DNA of 64,000 nt, from assembly GCA_015068555.1 (NCBI GenBank), contig SVKI01000004.1, forward strand, positions 1 through 64,000, written 5' to 3'. Under the pieces are notes generated by a model, which was not told the DNA's origin, ran no database searches, and worked only from the letters and a program-made list of their open reading frames with translations. Made by a program: the position numbers and the translations under genes. This document shows, piece by piece, positions 1 through 64,000 of this stretch (positions within the stretch are counted from its first letter, which is position 1; the number at the start of each line of letters is the position of its first letter). Origin of the DNA: Oscillospiraceae bacterium (GTDB taxonomy: Bacteria; Bacillota; Clostridia; UBA1381; UBA9506).

Positions 1-130
1 AGGATAGAGATATAGCCTTCCCTGTGTAAGGGAAGGTGGCAAAACCATAGGTTTTGACGGAAGGGTTGTCAACTACAATCCCTCAGTCAAATCAAAGATT
101 TGACAGCTCCCTCGCGTGCCCCGAAGGAGT
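1..130. repeat. Dispersed intergenic repeat (MITE/REP-like), copy 1
   Basis: CCTTCCCTGTGTAAGGGAAGGTGGC...GGAAGGGTTGTC...CCCTCAGTCAAATCAAAGATTTGACAGCTCCCTCGCGTGCCCCGAAGGAGTATTACACAAGGGAGCC; its right half matches 45378-45444 in reverse complement. Confidence 0.65.
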
Positions 131-150
131 ATTACACAAGGGAGCCTGAA

Positions 151-183
151 AAACCCCTTGATTTCATAGAAATCAAGGGGTTT
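151..183 (-). terminator. Rho-independent terminator of the ruv operon
   Basis: Perfect 15-bp inverted repeat AAACCCCTTGATTTC/GAAATCAAGGGGTTT, 3-nt loop, followed on the minus strand by TTTTTC. Confidence 0.8.
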
Positions 184-232
184 GTATCCTTAAGAACATT
201 CCCCATATGCTGACAGCTTTTAATAGATTCTC

Positions 233-1267
233 TTATGTATCAAATCGCAACTCTGTAGTAAAGGGAATTTTGAAATGTGCATACGCTTTTGCGGTAGCCA
301 TTCGTCCGCGCGGGGTTCGGTTTAAAAATCCAATTTGCAAAAGATATGGTTCATACACATCTTCAATAGTACCGGCATCTTCGCCGATAGAGGCGGCCAG
401 GGTTTCAAGACCGACGGGACCGCCGCCAAAGTTCTCGATAATGAATAAAAGCATTCTGCGGTCAATGGAATCTAAGCCCATAGCATCAATTTCCATGGCG
501 TTTAAGGCTTCGTCGGCAATCTCGCGCGTAATCGTTCCGTCGCCTTTAACCTGTGCAAAGTCGCGTACCCGCTTTAACAGGCGGTTGGCAATTCGCGGTG
601 TTCCGCGGGAGCGTCTTCCGATTTCAAGAGAACCCGTGGCATCAATTTTTGTGCCTAAAATATCGGCAGAACGCCGAATGATTTCGTCAAGCTCTTCCGG
701 TGAATATAACTCTAATCGGCTGATCACACCGAAGCGGTCACGCAGCGGTGCAGAAAGGAGACCTGTTCTTGTGGTTGCACCAATCAGCGTGAAGCGGGGC
801 AAATCCAGACGAACAGAGTGAGCGCCGGGGCCTTTACCTAAAATAATATCTAAGGAATAGTCCTCCATGGCGGGATATAAAACCTCTTCAACATTGCGGC
901 TTAAGCGGTGGATTTCATCGATAAACAGAATATCATTTTCAGCAAGGCCGGTCAAAATAGCGGCCAAATCGCCGGCGCGTTCAATGGAAGGGCCGGAGGT
1001 CACGCGGATGTTCACGCCCATTTCGTTGGCAATGATGCCGGCCAATGTGGTTTTACCCAGTCCGGGAGGACCGTATAAAAGCACATGGTCGAGTGGGTCA
1101 TTACGCTCTTTGGCGGCGCGGATAAACACCTGCATATTTTCCTTTACTTTATTTTGCCCGATATATTCCTGCAAGCGCCGGGGGCGCAAGCTGTATTCAA
1201 CCTCAGAATCTTCCCCTAAAGTACGCGAGGAGATGATTCTGTCTTCGTAATTTTCATCAAAAGGCAT
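233..1267 (-). CDS. ruvB: Holliday junction branch migration helicase RuvB
   Basis: [22 protein letters not shown] Walker [10 protein letters not shown] Walker B; adjacent to ruvA and ruvC. Confidence 0.98.
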
Positions 1268-1286
1268 GGGGATTGCTCCTTTCTAT

Positions 1287-1886
1287 TTAAAGCTTTTGAG
1301 CAAGAATTTTTAGCGCATTTTTAATTAAATCGGAAGTGTCTGTTCCTTCTGCGGCGCCTACAGCGCGGACGGCCTCCGTCTGCGTGTAACCTAAGGCACA
1401 CAGAGCCTGCACGGCTTCGTTATCGCTTGCTGTGGAAGGAGCAAATTGATTTTGTGCCTCATCACTCGTGGTGCGGATAAAATCACTGTTATCAAGCTTG
1501 TCCTTAAGTTCAAGCACAATTTTTTGAGCAAGCTTTGGTCCAACGCCCTGTGCCCGGGTAATGGCCTTAAAATCTCCGGTTACAACGGCCAAGGCAAATT
1601 CAGCGGGACGCAGTACAGACAAAACAGCAAGCCCTGCCTTGGGGCCAGCGCCGGAAACCGAAATAATACGGCGAAACATGGAAAGTTCCTCGCTACTTAA
1701 AAATCCGTACAGATCCATAATGTCTTCCGCCACCTTTAAATAGGTGTATATCTTTGCCTGTTTGCCCACGGTGAGAGTAGACAAGGCAGCAGGAGACATA
1801 TACACGCGAAACCCTAAAGAACCGCTATCAATAATAACGGCATTTTCCTCTATGGCCTCAACCGTGCCGTTTACAAATGCTATCAT
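1287..1886 (-). CDS. ruvA: Holliday junction branch migration protein RuvA
   Basis: GVGPKLAQKIVLELKDKL HhH motif; ruvCAB synteny. Confidence 0.96.
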   Translation of the reverse strand: MIAFVNGTVEAIEENAVIIDSGSLGFRVYMSPAALSTLTVGKQAKIYTYLKVAEDIMDLYGFLSSEELSMFRRIISVSGAGPKAGLAVLSVLRPAEFALAVVTGDFKAITRAQGVGPKLAQKIVLELKDKLDNSDFIRTTSDEAQNQFAPSTASDNEAVQALCALGYTQTEAVRAVGAAEGTDTSDLIKNALKILAQKL

Positions 1887-1912
1887 ATGTATAACCTCAT
1901 TTCAACCGGAAG

Positions 1913-2413
1913 TTAAATTCCTTCTGTTTTAGTGAGCGCCTGATATCCCGAAGAATACGCGTGGCAGATGGCAATGGCCAGAGCGTCAGCCGTGTCATCG
2001 GGTTTGGGAACGGCCGAAAGGCCTAAAAGCGACTTAACCATGCGCTGTACCTGTGATTTATCTGCCCGGCCGTACCCGGCGACGCTTTGCTTGACCTGCA
2101 GAGGCGTATATTCATAAATCGGCAGATTCTGCACGGCGGCGGCCAGCACAATCACGCCGCGACCATGGGCAACAGAAATGCCTGTTGTCACGTTGGTGTT
2201 AAAAAACAACTCCTCAATGGCAAAGGCATCAGGACGGAATCGCTCAATTAAAATGCTGATATCTTCATAAATGTTGCGCAATCGGTCGGAGAGCTTCATA
2301 CCGGCCTTGGTGGTCACGGCGCCGTAGTCGATAACACCAAACCGACCGGCCTCATAGGTGATGACACCATAGCCAATGGTGGCGATACCGGGGTCAATTC
2401 CCATAATAATCAT
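1913..2413 (-). CDS. ruvC: Crossover junction endodeoxyribonuclease RuvC
   Basis: MGIDPGIATIGYGVI, FAIEELFF, VKQSVAGYGRADKSQV, PDDTADALAIAICH. Confidence 0.97.
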   Translation of the reverse strand: MIIMGIDPGIATIGYGVITYEAGRFGVIDYGAVTTKAGMKLSDRLRNIYEDISILIERFRPDAFAIEELFFNTNVTTGISVAHGRGVIVLAAAVQNLPIYEYTPLQVKQSVAGYGRADKSQVQRMVKSLLGLSAVPKPDDTADALAIAICHAYSSGYQALTKTEGI

Positions 2414-2483
2414 GTGATACTCCTGTTCTTTTTTAGAAACTATGCTAAAATCACACTTTTTTTGCTAAATTTACAAAAAAATG

Positions 2484-2512
2484 TTGAGATTTCAGCGCAT
2501 CTGCGATATAAT
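2484..2512 (+). promoter_or_regulatory. Sigma-A-type promoter for argG
   Basis: TTGAGA - 17 nt - TATAAT. Confidence 0.65.
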
Positions 2513-2638
2513 TATATTGTGGTGTGTTTTGCACAGAAAAAAGCAAACTCATGTCACTTTTTACTTTGTTAAACCACCATTTAAAATCATAGTTTTTATG
2601 ATACCGTATATTTTATCACAAATTTGGAGGAATTGCAA

Positions 2639-3865
2639 ATGGCAGCGAAAGAAAAAGTTATTCTTGCTTATTCAGGCGGTTTGGACACATCTATCATCAT
2701 TCCCTGGCTGAAGGAAAATTTTGATTATGAAGTTATCGCCGTATGTGGTGACGTGGGTCAGGGCAAAGAGACCGAAGGCCTCGAGGAAAAGGCTCTTAAA
2801 ACAGGTGCATCCAAGCTCTATATTGAAGATCTGCGTGAAGAATATGTAACCGATTTTATCTGGCCTACTTTAAAAGCAGGTGCCGTATATGAAGGTAAAT
2901 ATCTGCTGGGTACATCCCATGCAAGACCTTGCATTGCAAAAAGAATTGTTGAGATTGCTGAGAAAGAAGGTGCAACAGCAATTTGCCATGGTTGTACCGG
3001 TAAGGGCAACGACCAGGTTCGTTTCGAGCTGACCATCAAAGCATTGGCTCCTCACTTAAAGATTATTGCTCCCTGGCGTATGTGGGATATTAAGTCCCGT
3101 GAAGAAGAAATTGAATACGCTGAAGCACGAGGCATTCCCGTTCCTGTAACCAAGGAAGATAACTATTCTATGGACAGAAACATCTGGCACCTAAGCCATG
3201 AGGGTATGGATCTTGAAAACCCTGCCAATGAACCCCAGCTGGATAAAATCTTAAAGCTGATGGTTTCTCCCGAAAAGGCGCCCGACAAGGCAACCTATGT
3301 GGAAATCGAATTTGAAAAGGGTGTTCCCGTTGCTATCGACGGCAAACGCTATGACAGCGCCGTTGAACTTTTAACCCGTGCTAATGAACTGGCTGCCGCT
3401 AATGGCGTGGGCATTGATGATATTGTCGAAAACAGACTGGTGGGCATGAAGAGCCGCGGCGTGTATGAAACGCCGGGTGGCACACTTTTATACGCGGCTC
3501 ACAAAGAACTGGAATATCTCTGCTTAGACAGACAGACTCTGCACTATAAATTAAATGTGGCTAACCAGTTTGCTGATTTAGTATATGACGGTCTTTGGTA
3601 TACACCGCTGCGTGAAGCGCTTTCTGCATTTGTAGATTCCACGCAGGAAACCGTAACCGGTAAGGTGAGAATGAAGCTGTATAAGGGTAGCTGCACACCG
3701 GCCGGCACCACTTCACCGTACTCTCTCTATGACGAAGAGATTGCAACCTTCAGCGAGGATGAAGTGTATGATCAAAAAGATGCAGACGGCTTCATCAACC
3801 TGTTTGGTCTGCCGCTTTATGTTCGTGCTATGATGAGAAAGAAAAATGGCGAAAAGCTGATCTAA
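2639..3865 (+). CDS. argG: Argininosuccinate synthase
   Basis: [21 protein letters not shown]; start set to ATG 2639 because GGAGG at 2626-2630 lies inside the upstream TTG extension. Confidence 0.97.
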
Positions 3866-3880
3866 TGAAGCATTTTAGTA

Positions 3881-3913
3881 GTCAGCATTTTACGCTTTGC
3901 GTAAGATGCTGAC
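3881..3913 (+). terminator. Hairpin between argG and argH (terminator or processing site)
   Basis: GTCAGCATTTTACGC TTT GCGTAAGATGCTGAC, then TCCTTTTCC. Confidence 0.55.
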
Positions 3914-3964
3914 TCCTTTTCCATTTGAATTCCATTTGAAATAAAGAAAGGATATCCCTTTATT

Positions 3965-5350
3965 ATGAAAAAAAAGCTTTGGGGTGGTCGGTTTTCTAAA
4001 GCAACCGATGCACTGGTGGATGATTTTAATTCTTCAATCCGTTTTGACAGCCGGATGTATAAAGAAGATATAGAAGGTTCTGTTGCCCATGCAGGTATGT
4101 TGGGTCGATGTGGGATTATCCCGGCAGAGGATGCGGCATTGATTCAGAAAACTCTGCATGAGATTCTGCAGGATATTGAGGATGGTAAGGTCACCTTTTT
4201 AGTAGATGCTGAAGACATTCATATGAATGTGGAAACCCTGCTTATCGATCGCATTGGTGATGTGGGTAAGCGTCTGCACACCGGTCGTAGCCGTAATGAC
4301 CAGGTTGCGCTTGATTTGCGCCTTTATTTGCGCCATGCAAATGACGAAGTGCGCAGTCTGGTGAAGGCGTTAATGGAAGCCCTGCTTACCTTGGCAAAAG
4401 AGCATGTGACCACCATTATGCCCGGTTACACGCATCTGCAAAAGGCACAGCCCGTCACCTTTGCGCACCACCTGATGGCTTATTTTGAAATGTTAAAACG
4501 AGACTATGCACGCCTTTTAGAGTGCAGAAGTCGTATCAACATTATGCCGCTCGGTTCCGGGGCACTCGCCGGTACAACCTATCCGTTAGACCGCGAATAT
4601 GTTGCGCAGGAACTCGGTTTTGATGCGGTGACAAATAACTCATTAGACGGCGTGAGTGACAGGGATTTTGCCCTGGAATTTTGCGCTGACCTGTCCTTTT
4701 TAATGATGCATCTTTCCCGCTTTTGTGAGGAACTGATTCTATGGTCCTCACACGAATTTTCCTTTGTGGAGATGGATGATGCATATTCTACCGGTTCTTC
4801 CATTATGCCGCAGAAGAAGAACCCGGATGTGGCAGAGCTGATTCGCGGTAAGACCGGACGCGTGTATGGTGATTTAAACACGCTGCTTGTGATGATGAAG
4901 GGTTTACCCCTTGCTTATAATAAAGATATGCAGGAGGATAAGGAAGCTGTTTTTGATGCACTGGATACAGTTTTACTCTGTCTGCCTGTGTTCACCAAAA
5001 TGGTATCTACCATGCGCGTGCGCAAGGATGTGATGTTAAAGGGCGCCAAGGGCGGATTTGCCAATGCCACCGATGTGGCTGACTATCTGGTTAAAAAAGG
5101 CGTTCCCTTCCGTGACTCCCATGCCATTGTGGGTAATATGGTAGCTAAAGCCATTGGTCTTTCTAAAAACTTAGATGACTTTACCATGGAAGAGTTTAAA
5201 GAATGCTCTCCCTTGATTGAAGAAGATATTTATGATGCCATCAGCATGGAAACCTGTGTGGGCGGCCGCAAATTAAAGGGCGGACCGGCACCCGAGCGGA
5301 TTAGACAGGAAATTGCCGAAGGATTTCAATATATACAAGCACTATCGTAA
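3965..5350 (+). CDS. argH: Argininosuccinate lyase
   Basis: KLWGGRFSKATD, GRSRNDQVALDLRLYLR, GSSIMPQKKNPDVAELIRGK. Confidence 0.98.
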   Translation: MKKKLWGGRFSKATDALVDDFNSSIRFDSRMYKEDIEGSVAHAGMLGRCGIIPAEDAALIQKTLHEILQDIEDGKVTFLVDAEDIHMNVETLLIDRIGDVGKRLHTGRSRNDQVALDLRLYLRHANDEVRSLVKALMEALLTLAKEHVTTIMPGYTHLQKAQPVTFAHHLMAYFEMLKRDYARLLECRSRINIMPLGSGALAGTTYPLDREYVAQELGFDAVTNNSLDGVSDRDFALEFCADLSFLMMHLSRFCEELILWSSHEFSFVEMDDAYSTGSSIMPQKKNPDVAELIRGKTGRVYGDLNTLLVMMKGLPLAYNKDMQEDKEAVFDALDTVLLCLPVFTKMVSTMRVRKDVMLKGAKGGFANATDVADYLVKKGVPFRDSHAIVGNMVAKAIGLSKNLDDFTMEEFKECSPLIEEDIYDAISMETCVGGRKLKGGPAPERIRQEIAEGFQYIQALS

Positions 5351-5363
5351 AGGAGTGTATAGC

Positions 5364-5915
5364 ATGAATGAAGAATTAAAAGAACTGGCGCAGCGTATCA
5401 GCGGTTTGCGTGATGCTTGCGGTTACACCCAGGAAGAGCTGGCAGAAGAATTAGGCATTGAACTTTCTGTGTATCAGGACTATGAAGAAAACGGAAAGAA
5501 TATTCCCATCAGCGTTATTTATGAAATTGCCAATAAATTTGGCGTGGATTTTAATGAAATTATGACGGGCACCCGCGCCAAGCTGGATACCTACCACATC
5601 ATTAAAAGCGGTAAAGGTAAAAGTATTGACCGGTATCCCGGTTATGGTTTTAAGGACCTGGCACATCGATATGTGGGCAAGATTATGCAGCCTTTACTGG
5701 TTACGCTTGACCCTTCTGATACACCAGCTGATTTGGTTAGTCATAGCGGTCAGGAATTTAACTATGTGCTGTCAGGTCGTGTGGCCATTTTATTTGACGG
5801 CGAAGAATTTATTTTGGAGACCGGCGACTCCATCTATTTTAATGCAACCTATCCGCACGGACAACGCTGCGTAGGTAATGAGCCGGGCGTATTCTTAACT
5901 GTAATTTCCGAATAG
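5364..5915 (+). CDS. XRE-family HTH plus cupin domain regulator
   Basis: N-terminal HTH (LRDACGYTQEELAEELGIELSVYQDYEENGKNIP), C-terminal cupin (FNYVLSGRVAILFDGEEFILETGDSIYFNATYPHG); start after AAAGGAG. Confidence 0.88.
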   Translation: MNEELKELAQRISGLRDACGYTQEELAEELGIELSVYQDYEENGKNIPISVIYEIANKFGVDFNEIMTGTRAKLDTYHIIKSGKGKSIDRYPGYGFKDLAHRYVGKIMQPLLVTLDPSDTPADLVSHSGQEFNYVLSGRVAILFDGEEFILETGDSIYFNATYPHGQRCVGNEPGVFLTVISE

Positions 5916-5930
5916 AAAAGAGGGGACAAG

Positions 5931-7592
5931 TTGTTACTCGATCGTTTTTTACCAAGGATAGATTTTGACTCGTATGAGGATTTTAAAGAAAATTATAAGG
6001 TGAATGTACCGGAAAACTTTAACTTTGGTTTCGATATTGTGGATGCCTGGGCAGAGCAGGATGAAAATAAAGTGGCTTTGGTATGGTGCAACGACCATGA
6101 GGAAGAGAAAAAGCTGACCTTCTCTGAAATTAAGCGACTCTCCAACAAGACAGCGAATTATTTTAAAAGCCTGGGAATCAAGAAGGGCACTGTGGTTTTA
6201 TTGGTGCTAAGACGCCGGTGGGAGTATTGGGTTTGCGCTACGGCTCTGCATAAAATCGGTGCGATTTTAATTCCCGGCTCATTACAGCTCACGAAAAAGG
6301 ACATTGCTTATCGTGCCAATGCGGCAGATATTTCGGCGATTGTTTGCGTGGATGATCCTTTCGTTATCGAGCAAACGGAACTGGCACAGCCTGAAGCGCC
6401 TTCTCTTAAACATAAAGTTTTGGTGGGCGAAAAACGCGAGGGCTGGCTCAATTTTGCAGAAGGCATTGAAGATATGAGCGAGGAATTTCCCCGCCCGCAT
6501 GGTGAGGAAGCAACTCGTTGGGATGACGTGATGCTGGTGTATTTTACATCGGGCACAACAGGCATGCCTAAGATGGTGCGCCATAACTTCTCTTATCCGT
6601 TGGGTCACATTGTAACGGCAAAATATTGGCAATGCGTGCAGGAAGATAAGCTGCATATGAGTGTTTCCGACTCCGGTTGGGCGAAATTCGGCTGGGGTAA
6701 AATTTACGGCCAGTGGATTTGCGGAGCGGTTATTTTTGCCTATGATATGGATAAATTTGTTCCACTTCACTTGCTGCAGAAAATAGAAAAATATAAGATA
6801 ACCACCTTCTGCGCACCGCCGACTATGTTCCGCTTTATGTTGCAGGAGGATGTGACGAAATTTGACCTTTCATCCATTAAACGCTGCTGTATTGCAGGTG
6901 AACCGCTGAATCCTGAAGTGTTTAATAAGTGGTATGAACTGACAGGCTTAAAGCTTTGCGAAGGATTTGGCCAGACAGAAGGCTCTGTTTTGGTAGCGAA
7001 CTTCCCCTGGTTTGAGCCTAAGCCGGGTTCTATGGGTAAGCCTTCACCGCTTTACAACATCCAGCTTTTAGATGCAGATGGTAACCCTTGCGAAGATGGT
7101 GACGAAGGTAGCATTGTTATTTGTGGCATTGACAAGGAGCCGCCGGTTGGTCTTTTTACCGGTTATTATAAAGATGAAGAAATGACGAAGGAAAAATTAG
7201 GCACCGGCAATTATGACCTGTGCGATATGGCATGGCGTGATTCAAAGGGTTATTATTGGTTTGTGGGCCGTAACGATGATGTGATTAAATGTTCCGGCTA
7301 TCGAATCGGTCCTTTTGAAGTGGAAAGCGCCTTGCTTGAGCATCCTTCCGTTGTAGAATGTGCTATCACAGCGGCACCGGACCCGGTGCGCGGTCAGGTG
7401 GTTAAGGCCACTATCGTGTTAGCAAAAGGTTACAGCCCTTCGGATGAACTGATTAAGGAACTCCAAAACCATGTAAAAAAAGTAACTGCACCGTATAAAT
7501 ATCCGCGTATCGTGGAATTTGTGGATGAGCTTCCCAAAACGCTGGGCGGTAAAATCAAGCGTGCAGAAATCAGAAGGAATAATGAAAAATGA
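5931..7592 (+). CDS. AMP-forming acyl-CoA synthetase (acetyl/medium-chain type)
   Basis: YFTSGTTGMPKMVRHN, GFGQTEGSVLVANFP, GRNDDVIKCSGYRIGPFEVE, KTLGGKIKRAEIR; TTG start. Confidence 0.88.
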   Translation: MLLDRFLPRIDFDSYEDFKENYKVNVPENFNFGFDIVDAWAEQDENKVALVWCNDHEEEKKLTFSEIKRLSNKTANYFKSLGIKKGTVVLLVLRRRWEYWVCATALHKIGAILIPGSLQLTKKDIAYRANAADISAIVCVDDPFVIEQTELAQPEAPSLKHKVLVGEKREGWLNFAEGIEDMSEEFPRPHGEEATRWDDVMLVYFTSGTTGMPKMVRHNFSYPLGHIVTAKYWQCVQEDKLHMSVSDSGWAKFGWGKIYGQWICGAVIFAYDMDKFVPLHLLQKIEKYKITTFCAPPTMFRFMLQEDVTKFDLSSIKRCCIAGEPLNPEVFNKWYELTGLKLCEGFGQTEGSVLVANFPWFEPKPGSMGKPSPLYNIQLLDADGNPCEDGDEGSIVICGIDKEPPVGLFTGYYKDEEMTKEKLGTGNYDLCDMAWRDSKGYYWFVGRNDDVIKCSGYRIGPFEVESALLEHPSVVECAITAAPDPVRGQVVKATIVLAKGYSPSDELIKELQNHVKKVTAPYKYPRIVEFVDELPKTLGGKIKRAEIRRNNEK

Positions 7593-8290
7593 GCATTGAA
7601 TCTGTGATGACGCCGCGACTGTTAGCCATCGCGGATAGTGTTCCGCAGAGCGTAAGCTTAGCGGATATCGGAACCGATCATGCGTATATCCCTATCTATC
7701 TGTGCCAAAAGGGTCGTGTTGACAGGGCACTTGCGATGGATGTGCGGCCGGGTCCATTATCTCGCGCAGAACAGAATATTTTAAGGTATCATTTAGATAC
7801 CCGTATCAAAACCCGTCTTTCAGACGGGCTTTCTGCGCTATGTGAGGGTGAAGTGGATACAGTTGTGATTGCCGGCATGGGTGGCCTTTTGATAGCAGAG
7901 CTTTTAGACAAGGCACCGGTTGTGGCCCAAACCTATATTTTGCAACCTATGACGGCCGTGGCCGAGCTTCGTTTGTGGCTGGCAGAAAACGGTTTTTGCA
8001 TTCAGGATGAGCGTTTGGCTCGCGAAGGTGAAAAACTATACACCATTTTGGTGGTTACACACGGCGTTATGAAGGTGCCGGAATCGGCATACCTTCATGT
8101 AGGAGAAAAACTGATGGAAAAGCGTGACCCGCTAACGCCGTATCTTGTCGAGAAACTCCTCGTGAAATATCGGGCGACAAAGGCAGGACTGATGCGCGCT
8201 GAAAAGGCAGAAACCGGCGAAAAGGTGAAGCAGTGTGAAGACTTGATTGATTCGCTTTTAGTGCTTAAAAAGGAGTGTGAAACATGGTAA
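7589..8290 (+). CDS. trmK: tRNA (adenine(22)-N(1))-methyltransferase TrmK
   Basis: LADIGTDHAYIPIYLCQKG, DTVVIAGMGGLLIAELL; ATGA overlap with upstream gene; next to nif3-like gene. Confidence 0.92.
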   Translation: MSIESVMTPRLLAIADSVPQSVSLADIGTDHAYIPIYLCQKGRVDRALAMDVRPGPLSRAEQNILRYHLDTRIKTRLSDGLSALCEGEVDTVVIAGMGGLLIAELLDKAPVVAQTYILQPMTAVAELRLWLAENGFCIQDERLAREGEKLYTILVVTHGVMKVPESAYLHVGEKLMEKRDPLTPYLVEKLLVKYRATKAGLMRAEKAETGEKVKQCEDLIDSLLVLKKECETW

Positions 8291-9069
8291 AGCAGGCAGA
8301 ATTATTCTCTTTTTTTGAATCCGTGGCACCGCAGTGTCTTGCAGAAGAATATGATAATGTGGGTCTTTTGGTAGAGGGCAAAGCTGACGATATTTCTTGC
8401 GTTATGGTAACGCTCGATGCAGACGAACAAACGGTTTTGGAAGCTAAAGAGGCTGGTGCGGAGCTGATTGTTTCGCACCATCCGGTAATGTTTCGACCGA
8501 TCAACCGGTTGACAGAAGAAGAGGGTGGTCAGCGTACGCTTCGTCGCCTTTTGCAAAACGGCATCGGTTTGTTTTCTCTGCATACCAATTTTGATGCGGC
8601 AGAAAACGGCTTGTGCGATGCTTTTTTAGATGCGTTTGGCAATTTTGAATCCCGCTCTTCCTTTGATGGCGCATCCTCCGGCATCGGTCGTATTGGAACC
8701 TTGCAAAAGCCCTGTCGTTTACGAGACCTGTTAGAGCGGGGCAGAAAGGCGTATTCGCCGGAGGTGCCTCTTCGCTATGTGGGAGATGCTGAGACGATGG
8801 TAAACACCGTTGCGGTTTGTAACGGAGGCGGTGGCGATCTATTGTTTGATGCTGCAAAACTAAATGCAGATGTGTACATTTCAGGTGACTTTAAGCATCA
8901 TCATGCGCGCTTCGCTTATGAGAACCATATCAATTTGATAGAAATCAACCACTTTGATGCCGAGATTGCTTTTTGTTGGTTGATGCAAAAGAAGTTAGAA
9001 TCAGTATTTGGTGAAAGTCTTAAGGTCTTAGTTTCCAAAAGCGGTCAAAACCTGTGGAAGAGCTTTTAA
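8284..9069 (+). CDS. Nif3-like dinuclear metal center hexameric protein
   Basis: YDNVGLLVEG, ELIVSHHPVMFRP, SLHTNFDAAENGLCD, YISGDFKHHHA. Confidence 0.93.
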   Translation: MVKQAELFSFFESVAPQCLAEEYDNVGLLVEGKADDISCVMVTLDADEQTVLEAKEAGAELIVSHHPVMFRPINRLTEEEGGQRTLRRLLQNGIGLFSLHTNFDAAENGLCDAFLDAFGNFESRSSFDGASSGIGRIGTLQKPCRLRDLLERGRKAYSPEVPLRYVGDAETMVNTVAVCNGGGGDLLFDAAKLNADVYISGDFKHHHARFAYENHINLIEINHFDAEIAFCWLMQKKLESVFGESLKVLVSKSGQNLWKSF

Positions 9070-9210
9070 GACTAACTATTAAATGTCAATAGAAAATTTA
9101 AATTTCTTTGAAATATTTTTTAGGGAGTTAAAATAATCAGTTGAACATTGAAAATTGCATGACAAATAGAGCAACGAATGTTGCTCGTTAAAAAATATTG
9201 GAATGAAAGA

Positions 9211-10383
9211 TTAAAAGGATTTGTAAAATTGCCCCGTTTTCTCTAAATGATAAATTAACCGCACAAGCTTTTTAGCAGCATGAGATACAGCAACATTGTA
9301 ATGCTTACCTTCATTTCGTTTTTTGGAAAGGTATTCACCAAAAGAAGAATCCCAGTTGCAAACGAATTTTGTGGCATTAAAAAGAGCATATCTCAAATAC
9401 CGAGAACCACGCTTTTCCATATGAGAATAGCAGTTCTGCATTTGTCCTGATTGATATGTAGATGGTGATAAACCTGCATAGGCAAGAATTTTATCAGGTG
9501 AAGAAAACTTATCAAAATCACCAATCTCAGCAATTATCATAGCTCCCATACGATAACTGATGCCGGGAATGCTGAGGATTGGGGAATTGATTTCGTCCAT
9601 TATGGATTTAATTGCATCTTCGACCTCTCTGATTTCTGTATCAAGTTCACTTATGAGCTTGATTGTATGCTTTAATTCGAGAGACTTGGCAGGCATGACA
9701 GAACCGATAGAATTTCTTGCAGCATCACGAAAACGAATGGCAATATCGCGGTTGTATCTGCCCTTTGAGGCTTCATAAAGTAAGTTTACAAGCCTTGTAA
9801 GGTGAGCATCTGCAATGTGATGAGCTGACGGAAATTCTGAAAGCAATGTATAGACAGACTTCATATGCAGAGTTGGGACTATTTTTTCAAGTTCGGGAAA
9901 GAGGATATTAACAAGCCTTGCAACGGATTGTTTAAGTTTAGCTCTCTCTTGTACTTTATCAAATCTGTATCTTGTTAGTGACTTTAACTCTTCGTTATGA
10001 TATAATGTGTTTGAGTAGGACTTTAAGTTCACATCAGACATTAACATCATAGCGATAGTATGGGCATCAACCTTATCCGTTTTAGTCTTTCTGAGAGTAA
10101 GACTTTTTCGGTATAGATTGGTATGTAGTGGATTGATAATGTAGGTCGCCAAACCTTTATCAAGAAGAAAACCCAGAAGATTGTATGAGTAATGTCCTGT
10201 GGCTTCAAGCCCTACTTTTACTTTGCTCAAATCTTCTGAAACAGATTTGATTCTTTGATAAAGTTCTTCAAAACCTTGCATATTGTTGGGAAAGGTAAAG
10301 GCATCAAAAAGAACTTCACCATTGGAATTGCAGAGGAAACAATCATGCTTGTCCTTTGCAACATCAATTCCTGCATAAATCAT
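9211..10383 (-). mobile_element. IS110-family insertion sequence, transposase (DEDD-type) CDS
   Basis: GIDVAKDKHDCF, GLEATGHYSYNL, KTDKVDAHTIA plus C-terminal SIPGISYRMGAMIIAEIGDFDKF...YAGLSPSTYQSG; full length 390 aa. Confidence 0.95.
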
Positions 10384-10408
10384 AAAACTACCTCATTTCA
10401 ATAAATTT

Positions 10409-10580
10409 TGATACTGTTTAGATCCACAGGGCACTTTGCGATTGTAACCTTGTTCTAAATAAACCGTCATGCGGTATCTAACTGATTAACAACTGTACAA
10501 AGAGACTGTGGTTAGAGCCTTAAAAAAACCATCAAGTGGTAGGAGAATTGAACTAATCCACAGTATCTAAAACAGTATAG
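10409..10580 (-). ncRNA. Candidate IS110 bridge RNA / 5' noncoding end
   Basis: Noncoding segment 5' of the IS110 transposase bounded by inverted repeat ATACTGTTTAGAT (10411-10423) / ATCTAAAACAGTAT (10565-10578) and direct repeat ATCCACAG (10422 and 10557); exact RNA ends unknown. Confidence 0.45.
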
Positions 10581-10639
10581 CATATATCCATAAAAAATGG
10601 ATATTTAACTATATTTATATAATACAAGGAGAAAATAAG

Positions 10640-11155
10640 ATGAATCAATTTCACGAAATCTCACCCGAACAAATGAACAAAGATCCATTTTCCCTGATTG
10701 GAAAGGACTGGATGTTAATCGGTGCACAAAACGGTGATACCGTTAACGCGATGACGGCCTCCTGGGGCGGTATGGGCGTTTTATGGCATAAAAATGTGGT
10801 GTTCACATTCATTCGCCCACAGCGCTTCACTAAAACATTAGTGGATGCCTCCGACCATTTTTCTCTGACTTTTTTTGACGAAAGTTATCGCGATACCCTC
10901 GCCTATTTTGGCAAAGTCAGCGGTTTTGATGAGGATAAAATTAAAACATCAGGCTTAACCATTGAGTCTATTGATGGTGCGCCCTGCTTTAAAGAAGGTA
11001 AGCTAATTTTGATTTGCAAAAAGCTCTATGCAGGTGACATTCTGCCTGAGGGCTTCTTCTCTGATGAAATTGATGCAAGGCATTACCCGGGAAAAGACTA
11101 TCACACCATGTATGTGGGTGAAATTGAAAAGGTACTCGTAAAAAACGAAGCATAG
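10640..11155 (+). CDS. Flavin reductase-like domain protein
   Basis: MTASWGGMGVLWHKNVVFTFIRPQRFTKTLVDASDHFSLTFF; preceded by AAGGAG. Confidence 0.88.
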   Translation: MNQFHEISPEQMNKDPFSLIGKDWMLIGAQNGDTVNAMTASWGGMGVLWHKNVVFTFIRPQRFTKTLVDASDHFSLTFFDESYRDTLAYFGKVSGFDEDKIKTSGLTIESIDGAPCFKEGKLILICKKLYAGDILPEGFFSDEIDARHYPGKDYHTMYVGEIEKVLVKNEA

Positions 11156-11170
11156 ATACATGCCGGCAAT

Positions 11171-11200
11171 AAAAAAAGTCCCCCAAAGGGGACTTTTTTA
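11171..11200. terminator. Bidirectional terminator between convergent genes
   Basis: AAAAAAAGTCCCC CAAAG GGGACTTTTTT-type hairpin with A and T tracts. Confidence 0.85.
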
Positions 11201-11213
11201 TTGCCTTATTTGA

Positions 11214-12743
11214 TTAATCATCAATTGAATTATCGGTTGCCTGTTCGTAGATAGCAAGCACTTCTTCAGAAGGCTTTTTATCAAGCAGGGTCACAATTAC
11301 GGCAGCAATTGCACCGGCAATAAAACCGGGAACAATTTCATAAACACCGGTACCTGCCAGCCAAATCAGCCACACAATATCCACAACGGCACCCACTATA
11401 ATACCTGCGAGGGCACCTTTATAGGTAAAGCGTTTCCAGAACAAGGACAGGATTACAACCGGTCCGAAAGCTGCACCAAATAAGCCCCAGGCATTGCCAA
11501 CCATGTCCATAATGGCCTGAGCTCCCTTGCCTTCGCTGCTGGCGATGAAGTAAGCCACGATAGCAACCACAACAACCACCAGGCGACCTATCCAAAGCAG
11601 TTCTTTCTGAGAAGCCTGTTTTCTGATAAAAGGTTTGTAGATATCGCTTGTGAACGATGAGGAAGCAACCAACAGCTGAGAGTCTGCAGTAGACATGGAG
11701 GCCGCAATGATAGCAGCCAACAACAAACCTGCGATAAAGGCCGGGAAAACCATACGTGATAACTGGATAAAGATAGTTTCCTGCAGCCCGTTTTCGAGCA
11801 TATATTGTGCAAAAGGAATCTCTGTGCCGGTGAAGTTAACTGCGAGTATTCTGCCAAGGTATGCAATTATAATAGCAGCACCAAGCGAAAGAACAACCCA
11901 AATGATGGCAACCGTTGCCGACTTCTTCACCATGCTGGGCTTTTCAATTGCCATGAAGCGCACCAAAATGTGCGGCATACCAAAATAGCCAAGACCCCAA
12001 CCCAGACCGGAAAGAATCTCTTGCCAGCTGGCGTTGAAGAAGTTTGCCACAAAGCTATAGCTGGTGCCTGTTGCTTCATTGGTAATTGTCTGACCAAGAA
12101 GAGTCAGATCGGTTTCTTTAAAGGCCACAATGGCAATGGGCACAACAAGCAGAGCCGCAAGCATCAAAAGACCCTGGAAAAAGTCTGTCCAACATACGGC
12201 CTTATATCCACCCAGGAAGGTGTATATCAAAAGGATGGCCACAAAAATAATCATTTCCACTTCAAGGGAAATTTGCGGAATCAACTGATGGAACACGGTC
12301 GCACCGGCTGAAAAAGCAGAAGCAACATACAAGGTGAAGCTCACCAAAAACACGATAGCACAAATAATTTTGAGTGCAGGATTTGCCGTCATAAAACGAT
12401 TGGACAAATACTGCGGCAACGTGATGGAATCACCCGAGGCTTTTGAGAATTTTCTCAAACGTCTGGCAACGAAAATCCAGTTCAAGGCCGTACCAATCGC
12501 AAGACCGATACCTATCCAAGCCTGGCCAAAACCAAAAGCAAAAATACTGCCGGGCAGACCCATTAAGAGCCAAGCACTCATGTCAGAGGCCTGTGCACTC
12601 ATGGCCGTTACCCACGGTCCCATCTGGCGGCCGCCTAAAAAATAATCTTTTTCTCCTTCTCCCTTACCCTTGGCACTGACAAAAAAGAAAACACCAATGG
12701 CAAGCATTGCCACAAAATAAAGGGCGAATGCTGTTAATTCCAT
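11214..12743 (-). CDS. putP: Sodium/proline-type solute symporter (SSS family)
   Basis: KDYFLGGRQMGPWVTAMSAQASDMSAWLLMGLPG; multi-TM; start at MELTAFALYF. Confidence 0.9.
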   Translation of the reverse strand: MELTAFALYFVAMLAIGVFFFVSAKGKGEGEKDYFLGGRQMGPWVTAMSAQASDMSAWLLMGLPGSIFAFGFGQAWIGIGLAIGTALNWIFVARRLRKFSKASGDSITLPQYLSNRFMTANPALKIICAIVFLVSFTLYVASAFSAGATVFHQLIPQISLEVEMIIFVAILLIYTFLGGYKAVCWTDFFQGLLMLAALLVVPIAIVAFKETDLTLLGQTITNEATGTSYSFVANFFNASWQEILSGLGWGLGYFGMPHILVRFMAIEKPSMVKKSATVAIIWVVLSLGAAIIIAYLGRILAVNFTGTEIPFAQYMLENGLQETIFIQLSRMVFPAFIAGLLLAAIIAASMSTADSQLLVASSSFTSDIYKPFIRKQASQKELLWIGRLVVVVVAIVAYFIASSEGKGAQAIMDMVGNAWGLFGAAFGPVVILSLFWKRFTYKGALAGIIVGAVVDIVWLIWLAGTGVYEIVPGFIAGAIAAVIVTLLDKKPSEEVLAIYEQATDNSIDD

Positions 12744-12931
12744 AATAATCTCATACCTTTCTTTTATGTAATACCAAGGTATTATATCATAAGTTTTTGC
12801 AGAATGCAATACAGAATGCATTATAGACTTTATTCTATACTGTTTTTTATGATAATAAATAAAATCCCTGTATATACAAATAATATAAACAAGACTTTTT
12901 TTAGTATATATACAGGGAAAAATATAAAACT

Positions 12932-13519
12932 TTATTTTTTTTGAATACCTTCTAAGAACATCGGCATCACGTTCTTGGCATATTGCTTTAAAGAATAGTC
13001 GCCATTACACAAACACCAGTCATATAAAAGGCCTCGCTCGCTCATGGCATACAGCTTCACGATTTCATTAATCGAAATATCATCGCGCAGTTCTCCACTT
13101 GCCTGTCCCTCCATAACGATTTGCCGAAGCAGCTTATAATACACGCGGTTATAGTCAAGCACGTGCTTTTCGCCCTTGGTAACAAGCTGCGTGGAATACA
13201 TCCTCGTCAGCAAATCAAGGGCAATCTGATTCTCGATCATGCCAAATAGCTCCTGATTGAGAAAAATCAGTTTTTGATAGGCTGATTCTTTTTCCACAAC
13301 CTGTTCTTTGAGTTCTTCGTATTTTTCATCAAATAAATAACTGAGGGAGCTAAGCAGCGCATCCTTACCCTCAAAATAATGGTAAAATGAACCCTTTGAG
13401 GTTTGCGATTCTTCTATAATTTCTTCTATAGTCGTATCATCATAGCCTTGCTCGTAAAAAAGCTTCCAGGCCGCACTAACAATGCGCCCTTTTGTGTTTC
13501 TTGTGTGTTTTTTGGCCAC
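12932..13519 (-). CDS. TetR/AcrR-family transcriptional regulator
   Basis: N-terminal HTH RIVSAAWKLFYEQGYDDTTIEEIIEESQTSKGSFYHYFEGKDALL. Confidence 0.93.
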   Translation of the reverse strand: MAKKHTRNTKGRIVSAAWKLFYEQGYDDTTIEEIIEESQTSKGSFYHYFEGKDALLSSLSYLFDEKYEELKEQVVEKESAYQKLIFLNQELFGMIENQIALDLLTRMYSTQLVTKGEKHVLDYNRVYYKLLRQIVMEGQASGELRDDISINEIVKLYAMSERGLLYDWCLCNGDYSLKQYAKNVMPMFLEGIQKK

Positions 13520-13547
13520 TTACTTCACCCTTTTCCGGCATAAACTT

Positions 13548-16500
13548 TTATTTTAACACCACGTTCTCTGCTCCAAGAACCTCGCGCAGCTCCATGAGTA
13601 ATGTCTCATCTGCCTGCACCCACAACGCCTGCTGTGCCATTGCCGTGGTTCCCGTTTCCTCAATATGAATGCAGACCGGAACTGTTCCATGATGGGCTGA
13701 AAGAATCGTCTTGATGCACTCTAACAGATAATCCTTGCCCAGCATAAAGCGAAGATACAGCTTCTTCCCATCAGTCTCTGTCTTCTGCTCCTTTTGTTTG
13801 ATCGCTTCTGTAATCAGTTGCGCCTGATTGACAACTAACTTTGGCTCCTCATCCTCACGCAAGCTCAGTCGGCCCTCCACACAAACCGGAGAATCTTCAT
13901 ACAAATAGGGCTTAAGCACCGCGTAAATCTTTGGAAAAACAATACATTCAATAGAACCCGTGACATCTTCTATGGTCACAAACGCCATCATTTGATTACT
14001 CTTTGTAATCTTTTCGCGCACATGAGAAACGACGCCGCAAAGCGAAACAATGGCACCATCCTGCACACGTAAGTTTTCTTCTGAATCGGCTATATCTGCC
14101 AAAGCCATATCTGAAAGCTCCGCTGCTTCAGCTGCATATTCATCCAGCGGATGACCGGAAAGATAAAAGCCCACACTCTCTTTTTCAAGCGATAAAAGTT
14201 TTTTGGGCGGAAATTCTTCCCGCACTATTCGCGTTCTGTGCGTTGTTACCTCGGCTTCTTCACCGCCAAACAGCGAGATTTGGCCGTCTACATTCTTCTT
14301 CCTGTCTTCTGCTACAGATGTGAGCAAAGATTCATATTCAAGCAGCAATGCCGATCGGGTTTCTCCCATCGCATCAAAGGCACCTGCTTTAATTAAATAT
14401 TCATGCACGCGTTTGGTGACATTTAAAGAAACCGTTCGCTTGACAAAATCCTCGTAATCAGCAAAGACGCCGCCACGCTCGCGTTCGGCGGCAATGGCAT
14501 CAATCACACCTGCCCCGACATTTTTAATCACAGCCAGACCAAAGCGAATGTTGTTATCCGAAACCGTAAAACCGCTATGGCTTTGGTTGATATCCGGCGG
14601 CAGAATTTTAATGCCCATGCGCTTGCATTCTGCCGAGTATTTTGCCACCTTTTCAGGCGTTCCCAACACCGACGATAAAAGAGCCGCCATATATTCTGCC
14701 GGATAAAAGTATTTGAGATATGCCGTTTGATAGGTAATCACCGAATAAGCTGCTGCGTGCGATTTATTAAACGCATATTGCGCAAAATCCATCATTTCAT
14801 CAAAAATTTCATTGGCAACTGCTTCCGGCACTCCACGCCGAATAGCACCATCAATTAAAACCGTTCCATCCTCATCGGTTTTACCGTAGATAAAGTTTTT
14901 GCGTTCCTCTGCCATAACATCGGCTTTTTTCTTACTCATGGCACGTCGAACCAGGTCGGCTCTGCCCAGAGAATAACCCGCCATTTCACGCACAATTTGC
15001 ATAACCTGTTCCTGATACACCATGCAGCCATAGGTCACATCCAGAATTTTTTCTAAAATAGGATGCTTATAACTGAGTGCCTTCGGGTTATTTTTATTGG
15101 CAATATAGCGGGGAATCTGATCCATCGGACCGGGACGGTAAAGTGAGATGCCCGCTATCACATCTTCCAGGCTTTCCGGCTTTAATTCCTTCATAAATTG
15201 CTTCATGCCGGCCGATTCCAACTGGAAAACGCCCTCACTCTCTCCGCGCGCAAGCATAGCATACACGCCGGCTTCATCCATGGGAAGATTCTCTAAATCA
15301 ATGGATATACCCTTAGATTTTTTTATAATGGAAAGGGCTTCATCAATAATCGAAAGGTTTCTAAGGCCCAAAAAGTCCATTTTCAAAAATCCCAGCTCTT
15401 CTATACTGCCCATCGGGAATTGGGTGGTGATAACATCATCATTTGTCTGAATGGGGATATGGTCTGTAATCACTTCTTTTGAAATGACCACACCGGCGGC
15501 ATGCGTGCCGGCATTGCGAATCAAACCTTCAAGCGCCAAAGCCTCGTCTAAAAGCTCATGCACTTTCGGGTCTTCATCATATTTTTTCTTCATTTCGGGG
15601 TTAAGTTCCATGGCGTGCTTAAGCGTCATGTTAAGCTCTGTCGGAATCATTTTGGCAACTTCATCCGTTTCGGCATAGCCGATATCCAACACACGCCCCA
15701 CATCACGAACGGCCGCTCTTGCTTTCATGGCGTTAAAGGTGATAATCTGCGCCACCTTTTCGCGACCATATTTGCCGATTACATAATCAATCACCTTCTG
15801 GCGGCCTTCATTACAAATATCCACATCAATATCCGGCATGCTGACGCGTTCCGGATTCAAAAAGCGCTCAAACAGCAGATTATAACGCAGTGGATCAATG
15901 TTCGTGATACCCAATGCATACGCCACGATACTGCCGGCAGCACTGCCTCTGCCCGGACCAACCGGAATGCCGTTATCTTTTGCATATTTAATAAAATCCC
16001 AAACAATCAAAAAATAGTCAACATACCCCATGCTGTTAATGACATGGAGTTCAAAGTCAAGCCGGTTTTTAGCCTCTATATTATCCTTGCCGTATCGTTT
16101 GATTAAGCCATTTTCACACAACTCTGTTAAATAAGAAAGAGAGTCCTTCCCTCCGGGCACGGCATACTGGGGTAAAAGCAGATTGCCGAATGTAAAGTCA
16201 ACCTTGCAGCGTTCTGCAATTTTTTGCGTGTTTTCAAGGCTTTCAGGAATCCCGCCAAAGAGACTGCGCATTTCCTCTTCGCTCTTTAAATAGAATTCAT
16301 CGGTTTCAAAGCGCATGCGGTCTTCTTCAGCCACTTTGCGGTTGGTTTGAATGCACATCAGCACATCCTGGTGCTTGGCATCTTCTCTGTTTATGTAGTG
16401 CACATCATTGGTTGCCACAAGCCCCAAATGGTACTCAGAAGCAAGCGCAATCAGTTTGGCATTCACTTTTTTCTGCTCCGCTATGCCATGATCCTGAATT

Positions 16501-17018
16501 TCCAAAAAGAAGTTGTCTCGGCCAAACATGGCGATATATTCTTCAATCAGTTGTCTGGCTTTTTTTTCATCATCCTGCAAAATAGCGTTAGGAATATCCC
16601 CGGCCAGGCAGGCGGATAAGGCAATCAGGCCTTCCGTGTGTCGGGCAAGGAGCTTTTGATCCACTCGCGGTTTATAATAAAATCCATCAGAAAAGCCGGC
16701 TGAAACCAGCTTAACCAGGTTTTTATATCCCGTCATATTCTCGGCAAGCAACACGAGATGGCCTGTACGGTTCCCATTTTCATGGGTTCTTTCATACATG
16801 TTCACACCGGCCGTATACACTTCGCATCCGATAACAGGATGGATTCCCATGGCCTTGGCTTTTTTATAAAAATCCACCACGCCGTACATAGCCCCATGGT
16901 CTGTGATGGCAACGGAGGTCATACCCTGTTCCTTCGCACGTTCTAACAAGGCATCCAGACGGCACAAGCCATCTAAAAAGCTATATTCTGTATGGACATG
17001 TAAATGCGTAAATCCCAT
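13548..17018 (-). CDS. dnaE: DNA polymerase III alpha subunit
   Basis: FTHLHVHTEYSFLDGLCRLDALL PHP domain; VGPGRGSAAGSIVAYALGITNIDPLRYNLLFERFLNPERVSMPDIDVDIC. Confidence 0.98.
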   Translation of the reverse strand: MGFTHLHVHTEYSFLDGLCRLDALLERAKEQGMTSVAITDHGAMYGVVDFYKKAKAMGIHPVIGCEVYTAGVNMYERTHENGNRTGHLVLLAENMTGYKNLVKLVSAGFSDGFYYKPRVDQKLLARHTEGLIALSACLAGDIPNAILQDDEKKARQLIEEYIAMFGRDNFFLEIQDHGIAEQKKVNAKLIALASEYHLGLVATNDVHYINREDAKHQDVLMCIQTNRKVAEEDRMRFETDEFYLKSEEEMRSLFGGIPESLENTQKIAERCKVDFTFGNLLLPQYAVPGGKDSLSYLTELCENGLIKRYGKDNIEAKNRLDFELHVINSMGYVDYFLIVWDFIKYAKDNGIPVGPGRGSAAGSIVAYALGITNIDPLRYNLLFERFLNPERVSMPDIDVDICNEGRQKVIDYVIGKYGREKVAQIITFNAMKARAAVRDVGRVLDIGYAETDEVAKMIPTELNMTLKHAMELNPEMKKKYDEDPKVHELLDEALALEGLIRNAGTHAAGVVISKEVITDHIPIQTNDDVITTQFPMGSIEELGFLKMDFLGLRNLSIIDEALSIIKKSKGISIDLENLPMDEAGVYAMLARGESEGVFQLESAGMKQFMKELKPESLEDVIAGISLYRPGPMDQIPRYIANKNNPKALSYKHPILEKILDVTYGCMVYQEQVMQIVREMAGYSLGRADLVRRAMSKKKADVMAEERKNFIYGKTDEDGTVLIDGAIRRGVPEAVANEIFDEMMDFAQYAFNKSHAAAYSVITYQTAYLKYFYPAEYMAALLSSVLGTPEKVAKYSAECKRMGIKILPPDINQSHSGFTVSDNNIRFGLAVIKNVGAGVIDAIAAERERGGVFADYEDFVKRTVSLNVTKRVHEYLIKAGAFDAMGETRSALLLEYESLLTSVAEDRKKNVDGQISLFGGEEAEVTTHRTRIVREEFPPKKLLSLEKESVGFYLSGHPLDEYAAEAAELSDMALADIADSEENLRVQDGAIVSLCGVVSHVREKITKSNQMMAFVTIEDVTGSIECIVFPKIYAVLKPYLYEDSPVCVEGRLSLREDEEPKLVVNQAQLITEAIKQKEQKTETDGKKLYLRFMLGKDYLLECIKTILSAHHGTVPVCIHIEETGTTAMAQQALWVQADETLLMELREVLGAENVVLK

Positions 17019-17217
17019 AGCCGTTTCCTCCTTCGCTCAACAAAAATACTATGTAAACATATACAGATATTGTATCACAAAAAGCAACAATGCGCAATCC
17101 TTTTTGACAGAAGTGAAAAAGATGTGTTTTCTGCACCTTAAGTGTCAGAAAGCAGTTGAAATATGGCGAAATTTGCGGTACAATAAAGATATGTTTTTGC
17201 AAGGAGAACGAACGAAA

Positions 17218-18702
17218 ATGAAAAAATGTATCGCACTTATATTTTGCTTTCTCTTTCTGCTCATGCCTGTGCATGCAGAAGAAGGCTACGACCTAATCTA
17301 TCCCTACGAAAACGAAGTTGCCCGTGTTGTGCGCGACCAGAAATGGGGACTTATAAATGAATCAGGCGAAGAAGTTTTGACACCGTCCTGGTCGTATATT
17401 GGAGAACTTTGTGACGGGTTACGCCTTGTGATGAAGAATACGCTGTTTGGATATATCGATGTACAAAACAAAACTGTTATCACTCCTTCTTATCCACAAG
17501 CAGAACCCTTCGGCGAAGGAGTCGCCTGCGTAAAAAACGAGGAAGGACTGTGGGGATTTATTGATAGAGCCGGAAATACGGTGATTCCTTTTACATATGA
17601 ACTTGCAAACAGCTTTTCCGATTCCTTGGCGCTTGTGAAACAAGACGGGCTATACGGTTATATCAACGCACAAAACGAACTGATGGTGCCTTGTATATAT
17701 GAAGAAGCCTATCCTTTCAGCGAAGGCCTTGCCTGCGTAAAAGCAGACGGATTATATGGTTATATTGACAATTCCGGCAGTTTTATCATCGCGCCGCAGT
17801 TTTCTTTAGCCTTTGACTTTGCTGAAGGTGGTGCCGTCGTGAAAACAGACACCGGTTACGGCCTCATTGATTCTTCCGGCACCTTTCTGATTGCACCTTC
17901 CGTTGAGCACGCATCTCCCTTTTTAGAAGGCGGCTTGCTCAAGGTGAAAAAAGGTAGTAAAATGGCATTGATGGACACACTCAGCACGCTCCGCACCGAC
18001 TATCTGTACGAAGATATCGGCACCTTTGGAGAGGGACTGTTTCCCGCCAAGGTAAACGGTGCCTATGGCTACATAAATGGAGAGGGTAAGACTGTTATCC
18101 CCCACGAATGGGACACCGCCGGTGCTTTTTCAGAAGGTTTGGCTCCCGTTTCAAAGTGCGGTTTTTACGGCTATATCAATCAGGACGGCCAACCCGTCAC
18201 CGAGTTTATTTACGCCGATGCACTCACCGTAAAAAACGGCTTAGGGGCCATGCAGACCCTTGATGGAAAATGGACTTTCATATCCGTTTCGGCTGATTCA
18301 GCCCCTGTCAAAACAGAGTCCACACAGATGCTTCTGCTGCAAATCGGCAACCCGCACCTGATGATACAGGATACAAAGATAGAACTCGAAGCACCGCCCG
18401 TTTTAGAAAACGGATATACCCTGCTTCCCATCCGCGCGGTTATCGAAGCTTTAGGCGGTACGGTTGGCTGGAATGAACAGGAGGAAAAAATCAGCCTGTC
18501 ATTAAAAAACGATTCCGTCGTTTTGCGTCTTGGCGAAAAGGGCGCGGTAGTCAACGGAAAAATGACGCTGATGGATATTGCACCCACGATCGTAAACGGT
18601 CGTACAATGGTTCCCTTGCGCTTTATATTAGAGTCATTTAACTGTACAATAAACTGGAATTCAGGCACGCAGGAGATACTAATATTTCGCGCGGATTCTT
18701 GA
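17218..18702 (+). CDS. Secreted WG-repeat protein with C-terminal copper-amine-oxidase-N-like domain
   Basis: Signal peptide MKKCIALIFCFLFLLMPVHA; repeated GLYGYIN/GLWGFID units; C-term LENGYTLLPIRAVIEALGGTVGW...GRTMVPLRFILESF. Confidence 0.9.
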   Translation: MKKCIALIFCFLFLLMPVHAEEGYDLIYPYENEVARVVRDQKWGLINESGEEVLTPSWSYIGELCDGLRLVMKNTLFGYIDVQNKTVITPSYPQAEPFGEGVACVKNEEGLWGFIDRAGNTVIPFTYELANSFSDSLALVKQDGLYGYINAQNELMVPCIYEEAYPFSEGLACVKADGLYGYIDNSGSFIIAPQFSLAFDFAEGGAVVKTDTGYGLIDSSGTFLIAPSVEHASPFLEGGLLKVKKGSKMALMDTLSTLRTDYLYEDIGTFGEGLFPAKVNGAYGYINGEGKTVIPHEWDTAGAFSEGLAPVSKCGFYGYINQDGQPVTEFIYADALTVKNGLGAMQTLDGKWTFISVSADSAPVKTESTQMLLLQIGNPHLMIQDTKIELEAPPVLENGYTLLPIRAVIEALGGTVGWNEQEEKISLSLKNDSVVLRLGEKGAVVNGKMTLMDIAPTIVNGRTMVPLRFILESFNCTINWNSGTQEILIFRADS

Positions 18703-18782
18703 CAGAAACGCCAAAAGAAGATATACTAATAAAGTAACGATATTAACGCATATAAAAGCAACCCGGAAAGGAATGGTAAGTT

Positions 18783-19790
18783 ATGACAGTTTTGGTAACC
18801 GGCGGCGCCGGTTTTATAGGTTCTCACACCTGCGTTGAACTGCTTGAAAGCGGTTACGAACTTGTGATCATGGATAATTTTTGCAATTCAAAGCCTGAAG
18901 CTTTAAATCGCATTAAGCAAATTACCGGTCGTGATTTCAAATTTTACCAAGCCGACCTTTTAGATGAAGAAGCAACCGAACGTATTTTTAAAGAAAACAA
19001 TATTGATGCCGTGATTCATTTTGCCGGACTTAAAGCCGTTGGTGAATCCGTAGCGAAACCGCTTTGGTATTATCACAACAATATAACCGGCACCTTGATT
19101 TTATGTCGACTCATGCAACAGTATGGCGTAAAGAAGCTGGTGTTTAGCTCTTCTGCAACAGTTTACGGGAATCCTGCTTCTGTGCCCATTAACGAGGACT
19201 TTCCGCTTTCAACCACCAATCCATACGGTAGCACAAAGCTCATGATTGAGAACATTTTGCGCGACCTTTGTGTACCCGATAATGAGTGGAGTATCGCTCT
19301 CCTTCGTTACTTCAACCCTATCGGTGCCCATGAATCCGGCTTAATCGGCGAAGACCCCAACGGCATTCCCAATAACCTGATGCCCTATATCACACAGGTA
19401 GCCGCCGGAAAACTTGAAAAACTCAGCGTATTCGGTGATGATTACCCCACGCCCGATGGTACCGGTGTTCGCGACTATATCCACGTGGTAGATTTAGCCC
19501 GCGGACATCTAAAAGCCTTAGAGCGCGTTATGACCACTACCGGTGCAGATGCCTATAACCTGGGCACGGGTCACGGCTACAGCGTTTTAGATATGGTGAA
19601 AACCTTCTCAAAGGTTAACGGCGTCGAGGTTCCCTATACAATCGCACCGCGCCGCCCGGGCGACATTCCCCAGTGTTATGCAAACCCAGATAAAGCCAAA
19701 AAACTATTGGGCTGGGAAGCCTGCTATGACCTGAACAAAATGTGTCAGGATGCATGGAACTTTATGGTAAAGAATCCACAGGGATTATAA
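18783..19790 (+). CDS. galE: UDP-glucose 4-epimerase
   Basis: VLVTGGAGFIGSHTCVELLESGYE, FSSSATVYGNP, NPYGSTKLMIENIL, RYFNPIGAHESGLIGEDPNGIPNNLMPYI. Confidence 0.97.
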   Translation: MTVLVTGGAGFIGSHTCVELLESGYELVIMDNFCNSKPEALNRIKQITGRDFKFYQADLLDEEATERIFKENNIDAVIHFAGLKAVGESVAKPLWYYHNNITGTLILCRLMQQYGVKKLVFSSSATVYGNPASVPINEDFPLSTTNPYGSTKLMIENILRDLCVPDNEWSIALLRYFNPIGAHESGLIGEDPNGIPNNLMPYITQVAAGKLEKLSVFGDDYPTPDGTGVRDYIHVVDLARGHLKALERVMTTTGADAYNLGTGHGYSVLDMVKTFSKVNGVEVPYTIAPRRPGDIPQCYANPDKAKKLLGWEACYDLNKMCQDAWNFMVKNPQGL

Positions 19791-19799
19791 TATAAAAGC

Positions 19800-19838
19800 A
19801 AATAAGGCACTGTAGCGCTTGCTACAGTGCCTTATTGT
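19800..19838. terminator. Bidirectional terminator
   Basis: AATAAGGCACTGTAGC GCTT GCTACAGTGCCTTATT. Confidence 0.85.
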
Positions 19839-19847
19839 TATGTATCA

Positions 19848-20849
19848 TTACAGGGTAACAACTTCGCCGGTTTCTGCAGACTTCATTTCTGCAAATACCA
19901 TTTCGATAGATTGTTTTGTGCTTTCCATAGGTACAATATCATTTAACTTGCCTTCCTTAATGCACTGAATGAAGTATCTAACTTCATCTCTGTACATATC
20001 GCGATCACCACGTTCAAATTCCTGTGCTTCGCCATCTTCGGGGCAGATCTTCGGACCTTTTTCACCGGGCATGATAACAGCTTTTTCAAATATAGCCATA
20101 TAAGTAGGTCTGAAACCATATGATACGGGCAGGCTCCAGTCACCGATAGCGTGAACAATAGGACCGTCTTTGTAGATATACTGTGTTGAAATCATATCAA
20201 AACCGGAGGTCTTATGATAAGCATCGGATTTAATAGCATCCGGACGACCGAGCAGGTAGTTAGTAAAGTCAACATCATGTACATGCAAATCTAAAGCAGC
20301 ACCGCCGCTTCTTTCAAAGTTCATGTACCAGTTTTCCCATGCCCAGATAGGTGCATAGCTGTAACGGTATAATTCCAAACGAATCAGTTTGCCGTACTTG
20401 CCGGATTCATAAGCTTCTTTGATCATGCCGTAACCATAGTCAAAACGCAGGCACTGACCGATAGACAAGAGCTTGTTATTGCGAATGGCTGCATCAATCA
20501 TGTTCTGACAAGCTTCCGGTGTTCTTGCCATGGGCTTTTCACAGAATACATGAAGGCCCTTATCAAGAGCCATAACCGTATACTTTTCATGCAGGAAGGT
20601 CGGCAAAGCAATAATAACGAAATCGAGCTCTTCTTTGTTCAGCATTTCTTCTGCATCTGTATACAGATTGTAATTAGAGATATCAATAGTCTGACCGGCA
20701 CCTAAGTTGGTAGCAGTTGCTTTTGTAAACTGTTCTTCGTTTACATCACAAAGTGCAACCATTTCAACATCGTCCATCAAGGCAACTCTTGCCAGGTGAC
20801 CTTTACCCAAACCACCACAACCGATTAAAGCACATTTTAATTTTGACAT
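19848..20849 (-). CDS. Gfo/Idh/MocA-family oxidoreductase
   Basis: KCALIGCGGLGKGHLARVA Rossmann; GLHVFCEKPMARTPEACQNMID. Confidence 0.92.
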   Translation of the reverse strand: MSKLKCALIGCGGLGKGHLARVALMDDVEMVALCDVNEEQFTKATATNLGAGQTIDISNYNLYTDAEEMLNKEELDFVIIALPTFLHEKYTVMALDKGLHVFCEKPMARTPEACQNMIDAAIRNNKLLSIGQCLRFDYGYGMIKEAYESGKYGKLIRLELYRYSYAPIWAWENWYMNFERSGGAALDLHVHDVDFTNYLLGRPDAIKSDAYHKTSGFDMISTQYIYKDGPIVHAIGDWSLPVSYGFRPTYMAIFEKAVIMPGEKGPKICPEDGEAQEFERGDRDMYRDEVRYFIQCIKEGKLNDIVPMESTKQSIEMVFAEMKSAETGEVVTL

Positions 20850-21031
20850 AATCATACACTCCTTATGCATCATAATTGCAAATGTTTCTTTGCCTTTGTT
20901 GCCCTAATCATACAATAATTCTGCATTGAAAACAATGGATAATTGTTCGCAAAACGTGCATAATTGTGCACAGGAAAACAGAATTATTAAAATATAGATA
21001 AAAACATATACAAAAAAGTACAGATACACTC

Positions 21032-21060
21032 TTGATATTTTTCCGGGAACATGATATACT
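21032..21060 (+). promoter_or_regulatory. Promoter of the 6S-like RNA
   Basis: TTGATA (21032-21037) - 17 nt - TATACT (21055-21060). Confidence 0.75.
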
Positions 21061-21066
21061 AATAAC

Positions 21067-21275
21067 AGATAAAAGATGACTTCCCTGCGGTGTTCGTGAT
21101 TTAGCGATTTTTATTTTACCAACACTTTCATGTAAGGGAATCCGGCTTCGTTTGTGGCGTATACGCCCCCCGTTTTACGGCCAGGGGACATATAAAGCAG
21201 GCGAGAGGTTACCCACCTGCTTATGCAGGTAAAAATTAATCCTACAACACGGCACAGCGGGGTCTACAAAAGATA
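21067..21275 (+). ncRNA. ssrS: 6S RNA (SsrS)-like
   Basis: Closing-stem signature TTCCCTGCGGTGTTCGTG ... CACGGCACAGCGGGGTC (same UGUUCG/CGGCA arrangement as E. coli 6S), internal hairpins, own promoter and downstream hairpin. Confidence 0.75.
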
Positions 21276-21312
21276 AAAGGGATGTTTTGCCAAGGCAAAA
21301 CATCCCTTTATT
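21275..21312 (+). terminator. Terminator downstream of the 6S-like RNA
   Basis: AAAAGGGATGTTTTGCC AA GGCAAAACATCCCTTTATT. Confidence 0.75.
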
Positions 21313-21319
21313 ATATAAC

Positions 21320-21357
21320 GAAAAGAGGCTGTAGCATTTTGCTACAGCCTCTTTTAT
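21320..21357 (-). terminator. Terminator of the E1-E3-E2 operon
   Basis: AAAAGAGGCTGTAGCATTTTGCTACAGCCTCTTTT. Confidence 0.8.
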
Positions 21358-21364
21358 ATAGAAA

Positions 21365-23839
21365 TCAAACACCAAGCTTATTCTTTCTGATCTGTTCAGT
21401 TTCTGTAAAGTTGTTTTTAGCAACATAACCGGGCAGCGGCAGAATCTTCTCGTGAACTGCATCAATAATCCAATCCTTCTGCGGGAAGAATGCAGCATCC
21501 AGTTCATAGCAAGGAGTGATCCAGTTCTGTGCACCAACAACAACCGGCGGAGCATCCAGGTAATCAAATGCCATTTCGGTGATGTTCTGTGCAATTGTGT
21601 TAAGAGCAGAACCTCTGGTACAAGCATCACTTGCCAAAACAATTCTACCTGTCTTCTTAACAGATTCAAGAACCTTTTCATAGTTGAAGGGCACAATACT
21701 TCTTGCGTCGATCACTTCGCAAGAGATACCATACTTTTCTTCCAGTTCCTTAGCTGCATCCAAAGCACGGTACAGGGTGGCGCCGATGGTCAGGATGGTC
21801 AGGTCTTTACCTTCCTTCTTGATGTCAGGCTCACCGATAGGTACTTCGTAGTAACCTTCAGGAACACCACCTTCATGGAACTGTTCACCCACATCATAAA
21901 TTCTCTGACTTTCGAATACAACAACAGGGTCAGTACCGTTTAATGCAGAGTTCATGATACCCTTAGCGTCATACGGCGTTACAGGGAATACAACCTTCAG
22001 GCCGGGAACATGTGCACACATGCTGGTCCAGTCCTGAGAGTGCTGTGCACCATACTTAGAGCCAACCGATACACGAATGATAACGGGCATCTTCAGAACG
22101 CCGGCAGACATAGACTGCCATTTTGCCAGCTGGTTGAAGATTTCGTCACCACAGCAACCGATGAAGTCGCAGTACATAATTTCAGCGATTACGCGGCCAC
22201 CGCTCATAGCATAACCAACAGCAGAACCTGCAATGGCAGACTCAGAAATCGGAGAGTTGAAGAAACGATGGTACGGCAGAGATTCTGTCAGACCTTGGTA
22301 AACAGCGTAAGCGCCACCCCAGTCACGGTTATCTTCACCGTAAGCAACTAAAGTAGGATCTTCATAGAATTTATCGATGATTGCTTCAAACAGACCGTCA
22401 CGCAGCTGGTAAACCTTGTTTTTGGAAACCGGCTTGCCGTTCTTATCAAAACCGAATCTTTCCTTTTTAGCAATCTTCTGCACACGGGGATTCTCTTCCT
22501 TCGGAATGAGAACATCAGGTGTACGATCTTCCATCTTCTCAATTTTCTGGTTGGAGAACATCATATCAGCAATGATGTTGGGATTCTTGTCAAGATCCAT
22601 TCTGGGAGATACGTTATCGTCAATGGCAAGCTTAACGATCTTAACCATACGTTCTCTGATATCTTCACGCATAGCCGCAAAGTCATCAGATTTAGCGATT
22701 TTAGCATCAACCAGTTTCTTCTCGAAGTTAACCAGAACATCATGCTCTGCCCACTTGTCAACCTCTTCCTTGGTACGATAGGTAGATGCATCAGAGGGAG
22801 AGTGACCTGTCATTCTGTAGGTTACAGTATCAAGCAGAACAGGACCACCCTGTGTTTTGATGATATCGAGCTTTCTTCTCATTGCGTCGATAACAGCCAG
22901 CGGGTTATAACCGTCAATACGTTCAGCATGCAGCTGCGTCGGGCTTACGCCGGCACCAACACGAGCCAGGAAGTTATAAGCCATGGTTTCACCCATAGTC
23001 TGGCCACCCATGCCGTACAGGTTGTTAAAGAAGTTGAAGATGATGGGCAGGCCCTTATTGTAGCCTTCTTCCCACAGCTGTGTAATCTGGTCCATAGCAC
23101 CCATGTTCAGAGCTTCCCAAACAGGGCCGCGACCCATGGAAGCGTCACCCACGTTAGAGATAACAACGCCGTCTTTCTGGTTGATTCTCTTGAACATAGA
23201 AGCACCCATTGCAATCGTTGCACTACCACCAACAATAGCGTTGTTGGGGTAAATACCAAACGGCGTAAAGAAGGCATGCATGGAGCCGCCTAAGCCTTTG
23301 TTAAAGCCGGTTTCACGAGCAAAAATTTCAGCCAGTGCACCGTAAAGCAAAAAGTCGATAGCCAGGTCTTTTACATTACCCTTATCTTTTTCCTTGCCTT
23401 CAACCACTCTGTAGGTTGCGCCGTCGAAAAAGGTTTCCATATCTTCGATCAGTTCCTTGTCATCTAACTTGTGGATACAGGAAAGACCTTTTGCCAGGAT
23501 TTCACCATGGCTTCTGTGTGAACCAAAGATGAAGTCGTTTTTGTTGAGCAGATATGCCTGACCAACAGCAGAAGCTTCCTGACCTAAAGATAAGTGTGCA
23601 GGGCCGGGGTTGTTATACGCAATACCCTGGTATTCGCTCTTGGTTTTAATGTCGAGCAACATCTGTTCGAACTCACGAATGATTGCCATATCGCGGTAAA
23701 TACGCAGGAAATCATCTTTAGAGAAGTTGCTACTTTCTTCTTTAATGGTTTTGTTATACTGATTTACCGGAATCGGGTCAAATTCAATATAACCGCTTTT
23801 TCTAATCACGTCCGGATCCATAAATTGGGACTTCGGCAT
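21365..23839 (-). CDS. Fused E1 alpha-beta TPP-dependent dehydrogenase (2-oxoacid/acetoin dehydrogenase type)
   Basis: E1-alpha half ([42 protein letters not shown]) followed by E1-beta half ([48 protein letters not shown]) in one ORF; start at MPKSQFMD. Confidence 0.88.
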
Positions 23840-23931
23840 AATAAACACCCTTTCTTTTAATTCTTTTTTGATGCGTAAGAACCGATACCGGTTCCTACGC
23901 ACTTATTTTGTATCCGTTGTTCACGGAAAGC

Positions 23932-25296
23932 TTACAGTTGGAAAATACCTTCACGAACAATTTCGCAAACGGTAGGATGCGGGAATACGATTTCTTTAAT
24001 ATCGTCAATGCGCATTTCGGTTTCAATCATGATACCGGCGGAAACGATGATTTCAGAAGCGTAGTTACCCAGAATCTGGCAACCAACCATGCGGCGGGTT
24101 TTCTTGTCAACCAGCACTTTGCAGATACCGTTGCCGCCTTCGTTTTCAGCCACATAACGGCCACTGTAGTTCATGGTGATGTTAGCCACTTCCACATCAA
24201 GACCTTTAGCTTTTGCAGTTTCTTCGGTTTCACCTACACTACCCACTTCAGGATTGGTGTAAATAACAGAAGGAATTGCATCGTAGCGCATAATGTCTTT
24301 CTTGCCGAGGATGTTGTTAACAGCAACCTCTGCTTCACGGTAAGCGGTATGTGCCAGCATGGAACGACCGTTAACATCACCAACAGCATATACATTGGGG
24401 ATGTTGGTCTTCATGAATCTATCAGTTACAATAGCACCGCGTTCGGTCAGAACACCTAAAGATTCAAGGCCAATGCCCTGTGTTACGGCACGGCGACCGA
24501 TGGAGAGCAATACCTTATCAGCATGTACTTCTTCCACCTTGCCATCCTTTTCATACACAACGGCATCTTTCTTAACCTCGGTTACTTTAGCGCCGAGTTT
24601 GAAGGTAATGCCCTTCTTTTCATAATTCTTCATCAGAATTTTAGAAACTTCAGCATCGGTCGGGCCGGCAATTTTATCCAGCATTTCAATAACGGTTACT
24701 TTAGAACCGGCAGAATTGAAATAAGAAGCCATTTCAAGACCGATTACACCGCCGCCAACGATAACCAGTTCAGCGGGTACTTCGGGAATATCTAAAATTT
24801 CACGGTTGGTTAACACGGTACCGCCTTCAAAGTTTTCTTTAACACCGGGAATCGGGGGCATAACGGGCATAGAACCGGTTGCAACAATCAGGCGATTGCC
24901 GGTGTACTTTTCTTCGCCAACCTTAACCACAATTTCGTTGCCTTCTTTGCCGCAGATAACGCCTTCACCTTCAACAACGGTAACCTTGTTTGCCTTCATC
25001 TGAGCACGGATACCGGAAACCAAGGTGTTAACAACTTTTTTCTTACGCTCGATAACCTGTGCATGGTCAAATTTAACACCTTCACAGGTTACGCCGTAAT
25101 GATCAGAAAAACGAGCATAATCATAGATTTTTGCAGAGTATAACAGTGCTTTGGAAGGAACGCAACCTTCATTCAGGCAAACGCCGCCCAAATTGCGTTT
25201 TTCAATAAGCAGGGTGGAAAGTCCGGCATGTCCGGCGCGTTCAGCTGCCAGATAACCGCCGGGGCCGCCGCCCAATACGATTAGATCATAAGCCAT
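23932..25296 (-). CDS. lpdA: Dihydrolipoyl dehydrogenase (E3)
   Basis: VLGGGPGGYLAAERAGHAG, GGVCLNEGCVPSKALLYSA redox-active CxxxxC, VYAVGDVNGRSMLAHTAYREAEVA. Confidence 0.96.
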   Translation of the reverse strand: MAYDLIVLGGGPGGYLAAERAGHAGLSTLLIEKRNLGGVCLNEGCVPSKALLYSAKIYDYARFSDHYGVTCEGVKFDHAQVIERKKKVVNTLVSGIRAQMKANKVTVVEGEGVICGKEGNEIVVKVGEEKYTGNRLIVATGSMPVMPPIPGVKENFEGGTVLTNREILDIPEVPAELVIVGGGVIGLEMASYFNSAGSKVTVIEMLDKIAGPTDAEVSKILMKNYEKKGITFKLGAKVTEVKKDAVVYEKDGKVEEVHADKVLLSIGRRAVTQGIGLESLGVLTERGAIVTDRFMKTNIPNVYAVGDVNGRSMLAHTAYREAEVAVNNILGKKDIMRYDAIPSVIYTNPEVGSVGETEETAKAKGLDVEVANITMNYSGRYVAENEGGNGICKVLVDKKTRRMVGCQILGNYASEIIVSAGIMIETEMRIDDIKEIVFPHPTVCEIVREGIFQL

Positions 25297-25344
25297 AGTT
25301 AAGCCTTCTTTCTTTAATTTCTACTCTATGTAAGAGCAGGTTCA

Positions 25345-26685
25345 TTATTTAGCCAGCAGAACGCTGAAGTTTTCCAGGTTTGCTTTCAGTTCTTGCAGGA
25401 ACTTAGCAGCAGGTGCACCGTCAACAGCTCTGTGGTCAAAGGTTAAGGAAAGACCCATAGCCGGATAGTACACGATTTCGCCGTTCACTTCTTTTGCACG
25501 CTGAACGATGGTGTCAACACCTAAGATACCGGTCTGCGGTGCATTTAACACCGGTGTAAAGGATTCAATACCAAAAGAGCCCAAGTTGGTAACGGTAAAG
25601 CTACCGCCATTAAGTAAGTCGGGGCTGATGGTACCGCCCTGGCAAGCGCCGGCCAGTTCCTTGGTTTCTGCACTGATTTCAGCCAAAGACTTCAGTTCTG
25701 CACAGAAGATATTGGGAACCATAAGACCTCTCGGTGTATCCACAGCAACACCCAGGTTTACATGGTTAAAGATACGCATTTTGTCATCAATCATGTTCGC
25801 ATTCAGATCCTTGTGGTTAAGCAGAGTTCTGGAAACAGCGTACAGAACGATGTCGTTTAAAGTAATGTTGCCGAGGCCAAGCTTTTCTGCATTGGCTTTG
25901 AGCTTTTTGCGGTATGCCATAATCTCGGTCGCATCGAAGCTGGTGTTTAAGGTCAGCTGTGCGGTAGAAGACAGAGAGTTGTGCATAGCCTTGGAAATAA
26001 CTTTTCTGATATTGGTCAGCGGAACATCGGTGTAAGCTACGCCTTCTTCTGCCTGCATAGCTTCCTGAACAGCCTGTGCAACGGGCTTCTTTAAGTCGCC
26101 GGTTGTCACTCTGCCACCAATGCCGGTGCCTTCAAATTTAGCATCGCTGCTTGCGCCTTCTGCTGCAGCTGCCTTTGTGAAGGCTACGCCGCTCTGAGCC
26201 AAAGCTTCCACATCGCGTTCAATCACTCTGCCGTTGGGGCCGGAGCCTTCAGCAAAGCGAACATCAACGCCCAGCTTATCAGCATGATTTTTAGCACGGG
26301 GAGAAATGAAAACATTCTCTTTAGCCGTGTCAGATACTTTGATAACCGGTGCTGCTTCTACAGCCGCTGCGGCCGGAGCAGCTTCTGCCGGAGCTTCTGC
26401 TGCGGCTTCTTCTGCACCATCAGGACGGAAAGCAGAAGTATCTTCACCTTCATCACCGATTACACAAACGTTGAGCAAACATTCTACATCGTCGCCTTCT
26501 TCAAAGAAAACGTCAATCAAGGTACCTGCTACGGTTGCTTCTTCATCGAAGGTTGCCTTGTCGGTTTCATAGGTAAACAGTTGATCGCCAACTTCTACCT
26601 TATCGCCTTTTTGCTTATGCCACTTTGCAATGATACAGCTCTCAACGGACTGACCCTGTCTGGGCATAATTACTGGTGTTGCCAT
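25345..26685 (-). CDS. Dihydrolipoamide acyltransferase (E2)
   Basis: Lipoyl domain (ETDKATFDEEATVAG), peripheral-subunit-binding motif (ISPRAKNHADKLGVDVRFAEGSGPNGRVIERDV), catalytic LTFDHRAVDGAPAAKFLQELK. Confidence 0.94.
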   Translation of the reverse strand: MATPVIMPRQGQSVESCIIAKWHKQKGDKVEVGDQLFTYETDKATFDEEATVAGTLIDVFFEEGDDVECLLNVCVIGDEGEDTSAFRPDGAEEAAAEAPAEAAPAAAAVEAAPVIKVSDTAKENVFISPRAKNHADKLGVDVRFAEGSGPNGRVIERDVEALAQSGVAFTKAAAAEGASSDAKFEGTGIGGRVTTGDLKKPVAQAVQEAMQAEEGVAYTDVPLTNIRKVISKAMHNSLSSTAQLTLNTSFDATEIMAYRKKLKANAEKLGLGNITLNDIVLYAVSRTLLNHKDLNANMIDDKMRIFNHVNLGVAVDTPRGLMVPNIFCAELKSLAEISAETKELAGACQGGTISPDLLNGGSFTVTNLGSFGIESFTPVLNAPQTGILGVDTIVQRAKEVNGEIVYYPAMGLSLTFDHRAVDGAPAAKFLQELKANLENFSVLLAK

Positions 26686-26721
26686 AAAATCCTCTCCTTT
26701 TATAAAATTGAGTTTAGTAAA

Positions 26722-27753
26722 CTAGTTGAGCATAACCTGGCCGCCGGTAACCGGAACAGCCTGGCCTGTTTCATACTCTTGCTCCACAATATAGAAAATA
26801 GCGCGTGCCACATCCATGGTTTCGCAGCCGCGTCTCATGGGAACCTTTGCTTCATAGAACTTTTTCACATCTTCAACGGTTTTAGCACCGGGTACCTTGC
26901 CGGCCTTTAAGTACTGCACAAAAAGTCCTTTTTCGGGGTTAGACCACAGGGGGCCGTCAAAGAAGTTACCGGGACAGATGGAGTTAACCTTAATGTTGTA
27001 TTCCACCAGTTCCAGCGCAAAGCTCTGGGTAAGGCCGATACCGCCGAATTTACCGCCGGCATAGGCAAAGTTTTTGTTCGAGCCTTCAAGACCCGATTTG
27101 GAATTGATTTGAATGATATCATAGAATGCTTCCGGTGCCACTTTATGCTGCAGCTTCATCACACGGGAAGCATACTTTGTGCAAATGTAATATGCCTGAT
27201 AGTTAATCTTTGTTACGAACTCAAAGCTCTTAACATCCATTTCCTCAAGGCTGCCTGCTTTTAAAACGCCTGCGTTGTTAACAAAAATATCCAAACCGCC
27301 AAATGCCTTAACGGTCTCTTCAATCATGTTTTCAACAGAAGCTTCGTCTGAAACATCTACCTTGCAAGCAAAGGCACGACCAGCGCCATTCTTTTTGCAT
27401 AAGTCTTCTGCAACAGATTGTGCCAAGTCAATGTTCAAGTCGGCAATAACAACGCAAGCACCTTCTGCCAGCATAGCTTCTGCCACACCCAGGCCAAAGC
27501 CCTGCGCAGAACCGGTTACGATGGCAATTTTACCCTTTAAGCGTCCGCTTTGGGCAGGTGCCTGTGCGGTGAACACGCCCAAGCCTTCAATCTTCACTGA
27601 TTTTTTGCAGCAAAGTGTTGCTTCTTTAACCTTTTCGATAACGTTTTCTTCAGTCACGCCGGTTAAAGTGATTTCTGCTGCACCGTCAGCTGCATAAGCT
27701 AAAGTTTCTGCTTTCATAGCTGCACGAACAGCCGGAACAATTTTATAAAACAC
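26722..27753 (-). CDS. SDR-family oxidoreductase with N-terminal extension (sorbitol-6-phosphate dehydrogenase-like)
   Basis: GKIAIVTGSAQGFGLGVAEAMLAEGACVVIADLN, NNAGVLKAGSLEEMDVK, YAGGKFGGIGLTQSFALEL; GTG start 8 nt after AGGAG. Confidence 0.87.
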   Translation of the reverse strand: MFYKIVPAVRAAMKAETLAYAADGAAEITLTGVTEENVIEKVKEATLCCKKSVKIEGLGVFTAQAPAQSGRLKGKIAIVTGSAQGFGLGVAEAMLAEGACVVIADLNIDLAQSVAEDLCKKNGAGRAFACKVDVSDEASVENMIEETVKAFGGLDIFVNNAGVLKAGSLEEMDVKSFEFVTKINYQAYYICTKYASRVMKLQHKVAPEAFYDIIQINSKSGLEGSNKNFAYAGGKFGGIGLTQSFALELVEYNIKVNSICPGNFFDGPLWSNPEKGLFVQYLKAGKVPGAKTVEDVKKFYEAKVPMRRGCETMDVARAIFYIVEQEYETGQAVPVTGGQVMLN

Positions 27754-27821
27754 AGTGTTCTCTCCTTTCTGTCGTAAAGAACCCAAGCCCGAGGCAACAA
27801 CCTCAGGCTTGGAAATATAAC

Positions 27822-29069
27822 TTATTTATTGGCAAGCAGATAAGCTTCTGCTTCTTTGCACCACAGGCCGTTATTAGCCGCAACAATCTTGCCCACTTCA
27901 CGAAGAACAGCATCGTCAGAAGCTTCTAAGTCGGCAAGTGCGGTTAAGGGCATTTCAATATTTAAATAAATCAGCTTTTTGCCGCCGGGGATTTTCGGCA
28001 GATTTAAGGTGGTGTCAATCACAGCGTCAATACCGCCCACATGGGTAATCATCATAGCAGGATTGATTTTGCCTTCCTCCATCATCTTGATGGATTCCTT
28101 CATATCATCTGTATTGCCTCCGCTGGTACCTACAATATGGGTAGAAGCGTAGTGTACATTATAGAAGTTAAATTCAGCAGAAAATGCGGGGTTGGTAGGA
28201 CCTGCAAAGAAGTTTAAGCAACCGTCGCGACCTAAAATCTGGTCTGCCATTTCTACAACAGGTTTCACCGGTGCAAACACAAACACATCATCATAACCTT
28301 CGCCGCCGGACAGTTCCATCAGCTTTTCGGTCGGGTTTTCAATGTTACCGGTGTTTAAATAAACCAGTTCAACGCCGTTTTGAGCTGCATCTTCTACTGT
28401 TAAAATGGTAGCTGCTCTGTCAAGACGAGCCTGGTCAATATCGGTTACAACCAGCTTGCTGGGCTTTCTGTCGCAATGAATAGCATAGTCGATAGCGCCC
28501 AGACCCATGGGGCCAACACCGGCGAGTATTGCCATGTTACCGCCGGCAACAACGCCCATGTCATGCACATAGGAGCCTGCCTTGGTGTGATAGCTTGCAT
28601 GGAAGCCGCCAACGATGCAGCTCATAGGTTCTGCCAGAGAGCCATAGAAAAAGGCTTCACCATTATAAGGAAGTAAGCAACCGGTTTCCATAACTTCGTT
28701 AGGAATCACAACATAGGTTGCACCACCGCCGATATCATGGTAGGAATAACCGGGGGCCGACATAGAACCTTTATAGTTCATAGCTGGCTGAATTGCAAAG
28801 CGCTGACCTTCTTTAAACTGGTCTGCCCACTTGCTGCCAACCTTTACGATTTCACCACAGAATTCATGACCTAAGATGATGGGGTTTTCAGCAACATCAT
28901 CGGGCACGCGCTTGTGGTCTGCACCCTGAACAGCTGCCTTATAAGAAGACATACAGATACTATCGGAAATAACATGCGCTAAAATTTCACAATCTTTAAT
29001 TTCCGGCAGTTCAAATTCTTCTAAACGTAAATCGTTTTTACCATACAGTCTAACTGCTTTTGTTTTCAT
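27822..29069 (-). CDS. Zinc-dependent alcohol dehydrogenase (L-sorbose-1-phosphate reductase-like)
   Basis: GHEFCGEIVKVGSKW, AILAGVGPMGLGAIDYAIH; long-form MDR architecture. Confidence 0.85.
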   Translation of the reverse strand: MKTKAVRLYGKNDLRLEEFELPEIKDCEILAHVISDSICMSSYKAAVQGADHKRVPDDVAENPIILGHEFCGEIVKVGSKWADQFKEGQRFAIQPAMNYKGSMSAPGYSYHDIGGGATYVVIPNEVMETGCLLPYNGEAFFYGSLAEPMSCIVGGFHASYHTKAGSYVHDMGVVAGGNMAILAGVGPMGLGAIDYAIHCDRKPSKLVVTDIDQARLDRAATILTVEDAAQNGVELVYLNTGNIENPTEKLMELSGGEGYDDVFVFAPVKPVVEMADQILGRDGCLNFFAGPTNPAFSAEFNFYNVHYASTHIVGTSGGNTDDMKESIKMMEEGKINPAMMITHVGGIDAVIDTTLNLPKIPGGKKLIYLNIEMPLTALADLEASDDAVLREVGKIVAANNGLWCKEAEAYLLANK

Positions 29070-29150
29070 ATTAACTCTCCATTCTGCCCTTTGGGCATTT
29101 TGATTTTAATATCTTATATTTTTTTAATAAACAAAATAAACATACAACGG

Positions 29151-29918
29151 TTATAAAATAATGGTACCGGTTTTTTTAGCTTCTGCTAAAAGCTGCGCGT
29201 CGGCCGGCTGGTCCATAATCAGATAATCCACATCAGCAAGCGTACAAAACGTGTAGGGCATGGTCTTGCCCAGCTTAGTTGAGTCCATGAGAATCACCGT
29301 TTTTTTAGCTTTCTTAACCACTTCACGCTTTAGCTCAAATTCATCAAAGCTACCGTTCGAAAAACCATCCTCCACGGTAAAACCGCTGGCTGCCATAAAA
29401 GCAATATCAATATTAATATTACGAATGTGCTCCAGCGCACCACCGCCGGAAACGCTCATGTTGTTACGGTTTAATTCGCCACCCACTAAATTCACTGTGG
29501 CACTTTGATTTTGTGAAAGCTCCAAGGCCGCATTCACGCCGTTGGTGATCACAGAAAAGCGACCGGTTTTTAAATAACGCACAAATTGCATAATGGTTGA
29601 ACCGGCATCAATATAAATGCTTCTGCCTGATTCAATCAGGGGTGTTGCTTTTTCAGCAATCAGGTGTTTACCTGCCGCATTGATGCTTTCGCGCAAGCCG
29701 TAATCACCTTCCACATCCTGAAACAAACTGCGTGACAAATGGCTTAAAGACTTGGCGCCACCTTTAATTTTCACAATTTTGTTTTTTGACTCCAGATAAT
29801 CCAGATCACGGCGAAGCGTCATGGAAGAAACATCAGGAAACAGGGTTTCAAGCTCATGAATGCTGATCTCTCCCTGTTGCTCTATCAGCTCAAAAATGGA
29901 CAATCTTCTGTCTTGCAA
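29151..29918 (-). CDS. DeoR-family transcriptional regulator
   Basis: RRLSIFELIEQQGEISIHELETLFPDVSSMTLRRDLDYLESKNKIVKIKGGA; TTG start chosen from AGAAGGTG spacing (ORF is open to 29978). Confidence 0.92.
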   Translation of the reverse strand: MQDRRLSIFELIEQQGEISIHELETLFPDVSSMTLRRDLDYLESKNKIVKIKGGAKSLSHLSRSLFQDVEGDYGLRESINAAGKHLIAEKATPLIESGRSIYIDAGSTIMQFVRYLKTGRFSVITNGVNAALELSQNQSATVNLVGGELNRNNMSVSGGGALEHIRNINIDIAFMAASGFTVEDGFSNGSFDEFELKREVVKKAKKTVILMDSTKLGKTMPYTFCTLADVDYLIMDQPADAQLLAEAKKTGTIIL

Positions 29919-30218
29919 TTTGTCACCTTCTCTCATCAGAATGTTATTTTTTTTCATTCCGGTGTTATTATATAACATTTTAATGGTTTCGTCAAGAAAA
30001 AATGCCTATTTTTTTTAAATTTATCTTACAAGTATATGAAACATAAAAAAAGAGCTTTTCATTTGTTACTTTTGCCCGAAATACTATACAATCTCATACT
30101 CTGCTTCCATTTATTAAAATCGGTCTTGATACACACAAAAAGGTCCTATTTTACCACTTGCATCTGCACACACAAAACAGTATAATAATGTTGTCACAAT
30201 AAAGGAGGTGGAATAGCC

Positions 30219-31073
30219 GTGAGTACCCCGTTGTTTAGCAGCAACATCGAAGTGAATTTTTGTGATACCGTCATTAATTTTTTTGAACTTTCCAATCGTG
30301 CAATCATCAACTGTGCAATGACGGATACAGCAATTTTACATAAGCACATTTACTACGGCATGCATTTTGGTGTTGAAGGAGAGCGGCCTATAAACTGTTT
30401 AAATCAACAAGAATTGATATTAAAGAAAAACACCATGTTGGTCATTGCCCCCGGCGAATATCACTACAGCATGCCTTCTGACGTAGGACTGGGCACGATT
30501 GTTTTAAAGATGACAATCAGAAAAACTGTGCATTCCGAGCATATATATGACACCCTCGTCGAGCGATTGAACAAGCTGAACCTCCAGGTGCACCCCATTG
30601 GATCTGACCTGATACAAAGCACTCTTGCTTTAACCCGGGCGCGTTCAAAATCGCCCGAAGATTCCTGTCTGCTGAAAACCCTGGCTTATAAGATGGTGTA
30701 TGACTTACTCAAAGAGCTAAGGATAACTCCCACCATAGCTGAGGACACCAGCCAAAGCAGTTCTGCCATGGATTTAATTGCACTGGAGGAGCTAATCAAT
30801 ACAGGCAGATATACCTTTAAGGAAATCGCTGACCTGTTAGGATATTCCACAAAACAAACCTACAGAATGATTCTAAAAATTTACGGCATTCCGTTTCGCG
30901 AATTACGTAAACGCAGAATGCTGGAGGTGGCAAAAAAACTGCTGCATGACGCACCTGGTATGTCAGTGAGTGATGTTGCTCGCATCGCCGGGTTTAAAAC
31001 AACCACTTCCTTTCATAAAGCCTTTCGCGAGGCGGAAGGATGTACTCCCGCAAAATATAGAGAAAAAAATTGA
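30219..31073 (+). CDS. AraC-family transcriptional regulator
   Basis: Two-HTH C-terminus: FKEIADLLGYSTKQTYRMILKIYG...SVSDVARIAGFKTTTSFHKAFREAEGCTPAKYRE; GTG start after AAAGGAGGTG. Confidence 0.92.
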   Translation: MSTPLFSSNIEVNFCDTVINFFELSNRAIINCAMTDTAILHKHIYYGMHFGVEGERPINCLNQQELILKKNTMLVIAPGEYHYSMPSDVGLGTIVLKMTIRKTVHSEHIYDTLVERLNKLNLQVHPIGSDLIQSTLALTRARSKSPEDSCLLKTLAYKMVYDLLKELRITPTIAEDTSQSSSAMDLIALEELINTGRYTFKEIADLLGYSTKQTYRMILKIYGIPFRELRKRRMLEVAKKLLHDAPGMSVSDVARIAGFKTTTSFHKAFREAEGCTPAKYREKN

Positions 31074-31090
31074 TAAAGGAGCAAAACGAA

Positions 31091-32308
31091 ATGAGTAAAG
31101 TATTTAAAATTGGCATTTTTGGACTGGGGCACGGTGGCGGCGCTGCCGAAATTTTTTCAACCGAATTTGAAAATACAACGGTTGCTGCAGTATGCGAAAG
31201 AGATCAGGAAAAGATTGAAAAAGCAAAAAAATATCTCCCCAGAGATGTAAAGTTCTTTGATGATTTTGATGAATTTTTAAAGTCTGGGCTTGATGCAGTT
31301 TATTTGGCTAATTACTTTCATGAACATGCCAAATGTGCTATTAAAGCGATGGAAGCCGGCATTGCAGTTTTGAGTGAAACAACTGCTGCCCCCAGTCTTG
31401 GCGAATGCGTTGATTTGGTAGAAACCGCAGAACGCACAAACGGAAAATATATGTTAGCTGCAAACTGTCTGTATTTTGCAGCAGTGCATGCCATGAAGCC
31501 GCTGATTGAAAAAGGCGAATACGGCAAGGTGCTGTATGCCGAGGCTGAATACATCCACGGTACAGATTGTCCCAACCCGCCGGAAGGCGTTGACGACCCG
31601 GATATGGAGAATATCCATTGGAGATATGTAGAGCCGACCTGCATGTACAACATGCACACCTTAGGTCCCCTGATGTATATCACAGGCACCACGCCGAAAA
31701 AGGTTTTCTGTAAGGCTATGCACACGCCGAACTTTTCCAAACTGACCAAGCGTCTGCGTGACTCGGAAGGTGCAGTTGTGATTACCGAGATGGATAACGG
31801 CGCTGTGTTTAACACCACAGGCTGTAACAGCTATCATCCCAACAGTAAATGGTATCGCGTGGCTTGTGAACACGGCACGATGGAAACGGTTCGTTACGAT
31901 CAGCATGAAGACTTATTACATATCTCACCGCGCGGCCACGAAGTGAAGCAGTTGCTCTTCAACTGGCGTACGTCAGGCGTTGCACCCGAAGGATTTAACA
32001 ACCCCAATGTGAATAAATATGGCCACGGCGGTATCGACTTCTTTATGTGCTATTATTTCAAAGAATATCTGGAAGGCAAAATGGAACCCTTCCTGAATGT
32101 GTACCGTTCTGCCGCGCTTTCTGCTGCGGGTATCCTGGCCTGGTACAGTGCTTTGACGGGTAAGGAATATGAAGTACCCGACTTCACCAAAAAAGAAGAG
32201 CGCGACAGAGTGAGAGATGATTTCAGAACGCCCTTTGGCAAAAAACTGGAAGACATCACCTTGCCTTACCGCTTAGAGGATAAAGACAAGTTTGAAGATT
32301 TGTTCTAA
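31091..32308 (+). CDS. Gfo/Idh/MocA-family oxidoreductase
   Basis: FKIGIFGLGHGGGAAEIFSTEF; AGIAVLSETTAAPSLGECVDLVE; start 15 nt after the araC-type stop. Confidence 0.86.
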   Translation: MSKVFKIGIFGLGHGGGAAEIFSTEFENTTVAAVCERDQEKIEKAKKYLPRDVKFFDDFDEFLKSGLDAVYLANYFHEHAKCAIKAMEAGIAVLSETTAAPSLGECVDLVETAERTNGKYMLAANCLYFAAVHAMKPLIEKGEYGKVLYAEAEYIHGTDCPNPPEGVDDPDMENIHWRYVEPTCMYNMHTLGPLMYITGTTPKKVFCKAMHTPNFSKLTKRLRDSEGAVVITEMDNGAVFNTTGCNSYHPNSKWYRVACEHGTMETVRYDQHEDLLHISPRGHEVKQLLFNWRTSGVAPEGFNNPNVNKYGHGGIDFFMCYYFKEYLEGKMEPFLNVYRSAALSAAGILAWYSALTGKEYEVPDFTKKEERDRVRDDFRTPFGKKLEDITLPYRLEDKDKFEDLF

Positions 32309-32320
32309 GGAGAGCGCAAC

Positions 32321-33253
32321 ATGACAAAAAAAGTCCACTTTCTGATCGATGATGTCATTTGGGTGCTACGTGACATCACAAGAAAAAAGCCGTCATCCCT
32401 TTTTGATAATCCCTTTATTCATATGCTGAAAACGGCGCATGAAAAATACGGCGTTAAAACACAGCTGAACCTGTTTTACAGAACCGCCTCTTTTTACGGT
32501 AACGATGATTTTACTTTAAAAGATGTGCCGCCAGATTATAAAAACGAATGGGAAGAGGCATCCGACTGGTTAAAACTTGCCTTTCACGCCAAAGAGGAGT
32601 TCCCCGATTATCCCCATGTAAACGCCCGCTATCAGGATGTGAAAGACCTGTTTGAAACCGTTAAAAACGAAGTGATTCGCTTTGCCGGCGAAAAAACCTT
32701 TACTTATGGCGTCTGCCCCCACTGGAACAGTGTGAGTGAAGAAGGCGTTAAGGCCCTGTATGATTGCGGTGTGCGCATTATGGATGTTTCCATCGGCGAA
32801 TCCTTCCCCTATAACGGCGACCCAAACTCCCTGCCCTATGGTCATGCTCTTCGTCTGTTGCACAACAGACAACCCGAAACCAAGGTCTATTCCCGTGGCG
32901 GCCGTGATGTGGCCATTAACAACTCCATCAGCGCCTATAACCACCTGTCTCCGGCTCAGTTTGAAGCGACCCGAGGCAGGCTGGCAAGCATCTTAGACGA
33001 AAAGACCGGCATGCGTTTTAAAAAATTCCACTTGCCCGATTTGACCTTGAACTTAATGGAAGCACACGAAGTGGAAAATCTAATTGCCCCCTTCATCGGC
33101 AATGAATATATTGGCGTTTGCACTCATGAACAGTATTTTTACGAAGACTACATGGTGTATCAACCCGATTATGATGAAAAGATTTATAAAATGGGTGCTT
33201 ACCTGAAGCAAAACGGTTATGAATTCATTTTTGCAGAAGAACTTGCTGACTAA
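32321..33253 (+). CDS. NodB/polysaccharide-deacetylase-like protein of unknown function
   Basis: VHFLIDDVIWVL, LKLAFHAKEEFPDYPH, VRIMDVSIGESF; TIM-barrel deacetylase-like pattern. Confidence 0.6.
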   Translation: MTKKVHFLIDDVIWVLRDITRKKPSSLFDNPFIHMLKTAHEKYGVKTQLNLFYRTASFYGNDDFTLKDVPPDYKNEWEEASDWLKLAFHAKEEFPDYPHVNARYQDVKDLFETVKNEVIRFAGEKTFTYGVCPHWNSVSEEGVKALYDCGVRIMDVSIGESFPYNGDPNSLPYGHALRLLHNRQPETKVYSRGGRDVAINNSISAYNHLSPAQFEATRGRLASILDEKTGMRFKKFHLPDLTLNLMEAHEVENLIAPFIGNEYIGVCTHEQYFYEDYMVYQPDYDEKIYKMGAYLKQNGYEFIFAEELAD

Positions 33254-33269
33254 AACAATTTTATTCATA

Positions 33270-33315
33270 AAAACACAAGGGATGCCACACATGTGCGGCA
33301 TCCCTTGTGTTTTTA
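33270..33315. terminator. Bidirectional terminator
   Basis: AAAACACAAGGGATGCC ACACATGTGC GGCATCCCTTGTGTTTTT. Confidence 0.85.
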
Positions 33316-34911
33316 TGGAATCAAAGAAATTAATCTTTGCATTTCTTCCCTTGATGGGAACGGGTAGCTGGCAATTACCACTCCATCGCAGGTAGCCGTA
33401 CCCCAAAGTCTTGTTTCTCCGTTTACTATTTGTTCATATGCCGTTACAACAATCGGTCTGTTTAAATACCGTGTTACACCATACTTTTCTGCATAGGGGT
33501 AAACCGGCACCAGGTCACCCGTTTCCGGATGTGTCACCCATTGCTCACTATGCACGGTAACCGTATCGGTAAAAAGAATCTTAGCACCGGTTGTTTTGCC
33601 CGAATCCTCTGTTCCTATCGCCGGTGGCGGCGTGGATTTGGGAATTTCTTCGATAAAATCTTCAAAGCTCTCTTCCGTTTCTGTAAATTCCCGAAGGTCA
33701 CGATTGCCAAATTGTTGTTCCGCTGCCTTTCTCTCATAAGTCAGATGATACGTCTCTTCTCCTGCCTTCACCTCTATGGAAATCACATCCACTTCTGTAA
33801 GCAAACTAAATAATACCAAGGCATTCTGGTAAAAGGCCGCTTCATCCAATACGCCGTCTTTCACGTATCGGCTCTCTTTGGGAAGCACATATGAAACCTT
33901 TAAAGCAGGCACAGCCTCATCTGTGCTGCGCACAACGTCTGAAACCTCGGCACCAACAGGCACAGCACTCTTAACCAAGGAGACCATTTTTTCTTCATCA
34001 GCCTGTGCCGCGTCTTTCTTATCTAACAAATCTTGTTTTTGCTCATGATATTGATTATAGGGTACCTCTAAAAGCAGTAAACCATCTGCCATATAGCGGG
34101 TAACGCCTTCCTCTTCTGCGTTTTCCTTCTTGATTTTTTTAACCATTTTCGGGTCGTTATCGTACAGATAACTGCCCTCTTTTTCATAATAGGTATATAG
34201 GTAAAAAGCAGCGTCATCCGGGACTAAGCATTTCCAGGAAGTAATCACTGTTTCAATCTCTTCTTCCTGAAAAGTCAGAATATGAATGGCATCTTCCGTC
34301 TGCTTCTCCTGCGTTATGAGTCGTTCCAGTTTACCCACATAAAAAGCCTGAAGCTGTCCGTCCTGATTAAGCGTTGTATAGGTCGCCTTCTCTGCCAGAA
34401 AGTCTTTATCCGGCGCCTTAAGAGGCTTCGGTGGCAAAAATTCCCTCAAGAGGGGTAGTTCAACACTCATTAGGATACGTCCGGTTTTTCCGGCATCTGT
34501 ATTTTTCAGCGTTAAAACAGCCCGATACGGCGGACCGGCCGGCAACTCACTGAACACATATTGCACAACTGTATCACCCTCTGCCTGAAAACGCAATTCA
34601 TAAACCTTAACGGCATAGCGATCCGATTCCCGCACCTCAGGCGTTACATCCGTATAACCGGTCAACTGTGGAACATCCGCTATACTGACCTCTTGATACA
34701 GTAACTGAAAACGACCCACTTCAACTGCCTTATCACAAAACTGTAAACCGTCTGCCTCTTCTGTCACCTGCCAGGACTTTGGCACCTGAAGTGAATAACC
34801 GCGCAAATGCACTGCCTGATATCGGTTGCCGCTCCATAGTAAAATCGCAACTAAAATGACTACAAGCAAAAGCGCAATACCAGCTATTGTAATCCATTTC
34901 GTTTTTTTCAT
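33313..34911 (-). CDS. Single-pass membrane-anchored protein of unknown function, last gene of rnf operon
   Basis: N-terminal TM (KKTKWITIAGIALLLVVILVAILLW); starts within about 15 nt of the rnfB stop. Confidence 0.75.
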   Translation of the reverse strand: MKKTKWITIAGIALLLVVILVAILLWSGNRYQAVHLRGYSLQVPKSWQVTEEADGLQFCDKAVEVGRFQLLYQEVSIADVPQLTGYTDVTPEVRESDRYAVKVYELRFQAEGDTVVQYVFSELPAGPPYRAVLTLKNTDAGKTGRILMSVELPLLREFLPPKPLKAPDKDFLAEKATYTTLNQDGQLQAFYVGKLERLITQEKQTEDAIHILTFQEEEIETVITSWKCLVPDDAAFYLYTYYEKEGSYLYDNDPKMVKKIKKENAEEEGVTRYMADGLLLLEVPYNQYHEQKQDLLDKKDAAQADEEKMVSLVKSAVPVGAEVSDVVRSTDEAVPALKVSYVLPKESRYVKDGVLDEAAFYQNALVLFSLLTEVDVISIEVKAGEETYHLTYERKAAEQQFGNRDLREFTETEESFEDFIEEIPKSTPPPAIGTEDSGKTTGAKILFTDTVTVHSEQWVTHPETGDLVPVYPYAEKYGVTRYLNRPIVVTAYEQIVNGETRLWGTATCDGVVIASYPFPSREEMQRLISLIP

Positions 34912-34923
34912 AACTTCCTCCAT

Positions 34924-35730
34924 TTATTCGACATGTGCAATCACATGTTTTGGACAATTCTCTATACATGCGTTACAGTTGGTACACATCGTATAACTAA
35001 TCGTTGCCAGGTGTTTCGATACACGAATCACATCTTCCGGACAGTGTTTTGCGCAAAGTCCGCACCCTATGCAACCGATTTTGCAGATATCCTTCATGGC
35101 GCTGCCCTTGTCATGCGAACGGCAGTTTATAAAGGTTTTCGCCTCAACCGGCACAAGTTCTATCAGTTCACGCGGACAAGCCGTAACACAGGCGCCACAG
35201 CCCACGCAGTTTGAATTGTCTACAACGGCCACGCCATCACAAACGGAAATAGCATGAAAGGCGCAAGCTGCTACACAACTTCCATATCCCATGCAGCCGT
35301 ACATACAAGCTTTGTCACCGCCACCGCATTGTGCGGCCGACACGCAATCATAAATACCCGTATAAGTACCTTTTTTCGCAGCCTGTTCACAGGTGCCGCT
35401 ACAAAATACATGTGCAACCTTAGCCTCATTTTTTACCAGCTTTTTCCCCAGAAGTTCTGCAATTCGGGCGGCGTTTTCCTGCTTGAGGGCGGCACACATG
35501 CCAATCTCTGCAGTTCCGTTTAACAAGGCTTCTGTCATGGCTGCGCATCCGGCAAGACCACAACCGCCGCAATTGGCACCTGGCAAAAGTTCTAAGACAA
35601 CTTCGGCTCGTTCGTCTGTTTCAACCTTGAAAATCTTGGCCGCCACACCTAAAAGGGCTCCAAACACAGCACCCAGCCCACCCAAAACAACGACCGGCAA
35701 CAACAACTTCAGCAATCCACACACCTCCAT
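34924..35730 (-). CDS. rnfB: Rnf complex subunit RnfB
   Basis: LPGANCGGCGLAGCAAMTEALL plus several CxxCxxCxxxCP ferredoxin motifs. Confidence 0.95.
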   Translation of the reverse strand: MEVCGLLKLLLPVVVLGGLGAVFGALLGVAAKIFKVETDERAEVVLELLPGANCGGCGLAGCAAMTEALLNGTAEIGMCAALKQENAARIAELLGKKLVKNEAKVAHVFCSGTCEQAAKKGTYTGIYDCVSAAQCGGGDKACMYGCMGYGSCVAACAFHAISVCDGVAVVDNSNCVGCGACVTACPRELIELVPVEAKTFINCRSHDKGSAMKDICKIGCIGCGLCAKHCPEDVIRVSKHLATISYTMCTNCNACIENCPKHVIAHVE

Positions 35731-36311
35731 TAGAAAGAAAGCCCCTGAAAACCTAAAAACGCCATCGCAAGTATCCCTGCTGCAAGAAGCGCAATGGGAA
35801 AGCCCTGCAATGCTTTGGGAATATCGGCCGCCGCCAACCGTTCACGCACACCGGCAAAAAGCACGATTGCCACCAAAAACGACAGACCGGCAGAAAAGCC
35901 GTACACAACAGCCTGAATAAAATCAAAACCTTCTGTTATATTCAAAATAGCAACACCCAACACCGCACAGTTCGTTGTGATTAAGGGCAGGTAAATGCCA
36001 AGGGCATTATAAAGGCCGGGCGACATTTTCTGCAAAACCATTTCTACGAATTGTACAAGCACAGCAATCACTAAAATAAAAGATACTGTTTGCATATACT
36101 CCATGGCAAACGGTACCAGCACAAAGTATTGCACAAGCCAGGTGATGGCAGAAGCCACCGTCATAACAAAGGTAACGGCAAGGCTCATCCCAACTGCCGT
36201 TTGCACCTGCTTAGAAACACCCAAAAAGGGACAACAGCCCAAAAATTTACACAACACAAAATTATCTGCTAAAATTGTTGTGATACAAAGTAAAAGGAGT
36301 TCAGTTATCAT
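35730..36311 (-). CDS. rnfA: Rnf complex subunit RnfA
   Basis: LADNFVLCKFLGCCPFLGVSKQVQTAVGMSLAVTFVM. Confidence 0.96.
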   Translation of the reverse strand: MITELLLLCITTILADNFVLCKFLGCCPFLGVSKQVQTAVGMSLAVTFVMTVASAITWLVQYFVLVPFAMEYMQTVSFILVIAVLVQFVEMVLQKMSPGLYNALGIYLPLITTNCAVLGVAILNITEGFDFIQAVVYGFSAGLSFLVAIVLFAGVRERLAAADIPKALQGFPIALLAAGILAMAFLGFQGLSF

Positions 36312-36924
36312 GATGCATTCTCTCCTTTCTCTTTTGCATCATCCATTGAATTAAGCCAATCATCAGGCCCAACACAATGAAAGCGCCGGGTGGCAAAATG
36401 AGCATAGTGGCCGGCATAAAGCTTGCACCAAAAACAGGTACACCCAGTATTGTTCCAGCGCCAAGCAGCTCACGAACAGCAGAAATAACCGTCAGAGCAA
36501 ATGTAAAGCCAAGACCCATGCCCAAGCCATCAAGAGCCGATGCACAAACCGTATTCCTTGAGGCAAAGGCCTCTGCACGCGCCAGAATAATACAATTAAC
36601 TACAATCAGCGGAATAAAAAGTCCCAATGAGCGGCTTACCGCAGGTGCATACGCCTTAAGAAGCATTTCAATCACCGAGACAAAACCGGCAATCACAACA
36701 ATATAAGAAGCGATTCGGATCTTATTGGGAATCCATTTGCGAATGAGAGAAATGACAATATTAGAGCCGATCAAAACAGCTGTTGCTGATAACCCCATAC
36801 CCAAACCATTACTGACACTCGTGGTCACGGCCAAGGTTGGGCACATACCCAAAAGCTGCACAAAGGTAGGGTTTTCTTTTAAAAGACCTTTGGAAAATTC
36901 CTTCCATGCACTCATTTTGCCCAC
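36301..36924 (-). CDS. rnfE: Rnf complex subunit RnfE
   Basis: FSKGLLKENPTFVQLLGMCPTLAVTTSVSNGLGMGLSATAVLIGSN. Confidence 0.96.
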   Translation of the reverse strand: MGKMSAWKEFSKGLLKENPTFVQLLGMCPTLAVTTSVSNGLGMGLSATAVLIGSNIVISLIRKWIPNKIRIASYIVVIAGFVSVIEMLLKAYAPAVSRSLGLFIPLIVVNCIILARAEAFASRNTVCASALDGLGMGLGFTFALTVISAVRELLGAGTILGVPVFGASFMPATMLILPPGAFIVLGLMIGLIQWMMQKRKERMHHDN

Positions 36925-37493
36925 TCTCCTTCCAAAAGAACCGCTGTATCAAGCGCCGCTTGTATGCCCTTTGTAACCGCTTTGGAAGTCACTGTTGCAC
37001 CGCTCACCGCTGCAATTTCATCCTCCCCCGGTTTTCCATTTTTAATGACGGAAAGCGTTTGACCTATCATTTTGCCAATATATTGCTGCAGAAAGCTTGC
37101 ATCCTGCGCTTTGGATCCAAGCCCGGCCGTTTCTGACATGGACAGAATCTGCACGCCGCAAACCTTGCCGGCTTTTGTGATGCCGACAAGCATTTCAATC
37201 TCTCCGCCGTAGCCAATAGGTTTAACGTTCACACAATAACCAAGCTGTTTGCCGTCTGTTTCACCTATATAAACGGCTGCAACTTCCTCAGAAAAAGAAG
37301 CCTCACCTTCATATACGCTAAATGACTCTGCCTCCTGCAAAACCGCCTTGCGTGCCAGCATCAGTTCCTCTTCTGCTCTTTTTTCTATAATCGGCGCGGT
37401 GATACTGTGAACGGCCGCCAGCACAAACGCAACAATAGCTGTCACCAAAAACAACACCGTAGCTAATACGGGAATTTTTTCACTTTTTTGCAC
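36912..37493 (-). CDS. rnfG: Rnf complex subunit RnfG
   Basis: FMN attachment motif AAVSGATVTSKAV; GTG start after GGAGGAG. Confidence 0.95.
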   Translation of the reverse strand: MQKSEKIPVLATVLFLVTAIVAFVLAAVHSITAPIIEKRAEEELMLARKAVLQEAESFSVYEGEASFSEEVAAVYIGETDGKQLGYCVNVKPIGYGGEIEMLVGITKAGKVCGVQILSMSETAGLGSKAQDASFLQQYIGKMIGQTLSVIKNGKPGEDEIAAVSGATVTSKAVTKGIQAALDTAVLLEGEWAK

Positions 37494-37504
37494 GAAACTC
37501 CTCC

Positions 37505-38482
37505 TTACCTGCGTTTTGCCCGGGCACTAAAACATTTTGGTCTGCACCAGGAATCAATCAATGGTGTGGCAATGTTCATCAGTAAAATACCATAGGTTAC
37601 ACCTTCCGGATAACCGCCAAACCGACGAATCAAAAAGGTCACCAGTCCACAGCCGATACCCATGATAAGCTGTCCTTTGGCGGTCATCGGCGAGGTAACA
37701 TAATCGGTTGCCATAAAAATGGCACCCAAAAGCAAACCGCCACCCAACACCTGGTAGGTAAGACCATCTACGGCACTCATGCTGCCGCGGGTAAACAGAA
37801 ACGATAAAACTGCCACTGTTCCCACAAAGGCAACCGGAATATGCGGCGTAATCACCCGTCGCAGCAAAAGGTACAGGCCTCCAAGTAATAATGCCAAAGC
37901 CGATGTTTCTCCTATACATCCACTGTAGCTACCTAAAAACATCTGTAAAGTCTTGGGCAGTTGCTCGAGCCCTTCGCCGCTTTTAATGATAGAAAGTGGG
38001 GTCGCGGTTGTAACCACATCCGTCATAGCAAAGCCTGTCGTAAACGGTGCCACAAAAGCCGTCATCAAAACAGGCCACGAGGCAAGCAAAAAGGCACGAC
38101 CGGCCATTGCAGGATTAACAAAATTAAACCCAACGCCGCCAAACATCTGCTTCACAATAATAATCGCAAAAAAGGCGCCAATCACAGGTAGCCACCAGGG
38201 CGCCGTCACAGGCAGGTTAAGCCCTAATAAGACGCCGGTAACTGTCGCTGTTAAATCCCCTGTTGTGACCTTTTTACCGAGCATTTTTTGCCATAGATAT
38301 TCAAATCCAACACAGGATGCTACAGAAACAAAAACCAACAGCAAAGCACGCAGACCGAAAAACAAAATCCCGCAAAACAGAGCCGGCACTAACGCAATCA
38401 GCACGTCCAGCATAATACGACTTGTTGTATCGTTATGTCTGATATGTGGCGAAGACGAAACTGATACTTTAAAAACTGTCAT
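37505..38482 (-). CDS. rnfD: Rnf complex subunit RnfD
   Basis: VSSSPHIRHNDTTSRIMLDVLIALVPALFCGILFFG; GGLLLGAIFMATDYVTSPMTAKGQLIMGIGCGL. Confidence 0.95.
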   Translation of the reverse strand: MTVFKVSVSSSPHIRHNDTTSRIMLDVLIALVPALFCGILFFGLRALLLVFVSVASCVGFEYLWQKMLGKKVTTGDLTATVTGVLLGLNLPVTAPWWLPVIGAFFAIIIVKQMFGGVGFNFVNPAMAGRAFLLASWPVLMTAFVAPFTTGFAMTDVVTTATPLSIIKSGEGLEQLPKTLQMFLGSYSGCIGETSALALLLGGLYLLLRRVITPHIPVAFVGTVAVLSFLFTRGSMSAVDGLTYQVLGGGLLLGAIFMATDYVTSPMTAKGQLIMGIGCGLVTFLIRRFGGYPEGVTYGILLMNIATPLIDSWCRPKCFSARAKRR

Positions 38483-38489
38483 ATCCGGC

Positions 38490-39821
38490 TCACCCCTTTC
38501 TGGTTTTTTCTGCTTGTTGCTTAGCACGTACGCCTTGCTTCATCCACCTGATAGCCTGCACAAGATGCCGTTTTGAAGGGCAGCTGTATGCACAGCTTCC
38601 GCATTCTATGCAGTCCATGATATGATAGGAGAGCGCGTTTTCGACATCTTTTCTGTAGGCAAAGCTTTGCAGGGCATAAGGCTCTAAAAACATAGGGCAT
38701 GCACGCACACAACGCCCGCAACGAATACAGGCACTTTCTGCCGGCTGATGTGCTTCTTTTTCTGTCAGCACCAAAACCGCCGATGTACCCTTCGTAACCG
38801 GTACGTCAAAAGAATGGGTAGCAATACCCATCATGGGGCCGCCAATTAAAATCTTACCGGCATCTTCTTTAAGGCCGCCGGACTGCTCTACCAAGGCAGA
38901 AAGAGGTGTTCCAATTCTTACAATATAATTAGCCGGCTTGTTCACCGCTCCACCGGCCACTGTAACAATGCGTTGATACAGCGGCATTTTGTCATACACA
39001 GCGCGGCAGATGGAGGCGGCTGTGTCAACATTCAGCACGATGCAACCTACATCAGAAGGCAGCTTGCCTGAGGGAACTACTCTGCCTGTTACAGCATAAA
39101 TCAGGTGCTTTTCAGACCCCTGCGGGTATTTTTTGGCTAACCGTTCAACTGCAATCGGCAAGTCTTTTGACGCCTCTCGAATGGTCTCAATTGCATCGGG
39201 CTTATTCTCCTCAATTGCGATATGTCCCTGTGCATCAGGAAACAGTCTTAACACCGTTACTAAACCTCGGATAACCGTTTCGGGATGTTCTACCATCAGG
39301 CGATGGTCCGAAGTGAGATAAGGCTCGCATTCAGCGCCGTTTATAATGATGTGTTCTATCTTAGCATCTGGCGGCGGCGATAATTTGATGTGCGTAGGAA
39401 ATCCTGCTCCACCCATGCCCACGATACCGGCCTTTTGAATCACATCTTTAATGGCTTGTGAATCCATTTCGCCCGGATGCATCCTATGTAGCGGTTCACA
39501 AGCCTCGTCCAAGCCATCATTTTCCACCACCAGAGTGGGAACCTTTTGGCCGTCTGCCTGCAGATACAGCGCGATATCCTTCACGCGCCCTGACACTGAG
39601 GCATGAAGAGGCACGCTCGCAAAGGCCTTGCTTTCTGCAATGACCTGGCCTAACAAAACGCGGTCGCCTACTTGCACAGAAGGCTCCAACAGTACTCCAT
39701 TCCTCTGTTGCAGAGTGTAATATAGAAGCTGCGGCACCTCTGCCTGTTGCAAGGATTGAGTCGCCGTCTGTGATTTATAATCCGGCGGATGAATCCCCCG
39801 CCTGAAAGTCAGTTTTGACAT
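38490..39821 (-). CDS. rnfC: Rnf complex subunit RnfC
   Basis: FRRGIHPPDYKSQTA, VGMGGAGFPTHIKL, CIRCGRCVRACPMFLEP. Confidence 0.96.
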   Translation of the reverse strand: MSKLTFRRGIHPPDYKSQTATQSLQQAEVPQLLYYTLQQRNGVLLEPSVQVGDRVLLGQVIAESKAFASVPLHASVSGRVKDIALYLQADGQKVPTLVVENDGLDEACEPLHRMHPGEMDSQAIKDVIQKAGIVGMGGAGFPTHIKLSPPPDAKIEHIIINGAECEPYLTSDHRLMVEHPETVIRGLVTVLRLFPDAQGHIAIEENKPDAIETIREASKDLPIAVERLAKKYPQGSEKHLIYAVTGRVVPSGKLPSDVGCIVLNVDTAASICRAVYDKMPLYQRIVTVAGGAVNKPANYIVRIGTPLSALVEQSGGLKEDAGKILIGGPMMGIATHSFDVPVTKGTSAVLVLTEKEAHQPAESACIRCGRCVRACPMFLEPYALQSFAYRKDVENALSYHIMDCIECGSCAYSCPSKRHLVQAIRWMKQGVRAKQQAEKTRKG

Positions 39822-39869
39822 ATTTTCCCCCATTGGACATGCATAATTTTTGCACTTTTCATAATTTTG

Positions 39870-39898
39870 ATTATAACATAAACAGGCGAAAAAAGCAA
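39870..39898 (-). promoter_or_regulatory. Promoter of rnfCDGEAB
   Basis: TTGCTT - 17 nt - TATAAT on the minus strand. Confidence 0.6.
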
Positions 39899-39930
39899 GA
39901 CTCTCACTCTTTTCACCCGTAATTTTTCTC

Positions 39931-41028
39931 TTATTTAAATTGTTCTATACACGTCCGTGTAATCGCGCGCATCTCATCAAACTTCTCTTCAATAGAAAGA
40001 GCAAGTTTCATCTGGCAACGGGCACGTTCTAAGTTATGATGTTCTCTGTGAATTTTAAAATATACATCCCCATCTAAATAGTCGGTTAAGAATCTCGCAC
40101 CTAACTCCAGCGTGATAATACGTACGCCGTGAGGCAGATATTCCAGTTCCTTCTCTGTTAAATATTTACCTGCTTCACGCAAAAAACCGCGAGTAAACTG
40201 CTCATATAAGTTCATATCAAAGGAAACTTTAGATAAATCGGTTTCATCTTCTTCTGCGGTGTTGGCCGCAAAACGAAGAGCATCACCAAAGTCAAGTGCC
40301 ACCCAACCGGGCATAACCGTATCTAAATCTATTACACACAAAGCTTCGTTGGTTGCATCATCAATTAGTATATTATTGACCTTTGTGTCGTTATGCGTAA
40401 CACGCAGAGGAATTTCTCCCTCCTCTGTCAGCTTCACAAGCAAAGAAGCTGCTTCTAACCGTTCCTTGTAGAAGGCAATATCTTCCGAAACACTTTCTGC
40501 TCTGCCGGCCTTATCCTGTCTTGCGGCTTCAAACAGTGCCTCAAAACGCTTAGGCGTATTGTGGAAATCGGGGATAGTTTCATACAGACTGTCCATCGGA
40601 AAGTCAGACAGCATCCTCTGGAACATACCAAATCCGCGACCGGCATTGTAGAGCTGAATCGGGTCTTCTATCACGTCATAGGTCCTGGCATGATCCACAA
40701 AGCCGTACACGCGCCAGCAGGTATCTTCTTCGTCCCGGTACATGGGCTTTCCGTCTTTCGTCAGCACAACACGCAGGCAACCGCGCTCCGTATCTCCCCC
40801 GGCTGCTTCTAACTTGCCGCGGATGTGGTCGGTAACAGCTAAAATATTATCCATCACCTTTTCCGGCTCTTTAAACACAAAGGTGTTAATGGCCTGCAGA
40901 GTATACTGCGCACCGCTTGCCAGTTTAACACGACAGGTATTATTAATATGACCACTGGTCATGGGTTTAATCTCTGCAATTTCATCGGCCAGGTTAAACT
41001 GCGCCAACACTTTTTTTATGTTTTCCAT
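39931..41028 (-). CDS. APH/choline-kinase-fold sugar kinase, N-acetylhexosamine 1-kinase-like
   Basis: INNTCRVKLASGAQYTLQAINTFVFKEPEKVMDNI, LRVTHNDTKVNNILID, ALCVIDLDTVMPGWVALDFGDALRF. Confidence 0.82.
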   Translation of the reverse strand: MENIKKVLAQFNLADEIAEIKPMTSGHINNTCRVKLASGAQYTLQAINTFVFKEPEKVMDNILAVTDHIRGKLEAAGGDTERGCLRVVLTKDGKPMYRDEEDTCWRVYGFVDHARTYDVIEDPIQLYNAGRGFGMFQRMLSDFPMDSLYETIPDFHNTPKRFEALFEAARQDKAGRAESVSEDIAFYKERLEAASLLVKLTEEGEIPLRVTHNDTKVNNILIDDATNEALCVIDLDTVMPGWVALDFGDALRFAANTAEEDETDLSKVSFDMNLYEQFTRGFLREAGKYLTEKELEYLPHGVRIITLELGARFLTDYLDGDVYFKIHREHHNLERARCQMKLALSIEEKFDEMRAITRTCIEQFK

Positions 41029-41130
41029 GATGTACCCCCATTGTCTTTGATATCAGCGTATAAATTTCTTTTGTTGTCTCATTATATAATAAACATATGA
41101 AAATATCAAGAGTTCTCATACAGAAAAGCT

Positions 41131-41159
41131 TTGACATTTAATAAAAAAAAGGATATAAT
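41131..41159 (+). promoter_or_regulatory. Consensus sigma-A promoter of uvrA
   Basis: Exact TTGACA - 17 nt - TATAAT. Confidence 0.85.
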
Positions 41160-41190
41160 ATAAGAACATATGTTTGATAAAAGGAGTCCC

Positions 41191-44022
41191 ATGATGCCAA
41201 CGGATCAAATTTATATCAAAGGTGCCAAAGTGCATAATTTAAAAAATATTGATGTGACCATCCCGCGTGATAAGCTGGTTGTAATTACGGGTCTTTCCGG
41301 TTCCGGTAAATCGTCCCTTGCTTTTGACACGATCTATGCTGAGGGTCAGCGCCGCTATGTGGAATCTCTTTCAGCCTACGCGCGCCAGTTTTTAGGTCAG
41401 ATGGAAAAACCGGATGTGGAACTGATTGAAGGTCTTTCGCCAGCTATTAGTATTGATCAGAAAACCACGAGTAAAAACCCCCGTTCAACCGTGGGAACCG
41501 TAACGGAAATTTATGACTATTTGCGTCTTTTATACGCCCGAGTGGGCGTGCCCCACTGTCCCAAGTGCGGCAAAGAAATTCAAAAACAAAGCATTGACCA
41601 GATGATTGACCAGATTGCCAAGTTGGAAGAAGGCACGCGTTTTCAGGTGCTTGCGCCGGTGATTCGTGGCAAAAAGGGCGAACACCAAAAGTTTTTTGAA
41701 GATGCAAAACGAAGCGGCTTCGTGCGTGTTCGTGTAGATGGTATCATGTACGAACTCTCTGAAAAAATTGTGCCCGAAAAAAACAAAAAGCACACAATTG
41801 AAGTAGTGGTTGACCGTTTGGTTGTGCGCGATGAGTATCAAAAGCGATTGGCCGATTCATTAGAAACCGCATTAGAGCTTGCAGGTGGACTGGTCGTGAT
41901 TGATGTGATCGGTCAGGAAGAACTTCTCTTTAGCGAAAACTACGCCTGCGATGATTGCGGCATCAGTTTAGAAGAGCTGGCACCCCGCACCTTCTCCTTT
42001 AACAGTCCGTTCGGCGCCTGCCCGCACTGTGCCGGCTTGGGCCATCAGATGAAAATCGACCCTGACCTGATTTTAGACTATGATAAATCCATATCAGAAG
42101 GCGGCATTTTAGCCTCCGGCTGGGGAACTGTCAATAACAACGACAGCATCTCAAATATGTATATCACCGCTTTAGCGGAAGAATATGATTTTTCTTTAGA
42201 TACCAAAATCGGCGACCTACCGGCTGATGTTCTCGATGTTATTCTGTATGGTACTCGTGGCGAAAAACTGCAGCTTTCCTATAACCGCTCCTACGGTACA
42301 GCCTCCTACCGCGCCGCCTTTGAGGGTATAGTAAATAATTTGGAGCGCCGCTATAACGAAACAAATAATGAGCTGTTAAAAGCAGAATACGAAAAGATTA
42401 TGAGTTTTAAGGCTTGTCCGGCCTGTCATGGCAAGCGTTTAAAGCCGGAGCCTTTGGCTGTTACGGTCGGCGGTCTTAATATTTGGGAGCTTACGCAGTT
42501 ATCCATCAGGGATACGGTCGATTTTTTTGCTTCCTTGTCGCTTTCTGTGCGAGATATGTCTATCGCCCGGTTAATTTTAAAAGAAATCAATGCCCGTTTG
42601 GGCTTTTTGGTTGATGTAGGGCTTGATTATCTCACCCTGGCCCGCTCCTCCGGTACTTTATCCGGCGGCGAGGCGCAGCGCATCCGCCTGGCCACGCAAA
42701 TTGGTTCCAGCCTGATGGGCGTCCTGTATATTTTAGATGAGCCCTCCATTGGCCTGCATCAGCGAGATAATGATAAATTGCTTGCAACACTTAAGCGTCT
42801 GCGCGATTTGGGCAACACGTTGATTGTGGTGGAACACGATACTGATACCATGTATGCCGCCGACCATATTATTGACATCGGTCCCGGCGCTGGCGTACAC
42901 GGCGGACACGTAATCGCCGAAGGCAATGTAGAAGAGATCAAACAAAACAAAAATTCCATCACGGGCCAATATTTAAGTGGTGTCAAAAGCATTCCCGTCC
43001 CCCAAGGCAGACGGCCGGGTAACGGTCAATACCTCAAAATTTCCGGTGCTGCACAAAACAACCTAAAAAATATCGACGTGGATATTCCCTTAGGTACCTT
43101 CTGCGTTGTCACCGGTGTTTCCGGTTCCGGCAAATCGTCACTTGTTAATGAAATCATTCACAAGCATCTTGCCCGCGAATTAAACCGCGCCCATGTTGTG
43201 GGTGGTGCCGTAAAGCACATCGCCGGCATGGAACATTTAGACAAGGTGATTGATATTGACCAGTCGCCCATAGGCCGCACGCCCCGCTCTAACCCAGCTA
43301 CCTATACCGGCGTTTTCAGTGACATCCGCGATGTTTTTGCCTCTACCACAGAAGCCAAAATCCGTGGGTACAAGCCGGGTCGTTTCAGCTTTAACGTCAA
43401 AGGCGGACGGTGTGAATCCTGTTCCGGTGACGGCATCATTAAAATTGAAATGCATTTTCTGCCCGATATTTATGTGCCCTGCGAGGTTTGTAAAGGAAAG
43501 CGTTATAACCGCGAGACATTGGACATAAAATATAAAGGTAAGAACATCCATGAGGTGCTGGAGATGACGGCCGAAGAAGGTGTTGAGTTCTTTCAGAACC
43601 ATCCCAAAATCAAGCGCAAGCTGGAAACCTTGTGTGATGTGGGTCTTTCCTACATCAAAATCGGTCAACCCTCTACCCAGCTATCCGGCGGTGAAGCACA
43701 ACGCGTAAAGCTTGCCACAGAGCTTTCCCGCAGGGGTACCGGTAAAACCATGTATATTTTAGATGAGCCGACAACAGGCCTGCATACGGCCGATGTGCAT
43801 AAACTGTTGGAGGTTTTGCAGCGCCTGGTGGATGCAGGGAACACAGTCTTGGTGATTGAACATAATTTAGATGTCATTAAAAGTGCCGACCATGTGATTG
43901 ACTTAGGACCCGAAGGTGGCGATGCAGGCGGTGAAATTGTAGCCACCGGCACGCCGGAAGAAATTTGCAACTGCCCCAAATCCTACACCGGTCGATATTT
44001 AAAAAGAGAACTAAACCAATAA
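41191..44022 (+). CDS. uvrA: Excinuclease ABC subunit UvrA
   Basis: [41 protein letters not shown]; zinc-finger CxxC motifs; start ATGATG after AAAGGAG. Confidence 0.98.
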
Positions 44023-44043
44023 GCTTTCAACAAGAGGTACGAT

Positions 44044-44751
44044 ATGAAACAAAAACATGCTTACGATTGTTTTGTCAGCTGCATTGTGGCCGCAGGCGGA
44101 AGCGGAACGAGAATGCAGGCCGATATAAACAAAATCTTTTTAGACATAAACGACATACCGATTTTAGCGCACACGCTGACGGTTTTAAACAACCATCCGG
44201 AAATTGACGAGCTGATTCTGGTAGCCGCTGAACGTGACATTCCCGGTTGCCGGGACATTCAGGAAGAATTTCATATTGATAAATTGCGTGTTATCAAACG
44301 TGGCGGAAAAACAAGGCAGGAATCCGTACAAAACGGTCTTGCTGAAGTGAGCGACACTGCCTCTATCGTTCTGATTCATGATGCAGCCCGTCCGCTTGTG
44401 ACCGCCAACGTCATCCAAAAGGTGATAGACGGCGTGAAAAAGCACGGTGCTGCAGCTGCCGGCGTCGCCTGCAAGAACACTTTAAAGGTTGTAGACGATG
44501 ACGGATTGATTACCGCCACACCTGACCGCAGCCATCTTTACGAAATTCAAACGCCGCAGGGTTTTAGGCGGGAATTGATTGTGGATGCACACGAGCAGGC
44601 AATAAAAGCCGGAATCATCGGCACAGACGACTGCTTTCTGGTGGAACAGATGCACCACCCTGTCGCCGTTACACAGGGAGACTATCAGAATATTAAAATC
44701 ACCACGCCGGAAGATATTTTGCTGGCAGAACAGATTTTAAACTACCGATAA
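44044..44751 (+). CDS. ispD: 2-C-methyl-D-erythritol 4-phosphate cytidylyltransferase
   Basis: [44 protein letters not shown]; followed by ispF. Confidence 0.94.
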
Positions 44752-44767
44752 GAAAGGAATACAGAGT

Positions 44768-45262
44768 ATGAATGTACGAATTGGTCACGGTTATGACGCA
44801 CACCGTTTTATAGAAGGCAGACCCCTCATACTGGGTGGCGTTCATGTCCCCCATGATACAGGTTTAGACGGCCACTCTGACGCTGACGTGTTGCTACACG
44901 CCATCATGGATGCCATGCTGGGTGCGGCCGCTTTGGGTGACATTGGCAAGCACTTTCCCGATACAGATGAACGCTACAAGGGTGCTGACAGTTTAGAACT
45001 GTTAAAGCACACCGCAAATCTTTTGTTTGAAAAGGGATATGCCCTGCAGAATGTAGACGCCACCGTCATTGCGCAAGCACCCAAGCTGGCACCTTACATA
45101 GAAGAAATGAGAGTGGCCATTGCAGGCGCTGTTCTGGCCCCTGTTTCTTCCGTTTCCGTCAAAGCAACAACAACGGAACATATGGGCTTTGAAGGTCGCG
45201 GAGAAGGAATCAGCTGTCACGCCGTTTGCTTGCTGAAAAATTTTAACACCCCAAGCACCTGA
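44768..45262 (+). CDS. ispF: 2-C-methyl-D-erythritol 2,4-cyclodiphosphate synthase
   Basis: [50 protein letters not shown]. Confidence 0.97.
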
Positions 45263-45283
45263 TTACATATTACCTAGTCAAGC

Positions 45284-45328
45284 CACCCCTTACAGGGGTT
45301 TTTACAGGCTTAACCCCTGTAAGGGGTG
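45284..45328. terminator. Hairpin downstream of ispDF
   Basis: Perfect 17-bp arms CACCCCTTACAGGGGTT / AACCCCTGTAAGGGGTG, 11-nt loop. Confidence 0.55.
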
Positions 45329-45377
45329 CTGAATTATTTTATTGCATTACACGCACTGCAACTCGCAAACGGGTAAA

Positions 45378-45444
45378 GGCCCCCTTGCCTAATACCCGAA
45401 GGGCACGCGAGGGGGCTGGCAGCCGATAGGCTGACTGGGGGATT
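45378..45444. repeat. Dispersed intergenic repeat, copy 2 (opposite orientation to 1-130)
   Basis: GGCCCCCTTGCCTAATACCCGAAGGGCACGCGAGGGGGCTGGCAGCCGATAGGCTGACTGGGGGATT aligns with reverse complement of the right half of copy 1. Confidence 0.65.
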
Positions 45445-45653
45445 CAAAACGCAGAATATCAATCTCTTCACCGTCTACGGCGCCCCCCCCTAAAGGTGAA
45501 TTGAGCGAAGGTCAAGAGAGGCCACCCTGGGGTACCCTCTAGGCGAAGGAGGCTTCCTTTTGGGCTTGCTTAAAGCTTGCCCCCCTTATTGTTGCTCCGC
45601 TCATATTCCTTCCCCCGGTAGAACCGAGGTTTATTTCCACGCCTAAAGGCGCC

Positions 45654-45691
45654 AAAAAGCGAAACACCCCGCATGGGGTGTTTCGCTTTTT
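45654..45691. terminator. Strong bidirectional terminator
   Basis: AAAAAGCGAAACACCCC GCAT GGGGTGTTTCGCTTTTT. Confidence 0.85.
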
Positions 45692-45789
45692 CATTTCATT
45701 TTAAAAACCGATTTCAAAATACTGTTAATGAATTTGGGAAATCTGAGCACAACTACCTTCAAATCAAACACCTTCCTTTTATGTTCGCG

Positions 45790-45936
45790 CTAACTGCACA
45801 ACCAGCAAAAGGTGATAAACACAATCAGCAGCCCTTCTGTGACGACCAGACACACGGGCGGCAGTAGCATGCCGGCAAAAACACCGACACAAAAGGCCGT
45901 TGCAATCATGCTCCACAGTCTGTATTTACATCTCAA
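45790..45936 (-). CDS. Small (48 aa) hydrophobic membrane protein
   Basis: TTG start 7 nt after AAAGGAGG; MRCKYRLWSMIATAFCVGVFAGMLLPPVCLVVTEGLLIVFITFCWLCS; absent from the supplied ORF track. Confidence 0.7.
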   Translation of the reverse strand: MRCKYRLWSMIATAFCVGVFAGMLLPPVCLVVTEGLLIVFITFCWLCS

Positions 45937-46094
45937 AGAACCGCCTCCTTTTGCCCTATACTGCATCATATGTCATAAGGCTTTTATGTGTGACAGTAAA
46001 CCGCACATGCACCTTGATTTTTTTCCCGTTAAGTGATACAATTTTTATACGAATGAAAGCATACTAAACCAAGATAGTAACTGCGAGGTGTAAA

Positions 46095-48059
46095 ATGGAT
46101 TTTCAATTGGTTTCCGAATATAAGCCCATGGGCGATCAGATTCAGGCCATTGACGAACTTTCTTCCGGCATTTTAGAAGGCAAAAAGGAACAAATTTTAT
46201 TAGGTGTTACCGGTTCCGGCAAAACCTTTACCATGGCCAATGTGATTCAAAAGGTCAACCGTCCCACTCTTGTTTTAGCCCATAACAAAATATTAGCCTC
46301 TCAGCTTTGTGCGGAGTTTAAAGAATTCTTTCCAAACAATGCGGTAGAGTTTTTTGTTTCCTATTATGATTATTATCAGCCCGAAGCCTACATTCCCGCA
46401 ACGGATACCTATATCGAAAAGGACTCTTCCGTGAATGATGAGATTGACAAATTGCGCCACAGTGCAACGGCTGCCCTGTTTGAGCGCAGAGATGTCATCA
46501 TCGTTTCCAGCGTTTCCTGCATTTACGGATTGGGCGACCCCATCGACTATAATGAACTGGTCATTTCTCTGCGTCCCGGCATGGTTAAACCCATGGAAGA
46601 AATTCTGAAAAAATTAGTAGATATCCAATTTGAACGAAACGACATAAACTTCGTCAGAGGTAAGTTCCGCGTGCGCGGCGATGTTTTGGAAATCTTCCCT
46701 GCCAGCACCTCAGAGCACGCCATACGCGTCGAGTTTTTCGGCGATGAAATTGACCGCATCAGCGAAATTGATGTGCTGACCGGCGAAATTTTAGGCGTTC
46801 GCAAGCACGTGGCCATTTACCCCGCCTCCCACTATGTCACAACACCGGAAAAACGCGAACGGGCCATTCGTTCCATTGAAGAAGAGTTAGAACAAAGAAT
46901 CCGCTATTTTAAAGAGCATGACATGCTGCTGGAAGCACAGCGCATTGAGCAACGCACCAATTATGATATGGAAATGATGCGTGAAATTGGCTTTTGCCAG
47001 GGCATTGAAAACTATTCCCTCCACATCAGCGGTCGCGAGCCGGGTTCGGCACCCTTTACCCTGCTCGACTATTTCCCCGATGATTTCTTGCTGGTTGTGG
47101 ATGAATCACATGTTACCATTCCCCAGGTTCGAGCCATGTATCACGGTGACCGTTCCCGCAAGGAAGCACTTGTCAACTTTGGCTTCCGTCTGCCTTCAGC
47201 CTTTGATAACAGGCCCCTTAACTTTGATGAATTTAACAGCCGTTTAAATCAGGTGGTCTATGTCAGCGCCACACCTGCCGATTATGAAAGAGAGCGTGCA
47301 AGCCACATTGCAGAACAGGTCATCCGCCCCACCGGTCTTTTGGATCCGGAAATTTCTGTGAGACCCACAAAGGGGCAAATTGACGATTTGATTGAGGAAA
47401 TTCATCACCAAACCGAGCGCGGTGATAAAACCTTAATCACAACGCTGACCAAGAAAATGGCAGAAGACTTAACCGATTATCTGCGCGAGATGGATATTAA
47501 GGTGAAATATCTGCATTCCGAAATCAAAACCTTTGAGAGAATGGAAATCGTGCGTGATTTGCGTGCCGGCTTATTTGATGTTTTGGTGGGCATCAACCTT
47601 CTGCGTGAAGGTCTTGACATCCCCGAGGTTTCCTTAATTGCTATTTTAGATGCAGATAAAGAAGGATTTTTGCGCTCCGAGACCTCTCTGATACAAACCA
47701 TTGGACGCGCCGCCAGAAACGAAAACGGCCGCGTGATTTTATACGCTGACGAAGTAACAGGGTCTATGCAACGCGCCATGGATGAAACCAAACGGCGCCG
47801 CAAAAAACAAGCAGACTATAACGAAGCACACGGCATCACGCCCAAAACCATACAAAAAGGCATCCGCGATGTTCTTTCTGCCACCGATACAGCGCCCGAT
47901 ACCTCTGTAAAACAGCTTACACCTGATAAGGCTATGGACATCAATCTGCAAATCGAGCTTTTGGCTGAACAAATGAAGCTGGCAGCTTCTGAACTTCGCT
48001 TTGAAGATGCGGCCAAACTGCGTGACAAAATACGCACCCTGTCTGCTAAACAAAAATAA
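46095..48059 (+). CDS. uvrB: Excinuclease ABC subunit UvrB
   Basis: [43 protein letters not shown]-terminal UVR domain. Confidence 0.98.
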
Positions 48060-48076
48060 TTTTTCTTTTCCAATGC

Positions 48077-48105
48077 TTGCAAAACGTCAAGAAACATAAT
48101 ATAAT
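48077..48105 (+). promoter_or_regulatory. Promoter of the cysteine-synthase-like gene
   Basis: TTGCAA - 17 nt - TATAAT. Confidence 0.6.
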
Positions 48106-48144
48106 AATAGAGTTAAAAAATCATCATGTTATGAGGAATGAATC

Positions 48145-49155
48145 ATGGAACAGACAATTTTAGAGCGCTTTTCGGCCATCTCCCCGTTAATCGGCAACAC
48201 ACCTCTTTTGGAAATCGCCTTTACCTATCATGGCGAACTGAGAAAAGTGTATGCCAAAGCAGAATACTATAATTTAACAGGCAGTATCAAAGACCGAGTA
48301 GCGCATTATATATTAAAAAAGGCCTACGAAACAGGTAGCATCGCCCCCGGTGACACCATTGCCGAGGCGACCAGCGGTAATACGGGTATATCCTTCTCGG
48401 CCATCGGCCGCTATCTGGGTCACCCTGTTAAGATTTACATGCCTGATTGGATGAGCCGCGAACGCATTAATTTAATGGAAAGCTTCGGCGCCAAGGTGCG
48501 TTTGGTTTCCCACGAAGAAGGCGGATTTTTAGGTTCTATTAAAATGACAGAAGAATATGCACAAAAAGAAGGCGCCTTCCTGCCCTGTCAGTTCAGCAAT
48601 GAGGATAACACCGCAGTGCACGAAGAAACCACCGGCGCTGAGATTGTCAAGCAGCTTAGCTCTTTAGGCCTCACCGCTGACGGATTTGTCGCCGGCGTCG
48701 GCACAGGCGGCACGGTAATGGGCATCACACGCGCCCTCAGAAAAGCCAATCCGGGTTGCGCGGCGTTTCCCTTGGAACCCTCCAATTCGCCGACCCTTTC
48801 CACAGGCTATAAGGTAGGCAAACACCGTATTTACGGCATTTCGGATGAATTTATTCCGGATATTTTAAAAATGAATGAAATGACGAAAATTGTTTCCGTT
48901 GATGACAGCGACGCCATCTGCATGGCAAGACTTTTATCCGAAACCTTAGGCATTGGCGTGGGTGTTTCCTCCGGTGCTAACTTCTTAGGCTGCGTGTTGG
49001 CTCAGGAGCATCTGGGTAAAGATGCCGTAGTGGCCACAGTTTTTGCTGATGATAATAAAAAATACCTTTCCACCGACTATGCCAAACCGTTAGACATACA
49101 GGATGGAATGCTTTCAAAAAACATTTGCTTGACCGGCGTTCGTGTGATTCGATGA
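48145..49155 (+). CDS. PLP-dependent cysteine synthase family protein
   Basis: ISPLIGNTPLLEI, NLTGSIKDRVAHYILKKA, EATSGNTGISFSAIGRYLG, GVGTGGTVMGITRALR. Confidence 0.9.
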   Translation: MEQTILERFSAISPLIGNTPLLEIAFTYHGELRKVYAKAEYYNLTGSIKDRVAHYILKKAYETGSIAPGDTIAEATSGNTGISFSAIGRYLGHPVKIYMPDWMSRERINLMESFGAKVRLVSHEEGGFLGSIKMTEEYAQKEGAFLPCQFSNEDNTAVHEETTGAEIVKQLSSLGLTADGFVAGVGTGGTVMGITRALRKANPGCAAFPLEPSNSPTLSTGYKVGKHRIYGISDEFIPDILKMNEMTKIVSVDDSDAICMARLLSETLGIGVGVSSGANFLGCVLAQEHLGKDAVVATVFADDNKKYLSTDYAKPLDIQDGMLSKNICLTGVRVIR

Positions 49156-49268
49156 ATAAATTTTTAAGTTTTTATAAATAACAAGCATGATTCACAATTT
49201 ATTCATATCAAGGTCATAATTATCTTGTATGATACAATTACAAGATAAAATTCAGGGAGGTAAAACCT

Positions 49269-50633
49269 ATGAATGAATTTCAGGATTACTATAATAACGA
49301 AAATGAAAGTGAAAACGAAACACAATGGTATCGGGATGATTATGAAACAGCCGTAAAAAATGCTGTACCGAAAGATAAAGCAATTTCGCTTTATGTGCCA
49401 AAGGTAAAACGCCATCGGCTCTTTTTTAGAAATCCCGCTGTTGTTGCCGTTATCAGTTCCCTTTTAACCTGTGCACTTTGTTTGGGCGTTTTCTCCATCA
49501 GTATGTCTGCCAAAAAAACGACACCTTTGCTACCCCAAAGCCATTCTGCAGGCCTTACAACCGTTAAAAACAACGGTGAAAATGGTGATATCTCGCAGGC
49601 AGTCAATACACATTCCGGCAATATCTTATCCATTCCCGAAGTATATGATAAAGCGTCTCCGGCCGTTGTCAGCATTTTAAGCGCTTCACAAAACGGAAAC
49701 TACATTCAGCCCCAAAGCACGATGAGCAGCGGTTCAGGTGTTATTATTCGCGAAGACGGCTATATTGTAACTAATAACCACGTGATTGAAGGCGCTTCTT
49801 CTATCACCGTACAAACCATTGCCGGCCAAAGTTTTGAAGCCAGTCTTGTTGGTGCCGACGAACGCACAGACCTGGCTGTTTTAAAGGTAAAGAGCGATCA
49901 GGCACTTCCCTATGCTGAGCTCGGCGATTCTTCAGAAATCCGCGTTGGCGACATGGCACTTGCAATTGGTAACCCCCTGCGTGAAGAGCTTGCCGGTACG
50001 TTAACCGTCGGCTATATCAGCGCCATCAACCGTAGCATGATTATCGACGACAAGCAAATGACGATGCTGCAAACTGATGCTGCTATCAATCCAGGCAACT
50101 CCGGTGGTGCGCTGCTTAATATGTACGGCCAGTTAATCGGCATTAACACTGCAAAATCCACAGGCTATGATGTGGAAGGTTTAGGCTTTGCCATTCCCAT
50201 TAATGATGCAAAACCCATTATCGAGTCTATTATGGAGCACGGTTATGTAACCGGCCGTCCTCTCATTGGTATTGGCGGTCTTTCCGTGACGGAAGCGATT
50301 GCTAAAGCAAACGACTTACCCATCGGTGTTTATGTAAAGGAAATTACACCCTTTGGTGCTGCTGAGCGTGCCGGCCTTCAGTTGGGCGATGTGATTACCG
50401 AATTTGACGGCAAAAAGGTTGAAACCATTGACGACATCAATGAAATTAAAAACACCCACGCTGTTGGCGATACCATCAAAGTGAAATATGTTCGTTCCGG
50501 CATCACAAAAGAAACAAAACTGACGTTGTTAGAAGAAAAGCCACAAACTGAAAAAAAGGAACAAAAACAACAGGCACAAACGCCTTCAATTCCGCAGATT
50601 CCTTCTGATTTCTTCAGTTGGTTCGGTTGGTAA
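49269..50633 (+). CDS. HtrA/DegP-like membrane-anchored serine protease with PDZ domain
   Basis: VTNNHVIEGA (His), DLAVLKV (Asp), AINPGNSGGALLN (Ser), C-terminal PDZ. Confidence 0.95.
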   Translation: MNEFQDYYNNENESENETQWYRDDYETAVKNAVPKDKAISLYVPKVKRHRLFFRNPAVVAVISSLLTCALCLGVFSISMSAKKTTPLLPQSHSAGLTTVKNNGENGDISQAVNTHSGNILSIPEVYDKASPAVVSILSASQNGNYIQPQSTMSSGSGVIIREDGYIVTNNHVIEGASSITVQTIAGQSFEASLVGADERTDLAVLKVKSDQALPYAELGDSSEIRVGDMALAIGNPLREELAGTLTVGYISAINRSMIIDDKQMTMLQTDAAINPGNSGGALLNMYGQLIGINTAKSTGYDVEGLGFAIPINDAKPIIESIMEHGYVTGRPLIGIGGLSVTEAIAKANDLPIGVYVKEITPFGAAERAGLQLGDVITEFDGKKVETIDDINEIKNTHAVGDTIKVKYVRSGITKETKLTLLEEKPQTEKKEQKQQAQTPSIPQIPSDFFSWFGW

Positions 50634-50682
50634 AGCATAATAAAGGGGCCGTAGCAAAATGCTACGGCCCCTTTATTATGCT
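50634..50682. terminator. Bidirectional terminator between convergent genes
   Basis: Perfect 22-bp arms AGCATAATAAAGGGGCCGTAGC / GCTACGGCCCCTTTATTATGCT, 5-nt loop. Confidence 0.9.
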
Positions 50683-51542
50683 TCTATGCTTTTTGCTGCT
50701 GTTATAACAGCTTCCTCTGAGATATCACATGCCAGTTGAAACACGGGTACCTTTTGCAGAATCTCTTCGATTCTGTCTAACGCTTCTGATGCAAGCTCTG
50801 AAACAACAGGCTTCCTGACGGCATCATAGATGCGCCATACAGCCTCAATCGGTTCCATTTTCGTCAGGCTGCAGGTTTTCCCGCGCTTTAAAAAGATAAT
50901 AGCTTTAAGCGGTACGCTGACGTTTGTATTAATGGAATTTTTACCGCTCCAGGGCGTTCCGCACAAAAGCGGTTCTCCGTTTTCTATGCGGATAACAGGC
51001 ATATCATCATTTACAATCACCGTACCCGGCTTATATGTTTTCCACAACTCTGTGTGCGTTGATTTCCCCGTTCCCGAGGGAGCAGAAAATAAAACTCCCT
51101 TTCCGTCATAGGCTAAAGATGATGCATGAATCACCAGACCACCCTGCTGCAACACAGCATATTTTAAAACCTCACCCATCAGATGATACGGTCTTTTTTC
51201 CACATCAAGAGACAGCATCTGCATAGGGCAAAACCACGCCTCAACCTTGGAAAACCCATTACTCATACGAACCAGATTGATAATCTCTTTTGAAATCACA
51301 TCTGCCTGGTCTACAAAGGCATACCCACCGTCTGACATGCGATACCAACGGCGTGCATGAATCTCCGTTACCAGTTCACCTTCCGGTTCGGGCAATCCTA
51401 AACAATTAAAATGAAAAGTAAAGTGAATATCGGCCTGCTCTACCGGCTCTGATTCATACGCTTTAAGCGCTTTTAAAGAAGCCTCGTCTAGACCTTCTTC
51501 ACAACACAGGGTAAAGCCTGCAATTTTATAATAAAATGACAT
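50676..51542 (-). CDS. HPr-kinase-like P-loop protein of unknown function
   Basis: GKGVLFSAPSGTGKSTHTELWKTYKPGTVIVNDDMPVIRIENGEPLLCGTPWSGK; start at MSFYYKIAGF. Confidence 0.75.
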   Translation of the reverse strand: MSFYYKIAGFTLCCEEGLDEASLKALKAYESEPVEQADIHFTFHFNCLGLPEPEGELVTEIHARRWYRMSDGGYAFVDQADVISKEIINLVRMSNGFSKVEAWFCPMQMLSLDVEKRPYHLMGEVLKYAVLQQGGLVIHASSLAYDGKGVLFSAPSGTGKSTHTELWKTYKPGTVIVNDDMPVIRIENGEPLLCGTPWSGKNSINTNVSVPLKAIIFLKRGKTCSLTKMEPIEAVWRIYDAVRKPVVSELASEALDRIEEILQKVPVFQLACDISEEAVITAAKSIEA

Positions 51543-51687
51543 AAGATTTCCATAACCTTTCTGCCTGTAATCATGTTTTATTGTACCATTTCGACAGGAG
51601 GTTGTCAATCTTCTTTTTCATCTCTCACCTCTAATTTAACAAGACCTGTTTTAAATCATAATTTTTTCATTTCTTTTGTAATTTTTC

Positions 51688-51716
51688 TTGACAAATAAAA
51701 AAATTGCGTGTATAAT
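51688..51716 (+). promoter_or_regulatory. Consensus sigma-A promoter of ylxM-ffh-rpsP-khpA
   Basis: Exact TTGACA - 17 nt - TATAAT. Confidence 0.88.
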
Positions 51717-51769
51717 AGAATAGGTGTGTAGGTTATAACCTTTACACAGTAAAAACAGGAGTGAATGGC

Positions 51770-52138
51770 ATGAGCAAAGATTTAAGCATTGCAATGCTCT
51801 ACGATTTCTATGGCGAACTGCTGACGCCAAAGCAAGCACAAGCCATCGACTTATATTATAATGAAGATTTATCTTTAGCAGAAATTGCTGAGCCTTTGGG
51901 TATTTCCCGTCAAGGCGTGCGTGATGCCATCAAGCGTGGCGAAAAGCTGCTTTTTTCAATGGAAGAAAGGCTTGGCTTGGTAAACCGCTTTATGAATTTA
52001 GCTGAGCAAATGGAAGAAATCATCGAAGATGTTTCATCTATGCGCAAATATGAGAGCATGTATGTCCATTCGAAACCACTTTCTGAATCGTTAAAATCAC
52101 TCGAAGAGCAGTTAAAAGCTTTAACCGAGGAGCTATAA
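51770..52138 (+). CDS. ylxM: YlxM-type HTH protein linked to signal recognition particle
   Basis: FYGELLTPKQAQAIDLYYNEDLSLAEIAEPLGISRQGVRDAIKRGE; upstream of ffh. Confidence 0.93.
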   Translation: MSKDLSIAMLYDFYGELLTPKQAQAIDLYYNEDLSLAEIAEPLGISRQGVRDAIKRGEKLLFSMEERLGLVNRFMNLAEQMEEIIEDVSSMRKYESMYVHSKPLSESLKSLEEQLKALTEEL

Positions 52139-52159
52139 TAAAAAAGGAGGCCATGACAG

Positions 52160-53494
52160 GTGGCGTTTGAAAGTCTTTCCGAAAAGCTGAGCATGGCTTT
52201 TAAAAAACTAAAAGGCAAGGGCATTGTGACGGAGAAGGATTTAAAAGAATCCATGCGTGAAATCAAACTGGCCCTGCTAGAGGCTGATGTTAACTTTAAA
52301 GTTGTCAAAGAGTTTATCGCCAAGGTAACAGAGCGCGCCATGGGCAGCGCTGTTATGGAAAGCCTGACTCCCGGGCAACAGATTATTAAAATCGTAAACG
52401 ACGAGCTCACCGCCTTAATGGGCGGCGAAAATGCGCGCATTGAGTTTGGCAAAAGAACGCCTGCCGTTGTGATGATGGCCGGCCTGCAGGGTACCGGTAA
52501 AACCACCTTCTGTGCAAAGCTTGCCGCCTACATGCGCAAAAAACACAACAAGCGCCCCTTGCTTGTTGCCTGTGACATATATCGCCCCGCCGCTATCACG
52601 CAGCTTGAGGTGGTCGGTAAACAAATTGATGTTCCCGTTTTTAAGATAGAAGATAGCAAAGACGCCGTGCACATTGCCACCGAAGCTATTGCACATGCAA
52701 AAAAACACGGCAACGATTTTGTGATTATCGACACAGCCGGCCGTTTGCACATTGATGATGCCCTCATGCAGGAGCTTGAAGACATCAAGGCCGCAGTGAC
52801 ACCGGAGGAAATTCTCCTCGTTATTGACGCTATGACAGGTCAAGATGCCGTCAACATCGCTGAAAGCTTTAACGAACGCCTTTCTGTTACAGGCGTGATT
52901 ATGACAAAGCTTGACGGTGACACCCGTGGCGGTGCTGCTCTCTCTGTTAAAGCCGTAACGGGTAAACCCATTAAGTTTGTGGGTGTTGGCGAGAAGCTTT
53001 CAGATATTGAAGAATTCCATCCTGAGCGTATGGCATCTCGTATATTAGGCAGCGGCGATGTGCTCTCGTTAATTGAAAAGGCGGAACAGGCCATTGATGC
53101 CAAATCAGCCGCCGCGTTAGAAGAAAAGCTACGCAAAAACCAGTTTGATTTAGAAGACTTTTTAGATCAACTGCAGCAAATGAAAAAAATGGGTCCTCTT
53201 TCCCAGTTGGTGCGTATGATTCCCGGTGTGGACGCAAAAGCACTTGAAAATGTCGATTTGGATGACGGCCGCACAAAACGTGTTGAAGCCATCATTCAAT
53301 CCATGACCAAAAAAGAAAGGCATAACCCTTCCATCATCAATGCCAGCCGCAAAAAGCGTATTGCCGCAGGTAGCGGAACAGAGGTGCAGGACGTCAATCT
53401 TCTGCTCCGTCAGTTTGAGCAAATGCAAAAGATGATGAAGCAATTCTCCGGCGGTGGCTTAGGCCGCATGATGCGGAAGAAGAAAAAGCGTTAA
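52160..53494 (+). CDS. ffh: Signal recognition particle protein Ffh
   Basis: MMAGLQGTGKTTFCAKLAAYM, VIIDTAGRLHIDDALM, TKLDGDTRGGAAL, Met-rich M domain. Confidence 0.98.
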   Translation: MAFESLSEKLSMAFKKLKGKGIVTEKDLKESMREIKLALLEADVNFKVVKEFIAKVTERAMGSAVMESLTPGQQIIKIVNDELTALMGGENARIEFGKRTPAVVMMAGLQGTGKTTFCAKLAAYMRKKHNKRPLLVACDIYRPAAITQLEVVGKQIDVPVFKIEDSKDAVHIATEAIAHAKKHGNDFVIIDTAGRLHIDDALMQELEDIKAAVTPEEILLVIDAMTGQDAVNIAESFNERLSVTGVIMTKLDGDTRGGAALSVKAVTGKPIKFVGVGEKLSDIEEFHPERMASRILGSGDVLSLIEKAEQAIDAKSAAALEEKLRKNQFDLEDFLDQLQQMKKMGPLSQLVRMIPGVDAKALENVDLDDGRTKRVEAIIQSMTKKERHNPSIINASRKKRIAAGSGTEVQDVNLLLRQFEQMQKMMKQFSGGGLGRMMRKKKKR

Positions 53495-53542
53495 ATCACC
53501 AAAGTGGTTTATATAGAAATAACATGCAGGAGGTGAAAATAC

Positions 53543-53788
53543 ATGGCAGTTAAAATGAGACTGAGAAGAATGGGTGCGAAAAAGGCTCCTTTTTACAGAG
53601 TTGTTGTTGCTGATTCCAGATACCCCAGAGATGGTAGATTTATTGAAGAAATCGGTACCTACAATCCCCTGACCAGCCCTTCTGAAATCAAAATCGATGC
53701 AGAAAAGGCAAAGAAATGGTTGGGTAACGGCGCACAGCCGACCGACACTGTTAAGGGTCTTTTGAAAAAGAGCGGTATTATCGACTAA
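53543..53788 (+). CDS. rpsP: 30S ribosomal protein S16
   Basis: [42 protein letters not shown]. Confidence 0.99.
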
Positions 53789-53818
53789 TCACCGATTAAC
53801 TTTTTCTGTTCGTTGAAT

Positions 53819-53848
53819 GAAGGCATAATATGCACATATTATGCCTTC
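53819..53848. terminator. Perfect palindrome in rpsP-khpA intergenic region
   Basis: GAAGGCATAATATG CA CATATTATGCCTTC; no T-tract, so role uncertain. Confidence 0.4.
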
Positions 53849-53957
53849 GGTAAAACGACATCCTACGAATGTTTGTCAAACGCACATAGCCGCCCACGCT
53901 ATGGCGTTACATGATTGATATACCTACCCTGTGGGCAGAAAGGCTATGGGATTTTCC

Positions 53958-54185
53958 ATGAAGGAACTCTTAGAAGTAATTGCCAAATCTTTGGTAGATG
54001 TACCGGAATCGGTTGACGTCAGAGAAAAAGATGGCGAGCAGTCCGTTGTTTTAGAGCTTCGTGTTGCCGACGGTGACATGGGTAAAGTTATCGGCAAAAG
54101 AGGCCGTATCGCTCAATCCATCAGAACCGTGATGCAGGCTGCTGCAAACCGCGAAAACAAGCGCGTAACTGTTGAAATTATCTGA
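53958..54185 (+). CDS. khpA: KH-domain RNA-binding protein KhpA
   Basis: MKELLEVIAKSLVDVPESVDV...GDMGKVIGKRGRIAQSIRTVMQAAA; start uncertain (upstream in-frame ATG 53946, GTG 53931). Confidence 0.93.
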   Translation: MKELLEVIAKSLVDVPESVDVREKDGEQSVVLELRVADGDMGKVIGKRGRIAQSIRTVMQAAANRENKRVTVEII

Positions 54186-54191
54186 CGATAC

Positions 54192-54234
54192 AAAGGGGCT
54201 GTAAAATAACTTATTGTTATTTTACAGCCCCTTT
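54192..54234. terminator. Bidirectional terminator
   Basis: Perfect 19-bp arms AAAGGGGCTGTAAAATAAC / GTTATTTTACAGCCCCTTT followed by TATTTTG. Confidence 0.85.
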
Positions 54235-54350
54235 TATTTTGAAACACAAGAGGTTTTCAACATATTTGTTAATGCTCTACTGTTTCACACGACCGTTTGT
54301 ATAAGCCTTTTCTGCCTTTTTGCGTTCAGAGCTTTTTTTACATCCCCTTT

Positions 54351-54791
54351 TTATTGGTTTCTTTCTTTTATGGCTCTATCAATATTGCGTTTTGCATCTC
54401 GCTCTGCAATATCGTTTCGCTTATCATAAAGCTTTTTACCGCGAGCCAGGCCGATTTGTACCTTCACAAGACTATCTTTTAAATAGACGGAAAGTGGAAT
54501 CACAGCAAAGCCCTTTTGTTTCACTGCGCCGTAAAGATAATTGATTTCACGCTTGTGCAAAAGCAACCGTCTGTCACGCAGCGGGTCACGGTTGAAAATG
54601 TTTCCCTGCTCATAAGGGCTGATGTGCATATTTTTAATAAAGGCCTCACCATTATGAAAACTCACAAAACTATCCTTTAAGTTCAGAGTTCCCTTGCGAA
54701 TGGATTTAACCTCCGTTCCACACAGTGCAATACCGGCTTCGAAGGTTTCCTCTATAAAATAATCATGACGTGCCTTCCTGTTTTCAGACAT
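54351..54791 (-). CDS. smpB: SsrA-binding protein SmpB
   Basis: [40 protein letters not shown]. Confidence 0.98.
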
Positions 54792-54817
54792 TATCTTCAA
54801 AAAACATCATCTCCCGA

Positions 54818-57424
54818 TTAGCTTTTTACCTTGTTTTGCAATTCATACAGAATATTCATGGCTTCAATGGGCGTTAGGGTGGTTACATCCAGATTTTCAA
54901 GCCGGCGCACCACTTCCTCACCACGGAGATCCGCAATGCCAAGCTGCATATCCTGCGGCTCTTCATGTACATAGACCGGCTCTTGCTGTGGCCTTTGCTC
55001 TCTGCTTTCGATATCTGCTAAAATTTCTTTGGCACGGCTGATCAGCTTCGGTGGGAGGCCTGCTAAAGCCGCAACCTCAATACCATAGCTGTCATCTGCT
55101 CCACCGCGCACAATCCGGCGCAAAAATGTGACGGAATCGCCATGCTTTTTACACACAATAGAATAATTCTTGACGCCCGGCAGTTTGCCTTCTAACGCCG
55201 TGAGCTCATGATAGTGTGTTGCAAACAAGGTTTTTGCACCCAGTTTTTTCTGACCGGATATGTATTCTGTCGCACTCCAGGCAATGGATAAACCGTCAAA
55301 GGTACTGGTTCCGCGGCCGATTTCATCGAGTAATAAAAGACTCTTCGGCGTTGCATTCTTTAAGATGGAAGAAAGCTCTGTCATTTCCACCATAAAGGTA
55401 CTCTGCCCTGCAGATAAATCATCGGATGCGCCAATACGCGTGAAGATTTTGTCACAAATGCCAACCGTACAAGATGACGCCGGCACGAATGAACCAATTT
55501 GAGCCATCAGCACTATCAGCGCCACCTGACGCATGTAGGTCGATTTACCCGCCATGTTGGGGCCGGTGATAATCAAAAATCTGTCATCCCTGCAATTTAA
55601 GGTTGCATCATTGGGCACAAACAATTCGTTTTTCAGCATTTTTTCTACCACGGGATGTCTGCCATCACGAATCGAAACCGTATCCGACATATCCACCGTG
55701 GGCATCACATAGTTATTTTTTGCAGCCGTTTCAGCAAACGAGCAAAGCACATCTGTAACAGCCAGAACAGTCGCCGTTTGCTGCACTCTTGCAACCTCCT
55801 GCGCCACACGGTCACGAATTTCACAAAAGAGCTTATATTCTCTTTGCCGCTGTCTTTCCTCAGCACCCAACAATCTATCTTCTAAGGTTTTTAATTCTTC
55901 TGTTATGTAGCGTTCATTATTGGCCAAAGTCTGCCGACGTTCATATTCCTCCGGTACAACTCCCTGAAAGGATTTCGGTACATCGATATAATAACCAAAA
56001 ACACGGTTATAGCCGATTTTCAATGTCTTAACGCCCGTTCTCTCCCGCTCTCTTTGTTCCATAGCTGTCACAGCCGCACGGCCATTTTGCTTTAGGTCGC
56101 GGTTGATATCAACCTCTTCGTCGTAACCCGGCTTGATAATACCACCCTCGCGGGTTATGTTAGGCGCATCTTCGGCTATCGAGGCATCAAGCAAATCAAG
56201 CACATCACCCAACGCATCAAATTGCAGCAATAGCTCTTTAAACAAAGGCGATTCCAATCGCGCAAGATATAGCTCAATAGAAGGTAATGCAAGCAGCGAA
56301 CGCTTGAGGGATACCAATTCCTTAGGCGTTGCCGATTTACACACCACGCGGCCGATTAAGCGTTCCAAATCCTGCACGTTGTCTAAAGCGTCCACCAAAT
56401 CCAGGCGAAGCTCGGTTTCTTTCACCAGTGTATCAACGGCAAACAGACGCTTTTGAATTTTGGTGCAGTTCGTCAGTGGTTTTTCCAAAAAGCTTTTTAG
56501 CATTCTGCCGCCCATGGCGGTTTTTGTTTTATCAAGCACCCATAAAAGTGAGCCTTTTTTTACACCGCGACGCATAGTTTCTGTCAGCTCCAGATTCCTT
56601 CTGGTGCCTGCATCCAGCTCCATATAATCATCTGATGCATAAAAGTTTACCGCACGCATATGGCGCAACACGGTTTTTTGTGTTGCCTGCAAATAATCAA
56701 GCAATACACCCAGAGTGTTGATAACATGAGCGTCATCCGAAATTGAAAGTTCAGAAGGCGATGCCACATTAAACTGCGAGACAATCATCTGCCATGAATG
56801 CTCCCATTCCGGCTCTGTCTTGGCCTTTTCCACGCGCACCTGCAAGCGGTTTTGTATTTCTTCTACAAGTGCTGTATCTGCATATAAAGCACTTGAAAAG
56901 ATAATTTCTGCCGGTTTATAACGAGCTATTTCATCTAACAGTTTTTGATGAGAAGAGAGCGTCACCATAAATAATTCGCCCGTACTGATATCTGCAAAGG
57001 CCGCGCCAATGCCGCCTTGGTCACGATAGGAAACACAAAGGAAGTTGTTGCTTTTTTCTTCCAACTGCATCATATCCGTTACCGTACCGGGCGTAATCAC
57101 GCGGACAACATCGCGCGGCAGTATGCCCTTTACCTCGCTGGGGTCTGCCATTTGTTCACAGATGGCAACCTTATAGCCTTTGGCGGTTAATCTGCCGATG
57201 TATAAATCCGCCGCATGAAAGGGAACACCGCACATGGGATTATTGGCGATATCTAACTTTCCGTTTTCATCTTTTTGTCGGCTGGTTAAAGCCAACTCTA
57301 AAACCTCTGAAGCATGACGGGCATCATCACCGAACATCTCATAAAAATCGCCCATTCTGAAAAATAAGATAGAATCCGGATATTCATTTTTCAGTTCATA
57401 ATAGCGTTCCATAGCCGGCGTCAT
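54818..57424 (-). CDS. mutS: DNA mismatch repair protein MutS
   Basis: SILFFRMGDFYEMFGDDA mismatch-recognition FYE, ITGPNMAGKSTYMRQVALI, LLDEIGRGTSTFDGLSIAWS. Confidence 0.98.
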   Translation of the reverse strand: MTPAMERYYELKNEYPDSILFFRMGDFYEMFGDDARHASEVLELALTSRQKDENGKLDIANNPMCGVPFHAADLYIGRLTAKGYKVAICEQMADPSEVKGILPRDVVRVITPGTVTDMMQLEEKSNNFLCVSYRDQGGIGAAFADISTGELFMVTLSSHQKLLDEIARYKPAEIIFSSALYADTALVEEIQNRLQVRVEKAKTEPEWEHSWQMIVSQFNVASPSELSISDDAHVINTLGVLLDYLQATQKTVLRHMRAVNFYASDDYMELDAGTRRNLELTETMRRGVKKGSLLWVLDKTKTAMGGRMLKSFLEKPLTNCTKIQKRLFAVDTLVKETELRLDLVDALDNVQDLERLIGRVVCKSATPKELVSLKRSLLALPSIELYLARLESPLFKELLLQFDALGDVLDLLDASIAEDAPNITREGGIIKPGYDEEVDINRDLKQNGRAAVTAMEQRERERTGVKTLKIGYNRVFGYYIDVPKSFQGVVPEEYERRQTLANNERYITEELKTLEDRLLGAEERQRQREYKLFCEIRDRVAQEVARVQQTATVLAVTDVLCSFAETAAKNNYVMPTVDMSDTVSIRDGRHPVVEKMLKNELFVPNDATLNCRDDRFLIITGPNMAGKSTYMRQVALIVLMAQIGSFVPASSCTVGICDKIFTRIGASDDLSAGQSTFMVEMTELSSILKNATPKSLLLLDEIGRGTSTFDGLSIAWSATEYISGQKKLGAKTLFATHYHELTALEGKLPGVKNYSIVCKKHGDSVTFLRRIVRGGADDSYGIEVAALAGLPPKLISRAKEILADIESREQRPQQEPVYVHEEPQDMQLGIADLRGEEVVRRLENLDVTTLTPIEAMNILYELQNKVKS

Positions 57425-57449
57425 ACACGTCGCCTCCTCTTTTGCTTAA

Positions 57450-57839
57450 TTAGTGGCATCCGCTGCAGGATGAGCAATTTCCACCACATCCGCCTGCTTC
57501 TTCGCCGCGGATATGGTAGGCAATGATTTCATTCACTCCATTAACGATTTTGTTAAAGGCTGATTTTGCTTCTAAATACTCTCTGGCTGTGGCGTTTTGC
57601 GTCAGTTCCTTCATATTTTCAGCCATACGAGTACGGAATTCTTCCAGTTTTTCCGGCGTCATGGTTGCATTTCTCATTTCTTCTGAAAGCGCCGTGCTTT
57701 TTTCTTCATACAGGCGCAGTTGCTTCTGTGCCTCCTCATCAGAGAAGAACGATACTTCTTGCTCCTGAAAGCGAGCAAGTTCGGGGCATTCTGCCAAAAG
57801 TTTTCCAAGTTCATGTGCTTTTTCTAAAATCTTTTCCAT
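57450..57839 (-). CDS. YlbF-family regulator with Cys-rich C-terminal tail
   Basis: Helical YlbF/YmcA-like body; C-terminus GGCGGNCSSCSGCH; between miaB and mutS. Confidence 0.82.
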   Translation of the reverse strand: MEKILEKAHELGKLLAECPELARFQEQEVSFFSDEEAQKQLRLYEEKSTALSEEMRNATMTPEKLEEFRTRMAENMKELTQNATAREYLEAKSAFNKIVNGVNEIIAYHIRGEEAGGCGGNCSSCSGCH

Positions 57840-57841
57840 AT

Positions 57842-59248
57842 TTATCCTTCCTTTTTCACAACAGTTCCCATTAAGGACCAGGTATTTGTTTTATCAATCT
57901 TTACCGTGACATAACTGCCGACCGTGATGCCCTCTTCCTTGGGGAAGTTCACAATCTTTCCGGCCGGGGTGCGACCCGTCAGCATATTGCTGTCGGTTTT
58001 GCTTTCTCCTTCGGTAAGCACCTCGTAGGTCTCACCTAAGCAGGCATCATTAATTTCGCGGGAGATCGTGTTTTGTAAATCCAATAATCTGTCAAAACGC
58101 TTATGCTTTTCTTCATCGGTGGTTGCATCATCCATAACGGCAGCAGGAGTACCTGTGCGCTTGGAATATATAAACGAAAATACGCTATCAAAACGCACCT
58201 TAGAAAGCACATCAAGCGTTTCGCAAAAGTCTTCTTCCGTTTCGTTGGGGAAGCCCACGATAACATCGCTTGTGAGCGAAATATTGGGAATTTTATCCCG
58301 TACACGCTGCACAAGCTCTAAATATGATTCCTTTGTGTAACGTCGGTTCATAACGCGCAAAATCTCATTACTGCCCGCCTGGAACGGCAAATGCAGTTGC
58401 GGCATAACCTTTTCGCAATCTGCCATAGCCTGAATCAGTCGTTCAGACATATCTTTAGGGTGCGAGGTCATAAATCTGATTCTGCGCAGGCCCTCCACCT
58501 CATTCACCTGCCTTAACAGGTCTGCAAAATCTATATCGCCTTTTAAATCTTTGCCATAGGCATTGACATTCTGACCCAGCAAGGTGATTTCCGTCACGCC
58601 ACTTGCCACAAGTTCTCTGACTTCTTCTAAAACTCGTTCCGGATCGCGGCTGCGCTCACGTCCGCGCACATAGGGCACGATACAGTATGTGCAAAAATTA
58701 TTGCAGCCATACATCACTGAAACCCAGGCCTTCGGATCACCTTTGCGATAAACGGGGATATCCTCGACGATAACGCCTTCTGAATCCTCTACGGAAAAGA
58801 CCCGATTTTGACCGGTAATAGCTTCAAACAAAAGCTGCGGCAACTGATGCAGTGTGTGGGTTCCAAATACTAAAGATACATGCTTATACTTACTGCGAAT
58901 GGTTTTTACCATATGCTCTTGCTGCATCATGCAACCGCAGATGCCTACAATCAGGCCCGGTCTTCTTCTCTTTTCATGCACAAGGGCACCGATGTTGCCC
59001 AACACACGCAGCTCTGCTCCTTCGCGCACAGCACAGGTGTTATAAAGAATTAAATCGGCCTCGCTTTTATCCTCTGTAAACGTGTAGCCCATTGCCGCAA
59101 GCATACCGCAAATGAGCTCTGAATCGTTTTCATTCTGCTGACAACCATAGGTGATAACAAGTGCCTTAGGGGCTGTTGTAAACAGCTCTTTTACCTGATT
59201 GGCATAGGCCATTTGCCGTTTGACCTCCTCGGGAGCTATTGTTTTCAT
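57842..59248 (-). CDS. miaB: tRNA-2-methylthio-N6-dimethylallyladenosine synthase MiaB
   Basis: ITYGCQQNENDSELICGML, radical-SAM YGCNNFCTYCIVPYVRGRERSRDP, TRAM C-term; ATGA overlap with hisC defines start. Confidence 0.97.
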   Translation of the reverse strand: MKTIAPEEVKRQMAYANQVKELFTTAPKALVITYGCQQNENDSELICGMLAAMGYTFTEDKSEADLILYNTCAVREGAELRVLGNIGALVHEKRRRPGLIVGICGCMMQQEHMVKTIRSKYKHVSLVFGTHTLHQLPQLLFEAITGQNRVFSVEDSEGVIVEDIPVYRKGDPKAWVSVMYGCNNFCTYCIVPYVRGRERSRDPERVLEEVRELVASGVTEITLLGQNVNAYGKDLKGDIDFADLLRQVNEVEGLRRIRFMTSHPKDMSERLIQAMADCEKVMPQLHLPFQAGSNEILRVMNRRYTKESYLELVQRVRDKIPNISLTSDVIVGFPNETEEDFCETLDVLSKVRFDSVFSFIYSKRTGTPAAVMDDATTDEEKHKRFDRLLDLQNTISREINDACLGETYEVLTEGESKTDSNMLTGRTPAGKIVNFPKEEGITVGSYVTVKIDKTNTWSLMGTVVKKEG

Positions 59249-60342
59249 ACCTCTTGCAAAACCTCCTCTAAAGCCTTGATAAAGCCTTTGCACTCTTCCT
59301 CTGTTCCAATCGTCACACGCAAATAGCCGGGTAAACCCAGCACGTGCCCGCCTTTGACAATATAGCCTTTTTCCAAAAGCCTGGTATACACCATTTGGGC
59401 ATCCCGATTGACGCATACGGCGATGAAATTCGTGTAGCTTTTGATATAAGTAAGATCCATGCGCGTAAATTCTGCCTCTAAGAACGCACGATTCTTTTCA
59501 TTATCCTCTACCGATTTGCGAACAAAAGCAATATCTTCAAGACTTGCTTTTGCCGCAGCCTGCGCAGGCAAGCACACATTAAATGGGGCACGCACCTTCT
59601 CCATCTGTAAAACCAAACGACTATCAGCCATACCGTAGCCTACACGCAGACCGGCCAAGCCATAAATTTTTGAAAAGGTGCGAAGGATGATTACATTTTC
59701 ATTTTCTTCTAAAAACGCCTGGCTATCAGGATACTCCTCGTTTTCAGTGGCATATTCATAATACGCCTCATCAAGCACAACAAGCACATGGGAAGGAACA
59801 GCCTCTAAAAAGGCGCGTTGTTCTTCCTTCGTGTAAATGCCACCCGTTGGATTGTTGGGGTTACATAACCAAATGACCTTCGTTTTTTCATTGATAAAGG
59901 GTATCATGGCCATAGGAGAAACCAGATATTCTTCTGTCAGCGGTACCTTCACAGGTGTTGCACCCACGGCACGCACATTGAGCTCGTACAAAGAAAAGGA
60001 AGGGTCAGGCATAACACTTTCATCACCTTCTGATAGAAAGGTCTTGCAAATCAGCTCAATTAATCCGTCACTGCCTGTTCCAAAAATGAATCCATCGGGC
60101 GCATGGTGCAAATGGTCAGAAAGTGCATGGCGTAAATCGTAAAAACTCGGATCAGGGTACATAAACACCTGGTCGGCCGTTTCTTTAATCGCTTTGATTG
60201 CTAAAGGACTTGCCCCCAACGGATTTTCGTTAGACGCAAGCTTGACAACCTTTTGGAGACCAAACTGTCTTTGTATTTCTGAAACAGGGCGACCGGGAAC
60301 ATAAGGTGCCACATCTTCTAAGGATTTTTTTGCTTGAATCAT
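59245..60342 (-). CDS. hisC: Histidinol-phosphate aminotransferase
   Basis: LASNENPLGASPLAIKAI, WLCNPNNPTGGIYTKEE, RTFSKIYGLAGLRVGYGMA. Confidence 0.93.
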   Translation of the reverse strand: MIQAKKSLEDVAPYVPGRPVSEIQRQFGLQKVVKLASNENPLGASPLAIKAIKETADQVFMYPDPSFYDLRHALSDHLHHAPDGFIFGTGSDGLIELICKTFLSEGDESVMPDPSFSLYELNVRAVGATPVKVPLTEEYLVSPMAMIPFINEKTKVIWLCNPNNPTGGIYTKEEQRAFLEAVPSHVLVVLDEAYYEYATENEEYPDSQAFLEENENVIILRTFSKIYGLAGLRVGYGMADSRLVLQMEKVRAPFNVCLPAQAAAKASLEDIAFVRKSVEDNEKNRAFLEAEFTRMDLTYIKSYTNFIAVCVNRDAQMVYTRLLEKGYIVKGGHVLGLPGYLRVTIGTEEECKGFIKALEEVLQEV

Positions 60343-60361
60343 GCTTCTTCTCCTACTCCGG

Positions 60362-60868
60362 TTAGTCTGCCAGGATCTCTTGTTTAATCTTCTCGTTTTT
60401 CTGCATCACTTCTTCTTCCATATCGGCCTTAAAGGTCTCTAAAAGTGATCCGATTTCCTCATATTTCAGCGCCAGCATTTGCGCTGCTAAAATACCGGCA
60501 TTTTCTGCGCCATCAATGGCCACCGTTGCCACAGGAATGCCCTTAGGCATCTGTACAACAGAAAGCAGAGAATCCAGTCCGTCCATTGTGGATGACTTCA
60601 TGGGAATGCCGATAACAGGCAGGGTTGTGTGAGCCGCTAAAACACCGGCAAGATGTGCTGCTTTGCCGGCTGCAGCAATGATTACATCGATACCGTTTGC
60701 CTTTGCTTCTTTTGCAAATTTTGCAGCAGCTTCCGGCGTTCTGTGAGCCGAAAGAATGTTAACATCAGCTTCAATGCCGAATTTTTTCAGCATGGTGATA
60801 CATTTTTTTACCACGGGAAAGTCAGAATCGCTACCCATAATCACAGCAGCCTTTGGTTGTTTGTTCAT
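60362..60868 (-). CDS. purE: N5-carboxyaminoimidazole ribonucleotide mutase PurE
   Basis: AAVIMGSDSDFPVVKKCITMLKKFGIEADVNILSAHRTPE. Confidence 0.98.
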   Translation of the reverse strand: MNKQPKAAVIMGSDSDFPVVKKCITMLKKFGIEADVNILSAHRTPEAAAKFAKEAKANGIDVIIAAAGKAAHLAGVLAAHTTLPVIGIPMKSSTMDGLDSLLSVVQMPKGIPVATVAIDGAENAGILAAQMLALKYEEIGSLLETFKADMEEEVMQKNEKIKQEILAD

Positions 60869-60889
60869 GTTTTTTACCTCCATATATCC

Positions 60890-61825
60890 TTATATAATTT
60901 GTTGCATGAAATAATACACAACGGGCAAGGTCACAAGGCTTGCCACCGTTGTGATAAACACGCATTCAGCGGCGTATTGATAATCAGAGCCCGCGTCGCT
61001 TGCCATCACCGTTACAATGGTTTGTACAGGCATGGCCACCTGCAAAACAAGCGCGGTCATCATTGTCGCATCCGGCCGGAAGAAAGAAAGAACGAAAACA
61101 AGAATAGCCGGAATCACCAACATTTTAAAAAATACAATCATATAGATGCTGATCTTTTTATAAATACCGCGGAGCGGAATGCTGCCCAGGGTAATGCCGA
61201 TAAAGAGCATGGCAAGGCTTGTCGTCATTGAGCCAACCGCAGCAAATGTTTCATGAATCACCGTCGGCAATTTAAGACCCAACGCAAGCATAAAAAGTGC
61301 AACCACATACGAGATTGTGGTGGGGTTAATCAGCATTTTTACTCCCGATTTATTGTCTATACCGCTCGACTTTGCAATTAAAAACACGCCAACCGTCCAT
61401 AATATCGCATCATTTACTATCGTGTATATAATAGCATAAAACAAACCTTCCGGACCAAGCAGCGCCGTAATGAGCGGATAGCCTAAAAAGGCCACATTGC
61501 CAAAAGTCGACATCAGATTATGAACCGTAGCCGTTTGCGGCGGCAGGTGAAACAACTTCGAAACAACCATTGCCAGAAGATACATCAGGGCAATCATACA
61601 AAGCTCAATCATCACGAGAAAAAAGGCATTGCGAAACATTTCCGGCCGCATGGTTTGGCCTGTAATGGCCGTAATGGATAAAAGCGGTAAGGTGAATTTT
61701 ACAATCACCTGTGAAATCGCATCTTTTAAATCCACCTGTATAAATTTTGTTTTAACGCCTATAAAGCCAAGTGCCATCATAATGAAGAGCATGGCAATTT
61801 GCCGGGCGATGACTTCTATCCCCAT
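60890..61825 (-). CDS. AEC-family (auxin efflux carrier-like) transporter
   Basis: MALGFIGVKTKFIQVDLKDAISQVIVKFTLPLLSITAI; TSTFGNVAFLGYPLI; about 10 TM segments. Confidence 0.88.
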   Translation of the reverse strand: MGIEVIARQIAMLFIMMALGFIGVKTKFIQVDLKDAISQVIVKFTLPLLSITAITGQTMRPEMFRNAFFLVMIELCMIALMYLLAMVVSKLFHLPPQTATVHNLMSTFGNVAFLGYPLITALLGPEGLFYAIIYTIVNDAILWTVGVFLIAKSSGIDNKSGVKMLINPTTISYVVALFMLALGLKLPTVIHETFAAVGSMTTSLAMLFIGITLGSIPLRGIYKKISIYMIVFFKMLVIPAILVFVLSFFRPDATMMTALVLQVAMPVQTIVTVMASDAGSDYQYAAECVFITTVASLVTLPVVYYFMQQII

Positions 61826-61925
61826 ATAACGACTCCTTCTGTTTGTTCTAACCTATATATTATATCATAACTCCGGTACAAAAACAATGGTTTTTCACCC
61901 GAATTTCTGTTGTTTACCTCAATAA

Positions 61926-61966
61926 AAAACCGCCCGTCACAAATCACTTGCAACGGGTGGTTTTTA
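61926..61966. terminator. Terminator downstream of the ceramidase-like gene
   Basis: AAAAACCGCCCGT ... ACGGGTGGTTTTT (one G-T pair). Confidence 0.65.
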
Positions 61967-61974
61967 TGTATTTC

Positions 61975-63327
61975 TTAGCTATTCTTAACTTTGTTTAAAA
62001 GCTCAACGGTGCTTTGGATTAACACCTCATCCGTCCCTTTTTTGAGGTAGGAGCTTCTGGCTTCATAGCCGCCCTCATCATAGGCATTGCTGGTCGGGAA
62101 ATACGACTCACCACCGTTAACCAGGCAGCAAGCAACCGTCATTTTAAAAGGAGATGCCGCCTCAACACGTCTGCCGATTTCCGTAAACGGTTCTCCCGGG
62201 AAGCCGGAGAATGCCACATCGCCGATTGCCACGGTAGAAAGGTCAAAATCATAGCTTACCGGACCATTTTTCAGTGCCACGATACGCGTTGCTTCTGCCA
62301 CAACTGTGGTGAGCTCCATTTCCGTATAGGGAAGCTCTTCGTCTCTGCCCTCAGCATGAATCTTTACGATTTCTTCTGCTTCGGCCAGGCGGCTGTTATC
62401 CTGATTGGAAGCAAGTGTTACCGTCTGACCGCCGTAGCTGATTTTGTAATTTTTAACCGGCTCGGTTTTATCACAGAATTGAAGCACAGCACCGGCAATC
62501 GCACGACCCATATACTGGGCATGTGCATAGCCACGGGGCACACTGTCAAAGTCAATGAAGGTACCCTTCTTCTGACCTTCTGTGGGGTTGGGGTTAATGT
62601 GGTTAACATCACCCTGCACGCCCACCAAACATACGGCCTTCACGCCGTCCAGTGCTTTTTCAAGCGTATTGCGCGCAAGACCCGGCCAGTCGGCGCTGAT
62701 GTATTCACCGCCTACGGTATCAGGATGCGTACCAAAGTTCATAATGTAAATGTCATCGGCATCTTTTCTTTCTAACTTCACGAGCTTAACCGCTTCGTTT
62801 GGCGTACCGAGAGCTTCTAAGATATCAGGATGACCAACGCCGGGATTGGTGCGAACAGAACCATCCTTCATTCTGAAACGGCGAACAAACGAAATGTTTT
62901 TGGCTTCGCCTTCACCAACAGATATTTCAGCTTCTTTTAAGTCTTCTAACGCATAGGTTACAGCATCATACATCTGTGATACCATAAATTTCTCATAAAC
63001 CTCTGAACCATGCAGGTCTGATGCAAAGTCTTTACCAATCATCGGGCCTGTATGTGTGTGTGAGAAGGTGATGTAAATGGCTTCAAAATCAAGACCTGTT
63101 CGCTCTGCAATCGCTTTTCTGTGCTCGATGCACTGCTTTGCGTTCATCATGATCAGGTCAAGATTCATGATAACTGCCTTCTTCTCACCGTCATCCACAG
63201 CGATAGCCGTTACATACAAATCATCTAAAACACCCTTGGTAAAACGGGGTTCATAATAGCCGGAGATCGGCTCGCCTAAAGGCGGATTGATACAAAGTCT
63301 TGCAAAACCTGCTTTTAATGTGCTCAT
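61975..63327 (-). CDS. Neutral/alkaline non-lysosomal ceramidase N-domain-like protein
   Basis: AGFARLCINPPLGEPISGYYEPRFTKGVLDDLYVTAIAVDDGEKKAVIMNLDLI...ITFSHTHTGP; start at MSTLKAG. Confidence 0.82.
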   Translation of the reverse strand: MSTLKAGFARLCINPPLGEPISGYYEPRFTKGVLDDLYVTAIAVDDGEKKAVIMNLDLIMMNAKQCIEHRKAIAERTGLDFEAIYITFSHTHTGPMIGKDFASDLHGSEVYEKFMVSQMYDAVTYALEDLKEAEISVGEGEAKNISFVRRFRMKDGSVRTNPGVGHPDILEALGTPNEAVKLVKLERKDADDIYIMNFGTHPDTVGGEYISADWPGLARNTLEKALDGVKAVCLVGVQGDVNHINPNPTEGQKKGTFIDFDSVPRGYAHAQYMGRAIAGAVLQFCDKTEPVKNYKISYGGQTVTLASNQDNSRLAEAEEIVKIHAEGRDEELPYTEMELTTVVAEATRIVALKNGPVSYDFDLSTVAIGDVAFSGFPGEPFTEIGRRVEAASPFKMTVACCLVNGGESYFPTSNAYDEGGYEARSSYLKKGTDEVLIQSTVELLNKVKNS

Positions 63328-63349
63328 ATTATTAGCTCCTTTTATATTT

Positions 63350-63481
63350 TTATTTAATCTCATTCAAAAGTTCTATAGCGCCGTTAACCAAAATGTCATC
63401 TACGCCTTTTTTCAGCTGAGAGCTTCTGGCTTCATAGCCGCCTTCTTCATAAGCCTAAGTGGTGGGGAAATATATTTCCTG
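63350..63481 (-). pseudogene. C-terminal remnant of a second ceramidase-like paralog
   Basis: Minus strand reads QEIYFPTT*AYEEGGYEARSSQLKKGVDDILVNGAIELLNEIK*, matching ESYFPTSNAYDEGGYEARSSYLKKGTDEVLIQSTVELLNKVKNS of 61975-63327; in-frame TAG, no N-terminus. Confidence 0.88.
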
Positions 63482-63518
63482 TCAAATCCGGCTTGAAACA
63501 CGATGATGTGACCTCTCT

Positions 63519-63698
63519 TTATTCCTGCTCTTCCCAGTTATGATATACGTTCTGCACATCATCGTTATCCTCTAACATATCGATAAGCTTGTTCATCGAG
63601 ATGATATCCTTCTCATCGCTCAGCACAACGGTGGTTTGCGGAATTTTTTCAACCTCAGCCGAAGCAAAGGCATAACCCTTTTCTTCCACCAAAAACCA
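63519..63698 (-). pseudogene. C-terminal remnant of YebC/PmpR-family protein
   Basis: Minus strand [56 protein letters not shown], upstream TGA at 63699; rest of gene missing. Confidence 0.85.
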
Positions 63699-63765
63699 TC
63701 ATTGAGGTGATGTATGTCATAGCATACAATATACAAAAAACCTTCATTGAGGTGTAGTATATCAT
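63691..63765. repeat. Two 30-bp direct repeats with 45-bp period
   Basis: AAAAACCATCATTGAGGTGATGTATGTCAT (63691-63720) and AAAAACCTTCATTGAGGTGTAGTATATCAT (63736-63765), 26/30 identical. Confidence 0.75.
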
Positions 63766-63870
63766 AATTAAAATCATTTGTCCATACCTTACAGAATCTT
63801 TTCTATATGACTATATAAAATTAGTACAATACTTTTTATGAAATAATAAATTTATATAAAGAGTTGTGTA

Positions 63871-64000
63871 CTATTTTAAGAATTTATCTACATGGCTCTC
63901 AAAGGTATTGTAATAATTCTCTGCCTTTTCTTCACCCTGTTTTAAGAGCCTTTCGGTTTCAGGCGTTACGATTTTCGCTTCTTTATACCTCTTTTTGAAT
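63871..64000 (-). CDS. Partial CDS running off the window end, unknown product
   Basis: C-terminus FKKRYKEAKIVTPETERLLKQGEEKAENYYNTFESHVDKFLK* open to the window edge. Confidence 0.5.
   Translation of the reverse strand, partial: FKKRYKEAKIVTPETERLLKQGEEKAENYYNTFESHVDKFLK

Follow-up and report, generated by a model that had tools for sequence, protein, structure and literature searches.

A probable degraded copy of a dispersed Clostridia insertion element, carrying a replacement Shine-Dalgarno sequence behind a pseudoknot, in the rpsP-khpA spacer of an Oscillospiraceae bacterium

Results

In the 64,000-nt stretch of Oscillospiraceae bacterium DNA analysed here (contig SVKI01000004.1, referred to as the window), the spacer between rpsP and khpA is very probably a degraded copy of a non-coding insertion element dispersed among Clostridia, which would bring a replacement Shine-Dalgarno site, located behind a pseudoknot, to the genes that it precedes. 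Support from sequence comparison comprises the multi-copy spread of the element, its orientation and position, the existence of filled and empty sites, the covariation of the pseudoknot and, in one species, a purC gene at which the replacement Shine-Dalgarno sequence (SD2) is found alone.

The rpsP-khpA spacer

The gene located upstream of the spacer, rpsP (53543–53788, + strand), encodes ribosomal protein S16 (Pfam PF00886, E 1e-29). The downstream gene, khpA (53958–54185, +; PF13083 KH_KhpA-B, E 1e-25), starts with an ATG at 53958 that is kept in relatives. The initial annotation had described the gap between the two genes as unusually wide, and indeed it measures 169 nt in the window and 34–39 nt in eight same-genus relatives; no full match to it was found in the same-genus relatives searched. 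The eight relatives feature a TAGGAGG sequence just 5' of the khpA start codon, which is missing from the window gap. A long rpsP-khpA gap (140 nt) is also present in a family-level relative, where it contains other hairpins and gives no match to the element at E <= 0.001. khpA is the end of the ffh-rpsP operon here, and rimM-trmD-rplS are not part of it, since a strong intrinsic terminator (54192–54234, +) lies directly 3' of the gene and the genes that follow (smpB-like and mutS) run in the opposite direction.

All of the pairings described earlier were found in the gap, at the positions given for them. They are a perfect 14-bp palindrome that is not followed by a T-tract (GAAGGCATAATATG, 53819–53832, and CATATTATGCCTTC, 53835–53848), the local helix b (CATAGC, 53885–53890, with GCTATG, 53898–53903) and helix c, in which GCCCAC (53892–53897) pairs with GTGGGC (53931–53936) and CATAGCC (53885–53891) pairs with GGCTATG (53942–53948), around AGAAA. 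Five mononucleotide shuffles of the window yielded zero perfect inverted repeats with arms >=12 and loops <=10, and the predicted RNA fold of 53780–54000 is far more stable (−64.5 kcal/mol) than those of shuffled sequences (−46.5 +/- 4.3 kcal/mol; z −4.2; 0/200). Additional long perfect inverted repeats are located at 33266 and 50633 (arms of 21 bp and 24 bp, respectively), and two of 16 bp, starting at 21276 and 21321, lie just 3' of a 6S RNA (RF00013; 21079–21267, +). The 6S RNA is the only Rfam match in the window, and no family covers the rpsP-khpA gap.

The element copy in the window

Covariance models of the element match the window at 53881–53952 (model R1, E 5e-19 in a search of this genome) and at 53879–53954 (model R2, E 3.2e-17); the E-values are rough, since the models received a shortened calibration. 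Matches to the 53930–53955 interval are dispersed in the genomes of the genus. By analogy with copies that have sharp ends (TAACGTG ... GGATATT), and considering the empty sites in relatives, the degraded copy is assigned to 53826–53954 (+). The spacer is best read as one copy of a dispersed RNA-forming element and not as a khpA-specific switch.

Hairpin P1 (53879–53908, +), as drawn from the minimum free energy fold and from P1 covariation in the alignment described below, consists of AACGC/GCGTT with a bulged A, the CATAGC/GCTATG stem corresponding to helix b, and a C-GCCCAC loop. The loop GCCCAC and the downstream GTGGGC are identified by covariation as the 5' and the 3' strand of the pseudoknot, both on the + strand. 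Next to the latter lies SD2 (AGAAAGG, 53937–53943, +), the putative replacement Shine-Dalgarno sequence, which is near-invariant in all copies and, in one species, is the only site left at purC. GGCTATG (+) is a conserved sequence of the element, and its pairing with CATAGCC, which forms the outer half of helix c in the window copy, can be ascribed to coincidence or to local adaptation. P1, the pseudoknot and AGAAAGG are intact in the window, while two other structures of the full-length unit, H0 and P0, are degraded.

At the 5' side, the palindrome (53819–53848, +) fits the first hairpin of the element, H-1. TAATATG pairs with CATATTA, and the stem is extended by the pairing of CCTTC (53844–53848) with GAAGG (SD1, 53819–53823, +), presumably what is left of the native Shine-Dalgarno site of khpA, which would thus be locked. 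The assignment of SD1 comes from its position, as SD1 lies 4–10 nt 5' of the element in other copies, and the homology of the palindrome to H-1 rests on position and architecture, the window hairpin differing from the consensus in sequence. In other copies SD1 is followed by TAACGTG...CACGTTA and, in many of them, by CCTCC, which can pair with GGAGG; the CCTTC-SD1 pairing may be the parallel of this arrangement.

A probable remnant of a second copy, consisting of the SD2 (AGAAAGG) end only (GGCAGAAAGGTTATGGAAATCTTATG) and similar in form to the purC remnant reported below, is found at 51547–51574 (−). It lies right after a good promoter (TTGACA, TACAAT), just before the gene at 50676–51608.

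Core design and covariation of the pseudoknot

Copies share a common layout, in which a hairpin of variable sequence with the loop GCCCAC is followed by a spacer of ~20–40 nt, GTGGGC, AGAAAGG, CTATGRAAATT and the start codon. The 3' tail of 16S rRNA (CCUUUCU) can base-pair with AGAAAGG. Directly 5' of this sequence, the P1 loop can pair with GTGGGC while the hairpin stands, which would form an H-type pseudoknot; pairing of the loop with the 3' strand, accompanied by covariation, is what was found. In the A4 alignment (51 copies), the P1 and pseudoknot pairs are formed in 99% of cells, compared with 35–41% in slid controls, and 10 of the 12 pairs feature changes on both sides. Since A4 had been partly chosen for pairing, a further test was made on copies retrieved with R1, a model that includes no pseudoknot pairs. 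Among the genus copies with a 3' strand other than GTGGGC (n = 40), 34 carry the full upstream complement of their own strand when G-U pairs are allowed, and 20 carry a strictly Watson-Crick complement. When strands were shuffled among copies (2000 trials), the means were 12.4 and 2.5, and the maxima 20 and 8, respectively. Covariation is also evident at orthologous loci. For instance, korC-like loci feature GCCCAC/GTGGGC, GTCCGC/GCGGAC or GTCTGC/GCAGAC, and orthologues of an S1-domain gene feature GCTCAC/GTGAGC or GCCCAT/ATGGGC (both gene labels were taken from reading the protein sequences rather than from a family search).

The suggestion that a structured RNA occupies the khpA initiation region is hence backed by strong covariation. 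Relatives bear out one half of helix c, as GCCCAC/GTGGGC covaries and is conserved together with helix b, but the outer half is private to the window copy. Similarly, the proposal that helices b and c are mutually exclusive applies to the outer seven pairs of c, which exclude b, but not to the inner six, which are compatible with b as a pseudoknot.

The full-length form

Full-length units, which feature two further hairpins on the 5' side, occur in HAN068, a MAG particularly rich in copies, and among copies belonging to several families of the class. The order is: native Shine-Dalgarno site, H-1 (TAACGTG...CACGTTA), CCTCC in many copies, H0, ATAAT, the 5' strand of P0, P1 with the pseudoknot, AGAAAGG, the 3' strand of P0 and the start codon. 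Copies range in length from about 165 to 250 nt and have sharp ends, as evidenced by sequence information, which jumps at TAACGTG and drops after GGATATT. An extra domain of ~85 nt is inserted within H-1 in six copies; at one further locus, the same domain is found nearby in inverted orientation.

Compensatory changes were detected among 38 HAN068 copies both in P0 (A-U 26 / C-G 12 and U-A 33 / A-U 5) and in H-1 (U-A 25 / A-U 7). P0 is strong in HAN068 and in a few full-length copies of the genus; its absence from most genus copies led us to reject it as a general feature.

H-1 contains a conserved GTG, suitably spaced from SD1, and the upstream Shine-Dalgarno site might drive a short ORF from this codon, as in a leader-peptide attenuator. 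This seems very unlikely, as the length of the frame varies from 5 to >100 codons in 60 copies, and at purC the upstream site is the native site of empty loci. The reading frame starting at the GTG was rejected as not conserved in the same 60 copies.

The alternative hairpin

The GCCCAC/GTGGGC covariation does not by itself discriminate between the pseudoknot and a long hairpin, in which the new site would be hidden. A cis-regulatory RNA switch, in which P1 would expose the start and the long hairpin would hide it in response to a ligand, a protein or temperature, in a set of co-regulated genes, is possible though doubtful. With the same reserve, the hiding hairpin would be formed by CCTTATCTGCCCAC with GTGGGCAGAAAGG, and in the window by CATAGCCGCCCAC with GTGGGC and GGCTATG. 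The RNAalifold consensus of 38 young HAN068 copies does pick the long hiding hairpin, P0, with its compensatory changes (A-U and C-G, see above), engages the nucleotides that lead from AGAAAGG to the start codon in pairing, and the two states of the window copy are ~4 kcal/mol apart when the pseudoknot is left out (−32.3 kcal/mol for P1 without the pseudoknot, −28.6 kcal/mol for forced c; the isolated loop/GTGGGC duplex amounts to −10.2 kcal/mol before penalties). However, P0 is missing from most genus copies, and the hiding pairing itself is not favoured across copies. Conservation of helix c as an alternative would require that the P1 5' strand retain its complementarity to the Shine-Dalgarno region. 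Over 47 copies (genus and window), the duplex between the two has a mean energy of −2.3 kcal/mol, vs −2.4 kcal/mol when strands are shuffled (median p 0.635), and the window copy is an outlier (−11.0 kcal/mol; 0/200 shuffles). Switching between b and c is consequently discarded as a shared principle. It may operate in the window copy alone, but is not what evolution keeps; the start-hiding helix of the window is not conserved across copies. The genes found downstream and the copy numbers, reported below, also argue against a switch.

Filled, empty and remnant insertion sites

Full-length copies begin 4–10 nt past the native Shine-Dalgarno site, stop just 5' of the start codon and have the same orientation as the gene. 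In 46 HAN068 copies aligned on the 5' end, the anti-Shine-Dalgarno duplex energy peaks at −6.4 kcal/mol 4–10 nt upstream of the element and is ~0 elsewhere (three positions with numerical overflow were left out). Shine-Dalgarno-like 4-mers are located <=14 nt from the element in 56 of 60 copies, and in 10 of 60 control windows.

The purC locus is informative in this respect. The filled site of HAN068 reads ACATGGAAGGAACTGACA-element-ACCATGAAAAAA (in short form, GGAAGGAACTGACA-element-ACCATG), and the empty site of the sister species reads ACATGGAAAGGAACTGATAAATATGAAAAAA (GGAAAGGAACTGATAAATATG); PurC proteins of the nearest species are 98–99% identical. No target-site duplication was found at this one locus, where the two flanks, once joined, are as long as the empty site. 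In a third species, G041, just AACAGAAAGGCTATGGTGATTACTATG is left after the promoter region of purC, and no Shine-Dalgarno sequence other than SD2 is visible. Relatives in which the apt site is empty likewise carry an ordinary site at the corresponding position.

Distribution and downstream genes

The element is multi-copy. R1 matches number 6–22 per genome in 10 of the 10 genomes of the genus. With R2, matches were obtained for 70 of the 95 genomes searched within the order and, in a draw across the class, for 55 of the 391 genomes, which represent 38 of the 222 genera drawn; MAG HAN068 yields 93 matches, MAG SUG219 24 and the cultured isolate Ructibacterium gallinarum DSM 107454 13. Match counts from searches over 40 genomes are lower bounds, as strict filters were used, and carriers are mostly draft metagenome genomes. 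In the genus of HAN068, copy number varies from none to >50. Both a dispersed multi-copy state and empty sites in relatives, as expected of a MITE or a short mobile repeat, were therefore observed.

A sequence-pattern scan of genome contigs located real copies in Clostridia. Non-clostridial matches to the pattern have neither the hairpin nor the spacing, look like chance and were set aside. Zero matches at E <= 1e-7 were found in 398 other genomes of the phylum, which is weak evidence of absence outside the class, as the draw included some Clostridia and filters were strict. BLAST searches against the annotated collections of plasmid and GenBank phage records also returned zero matches. A full-length copy (−), with an upstream GGAGG, is present before a phage-like structural gene on the viral contig IMGVR_UViG_3300031555_010414, which is a possible vehicle.

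In all of the 70 clear genus copies, an ORF starts 21–29 nt past the first base of the pseudoknot 3' strand, and these copies stand before 41 protein families. The genes that follow HAN068 copies include purC, apt, murG, dnaN, dnaX, queC, recN, and genes encoding a class II (D/K/N) tRNA synthetase and secreted proteins (apt, murG, dnaN, queC and the synthetase were checked with Pfam). No common function or pathway is apparent among the downstream genes of the genus and of HAN068, which argues against a metabolite ligand. At two loci, asd is preceded by two structured leaders in succession, a lysine riboswitch and, 3' of it, the element.

Among the same-genus genomes examined, khpA bears the element in the window species only. 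The initial annotation had suggested a KhpA autoregulatory element or a ribosomal-protein leader. The position between rpsP and khpA would suit such an operon-specific leader, but the distribution contradicts it, as the element is absent at khpA in eight relatives and precedes 41 unrelated gene families in the genus; we regard this reading as hardly tenable.

Relationship to known RNAs and mobile repeats

Rfam searches with nine genus copies detected only the adjoining lysine riboswitch at E <= 1, and searches with nine HAN068 loci gave no relevant match at E <= 5. Membership of a known RNA family (riboswitch, thermometer, ribosomal-protein leader, group I/II intron) was rejected, as no Rfam match to the element was obtained. 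Five diagnostic sequence strings were unmatched in open-access papers, and keyword searches of the main text of RNA-discovery papers retrieved nothing similar. On the Rfam, plasmid, GenBank phage and open-access searches the element is previously uncatalogued, although an earlier description is possible.

The element is akin to MITEs and to other short interspersed repeats, such as REPIN/RAYT systems (PMC3116915, PMC8049555) and MITEAba12 (PMC6382973), in being short, non-coding, structured and multi-copy, in varying in copy number between close relatives and in having no visible enzyme of its own. Unlike MITEs and REPINs, it is always located between a Shine-Dalgarno site and a start codon, in gene orientation, and carries a Shine-Dalgarno sequence of its own. 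Neither terminal inverted repeats nor a target duplication were seen, and compensatory RNA pairing is kept in old copies. TAACGTG and GGATATT are not inverted repeats, and the inner P0 arms are not terminal.

A mobilising enzyme was not found. Y1 transposase genes are present in 10 of 16 genomes; HAN068 and G041, which have 93 and 4 element matches, respectively, give five Y1 matches each. No linkage to the element was seen at the locus inspected. Repeats flanking a RAYT gene, the hallmark of REPIN/RAYT systems, were not seen either, as the 2.4 kb containing the HAN068 RAYT-like gene (one locus) carry no element. A Y1/RAYT transposase is not favoured as the mobiliser, the genes being present, but neither linked to the element at the locus inspected nor tracking its copy number. 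Mobility is inferred from distribution, since neither a mobilising enzyme nor terminal inverted repeats nor a target duplication came to light.

IS200/IS605-type elements generate no target duplication, have subterminal hairpins and are fixed in orientation relative to the target. The element is similar to these single-strand elements in all three respects, but has no linked transposase, and its copy number does not follow the number of Y1 transposases. A plain DNA mobile repeat, either a MITE or an IS200/IS605 derivative, in which pairing would matter as DNA for movement and the start signal would be incidental, seems unlikely to us. Such a repeat would account for the near-identical full-length copies found before different genes in different families, for the lack of target duplication at purC, as in single-strand transposition, and for the Y1 transposase of HAN068. 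It accounts less well for the fixed distance from the start (21–29 nt), for Y1 genes that do not follow copy number and for the RAYT-like locus mentioned above. Moreover, the pseudoknot changes in old orthologous copies are compensatory, which implies a function in place.

The preQ1 and SAM-II riboswitches and the ribosomal protein S15 leader feature an H-type pseudoknot abutting the Shine-Dalgarno sequence. The element has the same arrangement; unlike these RNAs, it has no Rfam match, precedes dozens of unrelated genes per genome and is inserted whole into existing initiation regions. Its spread recalls that of short mobile repeats and its anatomy that of pseudoknot riboswitches, but it lacks several of the MITE and REPIN features tested (terminal inverted repeats, target duplication, repeats flanking the RAYT gene).

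Discussion

Our favoured reading of the element as a portable initiation region implies the following course. A full copy would insert, in one orientation and leaving no target duplication, into the gap that separates the start codon from the native Shine-Dalgarno site. The first hairpin and the anti-Shine-Dalgarno CCTCC segment would put the old site out of use, and ribosomes would initiate from AGAAAGG, a new site suitably spaced from the start codon. The pseudoknot may be kept because it holds AGAAAGG open, or because it presents this sequence to the 30S subunit or docks the subunit. Older copies shed the outer hairpins and retain the pseudoknot and the new site. More speculatively, and with little confidence, the mobile element might find its targets by pairing with Shine-Dalgarno sequences through CCTCC and the first hairpin, as RNA or single-stranded DNA, placing up to ~90 unrelated genes of a single genome under a common, possibly regulated, pseudoknot-gated start signal.

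Insertions between a Shine-Dalgarno site and a start codon are normally expected to silence the gene. The element is inserted there in dozens of genes, including usually essential ones (dnaN, dnaX, the class II tRNA synthetase gene, murG), and comes with what appears to be a start signal of its own. It may therefore be viewed as a natural, portable initiation module, the rules of which could be tested by swapping parts, and it would make a new Rfam entry. It would also explain why some gaps are unusually wide, and why some weak AGAAAGG sites occur, in the genomes of gut Clostridia. Unrelated genes would come to share the same start signal and, if the pseudoknot is regulated, the element would provide a way to rewire the translation of many genes simultaneously.
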